A stretch of DNA of 64,000 nucleotides from Gordonia pseudamarae (lineage in GTDB: Bacteria; Actinomycetota; Actinomycetes; Mycobacteriales; Mycobacteriaceae), in assembly GCF_025273675.1 (NCBI RefSeq), contig NZ_CP045809.1, positions 2,480,001 through 2,544,000 on the forward strand, written 5' to 3'. The notes under the pieces are model-generated. The model was not told where the DNA came from. It searched no databases and saw only the letters and a list, made by a program, of their open reading frames with translations. Shown one piece after another: positions 1 through 64,000 of the stretch (the stretch's first letter is position 1; every line of letters begins with the position of its first letter). The translations under genes and the position numbers were made by a program.

Positions 1-509
1 ACCACCCGCTCCTCGTCGGCGTGCCCGACCACCAGTGCGCGTTTGCCGTCGGCCAGGACCTCGCGCAGGGTGCTGATCTCGCCGACCGAGTCGAACTCGC
101 ACGCCTCCACGATCGTCAGCGCCTCGTTCAGGCGCAGCGTCTGCCCCTTGTGGAGGGTGTCGGTGTCGATGTTCGGGGAGCATGACAGGCGCATCTTGCG
201 GCCGGAGGTGAACACGTCGACGGTGGCGTCGGGATACACCTCCAGCAGCACTCCGTAGCCGCTGGGCGGCTGACCGAGCCGGTCGACTTCTTCGCGCAGC
301 GCGATGAGTTGCTGCCGCGCTTCCTTGAGCGTTTCGAGGAGTTTGGCGTTGCGTACCGTCAGCGAGTCGACCCGCTGCCGGAGCTCGCGATCGGCATCCG
401 CACCCGATGCCGCGGTCGGCGAATACGCCGGGACGAACGAGTCCCCCGCATTCGGCGTCCGGGCCTCATCGGCCCGGCCGGTCTGGTCTTGACGGTCAGA
501 TTCGGTCAT
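1..509 (-). CDS. mpa: Proteasome-associated AAA ATPase (Mpa/ARC), N-terminal part
   Basis: Partial: the start codon is at 507-509 and the gene runs off the left edge, leaving 169 codons. Mpa/ARC is the hexameric unfoldase that recognises pupylated proteins and feeds them to the actinobacterial 20S proteasome. Visible parts are a short polar N-terminus (MTESDRQDQ...), a coiled coil at about residues 42-75 ([20 protein letters not shown], then REEVDRLG) that would bind Pup, and the first OB fold ([21 protein letters not shown]). The AAA domain lies outside the window. An SD-like GGGGAGAGGAG precedes the ATG. The gene points away from the rest of the window and is next to trmI, as in mycobacteria. 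The family call is firm despite truncation. Confidence 0.92.
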
Positions 510-685
510 TGCTGACTCCTCTCCCCGGCAGCACACTCGAGTGATGCACCGTGACTCCACGCTACCGGTGCGCGGCACGGAATGCCTCGCGCGGCACACC
601 ATTCGGTCGGGTTGAACCGTTAAATGTGTGTCGCCGCCGTGTATGCGCGATGTTTCCCCGGCCAACACCCGCGCGGATCGGTGCG

Positions 686-1588
<903 letters not shown>

Positions 1589-1614
1589 TCACAGGAAAGG
1601 CATAACCTGCCAAC

Positions 1615-2493
1615 GTGACCTTCACCGTCGACCGTTCAGCCGACACATGCACCGGGTCGCCCGACCGTGCCGCCGACGGCCCCCGGGGAATCGTCGGTCG
1701 TCCGCTCGCACTGTCCCCCTCACGCGCGGCCGACTTCAAACAGTGTCCGCTGCTGTACCGGTACCGGACGATCGACCGCTTTCCCGAAACCCCGACTCCC
1801 GCGCAGACCAAGGGCACGGTGGTGCACGCGGCGCTGGAGAACCTGTTCGACATGCCCGCCGAGCTACGCACCCGCGAATCGGCCGATCTGCTGGTCGAGG
1901 GCGCATGGGCGGCGTTGTGCGAGGGCGATCCGTCGCTGCACGAGGTGGTCACCCCGGAGGCGTCCGAGGAGTTCATCGCCTCGGCGCAGCGGCTGATCGC
2001 GACCTACTACTCGATGGAGAATCCGACCGCCTTCGACGCGGCCTCGTGCGAAGAACACCTCGAGGTGCGGTCCGCCGATCTGCCGCTGCGAGGGTTCGTC
2101 GACCGCATCGACATCGCCCCGACCGGTGAGGTCCGGGTGGTCGACTACAAGACCGGTCGTGCGCCCGGCGAATCCGGCGAGGCACGCGCGCTGTTCCAGA
2201 TGAAGTTCTATGCGCTGGCGCTGTGGCGTGACCGCGGCGTGGTGCCCGACCGACTGCAGCTGATGTACCTGGCCGACGGTCAGCAACTCACCTACACCCC
2301 CGACGAGGACGAACTGGCACGATTCGAGCGCACCCTGACCGCCGTGTGGGCGGCGATCCGTGCGGCGGTGGCCACCGGGGATTTCCGGCCGCGCAGGTCG
2401 TGGTTGTGCAGGTTCTGCGAGCACAAGACCCGGTGCCCCGAGTTCGGCGGCGCGGTCCCCGACTATCCCGGTCCCCCACCCGGATTCAGCTGA
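1615..2493 (+). CDS. RecB-family PD-(D/E)XK nuclease with iron-sulfur cysteines
   Basis: A 292-residue stand-alone nuclease of the AddB/Cas4/RecB-C type. The core shows FVDRID (161-166) and VVDYKTG (175-181), which supply the Asp, Asp and Lys of the PD-(D/E)XK site. The SPSRAADFKQCP start motif carries Cys44. The C-terminal CRFCEHKTRC supplies Cys265, Cys268 and Cys274. Four cysteines so placed are the 4Fe-4S staple seen in AddB and Cas4. The start is GTG, with AGGAAAGG about 16 nt upstream. It is divergent from trmI, as the Rv2119-type gene is in mycobacteria. No Cas genes or repeats are nearby, so a general repair role is more likely than CRISPR. The substrate is not known. Confidence 0.88.
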   Translation: MTFTVDRSADTCTGSPDRAADGPRGIVGRPLALSPSRAADFKQCPLLYRYRTIDRFPETPTPAQTKGTVVHAALENLFDMPAELRTRESADLLVEGAWAALCEGDPSLHEVVTPEASEEFIASAQRLIATYYSMENPTAFDAASCEEHLEVRSADLPLRGFVDRIDIAPTGEVRVVDYKTGRAPGESGEARALFQMKFYALALWRDRGVVPDRLQLMYLADGQQLTYTPDEDELARFERTLTAVWAAIRAAVATGDFRPRRSWLCRFCEHKTRCPEFGGAVPDYPGPPPGFS

Positions 2494-2517
2494 GATACCG
2501 GCGCCTACAGTCGGAGC

Positions 2518-3351
2518 GTGGACTTTCACTGCTACTACGAGACCGTGGGTGGGGCCGGACCGGACGACGACGGTTTCGAGTATTTCCGGCCGACCGGGGC
2601 GACGCAGAGCGTGTGGTCGCCGGACCTGCAGCACGGCGGCCCGCCGTCGGGGCTGATGGTGCGTTCGCTGACCCGTCACAGCCCCGACCCGGGCGCGCAG
2701 TTCACCCGGATCACCACCGACATCCTGGGTGCCATCGGTTTCGGCATCAATCGTGTCCGGACCCGCGTCGTGCGGCCCGGCCGGCAGATCTGCCTGCTGA
2801 CGACCGAACTGGAGGTTCAGCAACCCGACGGCTCGTACCGCCCGGTGGGCCGTACGTCGGCGTGGCGGATGCGTATCGCGGACACCGCCGCGGCGGTCCA
2901 CTCACCGCGTGAGCCGCTCCCGGCCCCCGAGACCCTCGACACGGGACCGGGGGTGCGGGCGCACGATGCCGGTGTCGACTGGGGATCGAGCGGTTTCCTG
3001 GGGACCGTCGTCGCGGCCAACCTGCCGTCGGTGAACGGCGCCACCGACGCCTACTGGATCCGGCCGGCCCTGCCGCTGGTGGCCGGCGAACACACCTCCG
3101 ACATCGAGTCGATCTTCACCGTCCTCGACATCGCCAACGGTGTGGGCACCACGCTGCAGCCGGACGTCTGGTCGTGGATGAACACCGACACCACCGTGCA
3201 TCTGACCCATGAGCCGACCGGCCCGTGGATCGGCATCGACGCCGAGACATCCATTGGCACAGCCGGTTACGGCGCCACCTTCGCCGACCTGTTCGACGTC
3301 GGCGGCTTCCTGGGCCGTTCGGCGCAGACGGTGCTGCTGGTGCGCAGATGA
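2518..3351 (+). CDS. Acyl-CoA thioesterase-like (double hot-dog) protein
   Basis: A 277-residue protein resembling the TesB-like thioesterase superfamily common in Gordonia and Mycobacterium. The DLQHGGPPSGLMVRSL segment (about 38-53) resembles the hot-dog helix motif. A second half with WIRPALPLVAGE and WSWMNTDTTVHLTHEPTGPW is typical of the C-terminal hot-dog repeat, including the conserved Asp/Thr strand. The predicted activity is hydrolysis of acyl-CoA to free acid and CoA; chain-length preference cannot be read. GTG start with TCGGAGC just upstream, 24 bp after the nuclease stop, so the two are probably cotranscribed. It is convergent with the TetR gene, only 10 bp apart. Confidence 0.75.
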   Translation: MDFHCYYETVGGAGPDDDGFEYFRPTGATQSVWSPDLQHGGPPSGLMVRSLTRHSPDPGAQFTRITTDILGAIGFGINRVRTRVVRPGRQICLLTTELEVQQPDGSYRPVGRTSAWRMRIADTAAAVHSPREPLPAPETLDTGPGVRAHDAGVDWGSSGFLGTVVAANLPSVNGATDAYWIRPALPLVAGEHTSDIESIFTVLDIANGVGTTLQPDVWSWMNTDTTVHLTHEPTGPWIGIDAETSIGTAGYGATFADLFDVGGFLGRSAQTVLLVRR

Positions 3352-3361
3352 TCGAGGTTTG

Positions 3362-4069
3362 TCAGCGCAGCAGTGACTCGATGTAGGCGATGGTGCGGTC
3401 GGCGACCGCGTCGAGGACGTCGTCGGGAGTGGTCGGTGTCCCGGCGTCGGCGAGTTCACGCGAGATCGGCGCGGACACGTCCGGGTTGGCCTCGAGCCAC
3501 GGTTTCGGGACGGGCTCGAACATCAGTGGCCGCAACTCCTCGGGAGTGGTGTCCCATTGGTGGTCGATGAGCAGACTGAACGCGAACAGGTCGAGCAGCA
3601 TGTGGCCGCGTACGGCCGAGGCCTGCTGGGCGCTGAGCCCGATGTCGGTCAGGAACCGCAGCATTCGTTCGGGGCTCAGGATCCGCTCGACGGGCACCGC
3701 CGCCGCGGTGACCGTCTCCTCCATCGAGATCAGCAGCGCCCGGGCGAGCGGCCGGTAGCCGGCGCGTCCGGCCAGGTACCAGTCGCGGATCGACTGGCGC
3801 CACCGCTCGGGGTCGTAGTGGTGTTCGGGCAGGGAGGCGATGAGATGTGCCGCCGCCAGATCGATCGCCTCCTGCCGGTCGGCGATCACGTTGTACAGCG
3901 CCCGGACGGTCACCCCGAGCTCAGACGCCAGGCGCCGCATCGTCAGTGCCCGGAAGCCCTCGGCTCCGGCCACCGCGACCGCCGCCGCGCCGATCGTCTC
4001 TTTGGTCAGTGGCCGACGGGCGCCGTCCTTGGGTGGTCGCCCGCGTCGTACCCGTTCAGGGCTGTTCAC
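3362..4069 (-). CDS. TetR-family transcriptional regulator
   Basis: A 235-residue regulator. An arginine-rich N-terminal arm (RVRRGRPPKDGARRP) leads into a TetR helix-turn-helix at about 40-65 (LTMRRLASELGVTVRALYNV). The remainder is an all-alpha ligand domain with no recognisable ligand signature. The RGRPP arm is an AT-hook-like minor-groove contact seen in several TetR proteins. The start is GTG with no clear Shine-Dalgarno. Two copies of a perfect CGGTACCG palindrome lie just upstream and are the obvious autoregulatory operators. The TetR-like C-terminal remnant behind it suggests a damaged neighbouring regulator. Confidence 0.88.
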   Translation of the reverse strand: MNSPERVRRGRPPKDGARRPLTKETIGAAAVAVAGAEGFRALTMRRLASELGVTVRALYNVIADRQEAIDLAAAHLIASLPEHHYDPERWRQSIRDWYLAGRAGYRPLARALLISMEETVTAAAVPVERILSPERMLRFLTDIGLSAQQASAVRGHMLLDLFAFSLLIDHQWDTTPEELRPLMFEPVPKPWLEANPDVSAPISRELADAGTPTTPDDVLDAVADRTIAYIESLLR

Positions 4070-4075
4070 GCCGTC

Positions 4076-4118
4076 AACGGTACCGACCCCGAACCGTATC
4101 GATTCCGAACGGTACCGA
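4076..4118. promoter_or_regulatory. Paired operator candidates upstream of the TetR gene
   Basis: The direct repeat AACGGTACCGA occurs at 4076-4086 and 4108-4118. Each copy contains the 8-bp palindrome CGGTACCG. Between them lies ACCGT...ACGGT, a looser inverted pair. The centre-to-centre distance of 32 bp is three helical turns, which suits two TetR dimers on one face of the DNA. The position immediately before the GTG of the 4069 regulator suggests autoregulation. Confidence 0.5.
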
Positions 4119-4138
4119 GCATGAACGGGGATGTGATC

Positions 4139-4378
4139 CTACCGGAGTGCGCTCAGCAATGCGACGACGGTGTCGACGTCGATCTCGCCCAGGGTATGGC
4201 CGAGCAGGCGCGGCTGGGTCTCCCGCAGAAACTGCGAACTCATCACCGGGGATGCGATCGCATCGGGGTCCACGTGCGCCGTCGCGACACCCGTGCGCTG
4301 CGCGTCGGCGATGAACTGGGTGATGGTCTCGATGGCGCCGTCCTCGGCGGAGTGCTGACCTCGGGCCTGGCCTCGACA
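4139..4378 (-). pseudogene. TetR-like C-terminal remnant
   Basis: An open stretch of about 79 codons ending at a TAG (4139-4141) reads ...AIETITQFIADAQRTG, then PVMSSQFLRETQPRLLGHTL. This has the look of the C-terminal ligand/dimer helices of a TetR protein (an IxxFIxxAQxxG helix and a hydrophobic last helix). No helix-turn-helix can be joined to it: a stop at 4379-4381 closes the frame and the DNA beyond has no matching N-terminus. It is probably a decayed regulator left from a rearrangement. An unrelated small ORF cannot be excluded. Confidence 0.4.
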
Positions 4379-4468
4379 TCAATTCGCCGTTCCGGCAGAT
4401 CGCGATCGCCACCGGTCGGCGTCCGAGTCCATTAATACACGCATCGTTGATTTATTGTGGTACTCGAC

Positions 4469-4482
4469 TTAGGGTTGCCTCA
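4469..4482. promoter_or_regulatory. Candidate DtxR/IdeR-type iron box
   Basis: TTAGGGTTGCCTCA matches 11 of 14 positions of the core TTAGGTTAGCCTAA of DtxR/IdeR/DmdR operators, with the same TTAGG-N4-CCTNA layout. It ends on the A of the ABC transporter start codon, so a bound repressor would cover the transcription or translation start. Related sequences precede the EntS-like and DHB biosynthesis genes in this window (53654 and 56628). Confidence 0.55.
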
Positions 4483-7400
4483 TGTCTGATTCGGCGAGAG
4501 ATTCGACCATCTCACTGTCCACAGTTCTGAGCCGCCGACGAGGCATGCTCACCGTCGCCTCGGTCGTCGCGATCATCGCCGCGGGCCTGCGGCTGGCGCC
4601 CTATGTGGCCGTGTACGCGGTCACCACCACCCTGTTCGGCGACGACACAGGACCGGGCGCGGGATCGGGCACCGACGAATCGGGCGCGATCGCCTCCATC
4701 GCGATGTGGGTGGCGATCGCGATCATCGTCCGGGCCGTGGCCGCCGCCGTCAGCAGCCATCTCGCCCATGTCGCCGCCTATCAGGCGCTGTTCGACCTGC
4801 GGGTGGCGCTGGTCGGCAAACTACGCCGGATGCCGCTGGGCGCGGTGCAGCGTCGGCCCGCCGGTGAGGTGAAGAAGATCCTCGGCGACGATGTGGAACA
4901 ACTCGAAGAAGCGCTGGCACACGGGATTCCCGATGCCGCCGCGGCCGTGGCGGTACCGCTCACCACCACGATCCTGCTGTTCGTGGTCGATTGGCGGCTG
5001 GCGCTGGTGGCACTGGCGGCACTCGTGCTGGTGGTGGTGGTCAGCGGCATCGGCATGGGTCTGGCGCAGAAGTCCAATGTGGAGTTCATGGCGGTCATCG
5101 CCCGCATGAACGTCTCGGTGCTGGGATTCTTGCAGGGCATCAAGGTGATCCGTGGTTACCTACGTCCCGAGGCCGGCTACTTCCAGGCTCGCGACGACAT
5201 CGAGGCCTGCGTCACCGAACAGTTCAAGGTCGCCAAGGGTCCGCTCCTGTGGGTGGTCTCCGCGATGAGCGCCCTGGCCGGTCTCGCCGTCGCCATGCTC
5301 ATCCCGATCACGGGCACCGGCCTGGTCAACGGCTGGGTGGACCTGGGCACCGCAACACTGTTCCTGCTGATCGCGCTGGCCTACCTGAGTCCACTGATGG
5401 GTCTGGTGGGTGTGCTGGCCACCATCATCACCCGCATCCAGTTCTCCGGTCAGGCCATCGGCGAACTGCTCGCCGAACCCGAACTGCGGCAACCGGGCAC
5501 ACCGCGGCGTCCCCACGCCTCCGGCCCGCCGGCCGTCACCTTCATCGATGCCGGATTCACCTATGCGAGGACCGTCGGCGACCACGGTGAGCCCGATACC
5601 GGCGGTCCGGGCACCGACGGGCAGGAGACTGTTCCCGACCCACCGGCACCGGTCCTCGACGGCTTCGACCTCACCGTCCCGGCAGGCACCTCGATCGCGA
5701 TCGTCGGCGCCACCGGATCTGGCAAGTCGACCATCGGCCGGCTGATCGCCCGGTTCTGGGACGTCGACACCGGCTCGGTGCGGGTCGGTGATGTCGACGT
5801 CCGCGACTACTGCGCTGCCGACCTCGCCGAGACCGTCGCATTCGTCCAACAGGACGAGTACATCTTTGCCGGAACCCTGTTCGACAACATCCGCGTGGCC
5901 CGCCGCGGAGCCACCGACGACGAGGTCCACGCCGCCGCACGCGCCGCCCAGCTCGACGATGTCGCCGCCGGACTGCCCGACGGCCGGCGCACCGAACTCC
6001 CCGCCGACGGCGGACTGTCCGGCGGTCAGCGGCAACGCGTGTCGATCGCCCGAGCCCTCCTCAAAAACGCGCCGGTCATCATCCTCGACGAGGCGACCGC
6101 CGCACTCGACCGGGACACCGAGGAACGAACCCTCGCCGCCATCGCCTCGCTCACCGCCGGGCGCACCACCATCGCGATCGCCCACCGGCTCTCCACGATT
6201 CTGGCCGCCGACGAGATCATCCACCTGGACGCCGGACGGATCGTCGCACGTGGAAAACACGAGGACCTGCTTGCCACCGACGCCGGCTACCGCGACCTGT
6301 GGCGGGACTACGAGGCCGCCGACGGCTGGGCGCTGGCGGCCGACACCGAACCGGCCATTCCCGTCACCGGACCAGCACCCGACAGCGTCGCGGTCCCGGC
6401 CGGCAAGACGCACGACGAATGGAGTCGGGCCGCGCTGGACATGGTCCGCCCCGGTCTCGGCGACATGGGTTTCGCCGGCCAATGGCGGACGATGCTGGGC
6501 CGCAACTGGGCCGACCTGGTGCGTCAAGGTGTGCCCCGGCTCGTCTGCGAATCACTGGTCCGAGGTATCCCGATCTTGGCGGTGTACCTGTTCGTGCGGG
6601 CTGCCGTCGATCACGTCGACGGCAGCGGTGAGATGACCACCGGGCTGGTGTGGTCGCTGTTCGGTCTGGTCCTGACCGGAATGGTGGCGCGGTTGCTGGC
6701 CGCCAACTGGGTCAACAAGACCGTCTTCGGCATCGCCGCACGCGGCAAGGCCGACCTTCAACTCTCGATCCTCGAACACCTGCGCCGGATCCCGCTGGGC
6801 TACTTCGACCGCGCCGACCCGAGCCGTACCGCCTCGACCATCACCAACGACGCCACGATGGTCGACTTCCAGAACGTGCCGCAGTTGGTGGTGGCCTCGA
6901 CGCTGCAGCCGGCATACATGGCGGTCGTACTGCTCGCCGTGGACTGGCGGCTCGGGCTGTGCGCGCTGGCCGGTGTCCCGCTGTTCCTGGGCGCGACCGC
7001 GATCAGTGACCGGATCTACCGCGATGCCTTCGCCGAAGTGCACACCGCCCGGGCCGGGGCCGCGCTGACACTGCTGGAACAGGCGCGCGGTGCGGCGGTG
7101 GTACGGGCCAACCCGGGGTCGATGTTCGCCGAACGCTACCGGGACGCCGTCGACACCGTGCGTTCCGCCAGTATCGCGATGTCGGTGCGGGCACTGCCCG
7201 CCTCGGCACTGGGCGCGATCAGCGTGGAGCTGGGACTGGTGCTGATCATCGCGGTGGGGGCCTCGCTGTTCTCGGCCGGATCGGTGAGCGCCTCGGTGCT
7301 GCTGGTCTTCCTGATGCTGGCCCTGGTGATGTATCAGCCCATCCAGGAACTCAACGAACTGGCCGGGTATCGCCGCAACCAGCAGCAGATCGCCCGCAAG

Positions 7401-8189
7401 ATCGCCGAGATCTGGGACGAGCCCGCCCTGCCCGAACCCGCCACACCCGCCCCGCTGACCGACCGGGCCTCGGTCACCTTCGACCGGGTCGGATTCTCCT
7501 ATCACGGTGACCGGGCCGCGCAGGTTCTCACCGATGTGTCGTTCACCGTTCCCGCCGGCACCATCACCGCACTCGTCGGCCCGTCAGGTGCGGGCAAGTC
7601 AACGGTCGCCAACCTCGTGGGCCGATTGTGGGATGTGACCGACGGACGCGTCCTGGTCGGCGGCACCGACGTCCGCGAGCTGGGATCCGAGCAGGTGACG
7701 GGCCTGGTGACCACCGTGTATCAGGACAGCTACCTGTTCGCCGAGTCGGTGCGGTTCAACCTGCGGATCGGCCGTCCCGCCGCCACCGACGAGCAGATCT
7801 GGGCGGCCCTGGCCGCGGCACAGTGCGACGACGTGGTCCGGGCGCTCGCCGGTGGCCTCGACGAACGACTCGACGAGGGCGGTACCAACCTCTCGGGCGG
7901 CCAGCGCCAGCGGCTGTGCATCGCTCGCGCACTGCTCAAGGACTCACCGATCGTCCTGCTCGACGAGGCCGTCGCCTCGGTGGACCCGACCACCGAGGCC
8001 CGCATCCAGCGGGCGCTGGCCACCCTGATGGCCGGCCGGACGGTCATCGTGATCGCGCACCGAATGAACACCGTCCGCAATGTCGACCAGATCGTCGCTC
8101 TCGACGGCGGCCGGGTCGTCGCCGCCGGATCACCCGCCGAGGTGCTGTCGGGGTCGTACGGGCTGCCGGTGACGGAGAAGTACACCTAG
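4482..8189 (+). CDS. Single-chain double ABC transporter, exporter fold (possible siderophore transport)
   Basis: A 1235-residue fusion in the order TMD1-NBD1-TMD2-NBD2. Each TMD has the six-helix type IV (exporter) layout. NBD1 has Walker A GATGSGKST (409-417), LSGGQ (512-516) and VIILDEAT. NBD2 has GPSGAGKST (1033-1041), LSGGQ (1137-1141) and IVLLDEAVAS. Both nucleotide sites therefore look complete, although NBD2 has DEAVAS where DEATSA is usual. Exporter-fold ABC proteins can import ferric siderophores (mycobacterial IrtAB, Yersinia YbtPQ). This protein lacks the siderophore-interacting domain of IrtA. An iron-box candidate at its start and a siderophore-binding lipoprotein 79 bp downstream favour iron-siderophore transport. 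Direction of transport is not decided, and a multidrug exporter is the alternative. Confidence 0.85.
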   Translation: MSDSARDSTISLSTVLSRRRGMLTVASVVAIIAAGLRLAPYVAVYAVTTTLFGDDTGPGAGSGTDESGAIASIAMWVAIAIIVRAVAAAVSSHLAHVAAYQALFDLRVALVGKLRRMPLGAVQRRPAGEVKKILGDDVEQLEEALAHGIPDAAAAVAVPLTTTILLFVVDWRLALVALAALVLVVVVSGIGMGLAQKSNVEFMAVIARMNVSVLGFLQGIKVIRGYLRPEAGYFQARDDIEACVTEQFKVAKGPLLWVVSAMSALAGLAVAMLIPITGTGLVNGWVDLGTATLFLLIALAYLSPLMGLVGVLATIITRIQFSGQAIGELLAEPELRQPGTPRRPHASGPPAVTFIDAGFTYARTVGDHGEPDTGGPGTDGQETVPDPPAPVLDGFDLTVPAGTSIAIVGATGSGKSTIGRLIARFWDVDTGSVRVGDVDVRDYCAADLAETVAFVQQDEYIFAGTLFDNIRVARRGATDDEVHAAARAAQLDDVAAGLPDGRRTELPADGGLSGGQRQRVSIARALLKNAPVIILDEATAALDRDTEERTLAAIASLTAGRTTIAIAHRLSTILAADEIIHLDAGRIVARGKHEDLLATDAGYRDLWRDYEAADGWALAADTEPAIPVTGPAPDSVAVPAGKTHDEWSRAALDMVRPGLGDMGFAGQWRTMLGRNWADLVRQGVPRLVCESLVRGIPILAVYLFVRAAVDHVDGSGEMTTGLVWSLFGLVLTGMVARLLAANWVNKTVFGIAARGKADLQLSILEHLRRIPLGYFDRADPSRTASTITNDATMVDFQNVPQLVVASTLQPAYMAVVLLAVDWRLGLCALAGVPLFLGATAISDRIYRDAFAEVHTARAGAALTLLEQARGAAVVRANPGSMFAERYRDAVDTVRSASIAMSVRALPASALGAISVELGLVLIIAVGASLFSAGSVSASVLLVFLMLALVMYQPIQELNELAGYRRNQQQIARKIAEIWDEPALPEPATPAPLTDRASVTFDRVGFSYHGDRAAQVLTDVSFTVPAGTITALVGPSGAGKSTVANLVGRLWDVTDGRVLVGGTDVRELGSEQVTGLVTTVYQDSYLFAESVRFNLRIGRPAATDEQIWAALAAAQCDDVVRALAGGLDERLDEGGTNLSGGQRQRLCIARALLKDSPIVLLDEAVASVDPTTEARIQRALATLMAGRTVIVIAHRMNTVRNVDQIVALDGGRVVAAGSPAEVLSGSYGLPVTEKYT

Positions 8190-8268
8190 ACCGGCGTTCC
8201 ACCGCTCACCGCCCCAACCGGCGGTCCCGACCCGATCACCCGCCGCCGACGATATGGAGACGACACAA

Positions 8269-9258
8269 ATGCGAACACGATCGAGCAGTACCGCCCGCGC
8301 GACACTGGTGCTGATCGTCGCCGGCGTCCTTGGCCTGGCCGGCTGTTCCGAGCACGACGACCGGGATACCCTGGCGTCATCGGGACGGTTCGGGCCGGTC
8401 ACGATCTCGCACGCCTTCGGTGAGACCACCCTCACCGACAAGCCCACCCGCATCGTCGCGCTGGGAGTGGCGGCCACCGACGCACTGCTCGCCCTGGCGC
8501 CGGAGACGCTCGTCGGCGCGGTGGCCGGTCCTGTGACCCCGTCGGGGGTCTCGCCCTGGCAGCAGAACCTTCTGGACACCGACCGCGTCACCCTGCTCAG
8601 GATGGACAATGTCGGCGGATTCGACCGCGAAGCGATCCTGTCGGCGGAACCCGACCTCGTGCTCGCCCAGGAGGCGGCCAACGCCGAGCAGCTGTACAGG
8701 GCGTTCGACGGGATCGTGCCGGTGGTCGCGTTCCACGAATCGACGCTGGGCGATTCGTGGCAGACGGTGACCCGCGACGTGGCCCGGGTCGTCGGCGACG
8801 AGCGTGGCGGCGAGCGGTTGATCGCCGCCGCAGAACAGGTGGGCGCCGACGCCCCGCCCGGCGCCGCCGGCAAGACGTGGATGTTCGTCGCCTCGCCCAC
8901 CGTCGGCAAGGTCAACGTGCTCAAGAACCCGGACGACCCGATGTGCCGGTTCTTCGACTCCTTCCGCTTGCGTCTGGCTCCGCGGCTCGCCGGCCTGCCC
9001 GACAACGCGCAGAACCCGGGCACCGTCGTGATCTCCGAGGAGAACTACGGGTTGCTCTCGGCCGACTTCGTCATTGTCATGGCCGCGGGCGATCCGGCGT
9101 CCACCGCACTGCTCGACTCGCCCATCTATCGGCGCGCGGTCGGCGGGTCCGTCGTCTGGCAGGCAGAACCGACCGTCGCGATGGCCTTGCGCTCACCCAC
9201 CATGCTGGCCACGCCCTGGGTCGGCGGCCGGCTCACCGAACAACTGGCCCGGCTGTGA
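8269..9258 (+). CDS. Iron-siderophore-type substrate-binding lipoprotein
   Basis: A 329-residue protein with a lipoprotein signal (MRTRSSSTARATLVLIVAGV, then a LAGC lipobox with the lipidated Cys near residue 26). It then follows the FecB/BtuF (PF01497) pattern: ITISHAFGETT-like start (VTISHAFGETTLTDKPTRIV), ALLALAPETLVGAV, AEPDLVLAQ. It would sit on the outer face of the membrane and hand a ferric siderophore to a transporter. The start at 8269 is chosen because GGAGA lies 8 nt upstream and the signal peptide begins there; an in-frame ATG at 8254 is less likely. No FecCD-type permease follows. The only transporter next to it is the exporter-fold protein upstream. Confidence 0.87.
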   Translation: MRTRSSSTARATLVLIVAGVLGLAGCSEHDDRDTLASSGRFGPVTISHAFGETTLTDKPTRIVALGVAATDALLALAPETLVGAVAGPVTPSGVSPWQQNLLDTDRVTLLRMDNVGGFDREAILSAEPDLVLAQEAANAEQLYRAFDGIVPVVAFHESTLGDSWQTVTRDVARVVGDERGGERLIAAAEQVGADAPPGAAGKTWMFVASPTVGKVNVLKNPDDPMCRFFDSFRLRLAPRLAGLPDNAQNPGTVVISEENYGLLSADFVIVMAAGDPASTALLDSPIYRRAVGGSVVWQAEPTVAMALRSPTMLATPWVGGRLTEQLARL

Positions 9259-9352
9259 CCGCTCCGCTCCCGCGCCGGGTCGCCATACCCGCATCGTGAT
9301 CGGCCGGGCCGCCGTGGCGACATAAACGTCGCATATCCCACTTTTGATGCGT

Positions 9353-9368
9353 GCTACTTGGTAGTAGC
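9353..9368. promoter_or_regulatory. Inverted repeat in the leader of the giant carboxylase gene
   Basis: GCTACT-TGGT-AGTAGC is a perfect 6-bp inverted repeat in the 216-bp gap between the lipoprotein gene and the carboxylase. It could be an operator half-site pair or a small hairpin. The gap must also hold the carboxylase promoter. No riboswitch-like structure was recognised. The gene start at 9475 has its own GGAGCGAG ribosome-binding site. Confidence 0.3.
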
Positions 9369-9474
9369 GCGGATCACCCACACAATGGGGTACTCGGAGG
9401 ATCACATCCGGCGCCCATCCCGGTGGCCGAACGGTTCCCGCAGACGACCACTTGGTGAATGGAGCGAGTAGACG

Positions 9475-12400
9475 ATGTTCAGCAGAATCGCCATCGTGAA
9501 CCGTGGCGAAGCAGCCATGCGACTGATTCACGCGGTGCGGGATCTCGCCGCCGAGACGGGTGCGACGATCGAGACGATCGCCCTCTACACCGACGTCGAC
9601 CGCAACGCCACGTTCGTGCGTGAAGCCGACATCACCTACGACCTCGGGCCCGCCTCGGCCCGGCCGTACATCGACCTCAAGGCACTGGAGCAGGCGCTCG
9701 TCGCCACTCGCGCCGAAGCAGCCTGGGTCGGTTGGGGTTTCGTCGCCGAGGACCCCGCCTTCGCCGAACTGTGCGCGCAGATCGGTGTCACGTTCATCGG
9801 CCCGAGCCCCGACGCGATGCGCAAACTGGGCGACAAGATCGGTGGCAAGCAGATCGCCGAATCGGTGGGTGTTCCGGTCGCTCCGTGGAGCGGTGGCGCG
9901 GTCGATACCCTGGACGACGCCATCGCCGCGGCCGACGCCATCGGATACCCGATGATGCTGAAGGCGACCGCCGGTGGCGGCGGCCGCGGCATCCGCGTGA
10001 TCACTCAGGAAAGCGACCTGGTCGAGGCCTACGAGCGCACCCGTCAGGAAGCCGCCCGGTCGTTCGGCAGCAGTGTCGTATTCCTCGAACGCATGGTCTC
10101 CGGTGGACGTCACGTCGAGGTGCAGGTCATCGCCGACGGCCAGGGCACCGCCTGGGCGCTGGGTGTGCGCGACTGTTCGATCCAGCGCCGCAACCAGAAG
10201 GTGATCGAGGAATCGGCCTCGGTCGTGCTGCGCCCCGACCAGGTCACCCAGCTCAAGGAATCGGCCGAACGCCTGGCCGTGGCCGTCGGCTACTCCGGCG
10301 CGGCCACCGTCGAATTCCTGTACCACCCCGGCGAGGAACTGTTCGCCTTCCTGGAGGTCAACACCCGACTGCAGGTGGAGCATTCGGTCACCGAACTCAC
10401 CACCGGCACCGACCTGGTGCGCGCCCAGTTGTGGGTGGCCGCCGGCAACAAGCTCGAAGGCACCCCGCCATCCGAACGCGGTCACGCCGTCGAAGCACGC
10501 CTGAACGCCGAGGATCCCGACCGCGACTTCGCACCCGCACCGGGCCGCATCGCGATGCTCGACCTTCCGGCGGGCCCCGGTGTGCGCGTGGACACCGGTG
10601 TCAGCGAAGGCGACACCATCCCCGCCGACTTCGACTCGATGATCGCCAAGATCATCGCCTACGGCGCCGACCGCGTGCAGGCGCTGGGCCGGTTGCGCCG
10701 CGCCATGACCGAGACGCGCGTCATCATCGAGGGCGGCGCCACCAACAAGGGTTTCGTCCTCGATCTGCTCGATCAGCCCGAGGTCATCGACGGCTCCGCC
10801 GACACCGGCTGGATCGACCGGGTCCGCGGTGAGGGCCGACTCATCTCGCACCGCCACATCGGTGTGGCGCTGGCGCTGGCGGCCATCGACATCTACGAGG
10901 AGGACGAGCAGGGCGAACAGCATCGTCTGCTCACCACCGCGGCCGGGGGCCGGCCGCAGGTGCAGCATCACAGCGGCCGACCGCTCGACCTCAAACTGCG
11001 TGGCGCCACCTACCGGGTGCGGGCCGCCCGGGTCGGTGCCAACCGGTTCCGCATCGGCATCGACGCCGGTGCCGAGACACAGACCGCAGAGATCGACCTG
11101 CACCGATTCGACCACCATTCCGGCCAGATCGTGGTCAACGGTGTGCGCCACCGCGTCACCACCGGCACCCACGGACCCGTGCACCTCATCGAGGTCGACG
11201 GCATCACCCACCGGGTCAGCCGTGATGAGGGAGGCGTAGTCCGCGCCCCCGCCCCCGCCCTGGTGGTGGCCACACCGCTCGAGGTGGGCGCCGAGGTCGA
11301 GGCCGGCGATCCGGTCCTCGTCCTGGAGAGCATGAAAATGGAGACGGTGCTGCGCGCACCGTTCCGCGCCCGCCTCACCGACTGCGTGGTGACCGTCGGA
11401 TCGCAGGTCGAGTCGGGTGCTCCCCTGCTGCGTCTGGAAGAACTCGCCGACGACGACAGCGCGGACGACGACGCCGGAGCGACGTCGGCACAGGCCGAAC
11501 TGGATCTGCCGCGGGTGCCCGCCGACCGCGGCGCCGACGAACTGTTGGTGCGCCACCAGGAACACCTGCGCAGCCTGCTGCTCGGCTACGACATGGGCCC
11601 GCACGGCGGCCGGATCGTCGACGACTACATCGCCGCCCGCGCCGCGGCCACCGCTGACGGTCATCGGCAGATCGCCGCCGAACTCGACCTCCTCGAGGTG
11701 TTCACCGACCTGGCCGACCTGACCAACATCGGGCCGTCCGACCGCTACCGGCAGAATACCGAGGACGACGACGGCCTCGGGCATGTGCACAGCGCCCGCG
11801 AATACTTCCACACCTACCTGCGCAGCCTCGACGTCGAACGCGCCGGACTGCCCGAGTCGTTCCGCTCGACGCTGACCAAAGCGCTCCGGCACTACGGGGT
11901 GACCGAACTCGACCGCTCGCCGGAACTCGAATCGAGCGTCTACCGGATCTTCCTGGCCCAGCAGCGGTCGGAGACAGGCGTGGTCATTTCGCTGCTGCGC
12001 GAGTGGCTGCGCGAACCCGTCCCGGACAGCGCCATCGCCGGGCAGGTCGCCGTCGCCCTCGAACGGCTCGTCGGCGTCACCCAGGTGCGTTTCCCGCGAA
12101 TCGCCGACGTGGCCCGCGGCGTGGCCTACGCCTGGTTCGCGCTGCCCGTGCTGCGCCGCGATCGTGCCCGCGTGTACACCGCCGTCCGCAAGTCGTTGCA
12201 GTATCTCGACGTGCATCCCGATGCCGCCGACCGGGCCGAGCGGATCGCGGAGATGGTCCCGAGCACCCAGCCGCTGGTGCGGCTGCTCGCCCAGCGACTC
12301 GCGCGCGGCAACTACGACAACGCCGTCATGCTCGAGGTCCTCACCCGCCGCTACTACGGCAACAAGGGCCTCAACGACCTGCGGGTCCGGGAGATCGCCG

Positions 12401-14949
12401 GCTGCGACTTCGTGGTCGCCGACCGGCACAAGGTGACCGTCGCCTCCGTCGCGGTCAACTACGGCTCACTCGATGCCGCGGTCCGCGGCCTGATCGAACT
12501 CGCATCGTCGAGTTCGGTTCCGGTGCTCGCCGACATCTACCTGAGCTGGGAACGCCAGCCCGCTTCGTTCGACGAGATGGTGAACGCGCTGCACGAGATC
12601 GTGTCGGCACGCCCGATCCCGGAACAGCTGCAACGGATCACCGCCACCGTCGCGGGCGCCGGTAGCACCGTGATGCATCACCACTTCACGTTCCGGCCGT
12701 CGTTGTCGGGGCTCACAGAGGACCGCCTGATCCGCGGTCTGCACCCGCACATCGCGCAGCGGATGCAGATGGAGCGGCTACACAAGTTCGATCTGACCCG
12801 GCTCCGCTCGTCCGACGACGAGGAGATCTACCTGTTCCGGGCCGTCGCCAAGGAGAATCCGTCCGACGATCGCCTGATCGCGTTCGCCCAGGTCCGTGAC
12901 CTGACTCCGCTGCGCGACCAGGACAACAGCATCCTCGTCTACCCGACCGCCGAACGCACCATCGCGACCTGTCTGGATTCGGTCCGGCGGGCCCACGCCC
13001 GGCGCCCGGCGGCGACCCGGTTCAGCACCAACCGTGTGGTGCTGTATGTGTGGCCACCGATCGCCGCGACCCGTGAGGAATTGCAGGGCATCGCCGACCG
13101 TGTGCTGCCGACGACCGCCGGTGCGGGTCTGGAGGAGATCCTGATCATCGGCCGCCGCCCCGACGAGGAGTCCGGCGAACTGGTCAAGACGGCGATCCAC
13201 CTGAGTTTCGATGCCGCCGGCAACGCGGTCGTCGACTACGACACCCCGATCGGCGAGCCTGTCGAACCGATCAACGCCTACCGGCAGAAGGTGCTGCGCG
13301 CAGCCGCCCGCGGCAACGTGTACCCGTACGAGCTGGTCGACCTGCTGGGTGATTTCACCGAACACGACCTGTCCGACGACGGCACGCTGGTCCCGGTCGA
13401 CCGCCCGAAGGGCCTGAACTCGGCGGCCATCATCGCCGGACTGGTGACCACCGCCACCGCCAAGTACCCGAAGGGCATCACCCGCGTGGTGCTGCTGGGC
13501 GACCCGACCAAGGCACTCGGTGCGCTGTCGGAGCAGGAATGTCGCCGCGTCATCGCCGCCCTCGAACTGGCCGAGGAACGCAACATTCCGCTGGAGTGGT
13601 ACGCCCTGTCGGCCGGTGCCCGGGTGTCGATGGAATCGGGCACCGAGAACATGGACTGGGTGGCCGCCGCACTCAAGAAGATCGTCGAATTCACCCAGGA
13701 CGGCCGCGAGATCAACATCGTCGTCGCGGGCATCAACGTGGGTGCCCAGCCGTACTGGAACGCCGAAGCGACGATGCTCATGCACACCAAGGGCATCCTC
13801 GTGATGACACCCGAATCGGCGATGGTGCTCACCGGCAAGCAGGCGCTCGACTTCTCCGGCGGCGTGTCCGCCGAGGACAACTTCGGTATCGGTGGCTATG
13901 ACCGCGTGATGGGGCCCAACGGCCAGGCCCAGTACTGGGCGCCGAATCTCACCGCGGCCCGCGACATCCTGATGTCGCACTACGACCACACCTACGTCGT
14001 GCCCGGGGAGACCGCACCGCGCAGCACCGTCACCGCCGACCCCACCGACCGCGACATCAGTCCGTTCCCGCATGTGCTGGCGGGCAGCGACTTCGCCACC
14101 GTCGGTGACATCTTCTCGGCCACCGCCAACCCGGACCGTAAGAAGCCGTTCGACATCCGCACGGTCATGCGCGCTGTTGCCGACCAGGATCATCCGGTGC
14201 TCGAGCGCTGGGCGAACATGGCCGACGCGGAAACCTCCGTGGTCACCGACGCGCATCTGGCCGGGCGGCCGGTCTGCCTCGTCGGTATCGAGTCGAAGGC
14301 CGTGCCCCGGACCGGGTTCCCGCCGTCGGACGGCCCGGACACCTACACCGCCGGCACCCTGTTCCCGAGTTCGTCGAAGAAGACGGCGCGGGCGATCAAC
14401 GCGGCCAGCGGCAACCGTCCGCTGGTGGTGCTGGCCAATCTGTCCGGCTTCGACGGCTCACCCGAGTCGATGCGCCGACTGCAGCTGGAGTACGGTGCCG
14501 AAATCGGCAGGGCCATCGTCAATTTTGAAGGTCCGATCGTCTTCTGCGTGATCTCGCGGTATCACGGCGGTGCGTTCGTAGTGTTCTCCAAGACACTCAA
14601 CCCGAAGATGACTGTCCTCGCAGTCGACGGCTCATTCGCCTCCGTGCTGGGCGGCGCCCCCGCAGCGGCCGCCGTGTTCGGCGGCGAGGTGTCACACCGC
14701 ACGGCCGCCGATCCTCGGGTACAGGAACTCCGCACCCGGACCGAGACCGCCGACGGAGCCGAACGCACACTGCTGGAGGCCGACTTGGAGGACATGCGCA
14801 CCTCTGTCCGCGCCGAGAAGCTCGGTGAGGTCGCCGCCGAGTTCGACAAGATTCACAGCATCCGGCGCGCGGTGGAGGTCGGATCGGTCGACGCGGTGAT
14901 CCCCGCCGCCGAACTGCGGCCGCGAATCATCGCCGCCCTCGGCGACTGA
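9475..14949 (+). CDS. Single-chain biotin-dependent acyl-CoA carboxylase, eukaryotic-like domain plan
   Basis: An 1824-residue enzyme holding all steps of acetyl/acyl-CoA carboxylation. It begins with biotin carboxylase (about 1-460; ATP-grasp glycine loop ATAGGGGRGIR and EVNTRLQVEH). A biotin carrier domain follows with ESMKMET, the biotinyl lysine being Lys621. The carboxyltransferase halves occupy about 1265-1824. Between carrier and transferase lies a region of about 600 residues found in eukaryotic acetyl-CoA carboxylases but not in ordinary bacterial AccA3/AccD systems. EDRLIRGLHPH followed by MERLHKFDLTRL (from 1082) resembles the eukaryotic EDRIYRHLEP...NRMRNFDLTAI segment. Such giant forms occur in Gordonia and Rhodococcus; the preferred acyl-CoA is not readable. 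GGAGCGAG lies 7 nt before the ATG. Confidence 0.9.
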   Translation: MFSRIAIVNRGEAAMRLIHAVRDLAAETGATIETIALYTDVDRNATFVREADITYDLGPASARPYIDLKALEQALVATRAEAAWVGWGFVAEDPAFAELCAQIGVTFIGPSPDAMRKLGDKIGGKQIAESVGVPVAPWSGGAVDTLDDAIAAADAIGYPMMLKATAGGGGRGIRVITQESDLVEAYERTRQEAARSFGSSVVFLERMVSGGRHVEVQVIADGQGTAWALGVRDCSIQRRNQKVIEESASVVLRPDQVTQLKESAERLAVAVGYSGAATVEFLYHPGEELFAFLEVNTRLQVEHSVTELTTGTDLVRAQLWVAAGNKLEGTPPSERGHAVEARLNAEDPDRDFAPAPGRIAMLDLPAGPGVRVDTGVSEGDTIPADFDSMIAKIIAYGADRVQALGRLRRAMTETRVIIEGGATNKGFVLDLLDQPEVIDGSADTGWIDRVRGEGRLISHRHIGVALALAAIDIYEEDEQGEQHRLLTTAAGGRPQVQHHSGRPLDLKLRGATYRVRAARVGANRFRIGIDAGAETQTAEIDLHRFDHHSGQIVVNGVRHRVTTGTHGPVHLIEVDGITHRVSRDEGGVVRAPAPALVVATPLEVGAEVEAGDPVLVLESMKMETVLRAPFRARLTDCVVTVGSQVESGAPLLRLEELADDDSADDDAGATSAQAELDLPRVPADRGADELLVRHQEHLRSLLLGYDMGPHGGRIVDDYIAARAAATADGHRQIAAELDLLEVFTDLADLTNIGPSDRYRQNTEDDDGLGHVHSAREYFHTYLRSLDVERAGLPESFRSTLTKALRHYGVTELDRSPELESSVYRIFLAQQRSETGVVISLLREWLREPVPDSAIAGQVAVALERLVGVTQVRFPRIADVARGVAYAWFALPVLRRDRARVYTAVRKSLQYLDVHPDAADRAERIAEMVPSTQPLVRLLAQRLARGNYDNAVMLEVLTRRYYGNKGLNDLRVREIAGCDFVVADRHKVTVASVAVNYGSLDAAVRGLIELASSSSVPVLADIYLSWERQPASFDEMVNALHEIVSARPIPEQLQRITATVAGAGSTVMHHHFTFRPSLSGLTEDRLIRGLHPHIAQRMQMERLHKFDLTRLRSSDDEEIYLFRAVAKENPSDDRLIAFAQVRDLTPLRDQDNSILVYPTAERTIATCLDSVRRAHARRPAATRFSTNRVVLYVWPPIAATREELQGIADRVLPTTAGAGLEEILIIGRRPDEESGELVKTAIHLSFDAAGNAVVDYDTPIGEPVEPINAYRQKVLRAAARGNVYPYELVDLLGDFTEHDLSDDGTLVPVDRPKGLNSAAIIAGLVTTATAKYPKGITRVVLLGDPTKALGALSEQECRRVIAALELAEERNIPLEWYALSAGARVSMESGTENMDWVAAALKKIVEFTQDGREINIVVAGINVGAQPYWNAEATMLMHTKGILVMTPESAMVLTGKQALDFSGGVSAEDNFGIGGYDRVMGPNGQAQYWAPNLTAARDILMSHYDHTYVVPGETAPRSTVTADPTDRDISPFPHVLAGSDFATVGDIFSATANPDRKKPFDIRTVMRAVADQDHPVLERWANMADAETSVVTDAHLAGRPVCLVGIESKAVPRTGFPPSDGPDTYTAGTLFPSSSKKTARAINAASGNRPLVVLANLSGFDGSPESMRRLQLEYGAEIGRAIVNFEGPIVFCVISRYHGGAFVVFSKTLNPKMTVLAVDGSFASVLGGAPAAAAVFGGEVSHRTAADPRVQELRTRTETADGAERTLLEADLEDMRTSVRAEKLGEVAAEFDKIHSIRRAVEVGSVDAVIPAAELRPRIIAALGD

Positions 14950-14955
14950 CCCATC

Positions 14956-15162
14956 TCGCCGGTTGAGGTGCGAGGTCGCCCGGCGACCGAGCCTCGAAAC
15001 CTCGTGAGCGGACATGGTTCGCTCACCGGGTTTCGAGGCTCGTCGCTGACGCTCCTCACACCTCAACCACCGAGGTGTTGCGGTGTGAGTTGGTCCGGCG
15101 ACCCGACTTCGCCGGTTGAGGTGCGAGGTCGCCCGGCGACCGAGCCTCGAAACCTCGTGAGC
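14956..15162. repeat. Intergenic 54-bp direct repeat pair with inverted core
   Basis: A 54-bp unit beginning TCGCCGGTTGAGGTGCGAGG occurs identically at 14956-15009 and 15109-15162. Between them (15021-15067) is a partial inverted version: CTCACCGGGTTTCGAGGCTC, then CACACCTCAACC. Each unit can fold with the middle segment. The repeats fill the gap between the convergent carboxylase and hisG genes and may also end transcription. A related 16-bp stretch, GGTCCGGCGACCCGAC (15092-15107), recurs at 59028. Repeats of this kind are plentiful between genes in Gordonia and Rhodococcus. Confidence 0.85.
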
Positions 15163-15178
15163 CGTCAGGCGGGGTGTG

Positions 15179-16024
15179 TCAGAAGCGGCAGGAGCGGATG
15201 TCGGTGGCCAGGATGGCCTTTGCGCCGAGTTCGGACAGATCGTCCATCAGGTTTTGGTGCTGTTTGCGCGGGACCATCGCGCGGACGGCCAGCCAGTCCG
15301 GGTCGGCGGTCGGCGAGACTGTCGGCGACTCGATGCCCGGGGTGATCACCGACGCCTGTTCCAGTAGCGACTTGGGGCAGTCGTAGTCGATCATCACGTA
15401 TTGCTGGCCGAACACCACGCCCTGCACGCGGGCGATGAACTGGCGGGCGGCCTTGTCCGGTTCGGCACCGGGCCGAGAGATCAGTACGGCCTCCGAATCG
15501 CAGAGGGCCTCCCCGAATGCGACGAGGCCGTGTTGACGCAGCGTGCGTCCGGAGCCGACGACGTCGGCGATGGCATCGGCCACGCCGAGCTGGATGGAGA
15601 TCTCGACGGCGCCGTCGAGCCGGATGATCTCGGCGGTGATACCCCGGTCGGCGAGGTCGCGGCGCACCAGATTGGGGTATGAGGTGGCGATACGCTTTCC
15701 GGCGAGGTCGGCGACGGTCCAGTCCTGTCCGGCGGGCGCGGCATAGCGGAAGGTCGAGGCGCCGAATCCCATGGCGATCTGTTCGTCGACCGCGGCGCCG
15801 GAGTCACCGGCCAGGTCGCGGCCGGTGATGCCCAGGTCGAGGGTGCCCTGGCCGACGTAGATGGCGATGTCTTTGGGCCGCAGGAAGAAGAACTCGACGT
15901 CGTTGTTGTTGTCGAGAACGGTCAGGTCTTTACTGTCGGAACGTTTCCGGTATCCGGCTTCGGCGAGCACGGCGGATGCGGATTCGCTGAGGGCGCCCTT
16001 GTTGGGCACTGCCACACGCAACAT
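15179..16024 (-). CDS. hisG: ATP phosphoribosyltransferase (long form HisG)
   Basis: A 281-residue enzyme for the first step of histidine synthesis: ATP + PRPP to phosphoribosyl-ATP. It has the long-form layout, with the catalytic type II PBP-like fold followed by a C-terminal ACT-like regulatory domain (about 210-281) that binds histidine for feedback control. Visible motifs are [11 protein letters not shown] (2-12), LGITGRDL and the PRPP loop region [20 protein letters not shown]. It lies downstream of hisE in the same direction with a 55-bp gap, the actinobacterial hisE-hisG arrangement. It is convergent with the carboxylase across the repeat pair. Confidence 0.96.
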
Positions 16025-16079
16025 GGTGGGTAGGTCCTTTGACGAGATGGGACTGTGAAAGGTGTTGGGTTCTAACGGT

Positions 16080-16343
16080 TCACAGATGTCGGTAGACGTC
16101 GTCGAGGGTCAGGCCACGCTTGATCATCATCACCTGCAGCCAGTACAGCAGCTGGGAGATCTCCTCGCCGAGCGACTCGTCGGACTCGTGTTCGGCGGCC
16201 AGCCACACCTCGCCGGCCTCTTCGATGATCTTCTTGCCCAGGGTGTGTACCCCGTTGTCGAGGGCGGCGACGGTGCCGCTGCCCTCCGGGCGGCTCGATG
16301 CCTTGTCGCTCAGCTCCGCGAACAGCTCCTCGAAAGTCTTCAC
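16080..16343 (-). CDS. hisE: Phosphoribosyl-ATP pyrophosphatase
   Basis: An 87-residue all-alpha NTP pyrophosphatase (MazG-like fold) for the second step of histidine synthesis. The metal-binding signature is [20 protein letters not shown], with the EExxE and ExxD acidic residues near 40-55. The C-terminal [17 protein letters not shown] is typical. HisE stands alone here rather than fused to HisI, as usual in Actinobacteria. The gene is the upstream partner of hisG and begins 35 bp after the HAD gene, so all three may share a transcript. Confidence 0.95.
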
Positions 16344-16378
16344 GATGGCCTATTCTCGCACGCCGTGAGCGAGCGAAC

Positions 16379-17071
16379 CTAATGGATATGCCCGTGTTCT
16401 CCGGTCCACGCGGCAACAAGATCGTCAAAGCTGATTCCGGCCAGTGACGTGCGGAAGCTGCGCAGCGACCCCTTGGGCACGGGGACGGCAGACGGGACGA
16501 CGAGTGTCGGGCAGCCCGCCGTGGTCGCGGCCAGGGTTCCGGTCGGCGAGTCCTCGACGGCCAGGCACGCGCCGGGGTGCTGCCCCACCAGTTCGGCGGC
16601 CCGCACGTACAGGTATGGCTGTGGCTTTCCCGCGACTACCTCGTCGGAACAGACGGTCGCCGCGAACCGATGGCGGCCGAGGGTGTCGAGCGCGATGTCG
16701 GTGAGTTCGCGGATCGTGTTGGTGACCAGCACCGACGGAATGCCGCGGTGGACGAGCAGATCGAGTACCTGTTCGGCGCCGGGACGCCACGGCAGGCCGT
16801 CGCCGAACAGGATCGCGACCTGATCGATGATCCAGCGGCTGTCGCCCGCCAGATCACGGTCGCCGGGTGCGACGTCGGCGGCGTCGTGAACCTTTGTGAT
16901 CGCATCGGGAAGCGAGTTGCCCAGGGTTGATTCGCGCAGTGCCGCACTCATGGTGATGCCGTGCCGCAGCGTGAACTTTTCGACCGCGATGTCCCAGATC
17001 GGTTCGGAGTCCAGCAGGGTGCCGTCCATGTCCCACAGGACGGCGGCCGGTGCCACGGGTGCGGTACTCAT
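16379..17071 (-). CDS. HAD-superfamily phosphatase, subfamily IA
   Basis: A 230-residue haloacid-dehalogenase hydrolase. Motif I is VLWDMDGTLLDSEP (11-24) with the Asp nucleophile and the general acid/base Asp. Motif II is SVLVTNT. Motif III Lys is in VAGKPQPYLY. Motif IV is LAVEDSPTGTLAA. The helical cap after motif I (WDIAVEKFTLRHGI) is of the beta-phosphoglucomutase type. The substrate is probably a sugar phosphate or other small phosphoester. It lies upstream of hisE-hisG in the same direction, which may be operonic by position only; no histidine-pathway phosphatase signature is seen. Confidence 0.85.
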   Translation of the reverse strand: MSTAPVAPAAVLWDMDGTLLDSEPIWDIAVEKFTLRHGITMSAALRESTLGNSLPDAITKVHDAADVAPGDRDLAGDSRWIIDQVAILFGDGLPWRPGAEQVLDLLVHRGIPSVLVTNTIRELTDIALDTLGRHRFAATVCSDEVVAGKPQPYLYVRAAELVGQHPGACLAVEDSPTGTLAATTAGCPTLVVPSAVPVPKGSLRSFRTSLAGISFDDLVAAWTGEHGHIH

Positions 17072-17119
17072 GGAAGACCATGATTCCCGAGGTTGCGGTC
17101 AGGGTTGCAAACCCACAGC

Positions 17120-18673
17120 TCAGATGGCGTTCGGATGTCGATCCTGGCGCAGTATTCCGGGTAGCGGGTGCGCACCGCGACGGAGCGTGTGGGCGACCGC
17201 GTACACCAGTGTCAGCGCGGACAGTCCCATAGCGGTGGCGCACATCGCCAGGGTGCCGTCACCGCGGCCGGAGGTGTACCCGTCGGCTCCCCCTCCGCCG
17301 TGCGCCCCACCCGGACCACCCGGACCACCCGGACCGCCCGGGCGGGCGGCTCCGGTGGGCACACCCCCGCCGGTGCCCGTCGGCGCGGCCGGGGCATCGG
17401 CACCGCCGCCGAAGCCGCCTCGTCCGGCCCCGCCGAAGCCACCCCCACCCATTCCCTGATCACCGCTCAGCGAGGAGTGGTAGACGCCGATCGCGGCGAG
17501 TTGGATGAGGACGGGGATGATGACGAACCGCAGCGGCAGGTAGAACGCCAGGACCACACTGAGCACCTCGGCGGCGTAGAAGTACCGATCGTGCATGGCC
17601 GGCAGCAGGAACGGCACGATCACCGCACTGGCGGTGGCCACCGCCAGGATCGAGGCCTGGGTCACCGGTGGCTTGCGCCACACCGACCAGGCCAGAAAGG
17701 CCACCACGATAGCCCCGGCCACCGCGATGCCCGCGTGTGCCAGCCAGGTGGCGTCCCCGTCGATCGGGACGAGCTGATACAGGTTGGCCGCACCGAGGGT
17801 GAGCTTCTTGTAGGAACCGGTCTGATCCAGGTACACCGTCAGCACGTCGTGCAGGGGAGCGCCGGCGAGCAGGGCCGGAACCTCCATGAGCGCGAACACC
17901 ACCGGAATCGCCACCAGCGATTGCCACGGCAGTTTCCCGCGCAGCAGCAGCCACAGCAGCACCGGCATCACGAACACCGCCTGCAGTTTGAACGAGAGCG
18001 CCAGACCGAAGAACGCGCACGCCCACACCGAGTTCCACAGGTACGCCGACCGCTCGATGTCCTCACTCCGGGCCCGCAACAGGAAATAGACTCCGCCGAG
18101 TACGAACGCGGAGTAGATGGCGTCGGCCTGACCCCAGTACGCGCTGTTGGCGATGACCGACGGGAGCAGGATCATCACGCCGAACGCCAGCGCCCGCAGC
18201 GAGAACCGTTCGGTGCGCAGGGCGACGATCCGATAGGCGAAGAAGGCCAGGACGACGTCGAAGATGATCGAGATCGCCTTGATCCCCACCAGCGCGGGGA
18301 TGTTGAGTGCCGTCAGAATCCAGATCAGATACAGGTACGGGTAGTTGTAGTCGGCGAACCGTTCGGTGAATGCCTCGGTGCCCTGGGTGTCGAGCACTCC
18401 GTACCAGCGACTCAGGAACGCCCGGTAGTCGAGGGTCTCGTTGTCGAGGAACTGCCAGCGGATCACCAGCGCCACGACGATGATCGCACCGAGCACCGAC
18501 CAGCGCAGCCATCGCGGCGACGCCCCGGTCGGTGTGGGTGGGTCGTCGTTCGGCACCCGGTCCGGGATCGTCAGAGTTGCAGAGGTCATGGGACCATCGT
18601 CGTCGTGGTTGCTGTGCACCTGGTGGGAGCGCTCTGCGTCCTTCCTGGCAACCGGCGCCGCAGACACCCGCAT
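17120..18673 (-). CDS. Polytopic GT-C-like membrane glycosyltransferase with a glycine-rich insert
   Basis: A 517-residue protein with about ten hydrophobic helices. After an N-terminal cytosolic tail, the first helix is followed by TLDYRAFLSRWY and the loop FADYNYPYLYLI, where acidic residues of the first outer loop are expected in lipid-linked-sugar mannosyltransferases. SAYWGQADAIYSAF and PAMHDRYFYAAE are typical of GT-C/GT87-like proteins that modify arabinogalactan, lipomannan or other envelope glycans. Near 405-470 is a low-complexity loop rich in Gly, Pro and Ala. The start at 18673 is supported by GGAGGAC 3 nt upstream; a shorter start at 18589 has no such site. Specificity is unknown. 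Confidence 0.75.
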   Translation of the reverse strand: MRVSAAPVARKDAERSHQVHSNHDDDGPMTSATLTIPDRVPNDDPPTPTGASPRWLRWSVLGAIIVVALVIRWQFLDNETLDYRAFLSRWYGVLDTQGTEAFTERFADYNYPYLYLIWILTALNIPALVGIKAISIIFDVVLAFFAYRIVALRTERFSLRALAFGVMILLPSVIANSAYWGQADAIYSAFVLGGVYFLLRARSEDIERSAYLWNSVWACAFFGLALSFKLQAVFVMPVLLWLLLRGKLPWQSLVAIPVVFALMEVPALLAGAPLHDVLTVYLDQTGSYKKLTLGAANLYQLVPIDGDATWLAHAGIAVAGAIVVAFLAWSVWRKPPVTQASILAVATASAVIVPFLLPAMHDRYFYAAEVLSVVLAFYLPLRFVIIPVLIQLAAIGVYHSSLSGDQGMGGGGFGGAGRGGFGGGADAPAAPTGTGGGVPTGAARPGGPGGPGGPGGAHGGGGADGYTSGRGDGTLAMCATAMGLSALTLVYAVAHTLRRGAHPLPGILRQDRHPNAI

Positions 18674-18770
18674 CTCGTCCTCCGAAACAATGAATCTCGG
18701 TGGTCGGCGTAGTAGCGTCGCTGCGCAACTCCTAGGATTATTCCGTTACATAAACTGAGATGAGGTCTCG

Positions 18771-19028
18771 ATGACTATTGTTCGCAAGGGAATCGGCGTC
18801 GCCGCCATTTCCGCAGGAATCGCGCTGACACCCTTTCTATCCCATGCCACCGCAGGCGCAGAACCGCTACCCACCTATCCGATAGGGTGCAACACGAGCT
18901 CTCTTGAATCGATCGCGCCGGCCTGCCCATGGATGGCTGACGCCAATATTTTGCGCAAACTGGTTAATATCTTCGGTTCCGGGAGCTCAGAGGCTCCCCA
19001 TATTCCAGTCATCCCGGTCACCCCGTAA
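18771..19028 (+). CDS. Small exported protein of unknown function
   Basis: An 85-residue protein with an N-terminal signal peptide (MTIVRKGIGVAAISAGIALT, cleavage probably after ATAGA near residue 30). The mature peptide is short and proline-rich, with two cysteines (CNTSSLESIAPAC) that could form a disulfide, and ends in VIPVTP. Small secreted proteins with this start are common in Gordonia and Mycobacterium but I recognise no family. GATGAGG precedes the ATG. It is divergent from the membrane glycosyltransferase. Codon use is less GC-rich than in its neighbours (TTTCTATCC, AATATTTTGCGC), which with the insertion-sequence end beside it suggests acquired DNA. Confidence 0.6.
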   Translation: MTIVRKGIGVAAISAGIALTPFLSHATAGAEPLPTYPIGCNTSSLESIAPACPWMADANILRKLVNIFGSGSSEAPHIPVIPVTP

Positions 19029-19065
19029 CGTCGGTGCTCGCTCGGGCCTCGGGTAGTCGAGATCT

Positions 19066-19251
19066 GCGACTTCCACATACGATCCCGGTTCCGGTGCCAT
19101 CTGCAGACAGCGTGGGGTAGGGCGACGTAGACTTACTCACCGCAATGGTGCTCCTCGATCTGGTCCGATTTGATACCTTCGCAAGTTCAATCATCTCAGG
19201 TTAGGGCACCATTCTTCATTCACGACACGAAATCGGCGTGAAAGCCCGAGG
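19066..19251 (-). mobile_element. Solo left end of an IS1380-family element
   Basis: On the minus strand, 19251 down to about 19066 matches the first 200 bp of the complete element at 59067. It has the terminal CCTCGGGCTTTC, the stretch CGTGTCGTGAATGAAGAATG, and the first codons of the transposase (ATG at 19194; SKSTSPYPTLSADGTGTGIV). Homology stops there and the remaining 1.5 kb and the right end are missing. It keeps GTGAGTAAG just before TCTACG, which the complete copy has lost, so it shows the older form of the transposase start. The 116 bp from 19252 to the metH stop hold no gene that I can support. Confidence 0.85.
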
Positions 19252-19367
19252 TTGGACTCCCTGACAGGGGCTGATTCGTTGCCGGCCAGATTGCCACCTT
19301 ATCCGAGGATTGCCACCGTCTTCAGCAAGGGCGTCGACAGTATTTCCTGGTGAGAGCGCTACATCTA

Positions 19368-22300
19368 CTACGTATTGAAGTACTTCGCTTCGGGATGGTG
19401 CAGGACGAAGGCGTCGGTGGACTGCTCGGGGTGCAGCTGCAACTCCTCCGACAGCACCACACCGATCCGGCCCGGCTCGAGCAGGTCGATCATCTTCGCG
19501 CGGTCGTCGAGATCGGGGCAGGCGCCGTACCCGAACGAGAAGCGGGCACCCCGATACTCGAGATCGAAGAAGCCCTGCGCGTGCTCGGGGTCCTCCGAGT
19601 CGAACGACAGCTCCGACCGGACCCGCTGATGCCAGTATTCGGCGAGGGCCTCGGTCAACTGCACGCCGATGCCGTGGACTTCGAGATAGTCGCGGTAGGC
19701 GTCCTCGGCGAACAATGTGTTGGCGAAGTCGGCGATCGGCTGACCCATCGTCACCAGCTGGAATGGCAGCACGTCGACCTGTTCCGCGGCGATGGCGGCC
19801 TCGCGGGAGGCGATGAAGTCGGCGATGCACAGGAACCGCGAGCGCTGCTGACGCGGGAACTCGAAAGTGTACCGCACGGGTGCGTCGGGTCGCGGTTCGG
19901 TGAGCACATGCACCGCATCGCCCTCGCTGACCGCCGGGAAGTACCCATAGACGACGGCGGCGTGCTGCAGGATGTTCTCGGTCGACAGCCGGTCGATCCA
20001 GTACCGCAGGCGCGGGCGGCCCTCGGCCTCCACCAGGTCCTCGTACGACGGTCCGTCGCCGCCGCGGGTTCCGCGCAGTCCCCACTGCCCCAGGAAGAGT
20101 GCCCGTTCGTCGAGCAGTTGCATGTAGTCGGCGATGGGTACCCCCTTGATGATGCGGGTACCCCAGAACGGCGGTGTCGGAATCAGGTTGTCGGTGGCGA
20201 CATCCGAGCGTGCCGGCACCTCTACCGGCACCTCTGCCGCCTTGCGTTTGGCGGCGATCTTCTTGGACCGCTCATGCCTGGCTTTGCGCTCGGCCGTCTT
20301 CTTGGCCGCGGCGATGGCCTCGGGGCTGTCCGGCGCCGGCCCCTCCCCCCGTTTTGTGGCCATGATGTCGTCCATCAACCGCAGTCCCTCGAAGGCGTCG
20401 CGCGCGTAGTGCACGTCGCCCTCGTAGGTGTCGCTCAGATCGTTCTCGACGTAGGCGCGGGTGAGCGCGGCGCCGCCGAGCAGCACCGGGTAGGCGTCGG
20501 CCAGGCCCCGTGAATTGATCTCCTCGAGGTTCTCCTTCATCACCACGGTCGATTTGACGAGCAACCCGGACATGCCGATCACGTCGGCCTTCTTGTCCTC
20601 CGCGACCTCCAGGATCGTCGAGATCGGTTGCTTGATACCGATGTTGACGACCTCGTAGCCGTTGTTGGACAGAATGATGTCGACGAGGTTCTTGCCGATG
20701 TCGTGCACATCGCCCTTGACGGTGGCCAGCACGATGCGGCCCTTGCCGCTGTCGCCGGTGGACTCCATATGCGGTTCTAGATGTGCCACAGCGGTTTTCA
20801 TCACCTCGGCCGATTGCAGCACGAACGGCAGCTGCATCTGTCCCGAGCCGAACAGTTCGCCGACCGTCTTCATCCCCGACAGCAGGGTCTCGTTGATGAT
20901 TTTCAGCGGCGGCACCTCGGTCATCGCCTCGTCGAGATCAGCTTCCAGACCGGCGCGTTCGCCGTCGACGATGCGCCGCTCCAGCCGCTCGAACAGCGGC
21001 AGTTTGGCCAGTTCGGCGGCCCGCGATTCGCGTGCCGACGCCGCCGACACGCCTTCGAACAGCTCCATCAGCTTTTGCAGCGGGTCGTAGGTGTCGGTGC
21101 GGCGGTTGTAGACCAGGTCGAGGGCAACCTCGCGATGCTCGTCGGGGATACGTGCCATCGGCAGGATCTTGGAGGCGTGCACGATGGCGGTGTCCAGGCC
21201 GACCTGGACGCATTCGTGCAGGAACACCGAGTTGAGCACCTGCCGTGCGGCCGGGTTCAGGCCGAACGAGATGTTGGAGATACCGAGGGTGAAGTGGATC
21301 TGCGGGTGCGCCTCCTTGATCCGCCGGATCGCTTCGATCGTTTCGATGCCGTCGCGGCGCACCTCCTCCTGACCGGTCGAGATCGGGAAGGTGAGGGCGT
21401 CGATGATGATGTCCTCTTCGGACAGCCCCCAGTTGTCGATGATGTCGGTGATCAGGCGTTCGGCGATCGCCACCTTGTGGTCGGCGGTGCGCGCCTGACC
21501 TTCCTCATCGATGGTCAGTGCCACCACCGCCGCGCCGTGCTCGACGACCAGGCGCATGATGCGGGCGAACCGCGAGTCGGGTCCGTCGCCGTCCTCGTAG
21601 TTGACGGAGTTGACCGCGCACCGGCCACCGAGCGCCTCCAGTCCGGCCTCGATCACTTCGGGCTCGGTGGAGTCGATCATGATCGGCAGCGTCGACGACG
21701 TGGCGAAACGGGTGGCCAGGGCCGTCATGTCGGCGGCACCGTCGCGGCCCACATAGTCGACGTTGAGGTCGAGCATGTGCGCGCCGTCGCGGGTCTGGTC
21801 CTTGGCCGTGTCGAGGCACTTCTGGTAGTCGCCGGAGATCATCGCCTCGCGGAACGCCTTGGATCCGTTGGAGTTGGTGCGTTCACCGATCACCAGGAAG
21901 CTGGCATCCTGGTCGAACGGCACCGCCGTGTACAGCGAGGACGTCTCCGACTGGTGGTCGGGCGTACGCACCGCGGGCGTGACCTGCGCCACGGCCTCGG
22001 CGACCTGGCGGATGTGTTCGGGGGTGGTGCCGCAGCAGCCGCCGACGAACGCCAGACCGAACCCGCTCACGAAGTCGCTCAGCGCCACCGCCAGCTCGTC
22101 GGGGGCCAGTGGGTACTCGGCGCCGTTGGGGCCCAGTACCGGCAGACCCGCGTTCGGCATCACCGACACCGGAATGCGGGCGTGCTTGGACAGGTAGCGC
22201 AGGTGCTCGCTCATCTCGGCCGGTCCGGTCGCGCAGTTCAGGCCGATCATGTCGACGCCGAGGGGCTCGATCGCGGTCAGTGCCGCACCGATCTCCGAAC

Positions 22301-22946
22301 CGAGCAGCATCGTGCCGGTCGTTTCGACGGTGACGTGGGAGATGATCGGGATCGACCGACCCAGGTCGGCCATCGCACGGCGGGCCGCGATCACCGCCCC
22401 CTTCACCTGCAGCAGGTCCTGACTGGTTTCCACCAGGATCGCGTCGGCGCCGCCGTCGAGCATGCCGGCCACACACTCGTAATAGGCGTTGCGGATGATC
22501 TCGAAGGTGGTGTGTCCGAGGCTGGGCAGTTTGGTGCCCGGACCTATCGAACCGAGCACGAACCGCGGGGTGCCCCCAGCGGAGACGCCCATCTCGTCGG
22601 CGACGCCGCGGGCGATCGCGGTGCCCTTGTAGGACAGTTCGCGGATGCGGTCGGCGATGTCGTAGTCGCCCAGATTGGACAGGTTGCAGCCGAAGGTGTT
22701 GGTTTCCACGGCGTCGGCGCCGGCCTCGAAGTAGGCTCGGTGGATATCGGCGAGGACGTCGGGCCGGGTGTCGTTGAGGATCTCGTTGCAGCCCTCAAGG
22801 CCGTTGAAGTCATCGAGCGTCAGATCCGCGGCTTGCAGCATCGTGCCCATCGCACCGTCGCCGATCAGGACTCGGCGGGACATCGCCGACAGGAACGATG
22901 AGTCGTATCCGGCCTGTTCGGTTGCATGCGGTTTACGGTGGGACAT
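19368..22946 (-). CDS. metH: Cobalamin-dependent methionine synthase
   Basis: An 1192-residue enzyme moving a methyl group from methyltetrahydrofolate through cobalamin to homocysteine. The homocysteine domain (1-325) has zinc ligands Cys238 (GLNCATGP) and Cys304/Cys305 (GGCCGTTPEH). The folate domain starts near 345 (VIGERTNSNGSKAF). The B12 domain has DVHDIGKN, the lower-ligand His being His748. The C-terminal AdoMet activation domain contains RPDAPVRYTFEFPRQQ and FSFGYGACPDL. Only 51 bp separate it from the divergent PAC2 gene, leaving no room for a cobalamin riboswitch. A Lys/Arg-rich linker (AAKKTAERKARHERSKKIAA) sits before the activation domain. Confidence 0.97.
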   Translation of the reverse strand: MSHRKPHATEQAGYDSSFLSAMSRRVLIGDGAMGTMLQAADLTLDDFNGLEGCNEILNDTRPDVLADIHRAYFEAGADAVETNTFGCNLSNLGDYDIADRIRELSYKGTAIARGVADEMGVSAGGTPRFVLGSIGPGTKLPSLGHTTFEIIRNAYYECVAGMLDGGADAILVETSQDLLQVKGAVIAARRAMADLGRSIPIISHVTVETTGTMLLGSEIGAALTAIEPLGVDMIGLNCATGPAEMSEHLRYLSKHARIPVSVMPNAGLPVLGPNGAEYPLAPDELAVALSDFVSGFGLAFVGGCCGTTPEHIRQVAEAVAQVTPAVRTPDHQSETSSLYTAVPFDQDASFLVIGERTNSNGSKAFREAMISGDYQKCLDTAKDQTRDGAHMLDLNVDYVGRDGAADMTALATRFATSSTLPIMIDSTEPEVIEAGLEALGGRCAVNSVNYEDGDGPDSRFARIMRLVVEHGAAVVALTIDEEGQARTADHKVAIAERLITDIIDNWGLSEEDIIIDALTFPISTGQEEVRRDGIETIEAIRRIKEAHPQIHFTLGISNISFGLNPAARQVLNSVFLHECVQVGLDTAIVHASKILPMARIPDEHREVALDLVYNRRTDTYDPLQKLMELFEGVSAASARESRAAELAKLPLFERLERRIVDGERAGLEADLDEAMTEVPPLKIINETLLSGMKTVGELFGSGQMQLPFVLQSAEVMKTAVAHLEPHMESTGDSGKGRIVLATVKGDVHDIGKNLVDIILSNNGYEVVNIGIKQPISTILEVAEDKKADVIGMSGLLVKSTVVMKENLEEINSRGLADAYPVLLGGAALTRAYVENDLSDTYEGDVHYARDAFEGLRLMDDIMATKRGEGPAPDSPEAIAAAKKTAERKARHERSKKIAAKRKAAEVPVEVPARSDVATDNLIPTPPFWGTRIIKGVPIADYMQLLDERALFLGQWGLRGTRGGDGPSYEDLVEAEGRPRLRYWIDRLSTENILQHAAVVYGYFPAVSEGDAVHVLTEPRPDAPVRYTFEFPRQQRSRFLCIADFIASREAAIAAEQVDVLPFQLVTMGQPIADFANTLFAEDAYRDYLEVHGIGVQLTEALAEYWHQRVRSELSFDSEDPEHAQGFFDLEYRGARFSFGYGACPDLDDRAKMIDLLEPGRIGVVLSEELQLHPEQSTDAFVLHHPEAKYFNT

Positions 22947-22997
22947 GCTTGACAGCTTAGTTCGCCCTTCTTCGCGGTTGGGTCGTAGGCTGGATCA

Positions 22998-23879
22998 GTG
23001 AACGCTGAGCAGCTGTCGAACCTTCCCCGGCTCCGCCGTCCGGTGCTGATCGCCGCATTCGAGGGGTGGAACGATGCGGGCGATGCCGCAAGCGGCGCGG
23101 TCGAGCATCTGGCGCTGAATTGGGACGCCCAACACCTCATCGACATCGAATCCGACGACTACTACGACTACCAGGTCAACCGGCCGACCGTGAAGCAGGT
23201 CGACGGCGTGACCAGGCGCATCGACTGGCCGACCACGTCCATCTCCTGGTGCAGCCCGGCCGGTGCGGACCGCGACGTCGTGATCATCCGCGGCATTGAA
23301 CCCAATATGCGCTGGCGTGCCTTCTGCGCCGAGATCGTCGAGGTCTCGCGCGCGCTGGGCGTGGAGGTGACGGTGATGCTGGGTGCGTTGCTCGCCGACA
23401 CTCCGCACACACGGCCGGTGCCGGTGACCGGCGCCGCATACAGCAGTGAGTCGGCCACGCGCTACAACCTGGCCGAAAGCCGGTACGAGGGACCGACTGG
23501 TATCACCGGGGTGCTGCAGGACCTGTTCGTGCAGGCCGGATTGCCGTCGTTGTCGTTCTGGGCGGCGGTCCCGCACTACGTGTCCACCCCGCCCAATCCG
23601 AAGGCGACCATCGCCCTGCTGCGGCGCGTCGAGGAGGTGCTCGACATAGAGGTGCCGTTGGGCACGCTTCCCGAGCAGTCCGAGGAATGGGAACGCTCGG
23701 TCACCGAGATGACCGAGGACGACGACGAGATCGCCGACTACGTGCGTGGGCTGGAGGAACGCGGTGACGCCGAGGACAACCCCGACGAGCTGATGGCCAA
23801 GTTCGACGGGGATGCGCTGGCCGCCGAATTCGAACGGTATCTCAAGCGCCGCGGCGACTCCGGGCCGTTTCCGGGCTGA
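22998..23879 (+). CDS. PAC2-family protein (proteasome-assembly-chaperone fold)
   Basis: A 293-residue protein with the PAC2 fold. Characteristic segments are LRRPVLIAAFEGWNDAGDAA (11-30), DYYDYQVNRPTV, the hydrophobic strand DVVIIRGIEPNMRWR and PVTGAAYSSESATRYNLAES. The fold is named after the eukaryotic 20S assembly chaperone, but the role of the actinobacterial protein is not established. In mycobacteria it lies close to metH, as here. The C-terminal third is acidic (TEMTEDDDEIADYVRGLEE). GTG start; divergent from metH. Its presence in a window that also holds the proteasome ATPase gene is suggestive but not proof of a link. Confidence 0.88.
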   Translation: MNAEQLSNLPRLRRPVLIAAFEGWNDAGDAASGAVEHLALNWDAQHLIDIESDDYYDYQVNRPTVKQVDGVTRRIDWPTTSISWCSPAGADRDVVIIRGIEPNMRWRAFCAEIVEVSRALGVEVTVMLGALLADTPHTRPVPVTGAAYSSESATRYNLAESRYEGPTGITGVLQDLFVQAGLPSLSFWAAVPHYVSTPPNPKATIALLRRVEEVLDIEVPLGTLPEQSEEWERSVTEMTEDDDEIADYVRGLEERGDAEDNPDELMAKFDGDALAAEFERYLKRRGDSGPFPG

Positions 23880-23907
23880 GGGTCGCTGAGGGGCCGGTGG
23901 CGTTGCG

Positions 23908-24246
23908 CTAGCCGATCCTCTCGATCGACTCGACGGGCGTGGTGATGCGCCAGGTGCGCACGTCCGGGTCGTCGGCCGCGCGCACCCAGAACTGGGCCGA
24001 TTCGCCGATCCGGCAGCTGCGCACACCCAGGAGCGGGATGTCCTCGGAATCGCGGCGCAGTCTGCTGACCGCCCATTCCTCGCTGTCGGAGACCCCCACC
24101 CCGGGTGCCCGGAGCAGCGTCATCTCGTTGAAATCGAGCAAATACGTTGACGTCTGGGTGACGACGGTCCACACTCCCGAATCAGTGTTGGGGGTAATCT
24201 CATTCGCGCGAGCCACGAGAGCACTGTACCCAAGCGGACGAGACAT
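23908..24246 (-). CDS. Small conserved-looking protein of unknown function
   Basis: A 112-residue soluble protein I do not recognise. Internal features are VWTVVTQTSTYLLDFNEMTL, an amphipathic beta pattern, and LLGVRSCRIGESAQFWVR followed by WRITTPVESIERI, which suggests a small all-beta domain. An alternative GTG start (VARANEITPN, 24213) would give about 101 residues. TACAGT lies 8 nt before that GTG and may be the -10 of a leaderless transcript. It sits between PAC2 (convergent) and mshC (same direction, 24-bp gap), so may be expressed with or between them. Confidence 0.6.
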   Translation of the reverse strand: MSRPLGYSALVARANEITPNTDSGVWTVVTQTSTYLLDFNEMTLLRAPGVGVSDSEEWAVSRLRRDSEDIPLLGVRSCRIGESAQFWVRAADDPDVRTWRITTPVESIERIG

Positions 24247-24270
24247 CTGTCACCCAGCGCGCATCGGGAT

Positions 24271-25509
24271 TCAGCGCAGGCTGATCCCCAGGAGCGCGTC
24301 GACGGCCACCGCGATCTCCGCCGGTGCCGACGCCGACCGGCCGATGCCGGTTTCCACGTCCGCACACCATCCGTCCACCGCGGCGAGCGCCTTCGGGGTG
24401 TTCAGGTCGTCGGCCAGATGCTGACGGACCCGGTCGATGACGGGTGCGGCGTCGCGGGCGGCGGTGGCGGCGGCCGCCGAACGCCATCGGTTCAGCCGGG
24501 CGATCGCCCGCTCGAGCACGTCGGCGGTCCACATCCGGTCGGTGCGGTAGTGGCTTTCGAGCAGGCCGAGCCGGATCGCCGCCGGGTCCACGCCCTGCTC
24601 ACGCAACCTGGACACCAGCACGAGGTTGCCCAGGCTCTTGGACATCTTCTCGCCGTCGAGGCCGATCATGCCGGTGTGCACGTAGTGCCGGGCGAAGCGG
24701 CGGGTGTCGGTGAGCGCCTCACCGTGTGCGGCGGAGAACTCGTGGTGCGGGAAGATCAGGTCCTGTCCGCCGCCCTGGATGTCGAATTCGACACCGAGGC
24801 GGTTGAGTGCGATCGCCGAACATTCGATGTGCCAGCCGGGCCGGCCCGGGCCGTGCGGGGATTCCCACGACGGTTCGCCGGGCCGGGCGGCACGCCACAG
24901 CAGGGCGTCGAGCGGATCGCGTTTGCCACGCCGGTCGGGGTCGCCGCCGCGTTCGGCGAAGAACCGGTCCATCGTCGCCCGGTCGTAGCCCGATTCGTAG
25001 CCGAACTGTTCGGTGGCGTCGGTGCGGAAGTAGATGTCGGGGTACTCATCGTCGATGATGTAGGCGGCACCGGAGGCGACGAGTTTGCCTACCGCCTCCA
25101 CCACCTCCTCGACCGATTCGACGGCGCCGATGTAGTCACGCGGTGGAAGCACGCGCAGCGCGGTCATGTCGTCACGGAACAGCTGGGTCTCGCGGGCGCC
25201 GAGGTCACGCCAGTCGATTCCGTCGCGGTCCGCCCGTTCGAACAGCGGATCGTCGACGTCGGTGACGTTCTGCACATAGTGCACGTCATGGCCCTGGTCA
25301 CGCAGTACCCGGTTGATGATGTCGAAGGTCAGATAGGTGGCGGCATGACCGAGGTGGGTGGCGTCGTACGGGGTGATCCCGCATACGTACATGGTCGCGG
25401 TCCGGCCGGGGGTGACCGGACGGACCTGCCGGTCGGCGGTGTCATGGAGGCGAAGTGCCGGACCACGGCCGGGGACGACCGGAAGGCTGGGTTGTGGCCA
25501 CGATTGCAT
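24271..25509 (-). CDS. mshC: Cysteine:1D-myo-inosityl 2-amino-2-deoxy-alpha-D-glucopyranoside ligase
   Basis: A 412-residue class I aminoacyl-tRNA-synthetase-like enzyme that joins cysteine to GlcN-inositol in mycothiol synthesis, using ATP. It keeps the zinc Cys of [11 protein letters not shown] (Cys43), the HIGH-like THLGH (51-55) and KMSKS (288-292). It lacks the tRNA-binding tail of true cysteinyl-tRNA synthetase. [20 protein letters not shown] is the standard MshC opening, so the ATG at 25509 is chosen over a GTG 9 nt upstream. Mycothiol is restricted to Actinobacteria, so this gene anchors the phylogeny. CysQ, next to mshC in mycobacteria, is not present here. Confidence 0.96.
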
Positions 25510-25567
25510 GATGACCACTGTATGGAATGTCGCGCGGGCCTTCCGATCGCCCCCGGCTCGGTCGCGG

Positions 25568-25777
25568 TCAGTTGCCGCTCAGCGTGTCCTTGATGTCGTC
25601 GACCTTCCCCTTGACCGCGTCGGCGGCGTCGGAGATCGCCTGCTTGCCCTTGGCGACGTTCTGGTCGTCGCGTCCTTCGTCCTTGAGCTTGTCGTCGTCG
25701 GTGAGACTGCCGACCGCTTCTTTGCCGCGCCCGGCAAGTTCTTCGGCCTTGTTCTTGGCGTCGTCGGCGATGCCCAT
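25568..25777 (-). CDS. CsbD-like stress protein
   Basis: A 69-residue, highly charged, Ala/Lys/Asp-rich protein of the CsbD type ([20 protein letters not shown], then [15 protein letters not shown]). CsbD-like proteins are small helical proteins induced in general stress in Bacillus and others; the molecular role is not known. The start at 25777 is fixed by GGAGG 4 nt upstream and the family opening; the upstream extension of the frame has no such support. It is upstream of mshC with a 58-bp gap in the same direction. A stress-responsive promoter is expected but none was identified. Confidence 0.82.
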
Positions 25778-25884
25778 GCTGCCTCCTTCACTCGGAAGAC
25801 CACCGCATATGCGGCAGCTGCAAGTCACGATGCCAGATCCTGTCGGTCGCCGTGTCCGCCGGCGGGCAGGCGTATAATGCGGCC

Positions 25885-27069
25885 TCAACCGCGGTAGGCG
25901 GCCTGTCCGGTGAGCGCCTGGCCGATGATGAGCTGGTGCACCTCGCTGGTGCCCTCATAGGTGAGCACCGACTCCAGATTGTTGGCATGACGCATGATCG
26001 GGAACTCCAGGGTGATGCCGGCGGCGCCCAGGATGGTGCGGGACGTACGCGCGATGTTGATCGCCTCGCGCACATTGTTGAGTTTTCCGAGGCTGATCTG
26101 CTCGGAGGTCAGCGTGCCGGCATCCTTGAGTTCGCCGAGTTGGGCCGCCAGCAGCACACCCTTGCCGTACTCGAGTGCCATGTCGGCGATTTTCGCCTGG
26201 GTCAGCTGGAAGCCTGACAGCGGACGGTCGAAGATCTCCCGTTCACCGGAGTAGGCGATCGCGGTCTGCAGGCAGTCGCGGGCCGCGCCCATCGCGCCGA
26301 AGACGATGCCGAACCGTGCCTCGTTGAGGCAGCTCAGCGGACCCCTGAGCCCCTCGGCCTCGGGTAGCAGCGCCGAGGCGGGCAGCCTGACGTTGTCGAG
26401 CACCAGTTCACCGGTGACCGAGGCGCGCAGCGACAGCTTGTGCTTGATCGCCGGTGCCGAGAATCCCGGGGTGTCGGTCGGGACGACGAAGCCGCGAACT
26501 CCGCGTGCATCGCCCTGCTCGCCGGTCTGGGCCCACACGACGGCTACGTCGGCGACCGAGGCGTTGGTGATCCACATCTTGTTGCCGTTGAGGATCCAGT
26601 CGTCGCCGTCGCGCCGGGCACGGGTCCGCATACCGCCCGGATTGGAACCGTAGTCGGGTTCGGTCAGGCCGAAGCAGCCGATCGCCTCCCCACGCGCCAT
26701 CTGTGGCAGCCATTGCTGCTTCTGTTCCTCGCTGCCCCACCGCCAGATCGCGAACATGGCCAGCGACCCCTGAACGGAGACGAGCGAACGCAGACCCGAA
26801 TCGGCGGCCTCCAACTCCAGGCAGGCCAGCCCGTAGGCCTTCGCCGAGGTTCCGGCGCAGTCGTAGCCCTGCAGGTGCATTCCGAGGACGCCGAGACCGC
26901 CGAGTCCGCGCGCCAGATCGCGCGCCGGGATCTCACCGGTCTCGTACCATCCGGCCAGGTGCGGAGTGATGTCGCGGGCGACGAAATCCCGTACGGTGGC
27001 GGCGATAGCGAGTTCTTCGGCCGAGAAGAGCCTGTCGACGGCGAAGAGTTCGTTGAGTGCAGTGGTCAT
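25885..27069 (-). CDS. Acyl-CoA dehydrogenase, glutaryl-CoA dehydrogenase-like
   Basis: A 394-residue FAD flavoprotein. The FAD/substrate signature is CFGLTEPDYGSNPGGMRTRA (132-151), and the catalytic base is Glu372 in TYEGTSEVHQL. YEGT in this form, together with the overall resemblance, points to the glutaryl-CoA dehydrogenase group, which oxidises and may decarboxylate glutaryl-CoA to crotonyl-CoA. It is the last gene of the operon, overlapping the CoA-ligase stop by ATGA. In a cyclohexanecarboxylate route, pimeloyl-CoA is shortened to glutaryl-CoA, so this enzyme would finish the path. A plain short-chain acyl-CoA dehydrogenase is the alternative. Confidence 0.85.
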   Translation of the reverse strand: MTTALNELFAVDRLFSAEELAIAATVRDFVARDITPHLAGWYETGEIPARDLARGLGGLGVLGMHLQGYDCAGTSAKAYGLACLELEAADSGLRSLVSVQGSLAMFAIWRWGSEEQKQQWLPQMARGEAIGCFGLTEPDYGSNPGGMRTRARRDGDDWILNGNKMWITNASVADVAVVWAQTGEQGDARGVRGFVVPTDTPGFSAPAIKHKLSLRASVTGELVLDNVRLPASALLPEAEGLRGPLSCLNEARFGIVFGAMGAARDCLQTAIAYSGEREIFDRPLSGFQLTQAKIADMALEYGKGVLLAAQLGELKDAGTLTSEQISLGKLNNVREAINIARTSRTILGAAGITLEFPIMRHANNLESVLTYEGTSEVHQLIIGQALTGQAAYRG

Positions 27070-28679
27070 GCGTCATCACCAATCTTGCGGCGCAGTTGAA
27101 ATTTCTGAATCTTTCCCGAGGGCGTGGTGGGCAATGAGTCCATTACCTCCAGCCGTTCGGGCCAGTACTGTTTGGCCAGTCCCTTTCCCGCCAGGTATTC
27201 CTGCATCTCGGAAAAGGTGAATCCGGCCGCGCGTTCGTCCGGTTTGAGTACCACGCACGCGCAGGCGCGTTCCTGCAGGCGCGGGTCGGGCAGACCGATC
27301 ACGGCGACCGACTCGATTCGCGGATTCTCGTAGAAGACGTTCTCCACGAAGGCGACCGGAATGTTCTCGCCACCGCGGATGACGATGTCCTTGGTCCTGC
27401 CGGAGATCTTGAGGTAGCCGTCGGCGTCGATCACGCCGATGTCGCCGGTGTCGAACCAGTCCTGCGAGAAGGCGGCCCGGGTCTCGTCGGGGCGGTTGAG
27501 GTAGCCGACGAACAGCGAGGGCCCGCGAACCTGCAGACGTCCTTCGGTACCCGGGGCACCCGCCTCGCCGTCGGCGTCGACGGTCCGGATCTCCATACCG
27601 GGCCACGGACAGCCGTCGGTGCCGACGATCTTCTCGACCGGGTCACCGGGCACGCCGAGCGTCACCAGCGCGTTCTCGGTCTGCCCCCAGCCGCCGAGCA
27701 CCACCATGCCCGGCACCGAACGCCGGGCCTGTTCGAGGATCGCCCGCGGTATCGGGGCGCCCATGCAGCAGAACAGTCGCAGACTCGACAGATCGTTGTC
27801 GGCGAGCGAGTGCGCGGAAATGAAGTCGTGCAGGAACGGGGTTGCGCCGGAGGTGTAGTTGATCTTGTGCCGGGCGACCAACTCGACGAACCGCTCCTTG
27901 TCCCATACGTCCTGCAAGACGCAGGTCGCACCGTTCTGCACGTTCAGGCGCGCTCCGTAGAGGAACCCGGTGAGGTGCGCCAGGGTGGACGCGATGTGGA
28001 ACACGGTGTCGGCGGTGATCCCGAGCCGGGCCGGCAGCGGGAGGTTCGCGGCCACCAACGTGTTGTGGGTGTGCATGACACCCTTGGGTTCGCCGGTGGT
28101 GCCCGAGGTGAAGATCAGCAGGGAGACGTCGTCGCCGTCCGGCCGCAGGGCACCCAGCTCGGCGCGGTCGCGTCGCTGCTCCCACGGCGTGTCCATGAAC
28201 TCGTCGAAGCTCGAGCCCACCACCAGCGTGTGTTGCACCGATGGCAGCGCCCCCGAAAGGTCCTCGTACATCGCCCGATAGTCGAATCCGCGGAACGTCT
28301 CGGGAATGATCAGCACCTTGCTCTCGGCAAGGCGGATCATGAACGCGACCTCGCGTTCGCGATAGATCGGGATGAGCGGGTTGCTGACCGCACCGATCCG
28401 GCTCGCCGCGTAGTGCACGACGACCCATTCGATCCAGTTCGGTATCTGGAAGGACACCACGTCGCCGGGCCGCACGCCCAGTTCGAGAAGTCCGAGCGCG
28501 CAACGGTCGACCTCGTCGCGCAGCTGCGCGTAGGTGATCTCGCGCCGATGGTCGACGAAGGCCGTCTTGTCCGGGGTCTGTCGGGCGTAGTCGTCGAGGT
28601 AGTCGGTGATCACCCTGTCCGGCCAGTAGCCGCCGTCGTGATAGGCCGCTGACAGCTGCGGGGTGAGCATTGTCTCCAT
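27066..28679 (-). CDS. aliA: Acyl-CoA synthetase, cyclohexanecarboxylate-CoA ligase-like
   Basis: A 537-residue AMP-forming ligase of the ANL family that would make CoA thioesters of alicyclic or aromatic acids. The P-loop is TSGTTGEPKG (191-200). GWGQTEN is the A5 motif, WFDTGDIG the A7 motif, and SGRTKDIVIRGGENI the hinge region. The C-terminal catalytic lysine is Lys523 in PSGKIQKFQL. The opening YHDGGYWPDRVITDYLDDYA and overall resemblance recall AliA of Rhodopseudomonas, an impression strengthened by the operon neighbours. It starts 14 bp after the dehydrogenase/reductase gene. Ligases for related acids cannot be excluded. Confidence 0.82.
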   Translation of the reverse strand: METMLTPQLSAAYHDGGYWPDRVITDYLDDYARQTPDKTAFVDHRREITYAQLRDEVDRCALGLLELGVRPGDVVSFQIPNWIEWVVVHYAASRIGAVSNPLIPIYREREVAFMIRLAESKVLIIPETFRGFDYRAMYEDLSGALPSVQHTLVVGSSFDEFMDTPWEQRRDRAELGALRPDGDDVSLLIFTSGTTGEPKGVMHTHNTLVAANLPLPARLGITADTVFHIASTLAHLTGFLYGARLNVQNGATCVLQDVWDKERFVELVARHKINYTSGATPFLHDFISAHSLADNDLSSLRLFCCMGAPIPRAILEQARRSVPGMVVLGGWGQTENALVTLGVPGDPVEKIVGTDGCPWPGMEIRTVDADGEAGAPGTEGRLQVRGPSLFVGYLNRPDETRAAFSQDWFDTGDIGVIDADGYLKISGRTKDIVIRGGENIPVAFVENVFYENPRIESVAVIGLPDPRLQERACACVVLKPDERAAGFTFSEMQEYLAGKGLAKQYWPERLEVMDSLPTTPSGKIQKFQLRRKIGDDA

Positions 28680-28693
28680 GATCCGATGTCCTG

Positions 28694-29437
28694 TCAGCTC
28701 ATGGTCAGACCGCCGCTGACGCTGACGGTCTGGCCGGTGATGAAATCGGCGTCGTCGGATGAGAGGAAGGCCACGGTCTTGGCCAGATCTTCGGGCCGGC
28801 CCAGCCGCCGCATCGGGATGGCCTTCTTGAGCGCCTCGCGCAGCTTCTCGCCGCCCATCGACGCGAACAGGGCGGTGTCAGTGGGTCCGGGGCAGACACA
28901 GTTGACGTTGATCTGGTTGCGGGCTGTTTCACGCGCAAGGGATTTGGTGAAGGAGATGACGCCGCCCTTGGCGGCGGCGTAGACCGCCTCGCCGGACGAG
29001 CCGACACGTCCGGCGTCGGAGCCGAGATTGACCACCTTCCCCGAACCCTGTTGCTGCATCAGCGGCACGATCTTCTTGCAGGTGTTCAACACGCCGTACA
29101 GGTTGATCGCGACGATGCGGTCCCAGGTCTCGGGCTCGGAGTCGACGAACGGTTCGCCTTTGTCCCATCCGGCGTTGTTCACGAGGATGTCGATCCGGCC
29201 GAAGGTGGCCACGGCCTCGTCGACGGCGGCGTTGACGCTGTCGCGGTCGGTGACGTCGACCTGCAGGCCGACGGAAGAGTTGCCGAGTTCGGCCGCGGTT
29301 GCCGTGGCGGTCTCGGCGTTGAGGTCGGTGACGATCACGGTGGCGCCGTCGGCGGCGAGGCGGTGGGCGATGGCGGCGCCGATGCCCTGCCCCGCTCCGG
29401 TGACGAAGGCGATCTTGCCGTTGAGGCGAGTGGTCAT
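28694..29437 (-). CDS. badH: SDR dehydrogenase, 2-hydroxycyclohexanecarboxyl-CoA dehydrogenase-like
   Basis: A 247-residue short-chain dehydrogenase. The cofactor loop is TGAGQGIG (13-20), the NNAG motif is followed by WD, and the catalytic triad is Ser140, Tyr153 and Lys157 (SDAGRVGSSGEAVYAAAKGG). Asp38 at the end of beta2 favours NAD+. The NNAGWD, SDAGRVGSSGEAVY and VSGGLTM segments are as I recall them in BadH, which oxidises 2-hydroxycyclohexane-1-carboxyl-CoA to the 2-keto compound. A 3-oxoacyl reductase of the FabG type is the less specific alternative. It lies between aliA and the AliB-like gene. Confidence 0.82.
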   Translation of the reverse strand: MTTRLNGKIAFVTGAGQGIGAAIAHRLAADGATVIVTDLNAETATATAAELGNSSVGLQVDVTDRDSVNAAVDEAVATFGRIDILVNNAGWDKGEPFVDSEPETWDRIVAINLYGVLNTCKKIVPLMQQQGSGKVVNLGSDAGRVGSSGEAVYAAAKGGVISFTKSLARETARNQINVNCVCPGPTDTALFASMGGEKLREALKKAIPMRRLGRPEDLAKTVAFLSSDDADFITGQTVSVSGGLTMS

Positions 29438-29491
29438 GGGATTACTCCTGGGTCAACGCCGGGGTGGCGGAGGTAGGTGGGATCTGGCGGT

Positions 29492-30643
29492 TCAGGGCGC
29501 GAAGCTGCGGCCGAGAAGATTGCGGGAGATGACGAGTTTGGAGACCTGCGCGGTGCCGTCACCGATCTCCAGGCCGATGACGTCGCGCAGTCGTTGGCCG
29601 ACCTTGTGTTCGGTCGAGTACCCGATGTGGCCGAGAGTGAGCAGGCACTGGTGGATGACATCGACAGAGAGCTTGGGTGCCCAGAACTTGGCCATCGCGG
29701 CCTGCGCGGAGTGATCCAGGTCGTTGTCCTTGCGCCACAACGCCTCGTAGCAGACATGGCGGGCGCCGGTGATGTAGGTCGCGGCCTCCGCGAGCGGGAA
29801 GGATACGCCCTGGAACGTACCGATCGGTCGTCCGAAGGCCTCGCGGTCACGCGCCCACTGCATCGCCTCGTCCAGCGATTGCTGCGCGGCGCCCAGGCAC
29901 AGGAGCCCGATGATCGCCCGGGAGTAGTCGAACCCCTCCATCACCGAGACGAAGCCGCCGCCCTCGGCTCCGATGAGCCGGTCCTGGCTGACCCGCACGT
30001 TGTCGAAGTAGATGGTGGCGCGGCCGATGGCCCGGCTGCCCAGGTCGTCGAAGGCGGTCCGGGAGATGCCCGGGCTGTCCATGTCGACCCAGAACGCCGA
30101 GACCCCGCGAGCGCCGGGTCCGCCGGTGCGGGCGAGCACGACGGCCCTGTCGGCGGCCATGCCCAGGGTGATCGAGGTCTTCTCGCCGTTGAGGCTCCAG
30201 CCTTCGTCGGTCTTCTCCGCACGCAGCGTGAGTGCGGCGGCGTCGGTGCCGTGGCCCGGTTCGGTGATCATGATGCACGGGACGGTCTCTCCCGATGCGA
30301 TCGCCGGCAGCCAGGCCGACTTCTGCTCGTCGGTGGCGTTGCGCACCAGGATGTCGCTGATGAGAGCGGTGTTGATGATCAGGTAGCCGGCGTTGAAGTC
30401 CGCACGCCCGACCTCCTCTGCGGCGATCCCCGCGATGACGGCCGATGCCTCCTGGCCGCCGTACTGTTCGGGGATCCGCAGGCCCGTCATCCCCATCGCG
30501 GCCATGTCCTCGACCTGCTGCCTACGCAGGGTCGCCGTCTTGTCGTCGCTCTGGTAGTGCGGGGCGAGCACCTTGTCCGCCCACCGGCCCACCTCGGTGC
30601 GGAAGTCCCGCTGGTCCTCATCGAATCCGTAGTCCATGGCCAT
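29492..30643 (-). CDS. aliB: Acyl-CoA dehydrogenase, cyclohexanecarboxyl-CoA dehydrogenase-like, with Asp at the base position
   Basis: A 383-residue acyl-CoA dehydrogenase. The FAD/substrate segment is CIMITEPGHGTDAAALTLRA and the middle domain is complete. Where most family members have Y-E-G-T with catalytic Glu, this has IGDGTAQV, so the base position is Asp362. That is not a sequencing-style error: the surrounding frame is intact, with LVISRNLLG following. Asp-containing dehydrogenases are known among enzymes of alicyclic CoA esters. Position in the operon, 20 bp after the BadI-like gene, fits oxidation of cyclohexanecarboxyl-CoA to the 1-ene. Function is inferred from context and the Asp. 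Confidence 0.83.
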   Translation of the reverse strand: MAMDYGFDEDQRDFRTEVGRWADKVLAPHYQSDDKTATLRRQQVEDMAAMGMTGLRIPEQYGGQEASAVIAGIAAEEVGRADFNAGYLIINTALISDILVRNATDEQKSAWLPAIASGETVPCIMITEPGHGTDAAALTLRAEKTDEGWSLNGEKTSITLGMAADRAVVLARTGGPGARGVSAFWVDMDSPGISRTAFDDLGSRAIGRATIYFDNVRVSQDRLIGAEGGGFVSVMEGFDYSRAIIGLLCLGAAQQSLDEAMQWARDREAFGRPIGTFQGVSFPLAEAATYITGARHVCYEALWRKDNDLDHSAQAAMAKFWAPKLSVDVIHQCLLTLGHIGYSTEHKVGQRLRDVIGLEIGDGTAQVSKLVISRNLLGRSFAP

Positions 30644-30663
30644 TCTCCTGGTCGCGGTGGTGG

Positions 30664-31461
30664 TCAGTGCCAGTCGACTACGGAATCGAAGTCGGGGGTG
30701 CGCTTCTGCGCGAAAGCGGTGGCGCCTTCCATCCCTTCCGGCGACACCCCGAACATGTCGAGTGCGGTCATGGCCATGTTCGACAGTCCCGCCTGGTGAT
30801 CGGTGTCGGCGTTGAACGACTGCTTGAGGAACTTGATGGCGGTGGGGCTCAGCGCCGCGGCATCGGCGGCCCAGGACTTGGCCTCGGTCAGCAGCTGGTC
30901 GGCCGGAACCACCTTGTTGATCAGTCCCATCGCCAGCGCGTCGTCGGCGCTGTACTGGCGGCAGAACATCCAGATCTCGCGTGCCTTCTTCTCCCCGACC
31001 ACGCGGGCGAGGTAGGCCGAGCCGAAGCCCGCGTCGAAGGATCCGACGCGCGGGCCGGCCTGCCCGAATCGGGCGGTGTCGGCGGCGATCGAGACGTCGG
31101 CGAGAACCTGCAACACATGCCCGCCGCCGATGGCGATGCCGTTGACGGCGGCGATGACGGGCTTGGGAATGTCGCGCATCAGCTTGTGGAGGTCGGAGAT
31201 GCGGAACCGGCCGAGTTCGCTGGGTCCGTAGTCGCCGGTCTCGGCACGTTGCTTCACATCGCCGCCGGTGCAGAAGGCCTTCTCGCCCGAGCCGGTCAGG
31301 ATCACCGCGCGCACCGCCCGGTCGGTCCAGGCCTGTTGGAAGGCGGAGATGAGCTCGTCGACGGTCTTGGCGCGGAACGCGTTGTAGCGCTGCGGCCGGT
31401 TGATCGTGATGAGTCCGGCCGCGCCGTCGACCTCGTAGGTGATGTCTTCGAACTGGGTCAT
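30664..31461 (-). CDS. badI: Crotonase-fold hydrolase, 2-ketocyclohexanecarboxyl-CoA hydrolase-like
   Basis: A 265-residue enoyl-CoA-hydratase-superfamily protein, first gene of the operon. The oxyanion-hole segments are KAFCTGGDVKQ and NGIAIGGGHVLQVL. It resembles BadI, the ring-opening enzyme that turns 2-ketocyclohexane-1-carboxyl-CoA into pimeloyl-CoA, and its relative MenB: both share the ARVVGEKKAREIW segment and FGQAGPRVGSFDAGFGSAYL. MenB is the main alternative, but the neighbours are degradative rather than menaquinone genes. The promoter region carries the TGAAT-N4-ATTCA operators bound, by inference, by the divergent TetR protein. Confidence 0.82.
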   Translation of the reverse strand: MTQFEDITYEVDGAAGLITINRPQRYNAFRAKTVDELISAFQQAWTDRAVRAVILTGSGEKAFCTGGDVKQRAETGDYGPSELGRFRISDLHKLMRDIPKPVIAAVNGIAIGGGHVLQVLADVSIAADTARFGQAGPRVGSFDAGFGSAYLARVVGEKKAREIWMFCRQYSADDALAMGLINKVVPADQLLTEAKSWAADAAALSPTAIKFLKQSFNADTDHQAGLSNMAMTALDMFGVSPEGMEGATAFAQKRTPDFDSVVDWH

Positions 31462-31493
31462 GAGCTGTGCCTTTCGTGCGGTCCGAGAGTCGA

Positions 31494-31587
31494 TGAATAT
31501 TGATTCACTTTGAATGAATATAGATTCACTCCACCCCTCCCGTCAAGCGCCGAACCGGGGTGAGGCGTTAGAGTGAATTCACATTCA
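31494..31587. promoter_or_regulatory. Three matched operators in the divergent promoter of the ali/bad-like operon
   Basis: TGAAT-N4-ATTCA occurs three times with perfect arms: TGAATATTGATTCA (31494-31507), TGAATATAGATTCA (31515-31528) and TGAATTCACATTCA (31574-31587). The first two are 21 bp apart, two helical turns, beside the operon start. The third lies beside the TetR start. This is the layout expected of a local repressor controlling both its own gene and the operon. Confidence 0.85.
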
Positions 31588-31602
31588 TTCCGAAAGGTGC
31601 CT

Positions 31603-32268
31603 ATGACCAGCAGTTCTATCGGCGTCAGCGCCACCGAGGCCGCACGTGCGGCAAGCGCTGCCGTACGTTCCCGCCAGATCCTCGACGCAGCCGCACGCTT
31701 GATGGAGCGCCGCGGTTCGGAGTCGGTGTCCATGCAGGCCCTCGCCGAGGAGGCCGGCGTCAGTGTGGGTTTGATCTATCGCTACTTCGGCGGCAAGGAG
31801 CAGGTGCTGCTGGCCGTGATCGTCGACGTCCTGCGCGCCTTCGCCGAGGATGTCCCGGCCGCGATGGAAGCCGCGGGCGGCGACCCCATCCGCAGACTCT
31901 CGGCGGCCTTCGAGGCGTACTGCCGGGTGATCGACCGCTATCGGCACGCGGCCGTCCTGACCTACCGCGAGAGCAACGCACTCTCGGCCGAAGGGCGTAC
32001 CGAGATCAAACGCCTGGAGATCGAGACCAGCGAGCCACTGCGCGAAGCGGTGCGCCAGGGTGTCGACGCGGGCCTGCTCATCGCCGACGACCCGGACCTG
32101 GTCGCCTACAACCTGCTGCTGCTGGCCCACTCGTGGGCGCTCAAGCATTGGTATTTCGAGCGGACGATGACGCTCGACCAGTACATCGCCGCCCAGCGGA
32201 CACTCGCGCTGAAGGCGGTCCTTCCGCCGCAGGGCCTGCGGACCTACGCCGACCTGATCGACCACTGA
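31603..32268 (+). CDS. TetR-family regulator of the ali/bad-like operon
   Basis: A 221-residue regulator with a TetR helix-turn-helix at about 40-62 (VSMQALAEEAGVSVGLIYRY, followed by FGGKEQVL) and a C-terminal ligand domain. RQILDAAARLMERRGSESVS precedes the HTH. The start at 31603 is chosen because AAAGG precedes it and the frame upstream runs through the third operator. It is divergent from the operon, with three shared palindromes between, so it probably represses the operon until an acyl-CoA intermediate binds. The ligand is inferred, not seen. Confidence 0.88.
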   Translation: MTSSSIGVSATEAARAASAAVRSRQILDAAARLMERRGSESVSMQALAEEAGVSVGLIYRYFGGKEQVLLAVIVDVLRAFAEDVPAAMEAAGGDPIRRLSAAFEAYCRVIDRYRHAAVLTYRESNALSAEGRTEIKRLEIETSEPLREAVRQGVDAGLLIADDPDLVAYNLLLLAHSWALKHWYFERTMTLDQYIAAQRTLALKAVLPPQGLRTYADLIDH

Positions 32269-32506
32269 TGGCCCGGACCGCCGGACCTCGAACCATCCCA
32301 CCGCAGCTCGAATGGGATTTCCGGGTGCCGCGCGTGGAGTCGATCAACACCGGGGCGCCAGTACGGTCTCGTATACCGGGCCTGGGCCGGATAGTATGGC
32401 GTGACTCCGATGCGCTCGTGTCCGACATCGACGGTGAGGTCGCATTCCTCGACGCCCGCGACGCCATCGACGCGCCCATGCTCCGCGAGGGAACCGGGTC
32501 GCACTG

Positions 32507-33121
32507 TCACCACCGATCACCGTCGATGAGACGGCTCCGGTCGATGACGTCGGCCGCCAGGGCGCGACCCAACTCGATCGGCGCCACCGACCGGTCGAAC
32601 TTGGCGCCCGACAGCGCGCCGTCGTAGATCAACTGGATCTCGGCGGCCGGTGCGCCGGGCTGTGGATTGCCCAGTGCCGCCAGTTGCCCGCGGATCGTGC
32701 CGAAGACCCACTCGCGGTGTTCGCGCACCGCGCGCAGATCGGCCTCGGGAAACTCGGTGGCGGCGTTCGCGTAGTGGCAGCCGCGGAAGTTGCCGGTCGG
32801 CCCGCCGCGGATCGCCAGATCGAAGAACGTCAGAATGCGTTGTCCGGGCTCGGTCACCGCTGCCACCGCGTCGGCCCATCTGTTGCGATCAGTCTGATCC
32901 AAATACTGGAGGTAGGCCTCGACAAGGCCGTCCTTGGAACCGAAGGACGAGTAGAGACTTGCCTTCGCAACACCGGCATCGCGTAGTAGAAGGTCAATGC
33001 CGACAGCCCGAATTCCTTGTGCCTTAAATAGTTTGGTGGCCGAGTCCAGGAGGCGCCGCGCCGGGGTTCCGGGGGCGGGCGGGGCCGCGCCGGGCTGCGT
33101 CGTCGATTCGCTCACACTCAC
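32507..33121 (-). CDS. TetR-family regulator
   Basis: A 204-residue regulator. The HTH lies at about 34-58 (GIRAVGIDLLLRDAGVAKAS, then LYSSFGSKDGLV) and the ligand domain has FDLAIRGGPTGNFRGCHYAN, a cysteine-containing segment often seen in this TetR subgroup. It is divergent from the DUF4242-flavoprotein-ABC operon, and a perfect 20-bp palindrome lies between the two starts. It probably represses itself and the operon. The 238 bp between its stop and the preceding TetR gene contain no gene that I can support. Confidence 0.88.
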   Translation of the reverse strand: MSVSESTTQPGAAPPAPGTPARRLLDSATKLFKAQGIRAVGIDLLLRDAGVAKASLYSSFGSKDGLVEAYLQYLDQTDRNRWADAVAAVTEPGQRILTFFDLAIRGGPTGNFRGCHYANAATEFPEADLRAVREHREWVFGTIRGQLAALGNPQPGAPAAEIQLIYDGALSGAKFDRSVAPIELGRALAADVIDRSRLIDGDRW

Positions 33122-33150
33122 GTTGTCAACCCTAGAGCATCGACCCTATG

Positions 33151-33170
33151 TAGACAGACCGGTCTGTCTA
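33151..33170. promoter_or_regulatory. Perfect 20-bp TetR operator palindrome
   Basis: TAGACAGACCGGTCTGTCTA is a perfect 20-bp inverted repeat, the classical form of operators for this TetR subgroup (ACAGACCGGTCTGT core). It lies 30 bp upstream of the TetR start (33121) and 62 bp upstream of the DUF4242 start (33232), so one dimer pair could control both directions. Confidence 0.9.
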
Positions 33171-33231
33171 TGCGAGTGTTCGGCAGGTGTCCCGCACAAC
33201 GCCGGGGGCACCCGATCCGAAAGGCCGCACC

Positions 33232-33756
33232 ATGTCGCTGTATCTGTACGAACTCGTGCCCACCACCGCCGATCGCGGCGGTGCCGAATCAGCCATCAAA
33301 TATCTCGACGGCCGCATCCGTGACGCCGGTGGCGACCTCATCGAAACGCAGGTCGCGGCCGGGGCCACCAGAGTCTTCGCGATCGCCGAGTTCTCCGGCT
33401 GCCGGGCCGCCGACCTGACCGGCGGTGCGGACGAGGCCGGGACGATCACCGGTCCACACCAGGTGCGTCTGGTCGGCGCCGAACTGTCCGACATCAAGGC
33501 CGTCCGTCCCACCGCCGGCTACCTCGTGGAATGGGATCTGCCCGCCGACCTCGACATGGAGTCCTACCTCGCCCGCAAGAAGGCCAATGCCCCCCGGTAC
33601 GCACAGGTCCCGGAGGTGAGCTTCCTGCGCACGTACGTCCGCGAGGATATGGACAAATGCCTCTGCTTCTACGATGCGCCCGACGAGTCCGCGGTGCTGC
33701 GGGCCCGCGAAGCGGTGTCGACTCCGGTCGACCGCGTACACGCCCTCGAACGATGA
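33232..33756 (+). CDS. DUF4242 protein (SCO4226-like)
   Basis: A 174-residue protein with two ferredoxin-like halves. The C-terminal part, KANAPRYAQVPEVSFLRTY followed by MDKCLCFYDAPDE, matches DUF4242, whose Streptomyces member SCO4226 binds nickel. The N-terminal part (MSLYLYELVPTTADRGG) is a related alpha-beta domain. No enzymatic motif was seen. The ATG at 33232 has GAAAGG 8 nt upstream; an in-frame start 45 nt earlier lacks a site. It is first in an operon with a flavoprotein and an ABC importer, and its stop overlaps the next start as ATGA. A role in metal or sulfur-compound handling is conjecture. Confidence 0.75.
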   Translation: MSLYLYELVPTTADRGGAESAIKYLDGRIRDAGGDLIETQVAAGATRVFAIAEFSGCRAADLTGGADEAGTITGPHQVRLVGAELSDIKAVRPTAGYLVEWDLPADLDMESYLARKKANAPRYAQVPEVSFLRTYVREDMDKCLCFYDAPDESAVLRAREAVSTPVDRVHALER

Positions 33757-34919
33757 CGGCGACGAGCCCGCCGCCCTCGATCGCCACCGCCGACCCGGCG
33801 CTGGATCGGGCGGTCGCCTCGGTGGCTGCCCGTGCGGGCGATCTGGACGCCGCACACACCGGCACCCGGATCGATCTCGCGGCGCTCGGACAGGCCGGTC
33901 TCCTCGGCCGCGGACTGGGCACGGATCTGCCCGCCGCCGTCGAGGTGCTCGAGCGGCTGGCGACGCGCAGTCTGGCCGTCGCCTTCTCCGCGTGGGCCCA
34001 GCGGATGAGCCTGGAATACCTCTGGCGGGCACCGTCCCGGCTCCGCGCGGCGCATCTGGAGCCGGTCGGTTCGGGTACACGCACCGGGGTCACCGCCATG
34101 GCGGCCGGGTTCAAACATGTTGCCGGGGTGGCCGAACTCCCCCTGATCGCGACCCCCACCGCCGACGGGTACCGGGTGAGCGGGCCGATCCACTGGGCGA
34201 CGAATGTGTACCCGGATTCGCTGATCGTGTTGCCGGCCCGCACGATCGAGGGCCGCACGTTGGTCGCCGTGGTCGACGCCGATGCCCCCGGCGTCACCAT
34301 CCGGCCCGAACCCGCCCTCATCGGCCTGGGTTCGACCGCGTCGACATCGCTGATTCTCGACGGCGTCGCAGTCGCCCATCACGACATCGTCAGCGACGAC
34401 CTGTACCGATTCTGCCGCGAGGTGCGCCCGACGTTCCTGTTGCTGCAGACGTCGTTCTGCGTGGGCGCGGCATCGGCGTCGATCGATGCGGCCGCGGGGG
34501 CGTTGACCGGACTGGGTGAGGTGTTCGCCGAGGAACACGCCGTTCTGGCCGGCGAGCACGGCCGTATCCGGAACCTGTTGTACACGTACGCATCCAACTG
34601 TTCCGGTCGGCACCCGGCGGCCATCACCGAGCTTCGGCTGCACGCGGCCCAGAACGCCGTCGCGGCGACCCGGCTGGAATCGACCCTCGCCGGCGGCGCC
34701 GGCTATGCGACCGGAACCGCGGCCAACCGCCGGTTCCGCGAAGCCGCATTCCTGCCCATCCAATCACCCTCGGAAGGACAACTGAGATGGGAACTCGCCC
34801 AATCCCGCCGAACATCCCAGACCGGGCCCGCACCCCGGTTCAGCGGGACACGGCACTCCGGCTGGTCGGCGGATACAAGCGTTTCCACGACACCCCGGTC
34901 CTCACCGGAGTCGACCTGA
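33753..34919 (+). CDS. Acyl-CoA-dehydrogenase-like flavoprotein without the catalytic glutamate motif
   Basis: A 388-residue protein of the acyl-CoA-dehydrogenase fold: helical N-terminal domain (VERLATRSLAVAFSAWAQRM), a beta domain with GYRVSGPIHWATNVYPDSLI and a helical C-terminal domain. No YEGT-like motif exists, as in flavin monooxygenase relatives such as DszC and SfnB, which act on sulfur compounds. The C-terminal QSPSEGQLRWELAQ overlaps the next gene; the last 43 residues or so are read within the start of the ATPase gene and may be artefactual. The stop overlaps the ATPase by 133 bp. With a nitrate/sulfonate-type importer next door, it may oxidise an imported organosulfur compound. 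Confidence 0.68.
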   Translation: MTATSPPPSIATADPALDRAVASVAARAGDLDAAHTGTRIDLAALGQAGLLGRGLGTDLPAAVEVLERLATRSLAVAFSAWAQRMSLEYLWRAPSRLRAAHLEPVGSGTRTGVTAMAAGFKHVAGVAELPLIATPTADGYRVSGPIHWATNVYPDSLIVLPARTIEGRTLVAVVDADAPGVTIRPEPALIGLGSTASTSLILDGVAVAHHDIVSDDLYRFCREVRPTFLLLQTSFCVGAASASIDAAAGALTGLGEVFAEEHAVLAGEHGRIRNLLYTYASNCSGRHPAAITELRLHAAQNAVAATRLESTLAGGAGYATGTAANRRFREAAFLPIQSPSEGQLRWELAQSRRTSQTGPAPRFSGTRHSGWSADTSVSTTPRSSPEST

Positions 34920-35584
34920 CCGTGCACGAACACGAGTTCGTCGCGGTCACCGGCCGCAGCGGTTCCGGCAAGTCCACGCTGCTGCGCATCCTGGCCGGAC
35001 TCGACACCCTCGACGCCGGCACGATTCATTGGACGGGTGGCGGATCGTCGGGCCGCCCACACACCGGCGTGGTCTTCCAGCAGCCGAGGCTGATGCCATG
35101 GCTCACGGTGGGCGAGAACATCGCGTACGGCGGCCGGTTCCGTGCACACCGCGACCATTTCGACGCCGCACACGCCACCGGCCTGCTCTCCCGGTTCGGC
35201 CTGCACGATCTCGCCGAGCGCACACCCGATCAGCTGTCCGGCGGTCAGGCGCAGCGGGTCGCGATCATCCGCGCCGTGGCGATCGGACCCGAGCTGTTGT
35301 TGCTCGACGAGCCGTTCAGCGCTCTGGATCCGTCGATCCGCGCCGACCTGCGTGGGTGGCTGCGCGAAGTCACCGCCGAACTGGACATGACGGTGGTACT
35401 GATCACCCACGACATCGACGAGGCGATCGAGCTCGCCGACCGCATCGTGCTGCTCGGTGACACCGGAACGATCCGCGACGAGTGGGTGGTCGCGTCGGCC
35501 CCGACGAGGGACTGCCTGCGGCGGGAAATTTTCGGGAGCTATTCCGGCGCAGTCGGCGCCGACCCGGTCGGGGAACCGGCATGA
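34787..35584 (+). CDS. Nitrate/sulfonate-type ABC transporter ATPase
   Basis: A 265-residue ATPase of the SsuB/TauB/NrtD group. Walker A is GRSGSGKST (56-64), the Q-loop is VVFQQPRLMPWLTV, the signature LSGGQAQRV, and Walker B ELLLLDEPFSALD with an H-loop in LITHDIDEAIELAD. PRLMPWLTV is typical of sulfonate and nitrate systems. It overlaps the flavoprotein gene and is followed by the binding protein and permease with ATGA overlaps, giving a complete importer. The AAGGA about 8 nt before the ATG supports this start. Confidence 0.88.
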   Translation: MGTRPIPPNIPDRARTPVQRDTALRLVGGYKRFHDTPVLTGVDLTVHEHEFVAVTGRSGSGKSTLLRILAGLDTLDAGTIHWTGGGSSGRPHTGVVFQQPRLMPWLTVGENIAYGGRFRAHRDHFDAAHATGLLSRFGLHDLAERTPDQLSGGQAQRVAIIRAVAIGPELLLLDEPFSALDPSIRADLRGWLREVTAELDMTVVLITHDIDEAIELADRIVLLGDTGTIRDEWVVASAPTRDCLRREIFGSYSGAVGADPVGEPA

Positions 35585-36753
35585 ACGCCGCAGGAATGTC
35601 GCGGCGCACGCTGCTGGCCACCGGCGCGGCGCTCGCGGCCGCTGGTGGGATCGCCGGCATCGCCGACCTCGGACGTGCCGCGCTGGCCGATTCGCCGAAC
35701 CACGGCGGCCGCCTGCTCGTCGGCTATCTGCCCATCACCGATGCCTCGCCGTTGCTGATCGCCCATGCCGCCGGCCTCTACCGGCCGGGGGCGGCCAGTG
35801 TCGCCAGGCCGGTCCTGTTCCGCAGCTGGGCCTCGCTGGCCGAGGCCTTCGTCACCCGCCAGGTGGATGTGGTGCATCTGCTGATGCCGATGGCGGTCCA
35901 GTTGCGATACGCACTGGGCAGTTCGGTGCGGGTCCTCGGCTGGAACCACACCAACGGCTCGGCGCTGACCGTCGCGCCCCACATCACAGATCTCGGGCAA
36001 CTGGCCGGGCGCCAGGTGGCGATTCCGTTCTGGTGGTCGATCCACAACATCGTGCTGCAGCGGCTGCTGCGCTCACGCGGGTTGCGGCCGGTGATCAGGC
36101 GGGCCGCCTCGGCGTCGGCGGGAACCGTGGAGCTGATCGTGATGAGCCCCTCGGACATGGTTCCCGCGCTGGCCAATGGCTCCATTGCCGGCTATGTGGT
36201 GGCCGACCCGTTCAACGCGATGGCCGAGATCCGCGGGATCGGCCGGATCCATACCTTCCTGGGCGATGTGTGGCGCGATCACGCGTGTTGCGCGCTGCTG
36301 GTCCACGAGGACCTGATCGAGGGCACACCGGAGGTTGTGCACGGTATCGCCGATTCGGTGGTGGCCGCGCAACTCCGGACCGATCGCGATCGGCGGGCGG
36401 CGGCCGCGGCGCTGGCGGCCGGCAGGTATCTCCCACAGCCGAAACCGGCCATCACCAAGGCGCTCTCCTACGATCCGGGCGGGTATTCGCTGCGCCACCC
36501 GGATTGGCAACCACAACGACTCGGTCTGCGCGCCTTCCCGTTTCCGAGTTTCACGCAGCGGCTCGTCGAAGAGATGGGGCAAACGGTCGTCGACGGCGAC
36601 CGGCGGTTCCTGGACCGCCTCGATCCGGCGCGGGTGCACGAGGACCTCGTCGATGACACCTTCATCCGGGCGGCGATCGACCGGCACGGCGGACCGGCGG
36701 CGCTCGGACTTCCCGCCACCCTCACCCGCACCGAACAGGTGGAGACACGATGA
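35581..36753 (+). CDS. Substrate-binding protein of a nitrate/sulfonate-type ABC importer
   Basis: A 390-residue exported protein. A twin-arginine-type signal, SRRTLLATGAALAAAGGIAG, begins at residue 7; the RR is followed by TLL, so Tat export is likely. The mature part has the NMT1/SsuA-type motif LLVGYLPITDASPLLIAHAA and GQLAGRQVAIPFWWSIHNIV, seen in nitrate, taurine and sulfonate binding proteins. FVTRQVDVVHLLMPMAVQLR resembles the strand that closes on the ligand. The ATG at 35581 overlaps the ATPase stop (ATGA). Substrate not known; a reduced sulfur or nitrogen compound is likely. Confidence 0.82.
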   Translation: MNAAGMSRRTLLATGAALAAAGGIAGIADLGRAALADSPNHGGRLLVGYLPITDASPLLIAHAAGLYRPGAASVARPVLFRSWASLAEAFVTRQVDVVHLLMPMAVQLRYALGSSVRVLGWNHTNGSALTVAPHITDLGQLAGRQVAIPFWWSIHNIVLQRLLRSRGLRPVIRRAASASAGTVELIVMSPSDMVPALANGSIAGYVVADPFNAMAEIRGIGRIHTFLGDVWRDHACCALLVHEDLIEGTPEVVHGIADSVVAAQLRTDRDRRAAAAALAAGRYLPQPKPAITKALSYDPGGYSLRHPDWQPQRLGLRAFPFPSFTQRLVEEMGQTVVDGDRRFLDRLDPARVHEDLVDDTFIRAAIDRHGGPAALGLPATLTRTEQVETR

Positions 36754-37544
36754 CCCGCACAGACTTCCCGGCCGCAACCCGCGTACCGGCGCAGCAGGCC
36801 CGGTGGGCGCGCACATGGCCGCCACTGTCGGCGATCGCCGTCGCCGTCGGCGTCTGGTGGCTGTGCACCGGCGTTCTTCCCGCCGACGACTCGCTCGTGC
36901 GCCAGTTCGCCCCGCACCATGTGTTGCCGGCGCTGGGCGAACTCACCGAACGCGGGGTGCTGGCCTCCGACATCGGGCTGAGCCTGCGCAGGCTGCTGGT
37001 CGGGCTGCTGATCGCCGTGGTCCTGGGCATCCCCGCGGGACTGCTCATCGGGCTCAACTCCACGGTGGAGCGGGCGACCACACCGCTGGTGCAGTTTCTG
37101 CGGATGATCTCGCCGTTGTCGTGGGCGCCGATCGCGGTGGCGCTGTTCGGCATCGGCGATCAACCGGTGATCTTCCTGATCGCGGCCGCCTCGGTGTGGC
37201 CGGTGATCCTCACCACTGCCGGCGGGGTACGGGCGATCGATCAGGGTCTGCTCGAGGTCGCCCGGTCGTTTCACGCGACCAGGCTCGAGCTGCTCACCGC
37301 GGTCATCCTGCCCGCGATCGCGGCGCACGTGCAGACGGGGGTCCGGGTGGCACTCGGGGTCGGCTGGGTCGTGCTGGTTCCGGCGGAGATGCTCGGTGTC
37401 CGGTCCGGACTGGGCTATCAGATCCTGAACGCACGCGACCAGCTCGCCTACGACCAGGTGGTCGCGGTGATCGTGGTGATCGGGGTTCTCGGCTCCGCCC
37501 TCGACTGGCTGACCCGCCGGGCGTTGGGCGCACGCGACGAGTAA
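36750..37544 (+). CDS. ABC importer permease, SsuC/TauC type
   Basis: A 264-residue membrane protein with about six helices. The EAA-type loop that contacts the ATPase reads EVARSFHATRLELLTAVILP. The first helix (LSAIAVAVGVWWLCTGVL) follows a basic N-terminus. It ends the operon. The start overlaps the binding-protein stop (ATGA). One permease gene is sufficient for this family because it homodimerises. Confidence 0.88.
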   Translation: MTRTDFPAATRVPAQQARWARTWPPLSAIAVAVGVWWLCTGVLPADDSLVRQFAPHHVLPALGELTERGVLASDIGLSLRRLLVGLLIAVVLGIPAGLLIGLNSTVERATTPLVQFLRMISPLSWAPIAVALFGIGDQPVIFLIAAASVWPVILTTAGGVRAIDQGLLEVARSFHATRLELLTAVILPAIAAHVQTGVRVALGVGWVVLVPAEMLGVRSGLGYQILNARDQLAYDQVVAVIVVIGVLGSALDWLTRRALGARDE

Positions 37545-37575
37545 CCGGTAGCCGGTGCCGGGCGACCGGTGTAAA

Positions 37576-37589
37576 GTGACTATAGTCAC
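37576..37589. promoter_or_regulatory. Palindromic operator upstream of the DUF4334 gene
   Basis: GTGACTATAGTCAC is a perfect 14-bp palindrome 42 bp before the DUF4334 start and 31 bp after the permease stop. It probably binds a small dimeric regulator such as a GntR or MarR protein; none is encoded beside it, so the regulator is elsewhere. Confidence 0.55.
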
Positions 37590-37631
37590 ACTGATTTCCA
37601 AAACATATAGCATCGCCCTAGTATCGGCGCC

Positions 37632-38186
37632 ATGCAGCTTCACGATGTGATCTCCGACGCCCCCACCACCACCGATGCGGCGGCCGACCTGTTCGACTCG
37701 CTGGACGCCGTCGAGCCCGAGTTCATGATCGGTACCTGGCGGGGCGCGGAAATGCCCACCGGACATCCCATCGACGGTGCACTCGCCGCCAGCGGATGGT
37801 GGGGCAAACAGTTCATCGACGCCGAGAACGTACACCCGCTGCTGTTCCCCGGCCGCGACGGCAAGAGTCTGTGGCCGATGAACCCGGTGCTGGCGTTCAG
37901 CGCCCTCGGCGCGCTGCGCGCCGCGCCGCAGCTGCGCAACGTCTCGTTCGCCGGGCCGATCGGCGTCACCAACTTCGCCACCCGTGCCCGCGGATCCAAG
38001 GCCCGCCTGCGCACCACCCGCTACCGGGGTGTCGACTCGGCCACCATGGTCTACGACCAGCTCCCCATCAACGACGTCTTCCACCGCATTTCCGACGACG
38101 CCGTGCTCGGTGCCATGGACCTGAAAGGCGTTCAGCGTCCGTACTTCTTCGTCCTGCGGCGCGACGAGTCCCTGCCGGTGAGGTGA
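37632..38186 (+). CDS. DUF4334 / GXWXG-motif protein
   Basis: A 184-residue protein with the GXWXG motif as IGTWRGAEMPTGHP (33-46), the mark of the family pairing that domain with DUF4334. The C-terminal part has YDQLPINDVFHRISDDAVLG and MDLKGVQRPYFFVLRR, both characteristic of DUF4334. No catalytic residues are known. It has its own promoter region with a palindrome and a gap of 45 bp to the two-component system downstream. Function unknown. Confidence 0.8.
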   Translation: MQLHDVISDAPTTTDAAADLFDSLDAVEPEFMIGTWRGAEMPTGHPIDGALAASGWWGKQFIDAENVHPLLFPGRDGKSLWPMNPVLAFSALGALRAAPQLRNVSFAGPIGVTNFATRARGSKARLRTTRYRGVDSATMVYDQLPINDVFHRISDDAVLGAMDLKGVQRPYFFVLRRDESLPVR

Positions 38187-38231
38187 CGCGGCGCATCCGG
38201 CCGCATGGGCGGACCGGACATAATGGCTGTC

Positions 38232-38909
38232 ATGCGCGTGCTGGTGGTCGACGACGAGGTGCGGCTGGCGCGGTCCATCCGGGCCGGGCTGGTGGCCGAG
38301 GGTTGCGCCGTGGACCTCGCCCACACCGGTACCGACGGGTTGTGGCTGGCGCAGGAGAACAGCTACGACACGATCGTGCTCGATCTGATGCTGCCCGGTC
38401 TCAACGGATATCAGGTGACGCGGGAGTTGCGGTCGGCGCAGAACTGGACCCCCGTACTGATGCTGACCGCCAAGGACGGCGAGTGGGATCAGATCGAGGG
38501 CCTGGACACCGGTGCCGACGACTACCTGACCAAACCGTTCTCGTTTCCGGTGCTGGTGGCCAGGATCCGGGCGTTGTCCCGGCGTGGTGCCACCCCGCGC
38601 CCGGCCGTTCTGGCGGCGGGTGATCTGCGGCACGACCCGGCGGCGGGCCGAACCTGGCGCGGTGACACCGAGATCGGGCTGACGGCCCGCGAAACGGCGA
38701 TGCTGGCGCTGCTGATGCGCAACGCCGGTGATGTGGTGTCCAAGCAGAAGATTCTGGAATCTTTGTGGGACATGAACTTTGACGGTGATCCGAACATCGT
38801 CGAGGTGTATATCCGGCATCTGCGCAACAAGATCGACAGGCCGTTCGCCCGCGCGTCGATCCAGACGGTCCGCGGTGCGGGCTACCGATTGGCGGCCGAC
38901 GGTGGGTGA
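38232..38909 (+). CDS. OmpR-family two-component response regulator
   Basis: A 225-residue regulator. The receiver has acidic pocket Asp7/Asp8 (MRVLVVDDEV), phospho-acceptor Asp51 (TIVLDLMLPG), switch Thr79 and Lys101 (DYLTKPFSF). The C-terminal winged helix (IGLTARETAMLALLMRNAGD, then VEVYIRHLRNKID) binds DNA. The start at 38232 matches the usual family opening; an ATG 9 nt upstream is possible and there is no strong ribosome-binding site. It overlaps the sensor-kinase start, so the two are translated together. Confidence 0.93.
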   Translation: MRVLVVDDEVRLARSIRAGLVAEGCAVDLAHTGTDGLWLAQENSYDTIVLDLMLPGLNGYQVTRELRSAQNWTPVLMLTAKDGEWDQIEGLDTGADDYLTKPFSFPVLVARIRALSRRGATPRPAVLAAGDLRHDPAAGRTWRGDTEIGLTARETAMLALLMRNAGDVVSKQKILESLWDMNFDGDPNIVEVYIRHLRNKIDRPFARASIQTVRGAGYRLAADGG

Positions 38910-40284
38910 GGTGCTACGCCGGCTGACCGCGTCGATCCGGGTCCGGGCCACGCTCGGGGCGCTCGTGGTCGTGGCGGTGGTGCTGGCGGCGGCGGCCGTG
39001 GCGCTCGTCCTGCTGCAACGAGATGCGTTGCGATCGGGCGCCGCCGACACCGCGGCCGCCCGGGCGGCGCAGATCTCCGGTCAGGTCACCGCGGCCGGCC
39101 CGCCGGCCACCCTGGTCGGCGAGTCCGAGGACGACAAGGACTACGACGAGGACGACGAGGAGGATCCCGAACCCGATGACGTGGTGTCGCAGATCTACGC
39201 CGGCGACCGCCTGGTCGTGTCATCGCAACCGGGGGTGATGGTTCCGAGCCATCGCGGCATCGTCGAACTGGCCGGTGCCGACCACCGATATGCCGTCGCC
39301 ACCGTCGATACCGACTGGCAGGGAACCGAATACACGGTGGTCGTGGCCGTCTCGCTGGAGGATGCCGACGAGTCGGTGGCCGCACTCGTCCCACTGCTGG
39401 CGGTCGGCGGTCCGCTGGTGCTGCTCGTGGTGGGCGGGGTGATCTGGCTGGTGATCGGCCGGTCGCTGGCCCCGGTGGAACGGATGCGCCGCGAAGTGGC
39501 CGCGGTGTCCGACAGCAGCCTGGACCGGCGTGTCGACCAGCCGGCCTCCCGCGACGAGATCCATCGGCTGGCCGTCACCATGAACGCGATGCTCGATCGG
39601 CTGGAAAGCTCCCGGGATCGGCAGCGACGCTTCGTCTCCGACGCCTCGCACGAGCTCCGCTCCCCGATCACCACCCTGCGCCAGACCGGTGAGGTGGCCC
39701 GGACCTATCCCGACGCCATCGACCGCGCCGAACTCGCCGACACCGTCGTCGCCGAATCGTTGCGGCTGCAACGACTCGTCGACCAGCTTCTGCTTCTGAC
39801 CCGCGCCGACGAGGGGCGTGCCGGGCCCACCCGCGGCGACGTCGATCTCGACGACCTGCTCCTGGCCGATGCCGCCCGCCTCGCGCGCGAACGTCCCGAT
39901 CTCGCCGTCGATACCGGTGCCGTCGCCGCGACCCGGATATGGGGCGACCGGCCGGCACTGGAGCATGTGGTCCGCAATCTCACCGACAACGCCGCACGGC
40001 ACGCCCGGACCCGTGTGACGTACTCGGCGTCCGAGTCCGACGGACGGGTGCGAGTGGCCGTCTGCGACGACGGCGCCGGTGTTCCCGATCAGGATCGGGA
40101 TCGGATCTTCGAGCGGTTCGTCCGTCTCGACGAGGCCCGCGCCCGCGATGACGGCGGCAGCGGACTCGGCTTGGCGATCGTGCGGGAGATCGTCGACTCA
40201 CACGGCGGAAATGTGCGTGTCGAGGACGCCGACGGCGGTGGTGCGCGGTTTGTGATCGAGCTCGCAGCGCACGGACCGGACTGA
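38902..40284 (+). CDS. Sensor histidine kinase with an acidic sensor loop
   Basis: A 460-residue kinase. Two transmembrane helices (about 18-38 and 164-185) flank an extracytoplasmic domain. HAMP follows the second, then the phosphorylation site FVSDASHELRSPIT with His250. The ATPase domain has N (VRNLTDNAARHA), G1 (VCDDGAGVP) and G2 (GGSGLGLAIV) boxes. The sensor domain contains a dense acidic run at 74-94 (DDKDYDEDDEEDPEPDD), which resembles the divalent-cation-binding acidic patches of PhoQ-type sensors. GTG start at 38902 overlaps the regulator stop; GTG at 38911 is a possible alternative. The PepSY gene downstream is a probable target. Confidence 0.9.
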   Translation: MGEVLRRLTASIRVRATLGALVVVAVVLAAAAVALVLLQRDALRSGAADTAAARAAQISGQVTAAGPPATLVGESEDDKDYDEDDEEDPEPDDVVSQIYAGDRLVVSSQPGVMVPSHRGIVELAGADHRYAVATVDTDWQGTEYTVVVAVSLEDADESVAALVPLLAVGGPLVLLVVGGVIWLVIGRSLAPVERMRREVAAVSDSSLDRRVDQPASRDEIHRLAVTMNAMLDRLESSRDRQRRFVSDASHELRSPITTLRQTGEVARTYPDAIDRAELADTVVAESLRLQRLVDQLLLLTRADEGRAGPTRGDVDLDDLLLADAARLARERPDLAVDTGAVAATRIWGDRPALEHVVRNLTDNAARHARTRVTYSASESDGRVRVAVCDDGAGVPDQDRDRIFERFVRLDEARARDDGGSGLGLAIVREIVDSHGGNVRVEDADGGGARFVIELAAHGPD

Positions 40285-40324
40285 TTCAGCGTCGATTCAG
40301 GCACGCCCCGGCACAGTGGACGCC

Positions 40325-40924
40325 ATGAGCATCGCAAACACACTGAAGAACAAGAAGGTCCTGATCGCAGCCGGTGCGGTGGCGATAGCCGCGGGAGTGG
40401 GCGGAGTCGCCTACGCCGTTACCGGCGACAACGACGAACTGTCCGGCAGCACCCTCGACCGGGCGTCCGCCGCGGCCCTCAAGCATGTCGGAGAAGGTGC
40501 GGTCACCGACGCCGAACGCGGCGACAAGGACGACGTCCAGGCGTACGAGGTCGAGGTGACCCGCCCCGACGGCACCGAGGTCGATGTCCGTCTCGACGAC
40601 ACATTCGCCATCATCTCCGTCGACGACGACCGACCCACCCCGGCGCCGACAGCCGCCCCGACCAGCACTCTGACCCCGACCAGCACTCGGCCACCGGCGA
40701 TCCGGGACGAGGACCGCACGCTGACCGCCGACGAGCAACGCCGTGCCTCGACAGCGGCCCTGGCCACTATCCCCGGCACCGTCATCGACATCGACGCAGA
40801 CGATGACCGGATCAACGGACGGGTGGGCGCCTACGAGGTTGAGATCCGGGCCACGGACGGCACCGAATGGAACGTGTGGCTCGACGAACAATTCGCCGTC
40901 ATCACCGCAACGCCCGACAACTGA
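40325..40924 (+). CDS. Membrane-anchored double PepSY-domain protein
   Basis: A 199-residue exported or membrane-anchored protein. One hydrophobic segment (about 12-32, VLIAAGAVAIAAGVGGVAYA) follows a basic start. Two PepSY-like repeats come after it: LDRASAAALKHVGEGAVTD to YEVEVTRPDGTEVDVRLDD (about 45-100), and RRASTAALATIPGTVIDID to YEVEIRATDGTEWNVWLDE (about 138-194). They are joined by a Pro/Thr-rich linker (TPAPTAAPTSTLTPTSTRPP). PepSY proteins are typically encoded beside envelope-sensing two-component systems, as here, 40 bp after the kinase. The ATG at 40325 is chosen over a GTG 9 nt upstream. Confidence 0.85.
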   Translation: MSIANTLKNKKVLIAAGAVAIAAGVGGVAYAVTGDNDELSGSTLDRASAAALKHVGEGAVTDAERGDKDDVQAYEVEVTRPDGTEVDVRLDDTFAIISVDDDRPTPAPTAAPTSTLTPTSTRPPAIRDEDRTLTADEQRRASTAALATIPGTVIDIDADDDRINGRVGAYEVEIRATDGTEWNVWLDEQFAVITATPDN

Positions 40925-41111
40925 TTCCCCCGGATCTGAACCCCCGGGCATGGCCCCCTCGGGCATGTATCCCACGGACCGTTCGTCGCGCTTACGCGAC
41001 ATTTCCGGTCAACCCTTCGGCGCAGGTGGAACCGGGACTTGACCCGGCCGCGTTCTCGTGAGCATGTGGTCATGGAAGTCATCGAAGATCGGCAAGCAAG
41101 GAGTTCAGTCT

Positions 41112-41612
41112 GTGAAAACAGTAGTGGTGGTCGGCAACCCGAAGCCCGGTTCACGCACCCGCACCGCCGGTGAGCGGCTGGCGCGGGCGCTGGGCGGAAA
41201 CACCGAGACCATCGAACTGTCCGAACTCGGCCCGGGGCTGCTCGGCTGGGGTGACCCCGCCGTCGCCGAGGCCGTCGCGAAGGTTCAGTCCGCGCAGGTG
41301 GCGATCATCGCCTCGCCCACCTTCAAAGCCACCTACACCGGCCTGCTGAAACTGTTCCTCGACCAGTTCGCCGGCGGTACCGGATTGCGGGATGTGGTGG
41401 CGATCCCGCTGATGCTGGGTGGTGGCCCCGCGCACGCCCTGGCCGTCGAGACGTCGTTGCGGCCGGTGCTCGTCGAGATCGGCGCGGTCTGCCCGACGGC
41501 GGGCCTGTACCAGCTCGACAGCACCTTCGACACCGATTCGAGCCTGGCGGACTGGGTCGAACGGTGGGTGCCCACCGTTGCCCGGGCCGTCCTCCCGGCA
41601 GCGGACCGCTAA
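41112..41612 (+). CDS. NADPH-dependent FMN reductase-like flavoprotein
   Basis: A 166-residue flavodoxin-fold protein: VVVVGNPKPGSRTRTAGERL (4-23) is the FMN phosphate loop, and AIIASPTFKATYTGLLKLFL the flavin-isoalloxazine loop. It belongs to the SsuE-like group of NAD(P)H:FMN reductases, which can serve flavin monooxygenases. AAGGAG 9 nt upstream fixes the GTG start at 41112; an ATG 54 nt earlier has no ribosome site. Reduced FMN might serve the flavoprotein at 33753, but the genes are 7 kb apart. The stop overlaps the stop of the GNAT gene on the other strand. Confidence 0.85.
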   Translation: MKTVVVVGNPKPGSRTRTAGERLARALGGNTETIELSELGPGLLGWGDPAVAEAVAKVQSAQVAIIASPTFKATYTGLLKLFLDQFAGGTGLRDVVAIPLMLGGGPAHALAVETSLRPVLVEIGAVCPTAGLYQLDSTFDTDSSLADWVERWVPTVARAVLPAADR

Positions 41613-42292
41613 GGGCGCCGCTCCCGCATCCGCGAGGCCAGGTAGGTCGCCTGCGTGTCCAGGTTTCGTTCGCCGGGGCCGGGGTGGGCATCCCGCATCC
41701 GGGCGGCATCGGCCACGGTGGACTCCCAGGATGTCCGGGGATACGGCCGGTCCCCGGCGCGCAGCCACGCACGGAAGACGTCGACGGGCTCCCCGCGCAC
41801 GACCGCGCCGCCGGGCACCCAGGCGTCCAGCCAGAACCCGCACTGATGGGCGACGCGGAGACTGGCCTCGTTGCCGTCGCCGCCGATCCACCGGATACCG
41901 GTCCTGCCCGCGGCGAAGGCATGTGCGACGGCCAGACGGACCGCACGGCTCATGATCCGCCGGCCACGCATGTCCGGGTGCAGTCCGTAGCCGATCTCGA
42001 CCTCGGCGCCGGCGCCGCGGATGTCGACACCGCCGGCGAACCGACCGTCGACCTCGACCGCCCAGCACATCGCGCCGGCGGTGTTCCACAGGTCCGGGAT
42101 CTGCCGTAGCACGAAGCCCTCGGCGTCGGCTCGGGTGTACGGCACGGGAACCGTTGTCCACCGGGACATCTCGGGGTCGGTCGCCTGCTCGACGATCCGG
42201 TCGATGTCGTCGACCCGATGCGCCCGCAGGGTGACCGGCCCGTCGCTCAGGACGGGCACGCACTCGGGGAATCGGCTCGCGGCGCTGCTCAT
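41609..42292 (-). CDS. GNAT-family N-acetyltransferase (RimJ/RimL type)
   Basis: A 227-residue acetyltransferase with the RimJ/RimL layout: VTLRAHRVDDIDRIVEQATD (20-39) opens the domain, VEIGYGLHPDMRGRRIMSRA carries the acetyl-CoA V/I/L-x-x-x-R-G-x-G/A loop in a variant form (HPDMRGRRIM), and NEASLRVAHQCGF is the alpha4 motif. It could acetylate a protein N-terminus or a small amine; the substrate is not readable. The C-terminal extension (EERNLDTQATYLASRM, about 30 residues) is unusual. Convergent with the FMN reductase, sharing stop-codon bases. Confidence 0.83.
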   Translation of the reverse strand: MSSAASRFPECVPVLSDGPVTLRAHRVDDIDRIVEQATDPEMSRWTTVPVPYTRADAEGFVLRQIPDLWNTAGAMCWAVEVDGRFAGGVDIRGAGAEVEIGYGLHPDMRGRRIMSRAVRLAVAHAFAAGRTGIRWIGGDGNEASLRVAHQCGFWLDAWVPGGAVVRGEPVDVFRAWLRAGDRPYPRTSWESTVADAARMRDAHPGPGERNLDTQATYLASRMRERRP

Positions 42293-42341
42293 CAGCCGAG
42301 CGTAGGCCGTCGCGGCAGACGGCCACCACCCAATATCCGGC

Positions 42342-43202
42342 TCAGAACGGTGGCCACGGAATCGGGCGGCGGCCCGGCGGGTGCGGCATCGAGCCGGTGT
42401 CGACGAGCCGGGCGCACCGCGCCGCGACCGCGTCGATCTCGGCGCCGGTGATCAGTTCGGCCAGCCTGGTCCGCACCGCGCCGTTGTCGTCGGCGAGGTC
42501 GTGCGCCAACGCCGCGATGTCCGCGCGCAGGTGCGCCGGGATCGGCTCACCGGCCCACCCCCACAGCACCGTGCGCAACTTGTCCTCGGTGTGTAGACAG
42601 ATGCCGTGGTCGATGCCGTACACACCGCCGTCAGGCCCCTCGAGCACGTGCCCACCCTTGCGGTCGGCGTTGTTGAGCACCACGTCCAGGACGGCCATCC
42701 GTTGCAGGCGCGGATCGTCGGCGTGGACGAGGACCACCGCCTCGCCGGCCGGTGTGTAGGCCTCCAGAACCACCTTGAAGTTGTCGGGCTGCATCTCGGG
42801 CGGGCACAGGTCCACCAGGTCGAGCCTGGCCGGTGCGCCGGCGGGGACGTCGACCGTCTCGACCCAGCGTTGCACCATGCCCGGACCGGCGGGGCCGTCG
42901 CGCAGCACGGTCGCGGGGATCACCGACCACCCCAGGGCCTCGGAGATCAGGTACGAGGCCACCTCCCGGCCGGCGAGGGTGCCGTCGGGGAAATCCCACA
43001 GCGGCACCTCCCCGCGCACCGGCTTGTACACACAGCGCAATTCGGTGCCGTCGTCGCCGATCGCATCGCACACCAGGGCCGCGTTGCTGGCCGAGCGGAT
43101 CCGGCCGACCACCGACAGCTCCGCGCCGGCCAGCAGCGCCGTGGTCGATGCCTCGGCCGCCATCGACCCGGTCGGCTCCGGCCGGGCCGCATCCGCCGTC
43201 AA
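42342..43202 (-). CDS. SCO1664-like protein (kinase-like fold)
   Basis: A 286-residue protein of the actinobacterial SCO1664 group, with a PI3/4-kinase-like shape: CVYKPVRGEVPLWDFPDG (57-74) is a nucleotide-loop-like segment with Lys, VLDVVLNNADRKGGHVL and GVYGIDHGICLH resemble the catalytic and metal loops of that fold. Whether it is a lipid kinase, protein kinase or inactive is not known. The start is TTG (43200-43202), overlapping the DUF3090 stop as TTGA. The gene is always found with DUF3090 and the histidine phosphatase in mycobacteria. Confidence 0.8.
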   Translation of the reverse strand: MTADAARPEPTGSMAAEASTTALLAGAELSVVGRIRSASNAALVCDAIGDDGTELRCVYKPVRGEVPLWDFPDGTLAGREVASYLISEALGWSVIPATVLRDGPAGPGMVQRWVETVDVPAGAPARLDLVDLCPPEMQPDNFKVVLEAYTPAGEAVVLVHADDPRLQRMAVLDVVLNNADRKGGHVLEGPDGGVYGIDHGICLHTEDKLRTVLWGWAGEPIPAHLRADIAALAHDLADDNGAVRTRLAELITGAEIDAVAARCARLVDTGSMPHPPGRRPIPWPPF

Positions 43203-43948
43203 CGCGGGCCGCCGGACGCGGACCCCTCGCCGTCCGGGTCATCGCCGTCCGGGTCGTCGCGGTCCGGCTCGCCGGACTCATCGGCGACATCCTCATCGGT
43301 GACCTCTTCATCGACGAGGAATAACGACTCGTCCTGCACCGCGAGGCTCCTGAACACGTCGGGGTCGATGAAGTCGAGTGACTTGCTCAGTTCGGCGCCC
43401 CGCTTGTAACCGTTGGTGCGCACACACAGATGCCCGTCCTGGTCGAGCGGACCACCGCAGATCGGGCAGGGCGGCCGGCCCGCCGAGATCACCAGCGACG
43501 ACCGGGCCGCGAAGTCGCGGGCGGCGACCGTGGTGAGGAACACCCGCACCGCATCGGGCCCTTCGTCGGTGTCGTCGAGCACGATGCTCTCGTCGATCTC
43601 GGTGTCGGTGACGGCCAGCAGTTCGATGACCACCGCCTGCGATTCGGCGTCCCAGCCCAGACCCATCGTGCCGACCTGGAACTCGGCGTCGACGGGCATG
43701 ATCAGCGGGTTGAGATCGCCGACGGAATCGGTTTCCGGCGGGATCGGGGTGCCGAATCGGCGGTGGATCTCCTCCAGGAGCATCCCGATCCGGTCGGCGA
43801 GGATCTGCACCTGCTGCTTTTCGAGCATCACACTGACAACACGGGTCTGGTGCACAGCCTGGAGGAAGAACGTCCGGTCACCGGGCTGGCCGACCGTACC
43901 GGCCACGAAACGATCCGGGCTGCGGAACACATGTATGGCTCGTGACAT
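43199..43948 (-). CDS. DUF3090 protein with a zinc-type cysteine motif
   Basis: A 249-residue actinobacterial protein. The opening MSRAIHVFRSPDRFVAGTVG is the family hallmark. A cysteine motif CPICGGPLDQDGHLC near residue 180 suggests zinc. The C-terminus is strongly acidic (EEVTDEDVADES...DRDDPDGDDPDGEG). AAGGAGG 5 nt upstream fixes the ATG at 43948. Function unknown. It stands in the conserved order histidine phosphatase, DUF3090, SCO1664-like, all in one direction, and the last two genes overlap. Confidence 0.87.
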   Translation of the reverse strand: MSRAIHVFRSPDRFVAGTVGQPGDRTFFLQAVHQTRVVSVMLEKQQVQILADRIGMLLEEIHRRFGTPIPPETDSVGDLNPLIMPVDAEFQVGTMGLGWDAESQAVVIELLAVTDTEIDESIVLDDTDEGPDAVRVFLTTVAARDFAARSSLVISAGRPPCPICGGPLDQDGHLCVRTNGYKRGAELSKSLDFIDPDVFRSLAVQDESLFLVDEEVTDEDVADESGEPDRDDPDGDDPDGEGSASGGPR

Positions 43949-43976
43949 CACACCTCCTTGAGATCGTGGTCCTTCA

Positions 43977-44765
43977 TTATCCCCGCACGCGTTGATCGTG
44001 CAGCGAGTCGTGCTGGTGCGGCGGCGGGGCCGGACGCTTGACACCGGGCCGTAGGTGGGCGCCCGTTTCGCCGCCCACCACGGCATCGTCGCCGCCGTCG
44101 GCGCGTGGCGGGCGCGGCACCGGAACCGGGACGGCCGCGGTGTTGTTGACGGTGTGGATGTAGGGGCGGGTCGAGCCGTAGCGGATGACGGTGATCGAGG
44201 CGGTGTCCACGACGATGCGCTGGAACGAATCCAGGTGCATGCCCATCGCGTCGGCGATCACCGACTTGATGACATCACCGTGCGAACACGCCACCCACAG
44301 GCCGTTCCCGTCGTCACCGGCGAACCGGCGATCCAGACTCCGGATCGCGGCCACCGACCGTGCCGACATCTGCGCCAGCCCCTCCCCGCCGGGAAACACC
44401 GCGGCCGAGGGCTGGCGTTGCACGACCTGCCACAGTGGCTCGGCGAGCAGTTCTTTGATGGTCCGGCCCGTCCACGAGCCGTAGTCGACCTCGGCCAGCT
44501 CGTCCACGACCTCCTCGAGGACCCCGTCCGCGCGGCCGGGTGCCGCGCGCAGCGCCCCCAGCAGTGGCTCCACGGTCTGCGCGCACCGGTCCAGCGGTGA
44601 ACGCACGACGGCGCGGATCGCGCCATGATGCTCGGCGAGTCTGCCGACGAGCGCATCGGCCTGCTCGCGGCCTAGGTCGTCGAGGCCGACGCCGGGAGTT
44701 CGACCGGCCAATACGCCGGATGTGTTGGCCGTGGAGCGTCCGTGCCGCACCAGAATGACGGTCAT
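43977..44765 (-). CDS. Histidine phosphatase (MSMEG_4193 type)
   Basis: A 262-residue histidine-phosphatase-superfamily enzyme. The nucleophile is His8 in ILVRHGRST (4-12), with VRSPLDRCAQT and the acid Glu in ELAEVDYGSWTGRTI, and the second His in VACSHGDVIKSV. The MSMEG_4193 group is typical of mycobacteria and relatives. After about 215 the protein continues as a Pro/Arg/His-rich tail that is likely disordered. It lies upstream of DUF3090 by 28 bp. Substrate not known. Confidence 0.88.
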   Translation of the reverse strand: MTVILVRHGRSTANTSGVLAGRTPGVGLDDLGREQADALVGRLAEHHGAIRAVVRSPLDRCAQTVEPLLGALRAAPGRADGVLEEVVDELAEVDYGSWTGRTIKELLAEPLWQVVQRQPSAAVFPGGEGLAQMSARSVAAIRSLDRRFAGDDGNGLWVACSHGDVIKSVIADAMGMHLDSFQRIVVDTASITVIRYGSTRPYIHTVNNTAAVPVPVPRPPRADGGDDAVVGGETGAHLRPGVKRPAPPPHQHDSLHDQRVRG

Positions 44766-44835
44766 TCCTCAACCTTAGTAGCCGCGCAGCCGGGGACCGG
44801 GCGCCGAGTGTCCCGCCGCGTCTGCCGTGCTCGCA

Positions 44836-45666
44836 TCAGGTGGCGGAGATGACCCCGGTCGAGAGCAGGATGATGATCGTGACACCCAGGATGATGCGGT
44901 ACCCGCCGAACCAGTTCATCGAATGCTTGCTGACGAACTGCAACAGCCAGGCGATCGAGGCATAACCGACGACGAAGGCGATCAGCGTGGCCACCAGCAG
45001 TTGCGATCCGCTGGCCTCCATACCGTCGCCGCTGGGATTGAACGCATCGGGCAGTGAGAACAGGCCCGAGGCGGTGACCGCGGGAATCGCCAGCAGGAAG
45101 GAGAACCGGAACGCCGCCTCACGGTTGAGTCCGAGGAACAGGCCCGCGCTCGCGGTGGCCCCGGAACGGGACACACCCGGAATCAGCGCCAGACACTGCG
45201 CCGAGCCCATCACCAGCCCGTCCTTCAGCGTGAGCTGTTCGAGCGAGCGCTCCTTGGTGCTGTAGCGTTCGGCGATCCAGAATACGACGGCGAACAGGAT
45301 CAACACTGTAGCCACGAGCCACAGGTTGCGGCCCGTCGTGCGGATCTGGTCCTTGAACAGCAACCCGAGGATGCCGATCGGGATGGTGGCGAGAATCACG
45401 TACCAGCCGATCCGGTAGTCCAGCCCGCGCTGCTGCTTGTCGGCGAGACCACGGAACCACGCGGCGACGATCCGCACGATGTCCTTGAAGAAGAACACCA
45501 GCACCGCAGCCTCCGTACCCAGCTGGGTGACTGCGGTGAACGAGGCACCCGCGTCCTCGCCGAACCACAATTCGGAGACGATCCGCAGATGCCCCGACGA
45601 GGAGATGGGCAAGAACTCGGTCAATCCTTGGACGGCCCCGAGAACAATCGACTGGGCCCACGTCAT
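44836..45666 (-). CDS. uppP: Undecaprenyl-diphosphatase (UppP/BacA)
   Basis: A 276-residue membrane enzyme converting undecaprenyl (decaprenyl) diphosphate to the monophosphate so that the carrier can be reused in cell-wall synthesis; increased dosage gives bacitracin resistance in other bacteria. Motifs are [11 protein letters not shown] (17-27), [12 protein letters not shown], and [13 protein letters not shown]. About eight hydrophobic helices are visible. The ATG at 45666 matches the family opening ([20 protein letters not shown]). The GTG 12 nt upstream is less likely. It is divergent from the lipoprotein gene and lies upstream of the phosphatase by 70 bp. Confidence 0.94.
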
Positions 45667-45801
45667 GGTGTCGGTCACGGCGCCCGATGCTACTTGCCTC
45701 CCGGCACCACGCAATCCTCGGACGCCCGGTGCGGTGGCGTGAATCGCCCGAACGCACGCCGATTTGCATACCCGAGCCGGGCACGCGGCAAGATGGACGG
45801 C

Positions 45802-46935
45802 ATGCCTGCAGCCCGTTCCGGTGTCCGCCCCCGTCCACGCGCACTTCTGACCGGGTGCGCGGTGGCCGTGGCGTGCGCGCTCACCGTCACCGCCTGCGGT
45901 GGTTCGGACGACGGGACACCCGACGTACCCACCGTCACCCCGGCGTCGGCGGTCGCCGCACCGGAGGCCGCCACCGCAACACCGTTGGGCACCGTGATCA
46001 CCGCCGCCACCGGCACGGCGATCGCGGCGACCCACGGGCGCTTCTACGTGCTCTCCGACGACGGAACCACCGTCCTGCGTTTCGACCGCACCGGCGTCAC
46101 CGGACCGGGCACACCGAGCGCCCGGATCACCACCCCGGCCCTGACCACGCTCATCGCCGCCGCCGACGGCACACTGATCGGTGCCGGACCCGACGTCCTG
46201 GTCCGCATCGGGACCGACAACGCCGTCTCGCCCACCACACGGACCGGCGTCGCCGACCCGACCGTGATCGCGCACACCGCCGACGGCCGCGTGCTCGTCG
46301 GAACGGCATCGGGATCGGTCGTCGTGTTCGGCAAGGACCTGGCCCGGATGCGCACCATCACCGGTTTCGTCCGCGTCGACGGCCTCACGGTGTCCCCGCC
46401 CGGCGCCGACCTCGATGACGAACAGGTGGTGGTCCTCGACCGTGCCCAGTCGTCGGTGACCCCGATCGACATCGGGGACGGTTCCAAGGGGGCGGCACTG
46501 CGCTCGGGCAACGGCGCCACCACGTCCACCGTCGACAGCTACGGCCGCGTGCTCGTGGCCAACACCCGCGATGGCGAAATCCTGGGCTTCTTCGGCAAAC
46601 CGATCATCAACCGCTTCCGTTACCCGGTGCCCGGGTCGCCGTACGGTTTGGCGTGGGATCACAAGCGCGGGCTGCTGTGGGTGAGCGCGACCGCGATCAA
46701 CGAGCTCATCGGCTACGACCTGGCCGACGGCGAACCCGCCGAACGGTACCGGGCGCCCACGGTGCTCCAGCCCGACAACCTCGGCGTCGACGAGTCGACC
46801 GGCACGATCTACGTTCTCTCGGCCCGCAGCGGCGGTGTGCAGATCATCGACCCCACCCTCGCGCTTCCCACGGCAGCACCCACCACCCCGCGCACGGTAT
46901 CACCCGGAACCACCACGACGGAGGCACCGCGGTGA
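45802..46935 (+). CDS. LppL-like lipoprotein with beta-propeller-like repeats
   Basis: A 377-residue exported protein. The lipoprotein signal ends at VTACGG, with the lipidated Cys near residue 29. The rest has strands resembling a six-bladed propeller: [79 protein letters not shown]. The C-terminus is Pro/Thr-rich. In mycobacteria LppL occupies this place between uppP and pyrD. An in-frame ATG 9 nt upstream (45793) is possible. Function unknown. It precedes the small DUF5703 protein by a stop/start overlap. Confidence 0.83.
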
Positions 46936-47237
46936 GTGCCTCGGCGCGGTACGGGTCCCGCTATCCGCGCGGCTGGGAACGGTCGTCGGAGACGGTCGAG
47001 ACGGTGCTGCTGACACTGCCCCCGGACGTCACCCGGATCACCGCATCGATGCGGCTGTCGATCGAGGCCGAGTTCGGCGGCTGGGAACTGTCGCGGGTGC
47101 GCCTGTACTCCGACGGCACCCGGAAGGTGCTGTTGCGCCGCAAGAAGACCAGACCCGGTGACCGGACAGTCGGAACCGACAACCGGGACACCCACGACCG
47201 GGACACCCACGACTCTGGGGAGGCGCAAGCATGCTGA
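46932..47237 (+). CDS. DUF5703-like small protein with a C-terminal NRDTH repeat
   Basis: A 101-residue actinobacterial protein. [20 protein letters not shown] and the strands [39 protein letters not shown] fit DUF5703. The tail contains a short direct repeat, [13 protein letters not shown], encoded by two copies of GGGACACCCACGAC. GTG start overlaps the lipoprotein stop (GTGA), and the stop overlaps the pyrD start. Likely cotranslated with both. Function unknown. Confidence 0.78.
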
Positions 47238-48340
47238 GCCGAATCAACGCACTGATCTACCCGCTGCTGCTCAAGGTGATGTTCCTGGTCGATCCCGAAC
47301 GCATCCACCACATCATCAGCCGGGTGCTGTCGCTGGCCGGGTCCACCCAGCTGATCAGCTACCCGCTGTCCAAGGTGTTCGGGCACCACGACCCTGTGCT
47401 GCACCAGCGGGTGTTCGGTGTCGATTTCCCGGCGCCACTCGGCCTGGCCGCGGGATTCGACAAGTCGGCATCGGCGATCAATGTGTGGGGGCAGATCGGT
47501 TTCGGCCACGCCGAGGTCGGCACCATCACCGGTCAGGCCCAGCCGGGTAACCCGCGGCCGCGCCTGTTCCGGCTGCCCGACGACCGGGCACTGATCAACC
47601 GGATGGGCTTCAACAACCCCGGATCCGGCACGGCAACAACCCATCTCACCAAAACCAGGCGAGGGCCGGTAAGTGTGCCGATCGGCGCCAATATCGGCAA
47701 GACCAAAGTGGTGCCCGTCGATGACGCCGTCGACGACTACCGTCTGTCGGCGCGCTCCCTCGGACCGCTCGCCGATTTCGTCGTCGTCAACGTCAGTTCA
47801 CCCAACACGCCCGGTCTGCGCGATCTGCAGGCCGTCGACTCGCTGCGGCCGATCCTGGCCGGTGTCCTCGATGAGGTGAACGTTCCGGTGCTGGTCAAGA
47901 TCGCCCCCGACCTCGCCGACGACGACGTCGATGCCGTCGCCGACCTGGCCGTCGACCTCGGTCTGGCCGGGATCGTCGCCACCAACACCACCATCTCGCG
48001 GGCCGGGCTGAGCACCCCGGCCGCGCAGATCGAGGCCCTGGGTGCGGGTGGGCTGTCCGGTCCCCCGGTCGCCGACCGGTCATTGCAGGTGCTGCGCCGC
48101 CTGTACGCGCGCGTCGGCGGCAAACTCGCACTCGTCAGTGTCGGCGGAATCAGCACCCCCGACCAGGCCTGGGAACGAATCCTCGCCGGTGCCGACCTCC
48201 TGCAGATCTACACCGGCTTCATCTACGGTGGGCCGGTCCTGGTCAAGGAGATCAACGACGGCCTCGCCGCACGCGTCAAGGCGGCCGGTTTCACGAGTCT
48301 GTCCGACGCCGTCGGCGCCGGACATTCCGGCAACAACTGA
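47231..48340 (+). CDS. pyrD: Dihydroorotate dehydrogenase (quinone), class 2
   Basis: A 369-residue FMN enzyme that oxidises dihydroorotate to orotate using membrane quinone. N-terminal hydrophobic helices ([20 protein letters not shown]) make it class 2. The catalytic Ser lies in [11 protein letters not shown] (187-197). FMN/orotate contacts include [16 protein letters not shown]-like [17 protein letters not shown] and [16 protein letters not shown] 7 nt upstream supports the ATG. The end of the gene is followed by a strong hairpin. Last gene of the lipoprotein-DUF5703-pyrD set. Confidence 0.96.
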
Positions 48341-48395
48341 GCCCCGGGGCTACCAGGCCCGGGAGCAGCTGAGCCGGTCAACAATTCAGGCCGAC

Positions 48396-48442
48396 CACTT
48401 CAGGCCCGCCGTACACCGGCGTACACCGGCGGGCCTGAAGTG
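48396..48442. terminator. Bidirectional terminator hairpin between pyrD and the PEBP gene
   Basis: CACTTCAGGCCCGCCG (48396-48411) pairs perfectly over 16 bp with CGGCGGGCCTGAAGTG (48427-48442), loop of 15 nt. The GTACACCGGC 10-mer is present twice inside (48411-48420 and 48421-48430). It lies between convergent pyrD and the PEBP gene, whose stop is 5 bp away, so it can serve both. No T-run follows, as usual for high-GC actinobacterial terminators. Confidence 0.75.
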
Positions 48443-48446
48443 CAGC

Positions 48447-48992
48447 TCAGACGTCTTCGGCGGCCTGCTCATAGGTGCCGACGACGACCGCGCGGGCGAT
48501 CGCGTGCGAGAACAGGTTGAACCCCAGATATGCCGGGGTGGCTCCCTCGGGCAGGCCGAGCGAGGGCACGTCGACGGCGTGCACGGCCACGAAGTAGCGG
48601 TGCGGTCCGTGCCCGGGCGGCGGTGCCGCACCCACGAAGCGGGCCAGCGAGGCATCGCTGTTGAGCGTGACGGCCCCCGCGGGCAGCCCGCTGCCGGTCT
48701 CATCACCCGCACCTTCGGCCAGCTCGGTCACCGATACCGGGATGTCGGCGACGGCCCAATGCCAGAAACCGGATGCGGTGGGTGCGTCGGGGTCGTAGAC
48801 GGTGACGGCGAAGCTCTGCGTCTCGGCGGGAAAGCCCGACCACGACAGCTGCGGTGACAGATCCCGGCCACCGGCTCCCATCAGCCCACTGACCTGGGCA
48901 TTGGCCAATGGTTGACCGTCGGTGATGCTCGACGAGGTGAGGGTGAAACCGGGCAACTGCGGCAGAGCCGCGTACGGGTCGAACGACGACAT
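48447..48992 (-). CDS. PEBP-family (YbhB/YbcL) protein
   Basis: A 181-residue phosphatidylethanolamine-binding-protein fold. [20 protein letters not shown] (46-65), [19 protein letters not shown] with the anion-pocket His, and [19 protein letters not shown] are family motifs. The bacterial role is unsettled (kinase-inhibitor-like by name only). AAGGAG 10 nt upstream supports the ATG at 48992. In M. tuberculosis the homologue lies at the same place relative to pyrD. Soluble, no signal peptide. Confidence 0.9.
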
Positions 48993-49101
48993 CGAAAACC
49001 TCTCCTTGGGGATGACTCGGGATACTCGGAAATCGGGTGATTCGGAAAGCTGGCGCGACGGGCCACGGATGACTCCGGCACCGTCAACACTAGTGGCCCG
49101 G

Positions 49102-50448
49102 TCAGCTGTGCAGCAGGAAGTGTTCCAACACCCGCGTTCCGAACAGCAACGACTCGACCGGCACCCGCTCGTCGACACCGTGGAACAGTGCCGCGAAGTC
49201 CAGATCCGGCGGCAGTTGCAGCGGCGCGAAGCCAAAGCAGCGGATCCCGAGCTTGGCGAACGCCTTCGCGTCGGTACCGCCCGACAGCATGTACGGAACC
49301 GTCTTGCCCAGCGGGTCGTGGGCCAGGATCGCCTCGTTCATGGCGTCGACGAGGTGCCCGTCGAACGTCGTCTCGTACGAGTCGAGGTGGGTGATCCATT
49401 CGCGCGTGACGTCGGGCCCGATGAGTTCGTCGATCTCCGCCTCGAACGCGGCCTGGCGGCCGGGCAGCACCCGGCAGTCGATGACGGCCTCGGCCTTCTG
49501 CGGGATCACGTTGGCCTTGTAACCGGCCTTGAGCATCGTCGGGTTGGCGGTGTCGCGCAGGGTGGCGCCGATGATGCGGGCCAGATTGCCCAGCTTGAAC
49601 AGCGCGGTCTCCAGGTCGGGGGTGTCCGGGCTCAGATCCAGTCCGGTCTCGGCCGACACCTCCGCCAGGAACTGCGACACCGACTCGGTCATCACCAGCG
49701 GGAATGTGTGCCGGCCGATCCGGGCCACGGCCTCGGCGATCGCGGTGACCGCGTTGTCGGCGTGCAGGAACGACCCGTGACCGGCCGTGGCGTCGGCGGT
49801 CAGGCGCATCCACGCCAGCCCCTTCTCCGCGGTCTCCACCAGATACAGGCGCCGCTGGGTGCCGTCGGGCCGATCGACGGTCAGCGAGAAGCCGCCGACC
49901 TCACCCACGGCCTCGGTGACACCCTCGAACAGGTCGGGCCGGTTCTCGACCAGCCAGTGCGAGCCCCATGTGCCACCGGCCTCCTCGTCGGCGACGAACG
50001 CGAACAGGATGTCGCGCGGCGGTACGGTGCCGTCGCGTTTGAACTGTCGCGCCAGCGCCAGCGCCATGCCGACCATGTCTTTCATGTCGACCGCGCCGCG
50101 GCCCCAGATGTAGCCGTCGGAGACCGAGCCGGAGAACGGGTGCACGCTCCAGTCGGCGGGTTCGGCGGGCACCACGTCGAGGTGGGTGTGCAGCAGCAGT
50201 GCACCGCGGGTGTCGGCGGGATCGCCCTTGAGCCGGGCGAAGACATTGCCGCGCCCGGGTTGGCCGGATTCGACGTACTCGGTGACGTAGCCGACCTCCT
50301 CGAGGAGACCGGCGACCCACGTGGCGCATTCCTCCTCGCCCTTGGTGGTGCTGAGCTCGCCGGTATTGCTGGTGTCGAACCTGATCAGACGGCTCACCAG
50401 GTCGACCACTTCGTCCACCGCGCTGGGCGTGCTGCTGGGGGTGCTCAC
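49102..50448 (-). CDS. M20-family metallopeptidase/dipeptidase
   Basis: A 448-residue zinc hydrolase of the ArgE/DapE/CPG2 group. Metal ligands and catalytic residues lie in [27 protein letters not shown] and [15 protein letters not shown]. The lid/dimer domain separates these from a C-terminal His in [15 protein letters not shown] and GFAP. It cleaves small peptides or N-acyl amino acids; the substrate is not deducible. Same place as the Rv2141c-type gene of mycobacteria. Divergent from the tRNA gene across about 110 bp. Confidence 0.9.
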
Positions 50449-50557
50449 CCCCTTTTACTACGTGATTTGGGGAACGGGGGCAACCTCGGTTACTGTAATC
50501 CAGCCGGTGCGAGAACGGCCTCCACGAGGAGGCGGGGCGAGCGGAGGCAACCACCTT

Positions 50558-50646
50558 GTCCGGGTGGCGGAATGGCAGACGCGCTAGCTTGAGGTGCTAG
50601 TGCCCTATTAACGGGCGTGGGGGTTCAAGTCCCCCTCCGGACACCA
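50558..50646 (+). tRNA. tRNA-Leu (anticodon GAG)
   Basis: The cloverleaf reads from GTCCGGG (5' acceptor) to TCCGGAC with discriminator A and an encoded CCA. The D arm is GGCGGAATGGCAGACGCGC, the anticodon stem CTAGC/GCTAG encloses TTGAGGT with anticodon GAG, a long variable arm (TGCCCTATTAACGGGCG) marks a class II tRNA-Leu, and GGGGGTTCAAGTCCCCC is the T arm. Confidence 0.97.
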
Positions 50647-50650
50647 CGAG

Positions 50651-50685
50651 AAATCCCCGGATCCACAACGGATCCGGGGATTTTT
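50651..50685 (+). terminator. Intrinsic terminator after tRNA-Leu
   Basis: AAATCCCCGGATCC pairs perfectly with GGATCCGGGGATTT (14 bp, loop ACAAC), followed by TT. It starts 4 nt after the CCA end, so it defines the 3' limit of the tRNA transcript. Confidence 0.9.
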
Positions 50686-50856
50686 CCGTCTTACGGCAGA
50701 GCTGCGATCATCGCCTCATGCGGGCGGGCCGCCGGGGCGTTCGATCGACGGACATGAGCTGTCCGCGACCCACGTCCGGTCGCGGCGGTGTTAGATTCTG
50801 GTGCGTACACCGCCCTGTTCCGGCGGGCCGGGCTTCAGGGGAAAGGTCACTGCCAG

Positions 50857-52503
50857 ATGCACGCAGCCGGAGGATCCGAGATCGCCGGTCACCGGGTGTC
50901 CTCGATTCTCGGTCAGGGCGGAATGGGCACCGTGTACGCCGCACAGCATCCCCGGCTGCCGCGGATGGTCGCGCTCAAGGTGCTCAACGTGCCGGTGTCG
51001 GCCGATCCGTCGTTCCGGCTCCGCTTTCAGCGGGAGGGACAGCTCGCCGCCTCGCTCGAACACCCGCACATCGTGCCCATCTACGACTGCGGCGACGATC
51101 GGGGTCAGCTGTGGCTGAGCATGCGTCTGGTACGCGGCACCACCGCCGCCGCGCAGGTCGCGATCACCCCGCAGGGCATGCCGGTCGAGCCCGTGCTCGA
51201 CATCGTGCGGGCGGTAGCGTCCGCACTCGACTTCGCCAACCGGCGCGGTGTGGTGCACCGGGATGTCAAACCGGCCAACATCCTCATCGACACCGACACC
51301 GGCCAGGTGCTGTTGTCGGACTTCGGCATCGCCCGGCAGATGAGCGGCGACGACGGCCTGACCGCGGCGGGCAGTTTCATCGGCACCTTCGACTACAGCT
51401 CCCCCGAGCAGATCTCCGACGACGACCTCGACGGCCGCAGCGATCAGTACGCCCTGGCGTGTACCGTGGTGCAGCTGCTCACCGGCTGCAAGCCGTTCAC
51501 CGGGCACACCGCGGCCGCGATCATCAAACGGCACCTCGTCGATCCCCCGCCGTCGGTGGCCGCGATGCGGCCAGGGCTACCCGCTGCCGTCGACCCGGTG
51601 TTCAACCGGGCCCTGGCCAAACGGCCCGCGGACCGCTACCGCTCATGCGCCGATTTCGCCAAGGAGCTCGCGGCGGCGTTGCACACCGCCGCCGCACCCA
51701 CGCCGGGCGAGGCGCCCACGCAGCTGATCAGTACCGGCGAGGCCACCCGGATCACCACCTCAATCAACTACGAGTTCGTTGGTGAGGCACAGACATTCAC
51801 CTACACCGTCGCGGACGTGACGCACACGGTGACGTTGCGCCGCATCCGGGCCACCCGTGACCTGCCGCAGCATCGGGTCACCGCGGGCGATCGGGGCGGC
51901 TGGATCCAGTCGCCCGCCAATCTCGTCGATCAGGCCTGGGTCGGCGACGAGGCGTGGGTGGTGGGTTCGGCGCGGGTCCGTGAAAACGCGGCGGTCCGCG
52001 ACAACGCGTTCGTCGGCGATCACGCCGACATCGCGGGGACAGCCCGCGTCGACGGATCCGCGTCGGTGTTCGGTGAGGCACGGGTGCTGGGACAGTCCCG
52101 GATCTCCGACAACTCCGAGATCAACGGACAGGCGATGATCTCCGGGGGTGCCTGGGTACAGGAGGACGCGGTGGTCACCGAGTCGGCGAGCGCCGGCGAC
52201 CACGCCCGGGTCAGCGGCAACGCCCGCGTCGCCGGGGAGGCCAGAATCCGCGACTACGCCAACGTCACCGAGCAGTGCGAGATCTCGGGCCAGGCCCGGG
52301 TCGACGGCCACGCCCGGATCTCGGGTTCGGTGACCGTGACCGGCAAGGCCGCCGTCAGCGACCGGGCCCGCGTGTACGGCCGGGCCCAGATCGCCGACAA
52401 CGCGGTCGTCGCCGACGACGCGTCGGTGTCCGGGGATGCCGTGATCGGTGGCCGCGCGCAGATCCTGGACCAGGAGACAATCACCACCGGCAGCCGGGGC
52501 TGA
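50857..52503 (+). CDS. Serine/threonine protein kinase fused to a left-handed beta-helix domain
   Basis: A 548-residue cytosolic fusion. The kinase domain (1-275) has the Gly loop LGQGGMGTVY (18-27), Lys41 in VALKVL, the catalytic loop HRDVKPAN (134-141), DFG (155-157) and SPEQ; all catalytic residues are present. No membrane helix follows. A linker (about 278-345) leads to GDRGGWIQSPANLVDQAWVG (344-363), the entry motif I know from YdcK-like phage and enterobacterial repeat proteins. Then come about 30 short repeats of A-x-V-x-G/D-x type (ARVRENAAVRDNAFVGDHAD...) to 545, predicting a left-handed beta-helix. The start at 50857 has GGAAAGG about 11 nt upstream; a GTG at 50788 is possible. Confidence 0.85.
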   Translation: MHAAGGSEIAGHRVSSILGQGGMGTVYAAQHPRLPRMVALKVLNVPVSADPSFRLRFQREGQLAASLEHPHIVPIYDCGDDRGQLWLSMRLVRGTTAAAQVAITPQGMPVEPVLDIVRAVASALDFANRRGVVHRDVKPANILIDTDTGQVLLSDFGIARQMSGDDGLTAAGSFIGTFDYSSPEQISDDDLDGRSDQYALACTVVQLLTGCKPFTGHTAAAIIKRHLVDPPPSVAAMRPGLPAAVDPVFNRALAKRPADRYRSCADFAKELAAALHTAAAPTPGEAPTQLISTGEATRITTSINYEFVGEAQTFTYTVADVTHTVTLRRIRATRDLPQHRVTAGDRGGWIQSPANLVDQAWVGDEAWVVGSARVRENAAVRDNAFVGDHADIAGTARVDGSASVFGEARVLGQSRISDNSEINGQAMISGGAWVQEDAVVTESASAGDHARVSGNARVAGEARIRDYANVTEQCEISGQARVDGHARISGSVTVTGKAAVSDRARVYGRAQIADNAVVADDASVSGDAVIGGRAQILDQETITTGSRG

Positions 52504-52529
52504 TCGCCCGAGGCTGGTTGGATGGCCCG

Positions 52530-53657
52530 GTGATTGCGCTCTTCTTCGACTGTGACACCGGCATCGACGATTCGTTGGCACTGCTGTATCTGCTCGGCCG
52601 GCAGGCGGGCATCGCCGCCGACCCCACCGGCGCAAACCCGACCGGCACAGACCCGGCCGCCACGCCGGTGACCCTCGTGGGGATCGCGAGCACCGCCGGA
52701 AACGTGCCCACCGACGTGGTGACCGCCAACAACCTGGCCTGGCTGCGGGTGTGCGGACGCACCGATATCCCCGTCCACCGCGGCGCGGCCGGTCCGCTGG
52801 CCGACGACCTGCGCACCACCGAGGACACACACGGTCCGCGCGGCGTCGGTTACGCCGATCTGCCCGGGCCGGCAACCACCGCGCACCAGCTCGACGCCGC
52901 CGATGCGTGGATCGCGGCCGCCCGGCGCCATCCGGGGACTCTGGTGGGTCTGGTCACCGGCCCGCTGACCTCGCTGGCCACCGCGATCCGGCGTGACCCC
53001 GAACTGCCCGCACTGCTGGGCAGGCTGGTGATCATGGGCGGGGCGTTCCACACACACGGCAACACCACCCCGGTGGCCGAATGGAACGTCAGCGTCGATC
53101 CGGAGGCCGCTGCCGAGGTCTTCGAGGCGTTCAGCGCCCCGCGAACCGTCGACCCGGTGGTGTGCGGGCTCGACATCACCGAATCGATCGCGCTCACCCC
53201 CGCGCACGTCGTGGCCCTCGCCGAGGCGGCGGGCAGCACACCGGCAGAACGTCCGGCGGCGGGCGACCCGCGTGGGCTGCGATCGGCGTCGGACAATCCG
53301 GTGATCCGGTACGTGGTGGACGCGTTGCGGTTCTACTTCGAGTTCCACCACGACCACGACGAGGGATACATCGCCCACCTGCACGACCCGTTCGCGGCGA
53401 TGGTCGCGCTGGATCCGGAGGTCGTCGACACGATCCCCGCGCGGGTGGCGGTCGAGTTGGCGGGCACGCTCACCCGCGGCATGACGGTGGCCGATGAACG
53501 GTCGATGTGGCCGGGCGGGCCGAACGCGCGGATCGCGGTGCGCACCGACACCGAGGCGGTGTTCGCCGAACTGATCGCGGTCATCGGTGGCTATGCCCGC
53601 CGGGTGCACGAGTCGGGGTCCACCCCGGAACACCGCCCACCGCGTGAAGATGGCTAG
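52530..53657 (+). CDS. Inosine/uridine-preferring nucleoside hydrolase
   Basis: A 375-residue nucleoside hydrolase of the IUNH family. DCDTGIDDSLALLYLL (7-22) holds the calcium-binding Asp cluster DTGxDD; GLVTGPLTSLATAI, LVIMGGAFHTHGNTTPVAEW with the substrate Asn, and DPFAAMVALDP complete the site. It splits ribonucleosides to base and ribose in salvage. An insert near 35-48 (AGIAADPTGANPTGTDPAA) breaks the usual length. GTG start 26 bp after the kinase stop suggests an operon, though no functional link with the kinase is evident. Its stop overlaps the exporter start by 8 nt. Confidence 0.87.
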   Translation: MIALFFDCDTGIDDSLALLYLLGRQAGIAADPTGANPTGTDPAATPVTLVGIASTAGNVPTDVVTANNLAWLRVCGRTDIPVHRGAAGPLADDLRTTEDTHGPRGVGYADLPGPATTAHQLDAADAWIAAARRHPGTLVGLVTGPLTSLATAIRRDPELPALLGRLVIMGGAFHTHGNTTPVAEWNVSVDPEAAAEVFEAFSAPRTVDPVVCGLDITESIALTPAHVVALAEAAGSTPAERPAAGDPRGLRSASDNPVIRYVVDALRFYFEFHHDHDEGYIAHLHDPFAAMVALDPEVVDTIPARVAVELAGTLTRGMTVADERSMWPGGPNARIAVRTDTEAVFAELIAVIGGYARRVHESGSTPEHRPPREDG

Positions 53658-54996
53658 GCTACCCTCTGTGCCGGACCGTTCACTTCTGCTCGACATCTCC
53701 CCGCTGCGTGACAGCGCACCTTTCCGACGCATCTTCACCGCGCGCCTGATCTCGCTCGTCGGGATCGGAATGCTGATGGTGTCGGTGCCGATCCAGATGT
53801 ACGAGCTGACAAAGTCGTCGGCGCATGTCGGCGGCGCCACCGCCGCCACCGGCATCAGCACCTTCATCGGCATGATCATCGGCGGGGCGCTGGCCGACAA
53901 GTACGACCGCCGGACCATGATCCTGATCGGCCGGTCCGGGGCGATGCTCGCCTTTACCGGGTTGGCCGCCAACGCGTTCGGCGTGTTCGGCGGCGAACCG
54001 CTGTTCGCGGTCGTGTACGTGTTCGCCGCCGCCGACGGCCTCATCGGGGCCCTGTCGATCGCGGCGCTGATGGCCTCGCTGCCGACCTTGCTGCCGAAGG
54101 AGAAGATGGTCGCGGTCGGCGCGCTCAACTCCGTCTCGGTCCGGATCGGCACCGCCATCTCCCCCGGCATCGCCGGCCTGATCATCTACGCGGTCGGCGT
54201 GAGCTGGACCTATACCGCCGCCGCGGTGCTCTCGGCGATCACCGTGCTGCTGCTGACCGGTCTGCCCTCGATGCCGCCGTCGGCGGCGCACCCGGCCCCC
54301 GGCAATCAGCCCGGAAGTGATCACCACGGGGACGATCAGAACGGGGACGACACGAGCGGGGATGCCGAACCGCCGACGCATTCGATCGGCGCGTTCCTGC
54401 GCACGCAGCGGGTGGTCGGCGGCGTCATGGCGGTCGGCGTGCTGTCGATGTTCGGTGCCGGTGTCATCGCCCTGGTCCCGGCGCTGGCCGACGAACGATT
54501 CTCCGGCGACGAACGGGCCATCGGCTTCGCCTACGCGGCGATGGCGGTCGGTGCACTGGTGGCCGCGTTCACCAGCGGCTGGCTGCCGGGTCTTCGCCGA
54601 CCTGGCCTGGTGCTCCTGAGCGCGCTGATGCTGGTGTTCTGCCTGCACATCCTGTTCGGCCTGACATCGGTGCTGGTGGTGGCGCTGGTTATTCTCGTCG
54701 TGGGTGGCTACGGCGATACCGTGCAGGAGATCCTGCGGTTCTCGCTGATCCAGCACCACACCCCCGGCCCGATCCTCGGGCGTGTCACCGGCCTGTGGAC
54801 CGCCCAGGAGGTCGGTGGTATCACCGTCGGTTCGCTGGTGGCCGGTGTGTACGGCACCATCTGGTCGGCGTCGGATGCGGTGGTCTACTACGGTCTGACA
54901 ATGCTGGTACTGGCGGCGGTCGCGATGGTTCTGCTGGGGCCGCTGCGCCGGGTCGAGGCGCTGTACACCGCACCCGCCATCGACGGTGCTCCCTGA
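53650..54996 (+). CDS. EntS-like MFS siderophore exporter
   Basis: A 448-residue membrane protein with about 12 helices. It resembles the enterobactin exporter EntS: FRRIFTARLISLVGIGMLMV, SVPIQMYELTKSSAHVGG, GGALADKYDRRTMILIGRSG and LGRVTGLWTAQEVGGI. A charged, His/Asp-rich loop of about 35 residues (GNQPGSDHHGDDQNGDDTS...) sits between the two halves. The gene stands beside 2,3-dihydroxybenzoate synthesis genes, which supports export of a catecholate siderophore. A GTG at 53668 (VPDRSLLLDI) is an equally good start and would leave the iron-box candidate just upstream. Confidence 0.85.
   Translation: MARLPSVPDRSLLLDISPLRDSAPFRRIFTARLISLVGIGMLMVSVPIQMYELTKSSAHVGGATAATGISTFIGMIIGGALADKYDRRTMILIGRSGAMLAFTGLAANAFGVFGGEPLFAVVYVFAAADGLIGALSIAALMASLPTLLPKEKMVAVGALNSVSVRIGTAISPGIAGLIIYAVGVSWTYTAAAVLSAITVLLLTGLPSMPPSAAHPAPGNQPGSDHHGDDQNGDDTSGDAEPPTHSIGAFLRTQRVVGGVMAVGVLSMFGAGVIALVPALADERFSGDERAIGFAYAAMAVGALVAAFTSGWLPGLRRPGLVLLSALMLVFCLHILFGLTSVLVVALVILVVGGYGDTVQEILRFSLIQHHTPGPILGRVTGLWTAQEVGGITVGSLVAGVYGTIWSASDAVVYYGLTMLVLAAVAMVLLGPLRRVEALYTAPAIDGAP
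53654..53667. promoter_or_regulatory. Candidate iron box at the EntS-like exporter start
   Basis: CTAGGCTACCCTCT shares 11 of 14 bases with the box between entE and entB (TGAGGCTACCCTCA). It ends immediately before the GTG at 53668. It lies within the end of the nucleoside hydrolase gene, so selection on the coding frame may partly explain it. Confidence 0.4.
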
Positions 54997-55041
54997 CGAG
55001 CGCCGGGTCTCCCGGCCCGGTGGTCGTCGGCCCTGTGGTCG

Positions 55042-56622
55042 TCAGTTCTGGGCGAGCAACTCACGCAGCCGCTTGCGGCTCACCTTGCCAACCCCGGTCT
55101 CGGGGAACTGCTCGATAACCTTGACCACATCCGGCAGCTTCCATTCGGCCAGCCCCGACTCCCGGACGAACTTGCGCAGCACCGGGAGTGTCGGCGGCTC
55201 GTCGTCGAGCGCGGCGATCACATAGGCGCAGGTACGTTCGCCCAGGAATTTGTCGGCGACGGCGACGACGATCGCGTCGCGGACCGCCGGATGCGCCAGC
55301 AGCTGCTCCTCCAGTTCCTCGGCCGAGACCTTCTCCCCGCCCCGGTTCACCCGGTCGCCGCCACGCCCACGGACCACCAGATTGCCCTCGGGGGTCAGCT
55401 CGACCACATCGCCGGTGCGATACCAGCCGTCGGGGGCGAATGATTCGGGACTGCGGTCGGCCCAGTAGCCGCGAATCGTGTACGGGCCCTGCGTCTCCAG
55501 AAAGCCGGTACCTTCGGTGACGATCTCGCCGTCCTCATCGACCAGGCGCAACTCGTCCGCCTCGGACATCGGCCTGCCCTGGGTGGCGGTGATCACGTCC
55601 TCGGGATCGTCGAGACGGGTGTAGCAGACCAGACCCTCAGCCATCCCGAACACCTGCTGCAGGGTCACCCCCAGTGCCGGGCCGATCCGGCGGGCCAGTT
55701 CGTCCGGACAGCGGGCACCGCCCACCTGCACCGTCCGCAACGTCGACAGGTCGAAATCGGTTCCGGCCTCGGCGGTCTCGGTCCACAACCGGGCCAGCGG
55801 CGGCACCAGACCGGTCATCGTGACCCCGGCGCGCTCCACCATCTGCCAGGCCACCGACGGCGTGGGTGACTCGGTGAGGGCGACGGTGCCACCGACGTAC
55901 AGGGCGCCGAGGATGCCGGGCGAACTCATCGGAAAATTATGTGCCACCGGCAAAGTGGCCAGATAAACGGTGTCGGCGGTGACCCCGCACAGCTCGTTGC
56001 TGCGGATCACGCTGTAGAGGTAGTCGTCGTGGGTGCGCGGGATCAGCTTGGGAATCCCCGTGCTGCCACCGGACAACTGCAGGAACGCCATCTCCGACGG
56101 ATCGGACCGATCGTGGTCGACGGGATCGGCGTAGAGCGAGGCCAGATCGTCGGCGGCGATGATGTGACGTACCGACGGCACCCGGGCGGCCACCGTCTCG
56201 GCGAGCGCGTGATGGTCGACGGCGCCGATCCGGCGAGGCGTCACGATCGCGACGGCCCCGGCGGCATCGGCGATGCCCACCAACTCGGTCTCACGGTGCG
56301 CCGGCAGCCCGAACACCGGCAGCGCACCGATCCGGAACAGCGCGAACACCACGATCACGTAGTCGGCCCGGTTGGGAATCTGCAGCAGGACCCGTTCGTC
56401 GCGTCCGATGCCCAGCCCCACCAGACCGGCGGCGAGGCGTCCGACGTGCTCGTCGAGTTCGCGGTAGCTGAGCGTGGTGGTGGTGTCGATGACCGCGATG
56501 CGGGCGGCGACCCGCGGGTCGGCCGCCCGGCTACGCAGCATGTCGTCGAACGTCTCGCCGCGCCACAGTCCCGAGGTACGGTAGCGGTCGGCGAGTTCCT
56601 TGGGCCACGGTGCAACCTTCAC
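55042..56622 (-). CDS. entE: 2,3-dihydroxybenzoate-AMP ligase (EntE/DhbE type)
   Basis: A 526-residue adenylating enzyme of the ANL family that activates 2,3-dihydroxybenzoate (or salicylate) with ATP and loads it on an aryl carrier protein. LQLSGGSTGIPKLIPRTHDD is the P-loop, AHNFPMSSPGILG the aryl-acid pocket (the Ser after MS fits the DHB enzymes; MbtA has Cys), QQVFGMAEGLVCYTRLDDPE, WYRTGDVVE, RGGDRVNRGGEKVSAEELEE and the catalytic Lys in TGVGKVSRKRL. The start is GTG at 56622. Only 23 bp separate it from the divergent entB-like gene. It is convergent with the exporter. Confidence 0.93.
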   Translation of the reverse strand: MKVAPWPKELADRYRTSGLWRGETFDDMLRSRAADPRVAARIAVIDTTTTLSYRELDEHVGRLAAGLVGLGIGRDERVLLQIPNRADYVIVVFALFRIGALPVFGLPAHRETELVGIADAAGAVAIVTPRRIGAVDHHALAETVAARVPSVRHIIAADDLASLYADPVDHDRSDPSEMAFLQLSGGSTGIPKLIPRTHDDYLYSVIRSNELCGVTADTVYLATLPVAHNFPMSSPGILGALYVGGTVALTESPTPSVAWQMVERAGVTMTGLVPPLARLWTETAEAGTDFDLSTLRTVQVGGARCPDELARRIGPALGVTLQQVFGMAEGLVCYTRLDDPEDVITATQGRPMSEADELRLVDEDGEIVTEGTGFLETQGPYTIRGYWADRSPESFAPDGWYRTGDVVELTPEGNLVVRGRGGDRVNRGGEKVSAEELEEQLLAHPAVRDAIVVAVADKFLGERTCAYVIAALDDEPPTLPVLRKFVRESGLAEWKLPDVVKVIEQFPETGVGKVSRKRLRELLAQN

Positions 56623-56627
56623 CCGGG

Positions 56628-56641
56628 TGAGGCTACCCTCA
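56628..56641. promoter_or_regulatory. Divergent iron box with overlapping -10 elements
   Basis: TGAGGCTACCCTCA has perfect TGAGG/CCTCA arms with a 4-bp centre, the DtxR/IdeR core layout, and matches about 13 of 19 positions of the extended TTAGGTTAGGCTAACCTAA box. Within it TACCCT (56634-56639) is a -10 candidate 6 nt before the entB GTG (56646), and, on the other strand, TAGCCT (56635-56630) is one 7 nt before the entE GTG (56622). Both mRNAs would be leaderless, and a bound repressor would cover both promoters. Confidence 0.65.
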
Positions 56642-56645
56642 GTAT

Positions 56646-57296
56646 GTGGCTATACCCAAGATCGCCCCGTACTCGATCCCTGCCGGCCCGTACCCCGCTC
56701 GAGTGGACTGGACGATCGATGTCAACCGGGTAGCTCTGCTGATTCACGACATGCAGCGGTACTTCATCGACGCGTACGACGTGATGTCCGAGCCTATGGC
56801 TACCGCATTGCCCAATATGGTCGCGATCCGCGAGGCATGCGAGGCGGCCGCCGTGCCGATAGTGTTCACCGCCCAACCCGGCGATCAGCATCCCTCGCGA
56901 CGCGGGATTCTCTCCGACTTCTGGGGTAAAGGCCTGGCCTCCGGCCGTGACGAAGAGATCGTCGACGAACTGGCCATCCGGGATCACAACATCATGGTCA
57001 CCAAGTGGCGGTATTCGAGTTTCCAGCGCACCGACATGCGGCACCTGCTGGCCCATCACGGGCGCGATCAGCTGATCGTCGTCGGTGTGTACGCGCACAT
57101 GGGGTGCATGATCTCGGCGACCGAGGCGTTCATGGGCGATGTGGAACCGTATTTCGTCCACGATGCGCTCGGCGACTTCTCCGCCGAGGAACACGACATG
57201 GCTGCCAACTACATCGCCAAACGCGCCGGACGGGTGCTGACGACGGCCGAGGTCCTGGCCGCGCTCGTCCCTTCGACGCAAGCCGTCCCGCAGTGA
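56646..57296 (+). CDS. entB: Isochorismatase (EntB-type, without carrier domain)
   Basis: A 216-residue isochorismatase: isochorismate to 2,3-dihydro-2,3-dihydroxybenzoate and pyruvate. [17 protein letters not shown] holds the catalytic Asp, [13 protein letters not shown] the Lys loop, and [20 protein letters not shown] the covalent-loop region. Unlike E. coli EntB it stops after the isochorismatase domain, so the aryl carrier protein must be a separate protein or part of a synthetase elsewhere. GTG start; overlaps the next gene (GTGA). Confidence 0.92.
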
Positions 57297-58024
57297 CCGG
57301 TCCACCGCTGACAGTTCCGGGGGTCACCGGCAGGCATGTCCTGGTCACCGGTGCCGTCGGCGGGATCGGCAGTGCGGTCGTGGACGCGCTGGCGGCTGCC
57401 GGGGCGCGGGTGAGCGCGTGGGATCAGGCCGAGGGCGACGACGTGCGAGCGGTTGACGTGCGCGGACTGGACGCGGTCCGCGACGCCTGGCGGGCCACCG
57501 AGTCGGCCGCGGGTGCTGTGGAGTTGCTCGTGCACGCCGCCGGCGTTATGAGTGGCGACTGGGACTTGTGTATGGCGGTGAACGCGGGCGGTGTGCGCAA
57601 CGTCCTCGATGTGGCCACCGAGGCGATGATCGGCGGTGGCGTCGCCGGGTCGATCGTGGTGCTCTCCAGCAATGCCGCCCCGATCCCGCGGACGGCGATG
57701 GCCGAGTACGCCGCGTCCAAGGCGGCGGCCACGTCATATGCGCGCAGTGTTGGACTGGCCGTGGCCGGGCACGGGATCCGCGTCAACGTCGTCTCCCCCG
57801 GTTCCACGATGACGCCGATGCTGACCGGGATGTGGACTTCCGACGCCGACCGGCAACGTGTGCTGGCCGGTACGCCCGAACAGTTCCGGCTCGGAATCCC
57901 GTTGGGGCGCATCGCCGAACCCGCCGATATCGCGTCGACGATCGTATTCCTGCTCTCGGATGCCGCCCGCCACATCACCATCCACGACCTACGAGTCGAC
58001 GGCGGCGCCACCCTCGACATGTGA
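57293..58024 (+). CDS. entA: 2,3-dihydro-2,3-dihydroxybenzoate dehydrogenase (EntA type)
   Basis: A 243-residue short-chain dehydrogenase giving 2,3-dihydroxybenzoate, the catechol of enterobactin-like siderophores. The cofactor loop is VTGAVGGIGSAVVDALAAAG, the catalytic Tyr and Lys are in MAEYAASKAAATSYARSVG, and NVVSPGSTMTPML is the substrate loop. GTG start overlaps the isochorismatase stop. The order entE, entB, entA is as in other catecholate clusters; entC and the synthetase are absent from this window. Confidence 0.91.
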   Translation: MTGPPLTVPGVTGRHVLVTGAVGGIGSAVVDALAAAGARVSAWDQAEGDDVRAVDVRGLDAVRDAWRATESAAGAVELLVHAAGVMSGDWDLCMAVNAGGVRNVLDVATEAMIGGGVAGSIVVLSSNAAPIPRTAMAEYAASKAAATSYARSVGLAVAGHGIRVNVVSPGSTMTPMLTGMWTSDADRQRVLAGTPEQFRLGIPLGRIAEPADIASTIVFLLSDAARHITIHDLRVDGGATLDM

Positions 58025-58071
58025 CCGCGTTCAGCGCGATGAGGCCGGCTCGCTCACAGTGACGAAATCGT

Positions 58072-58329
58072 TCAACGGTAGACTTCGCGTCGGTGCCCAA
58101 CTCGGAGCACAAGGACAATCAGCTGCTCGTCATTGACGTCGTAGACAATGCGATAGTTGCCGACGCGGATGCGGAATTCACCGTCGCCGCCCTTGAGTTG
58201 AACGCAGCCCGGTGGGCGAGGCTCCTCGGCGAGCTTCTCAATCGCCTCCAGCAGGCGACGAGCGGTTGCCCGGTCGAGCTTGCGGAGTACTTTGGCGGCC
58301 GACGCGGAATAGCTGATCGCGTACGACAT
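58072..58329 (-). CDS. RelE-family mRNA interferase toxin
   Basis: An 85-residue toxin: YAISYSASAAKVLRKLDRAT (3-22), RLLEAIEKLAEEPRPPG, then LKGGDGEFRIRVGNYRIVYD, the RelE/ParE core with Arg residues, and LRVGHRREVYR at the C-terminus. RelE toxins cut mRNA on the ribosome; ParE relatives poison gyrase. GEFRIRVGNYRIVY and the C-terminal HRREVY favour RelE. Its start is 10 bp after the antitoxin stop. It lies at the edge of the insertion-sequence region and is convergent with the entA-like gene. Confidence 0.9.
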   Translation of the reverse strand: MSYAISYSASAAKVLRKLDRATARRLLEAIEKLAEEPRPPGCVQLKGGDGEFRIRVGNYRIVYDVNDEQLIVLVLRVGHRREVYR

Positions 58330-58339
58330 CGCGCGCGAA

Positions 58340-58588
58340 TCAGAGCCCGAGTTCGACCATCAGCTCCGCATGGGAGACACGTGGCTCAGTCTCAGCGCGT
58401 GCCGTAGCCGCCGCACCGATATCGAGCTGATCCTCCAGAGCCTGCACGGCACGGTCGAAGAACTCCGGCGAGACGACGACGGCGCGACGGCCCGCCCCGC
58501 GCGAAGTGATCTCGACGGGCTCACGCTGCGCAGCGGCGATGTAGTCGCTCTGCTGCTTGCGGAACTGAGACAGGGTCACCGAAGTCAT
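58340..58588 (-). CDS. Phd/YefM-family antitoxin
   Basis: An 82-residue antitoxin. TSVTLSQFRKQQSDYIAAAQ (2-21) is the DNA-binding Phd/YefM domain, followed by the beta strand PVEITSRGAGRRAVVVSPEF. The disordered C-terminus (RAETEPRVSHAELMVELGL) wraps the toxin. The ATG at 58588 is the likely start; a longer reading (58621) lacks support. Immediately upstream is the operator palindrome it should bind with RelE. Confidence 0.88.
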   Translation of the reverse strand: MTSVTLSQFRKQQSDYIAAAQREPVEITSRGAGRRAVVVSPEFFDRAVQALEDQLDIGAAATARAETEPRVSHAELMVELGL

Positions 58589-58596
58589 AGCTAAAC

Positions 58597-58611
58597 TGTA
58601 CAACTTGTACA
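58597..58611. promoter_or_regulatory. Operator palindrome of the RelE/Phd pair
   Basis: TGTACAA-C-TTGTACA is a perfect inverted repeat 8 bp upstream of the antitoxin ATG. A second partial arm, AGAAGTACA, follows, so two antitoxin dimers may bind side by side. Conditional repression by the complex is the usual mode for this family. Confidence 0.75.
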
Positions 58612-58716
58612 AGAAGTACACAACGGGCTCTACGAGTCGACGGCGGCGCCACCCTCGACGTGTGAGTCGCCCAGGTCTCGGCGGCCAGCGGTGGCATTCG
58701 ACGCTATCGTCTTGTC

Positions 58717-58947
58717 ATGCCTGCCACGCACATCCGCAATGGTCCCGAAGAAGTCGTCGCCGCCATCAAGCGGCGCGCCGCACGGCACGGTCACTCTGTC
58801 CAGCAAGAGCTCCGCGATGTCCTCAAACAAGTGGCCGAAGAGCCGGTTACGGGCGCGCGTCCACGTCGTCTCGCATTGAGGACAGTCGCAACGGGGTGCT
58901 CCGAGCCGTTCGGCCGCGCCGACTTCTACGATGACGATGAGCGCTGA
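58717..58947 (+). CDS. FitA-type (ribbon-helix-helix) antitoxin, partner toxin broken
   Basis: A 76-residue antitoxin. MPATHIRNGPEEVVAAIKRR, then AARHGHSVQQELRDVLKQVA form the ribbon-helix-helix domain of FitA/VapB antitoxins; the tail GCSEPFGRADFYDDDER is the toxin-contact segment. The normal partner is a VapC PIN-domain nuclease starting within its last codons. Only the first few codons of that toxin remain (58937). The antitoxin may still bind DNA or a related toxin elsewhere. Confidence 0.83.
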   Translation: MPATHIRNGPEEVVAAIKRRAARHGHSVQQELRDVLKQVAEEPVTGARPRRLALRTVATGCSEPFGRADFYDDDER

Positions 58948-59098
58948 CGCCCGAGTACTGGTCGTCGTCGATACGACGAAAAGCGGCATCCCACTTGATC
59001 CCCGAGGCCGAAGCGAGGGTCGCGAGGGGTCCGGCGACCCGACACGATCACCTCACGACAGCTTAGCCTCGAGCTTTCACGCTGATTTCGTGTCGTGA
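58937..59098 (+). pseudogene. Truncated VapC-type toxin fragment
   Basis: ATG at 58937, overlapping the antitoxin end, reads MSADARVLVVVDTTKSGIP, the opening of a PIN-domain toxin with its first metal Asp (VVVDT). After about 15 codons family similarity ends in the repeat at 59000 and then the insertion-sequence end at 59067. The frame continues by chance to a stop at 59098. The rest of vapC is gone. Confidence 0.7.
59000..59043. repeat. REP-like intergenic repeat fragment
   Basis: This GC-rich stretch ends with GGTCCGGCGACCCGAC (59028-59043), identical to 15092-15107 in the repeat block after the carboxylase gene. The preceding GAGGCCGAAGCGAGGGTCGC is a looser form of the same family. It lies exactly where the VapC reading frame loses similarity, so insertion of the repeat, rather than the IS alone, may have broken the toxin. 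Confidence 0.6.
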
Positions 59099-60739
59099 AT
59101 GAAGAATGGTGCCCTGACCTGGGATGATTGGACTTGCGAAGGTATCAATCGGACCAGATCGAGGAGCACCATTACGGTCTACGTCGCGGTACCCGTTGTT
59201 GTCTGTAGATGGCTCCGGAACCGGGGTGGTGTCGTATGCCGGGGCGACGGTAGTGCTGCGGACTGCGGAGAAAACGGGCCTGACCACCGCATTGTCGACG
59301 GCACTTGGACGGTGGCGTAGACCGTTGGCCACCCATGATCCGGGCAAGATCATCGCCGATCTGGCCGTGGCGATCGCGATCGGCGGCGACTGTCTGGCCG
59401 ACATCAACCAGGTCCGCGCCGACCCGGCGGTGTTCGGCCTGGTCGCCTCGGATCCGACCGTGTCGAGGTTGATCACGACACTGGCCACCGACGCCCCGGC
59501 AGCGCTCTCAGCGGTCAACGCTGCTCGTGCCGCCGCCCGGCGGTCAGCCTGGCGCGCAGCCGGTCAGGCGGCGCCCGATCATGGTGCGGACGCGGGCACT
59601 CCGGTGATCATCGATATCGATGCCACCCTGGTCACCGCGCACTCAGAGAAAGAACGTGCCGCACCCACCTATAAGCGTGGCTACCGGTTTCACCCGCTGT
59701 GCGCGTTCCTCGACCACGGCGCCACCGGAACCGGTGAACCGCTGGCCATCGCGTTACGGGCCGGGAACGCCGGAGCCAACACCGCCGCCGGCCACATCAC
59801 CATAGCCGGCCAGGCACTGGCACAGCTGCCCTCGGTCACCGGCCCTCGGCCAGGAAAAAGCGTGTTGATCCGCACCGATTCGGCCGGCGGAACCCACGAC
59901 TTCCTGAACTACCTGACCAAACGACGCCTGGCCTATTCGGTCGGGTTCGCACTGACCGAAACCACCACCACCACCGCCGTCATCGATCGCCTCATGCCGC
60001 AAGCGTGGACCCCGGCCTACGACGCCGACGGCACCGAACGCGACGGGGCGTGGGTGGCCGAGCTGACCGGAGTCCTGGACCTGAGCAGCTGGCCGGCCGG
60101 CATGCGAGTGATCGTGCGGAAAGAGAAACCGCATCCGGGTGCACAGTTGCGGTTCACCGACCGAGATGGCCTGCGGCTGACCGCTTTCGCCACCAACACA
60201 CCCCGCGGTCAACTCGCCGACCTCGAACTACGCCACCGCCAACGCGCCCTCTGTGAAGACCGTATCCGCACCGCCAAAGACTGCGGCCTGACCAACCTCC
60301 CGCTGCACGGCTTCGACCAAAACCAGATCTGGTGCGCGATCGTGATGCTCGCGTGCGAGTTGATCGCCTGGACCCAGATGCTCGCGTTCACCGACCACCC
60401 AGCACGGCGGTGGGAACCCAAGAAGCTACGCCACCGACTGTTCACCATCGCCGCCAAAATCAGTCGCCACGCCCGCCTAACACGATTGAAACTGGCCACC
60501 CACGCACCCCACACACAGCTTCTCATCTCTGGAATACACAGGCTCACAGCACTTCCCGACCCAGGCTGACATCCCAGCCGCCCCTGACCACCAACGAAAG
60601 GAACCGTCCTCGGGGCCGTGAACCCCGACGCCCACCGACGCCTCGGCCCACCCTTCACGGCCTCGGTCCGGAATCCGGTCCTCAGACCACACCATCCGGA
60701 CCACTCAGCCAGGCAGCGCCACCTCACGAAATATCGAGG
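59067..60739 (+). mobile_element. Complete IS1380-family insertion sequence
   Basis: A 1673-bp element. The left end CCTCGAGCTTTC and, read inward, the right end CCTCGATATTTC match at 10 of 12 positions. The flanks are TTAG and TTAA, close to but not a perfect 4-bp target repeat, so flank mutation or recombination followed insertion. One transposase gene fills it. The right end lies 28 bp from the meaB stop. A solo left end of a related copy is at 19066-19251. Confidence 0.88.
59124..60569 (+). CDS. IS1380-family transposase
   Basis: A 481-residue DDE transposase (ATG to stop as read). RSTSRYPLLSVDGSGTGVVS (18-37) and IIADLAVAIAIGGDCLADIN are the conserved N-terminal parts. The catalytic acids are expected in VIIDIDATLVTAHSEKE, VLIRTDSAGGTHDF and ALCEDRIRTAKDCGL (Asp, Asp, Glu). 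Relative to the solo end at 19194 the copy lost 8 nt just before TCTACG, including the likely native GTG start, and 1 nt at ATCAATCGG; together 9 nt, so the frame from the ATG at 59124 survives with an altered N-terminus. Activity is uncertain. Confidence 0.9.
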   Translation: MIGLAKVSIGPDRGAPLRSTSRYPLLSVDGSGTGVVSYAGATVVLRTAEKTGLTTALSTALGRWRRPLATHDPGKIIADLAVAIAIGGDCLADINQVRADPAVFGLVASDPTVSRLITTLATDAPAALSAVNAARAAARRSAWRAAGQAAPDHGADAGTPVIIDIDATLVTAHSEKERAAPTYKRGYRFHPLCAFLDHGATGTGEPLAIALRAGNAGANTAAGHITIAGQALAQLPSVTGPRPGKSVLIRTDSAGGTHDFLNYLTKRRLAYSVGFALTETTTTTAVIDRLMPQAWTPAYDADGTERDGAWVAELTGVLDLSSWPAGMRVIVRKEKPHPGAQLRFTDRDGLRLTAFATNTPRGQLADLELRHRQRALCEDRIRTAKDCGLTNLPLHGFDQNQIWCAIVMLACELIAWTQMLAFTDHPARRWEPKKLRHRLFTIAAKISRHARLTRLKLATHAPHTQLLISGIHRLTALPDPG

Positions 60740-60767
60740 TTAACCCGGTGCCGTGCGCATTTAAGGG

Positions 60768-61762
60768 TCAATTCCCTGCTGTATCGAACGCTTCGACGAT
60801 CTGTTGCGCCCCCAATGCCGGTGTGAGATCTCCTGTACCGACCTGTGATTCAATCGTCGAGCGCACGTCGCAGACGCGCTCGTTGGTGGCCAGCCGGGAT
60901 AGGACCGTGTCGCGCACCATTGCCCACATCCAGTCGATTTGCTGGCGGTGGCGGCGGCGGTCGAACTCCCCCGCCTCGCGCAGGACGCGGTTGTGTTCGA
61001 GGACTGCCTTCCAGAAGCCGTCGACACCGAGGTTCTCGATGGCGCTCATGGTGAGGACCGGCGGTGTCCAGAGCGCGTCGTGCGGGTAGATCAGGCCCAG
61101 GGCGCTCTGTAGTTCGCGGGCGGCACCCTTGGCCTCGATCTCGTGTTTGCCGTCGGCCTTGTTGACGACGATCACGTCGGCGAGTTCGAGAACGCCTTTC
61201 TTGATGCCCTGCAACGAATCTCCGGTGCGAGCCAGGGTGAGGAAGGTGAAGGTATCGACCATCCGGGCGACCTCCACCTCGGACTGCCCGACTCCGACCG
61301 TTTCAACCAACACGACGTCGAAACCGGCGGCCTCCACCAGCACGATGGTCTCACGGGTCGCCTTGGTGACCCCGCCGAGCGTGCCCGAGGTGGGAGAGGG
61401 CCGCACATAGGCGTTCGGGTCCACCGACAACCGCCCCATGCGAGTCTTATCGCCCAGGATCGAACCACCGGTACGGGTCGAGGACGGGTCCACAGCCAGC
61501 ACCGCCACCTTGTGACCCTGCGAGATCAGATGCATCCCGAGAGCCTCGATGGTGGTGGACTTGCCCACACCCGGCACACCGGTGATGCCGACGCGGAACG
61601 ACCTGCCGGCGTGCGGGGTCAATGCCAGCAGCAGTTCCTGCGCGGCCTCACGGTGATCGGACCGAGTCGACTCGACGAGGGTGATCGCCCGGGCCAGTTC
61701 GGCCCGGCGATCGGCGAGCACCCCGTCGGTCAGCGCGGCGACGTCAATCGGGCGGGGTGCCA

Positions 61763-61763
<1 letters not shown>
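60768..61763 (-). CDS. meaB: Methylmalonyl-CoA-mutase-associated GTPase MeaB
   Basis: A 331-residue G3E P-loop GTPase that protects and reloads adenosylcobalamin on methylmalonyl-CoA mutase. Walker A is GVPGVGKST (62-70); DPSSTRTGGSILGDKTRM is the switch region typical of MeaB/ArgK; VETVGVGQSE and VVNKAD (G4) follow. The C-terminal helix for dimerisation (RQQIDWMWAMVRDTVLSRLA) is present. ATG overlaps the mutB stop (ATGA), so the pair is cotranslated. IS1380 sits 28 bp past its stop. Confidence 0.96.

Positions 61764-64000
<2,237 letters not shown>

Follow-up and report, generated by a model that had tools for sequence, protein, structure and literature searches.

A kinase gene with a YdcK-type repeat domain

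The window, by which we mean the whole stretch of 64,000 nucleotides from Gordonia pseudamarae analysed here, contains a gene for a 548-residue protein in which a Ser/Thr kinase domain is joined to a cap and repeat domain of the YdcK type. The gene lies exactly where a previous sequence-only reading had placed it, and the same protein is found in five more Gordonia genomes. The locus comprises the following features:

50558..50646, + strand: tRNA-Leu(GAG), with the fusion gene in a variable spot just behind it
50837..50846, + strand: AGGGGAAAGG, a ribosome-site-like element before the ATG at 50857 (comparison with relatives)
50857..52503, + strand: gene for kinase plus YdcK-type β-helix, 548 residues (ORF list, relatives, alignment)
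50890..51675, + strand: Hanks-type Ser/Thr kinase domain, PknF-like, residues 12-273 (Pfam, solved relatives)
51676..51765, + strand: fast-changing Pro/Thr-rich linker, residues 274-303 (alignment, entropy, pN/pS)
51766..51933, + strand: YdcK-type N-terminal cap, residues 304-359, including GDRGGWIQSPANL (profile and YdcK matches)
51934..52473, + strand: predicted hexapeptide β-helix, residues 360-539, 30 hexapeptides or 10 turns of 18 (model, repeat count)
52474..52500, + strand: C-terminal tail, residues 540-548 (ORF, alignment)
52518..53657, + strand: nucleoside hydrolase (PF01156), a neighbour only, not conserved as a partner

The element AGGGGAAAGG recurs, minus one A, in the copies from G. 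amarae and from a Gordonia MAG (L002 and L003), and no similar element was found in the other three copies of the fusion gene. An alternative in-frame GTG at 50788 would give a longer reading frame.

The kinase domain and a search for a membrane segment

The kinase domain had been described as complete, and all motifs of a Hanks-type kinase are indeed present: the Gly loop GQGGMG (residues 19-24), K41, E60, HRD (134-136), K138, N141, DFG (155-157) and, as the (A/S)PE motif, SPE (182-184). All of them are invariant in the alignment of eight fused proteins. The domain matches PF00069 in the Pfam scan (E 7.4e-40), and its nearest solved relative is PknF of Mycobacterium tuberculosis (7naa, E 8.9e-79), followed by PknE, PknB and PknI. 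T169 in the activation loop, aligned with position 171 of PknB, is also invariant, as are L34 and D77, which are aligned with PknB positions 33 and 76, presumably contacts of the PknB back-to-back dimer. A third dimer position of PknB, which we take to be R10, would meet G11 here if the alignment extended beyond its start, and it seems not to be kept in the fusion kinase. The PASTA kinase model NF033483 gives 273.4 bits against a cut-off of 450 bits, over residues 13-289 only.

Ser/Thr kinases of actinobacteria are usually interpreted as membrane receptors, and we assume that PknF, PknE, PknI and PknB are all membrane kinases. The fusion protein resembles these four in its kinase domain but differs beyond it, with no membrane segment detected and with the β-helix replacing the rest. 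The proposed lack of a membrane segment was upheld by hydropathy: the highest 19-residue mean is 1.05, whereas 23 of 24 other Gordonia kinases (L007-L030, the exception being L027) reach 1.6 or more in at least one window that starts behind residue 250, a candidate segment by what is a simple hydropathy rule rather than a topology predictor. These 24 are the top matches, one per genome, from 24 genomes that lack the fusion; of the 59 Gordonia genomes searched, 43 had a match, and loci were taken from 30.

The cap and the hexapeptide repeat

The entry motif GDRGGWIQSPANL (residues 344-356) lies inside a larger YdcK-type cap that begins at about residue 304. Behind it, 30 hexapeptides follow without interruption, and 29 of them match [ASCV]-x-[VIL]; in 20,000 shuffles, with 29 hexapeptides counted per shuffled frame, the best frame reached at most 10. 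The cap and helix match YdcK of Salmonella (2f9c/2pig) with a whole-sequence E of 2.8e-13, the best stretch covering residues 12-222 of the 249 submitted. The sequence-only description of a kinase fused to a YdcK-type entry motif and some 30 A-x-V repeats is therefore accurate, and the order of N-terminal cap and then hexapeptide repeat is that of the YdcK-type architecture.

Family models place the protein near YdcK, not within it. The NCBI YdcK model NF040481 matches at E 2.6e-24, but its 85.7 bits are far under the curated whole-protein score of 350 bits, and thus the protein lies outside the YdcK family as NCBI defines it. The Pfam model of the YdcK β-solenoid repeat, PF18836, gives 20.5 bits against a gathering score of 30 bits, and the fused relatives P0003, P0005 and P0006 do carry it in precomputed annotation. 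Two phage families, phrog_7964 and phrog_5070, match the cap and helix at E 7.6e-61 and 2.4e-55; both, the best matches among the PHROG families, are without an assigned function. They and Salmonella YdcK share with the fusion protein a cap resembling RIRA..D....V.AGD.GGW...NL and a hexapeptide repeat, but in YdcK, a free-standing protein, the cap is N-terminal and there is no kinase. For the hexapeptide acyltransferases LpxA, LpxD and GlmU, all listed models scored far below their curated cut-offs. No pentapeptide family is among the seven families in the Pfam scan, and the period of the repeat is six.

Predicted fold and handedness

AlphaFold2 predicts a solenoid, with block-mean pLDDT of 90-95 over about residues 420-520. 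The end of the cap and the first turn (about residues 350-379) have block means of 45-57, the lowest apart from the C-terminal tail. A full-length model, made from 8 sequences, is weak (mean pLDDT 54.5) and served only as a second look. AlphaFold2 is reported to turn perfect repeats into β-solenoids that are confident yet unrealistic (PMC11795689), and for this reason its confidence was not taken as proof.

The sequence-only reading had called the helix left-handed. Its solenoid fold agrees with the prediction and with the homology to YdcK, but the models do not reproduce the hand: both are about 11 Å rmsd from YdcK, and the helix-only model superposes on right-handed helices at 2.5 Å. Since the hand is probably wrong in both models, left-handedness rests on the homology to YdcK, by which the solenoid would be left-handed. 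Neither the PDB nor a viral library gave a Foldseek match with E of 0.001 or lower; the top PDB match was YdcK (E 0.017) and the second in the viral library was a phage protein named after YdcK (E 0.002), and the structural second look at the PDB was limited to candidates from Foldseek itself.

Constraint along the protein

Pairwise pN/pS, in the order kinase, cap, first helix half, second helix half and linker, was:

against G. amarae: 0.13, 0.11, 0.19, 0.30, 0.58
against the Gordonia MAG: 0.18, 0.30, 0.14, 0.47, 0.58
against G. desulfuricans: 0.32, 0.32, 0.47, 0.74, 0.91
against G. polyisoprenivorans: 0.33, 0.34, 0.40, 0.74, 0.67

By this measure, the kinase, the cap and the early turns are under constraint. 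Column entropy is 0.30 in the first turn of the helix and climbs to about 0.95 by the last turns, the first three turns being the most conserved, and the G. desulfuricans copy ends earlier in the helix than the others.

The faces of the helix were compared in an exploratory test on eight related sequences, which assumes uninterrupted 18-residue turns and counts each of the three strands in a turn as one face. At the outward positions 2 and 4, entropy was 0.57, 0.95 and 1.39 on the three faces (permutation p 0.0022 and 0.001 in two runs); at the inward positions 1 and 3 there was no face difference (p 0.95). Position 2 alone gave p 0.022 and position 4 alone p 0.015, and other sets were weaker (p 0.088 for 2, 4 and 6, 0.20 for 5-6 and 0.13 for all six). 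With two close sequences dropped, p was 0.0004 for 2 and 4, 0.036 for 2, 4 and 6, and 0.073 for all six. One face of the helix looks conserved in this alignment. W361, W367, F385 and W433 are invariant outward aromatics, and R397 and F405 also point outward and are invariant.

Other kinases with repeats

Pentapeptide repeats form a right-handed, four-sided β-solenoid. As far as the available text of two reports goes, such repeats stand at the C-terminus of cyanobacterial Ser/Thr kinases, SpkB among them (PMC2176072, PMC1262709). C-terminal repeats on bacterial Ser/Thr kinases are thus not new in kind, but these examples differ in having pentapeptide repeats and in coming from a different phylum, and the available text does not mention a YdcK cap (PMC2176072, PMC1262709). 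Among the open-licence papers listed, covered mostly by title and abstract start, none describes an actinobacterial kinase that carries a YdcK-type cap with a hexapeptide helix.

A second protein with a kinase and hexapeptide repeats is P0017 (579 residues, one member sequence on one contig). It has two hexapeptide arrays, but its cap is HRHxxGGGW-like and its kinase match starts only from profile position 56. The same type of cap and array is carried by P0023, a dynamin-like GTPase, and hexapeptide rods are therefore joined to other modules now and then.

Distribution and origin

Six of the 59 Gordonia genomes carry the fusion in a search that scored at most 24 candidates per genome: G000, G. 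amarae NBRC 15530 (G004), the Gordonia MAG (G045), G. desulfuricans NBRC 100010 (G011), G. polyisoprenivorans NBRC 16320 (G031) and G032. A protein search, in which the 7993 candidates with the most shared words were scored, added at least seven fused Gordonia-type proteins (P0002-P0008), some from the same species as the fusion genomes. Among 397 genomes of the order, a draw that evidently did not include the other fusion genomes, a full match was found only in the window's own genome, with partial helix matches in three others (best E 1.5e-21). Had kinase and repeat always been separate genes elsewhere, an assembly join would have been implied here; because the join occurs in six of 59 genomes and in at least two genomic places, such an artefact is ruled out. 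In a tree with the 24 other Gordonia kinases, P0001-P0008 group by their kinase domains into a single clade (support 99/99, one change); several other branches of this tree are long or weak.

Beyond Gordonia, the cap and helix were found apart from a kinase. A search of 84,980 species genomes with one cap motif, which could miss fusions with a different cap sequence, gave 49 matching stretches; 18 loci were confirmed, and 4 of these are Gordonia fusions. Frames were read for 13 of the other 14 (none for L053), and 12 have at most 138 codons ahead of the cap motif, too few for a kinase. The remaining locus, L046, has 299 codons there, in which Pfam found no kinase. In the same locus, from Nocardia sp. 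CNY236, hexapeptide-type matches lie on either side of the cap motif (L046:5158-6780), possibly a tandem YdcK-type protein.

Of 22 viral loci, 20 were analysed (L063 and L064, the same match as L062, were left out), and none of the 18 with a frame has room for a kinase. In a phage collection, 64 records match the cap, the helix or both, all at less than 60% identity. Among phage proteins, Mycobacterium phage Boilgate gp64 is 44.5% identical over query residues 5-165, and its gene sits among genes annotated for DNA metabolism. One viral contig of 152589 bases has YdcK-type cap and helix matches at three places (L059, L061 and L070). These bacterial and phage loci fit the view, already put forward in the sequence-only reading, that YdcK-type repeats are usually free-standing and linked to phages. 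No plasmid copies were found at E 1e-80. Most likely, a PknF-like kinase was fused with a phage-type cap and helix protein in an ancestor within Gordonia.

Genomic setting

A check on conserved neighbours came out negative, since the fusion gene occurs in at least two settings, at the tRNA-Leu spot and behind Hsp20. In G000, G. amarae and the Gordonia MAG, an M20 peptidase gene and tRNA-Leu(GAG) precede the fusion gene; downstream lies nucleoside hydrolase in the first two and what reads as an MFS gene in the MAG. In the window, TTG 52518 is a possible start of the hydrolase, 14 bp after the kinase stop. The M20 peptidase is present in 59 of 59 Gordonia genomes and the tRNA in all 30 loci fetched (L081-L110). 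The spot behind the tRNA held the fusion in 3 of these loci, nucleoside hydrolase at once in 2 (L085 and L097), an ORF with an AFEWT-type start in 15 (L084 and L109, the two scanned with Pfam, encode an MscS-type channel), and other or unread content in 10. Depending on the Gordonia species, the tRNA and nucleoside hydrolase are thus separated by the fusion kinase, by an MscS-type channel, by other genes or by no gene at all.

In the other three fusion genomes, Hsp20 lies directly upstream on the same strand, although the wider surroundings differ between the two listed here:

L033:8815-9345: Hsp20 upstream of the fusion in G. desulfuricans
L035:10932-11414: Hsp20 upstream of the fusion in G. 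polyisoprenivorans

The Hsp20 copy of G032 was judged by its sequence start, which is identical to that of G. polyisoprenivorans. At the tRNA spot, the hydrolase follows the tRNA at once in G. desulfuricans, and G. polyisoprenivorans and G032 have the MscS-type channel ORF. The convergent next gene in G. polyisoprenivorans encodes an NCS1 nucleobase-type transporter, with dihydropyrimidinase further off, and G032 shows this transporter start as well. A pyrimidine theme among the neighbours was rejected, as the MAG has no adjacent nucleoside hydrolase and as the ORF starts of G. desulfuricans, by which its neighbours were judged, showed no recognisable counterpart (the family scan there was for Hsp20 only).

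As the content behind the tRNA varies and the position of the fusion differs, gain, loss or relocation of the gene must have taken place, and a function read from the genes around it was rejected, since they are no guide to it. Among the 20 of 35 repeat families listed, there is no direct repeat of the tRNA end within 50400-58000, as the att repeats of a genomic island would give. Further along the window, a transposase of DDE group 1 (PF13701, 59124-60569) lies near a Phd/YefM-type antitoxin ORF (58340-58621).

Possible roles of the repeat domain

Our preferred reading, to which we give a probability of roughly 40%, is that the YdcK-type domain acts as a rigid rod that clusters kinase domains, or brings them onto a partner, for mutual activation by phosphorylation. 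The kinase, with its catalytic residues complete, would be active; the repeat domain, predicted to be a rigid rod, would gather kinase domains or set them on a partner, with the early turns and the one conserved face as a putative interface; clustering would allow trans-phosphorylation of the activation loop at T169; and the acquired helix would stand in for the membrane-sensor route of related kinases. The invariant L34 and D77, aligned with putative dimer positions of PknB, speak for clustering; the apparent loss of the third such position speaks against it, as do the low model confidence at the cap end and first turn, where the helix is most conserved, and the probably wrong hand of both models. 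Also counting against clustering, a spacer would explain the greater variability of the later turns and the early end of the G. desulfuricans copy just as well as a working surface would. The helix might even be an inert spacer or a decaying addition, which the faster evolution of its second half (pN/pS 0.30 to 0.74 by pair) and the shortened copy would suit. We consider this the least probable of the readings weighed here, since 29 of 30 hexapeptides are intact and since, in the comparisons with G. desulfuricans and G. polyisoprenivorans, pN/pS of the cap is close to that of the kinase and only somewhat higher in the first half of the helix. Docking on a partner, with the helix binding one specific protein or structure and keeping the kinase near its substrate without self-assembly, is tentative too, yet nearly as likely as clustering. 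The conserved face and the invariant outward aromatics would suit such a docking arm, and the fast-evolving linker would provide reach; dynactin p27, a left-handed β-helix reported to help target Plk1, may offer an analogy. However, no conserved neighbour or partner accompanies the gene, which has M20 peptidase, tRNA-Leu and mostly nucleoside hydrolase beside it in one group and Hsp20 in the other.

That Hsp20 gene raises the idea of a stress kinase whose helix reads or organises small heat-shock protein assemblies. Its place directly upstream in three of six fusion genomes speaks for the link, but gaps of about 220-600 bp separate the two genes and the other three genomes have no such neighbour, so we regard it as very improbable. 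A role against phages, in which the captured phage-type helix is bait or co-assembles with phage YdcK-type proteins and so turns the kinase on, seems unlikely, although less so than the Hsp20 link. It would agree with the carriage of this helix type by phages (64 records, 22 viral loci, Boilgate gp64) and with the patchy presence of the gene in at least two genomic places, one of them the variable spot beside the tRNA. The kinase part also resembles the PD-T4-6 defence kinases (PADLOC models, best E 1e-90), but the best match spans residues 1-287 only and leaves out the helix, and such models may match ordinary kinases; moreover, the phage matches are all less than 60% identical. Slightly more doubtful still is an integrated decoy, with the helix as the sensor of a soluble kinase: incoming phage YdcK-type proteins or their targets would join the rod in an assembly, and the kinase clustered in this way would set off a defence response; if so, bacteria would have made an integrated decoy out of a phage fold.

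If the clustering reading is correct, Gordonia would have a soluble bacterial kinase that uses a rigid repeat rod in place of a membrane receptor. The fusion gives a handle on the phage YdcK-type proteins, and it makes testable the idea that a β-solenoid alone may set the activity of a kinase through assembly or docking.
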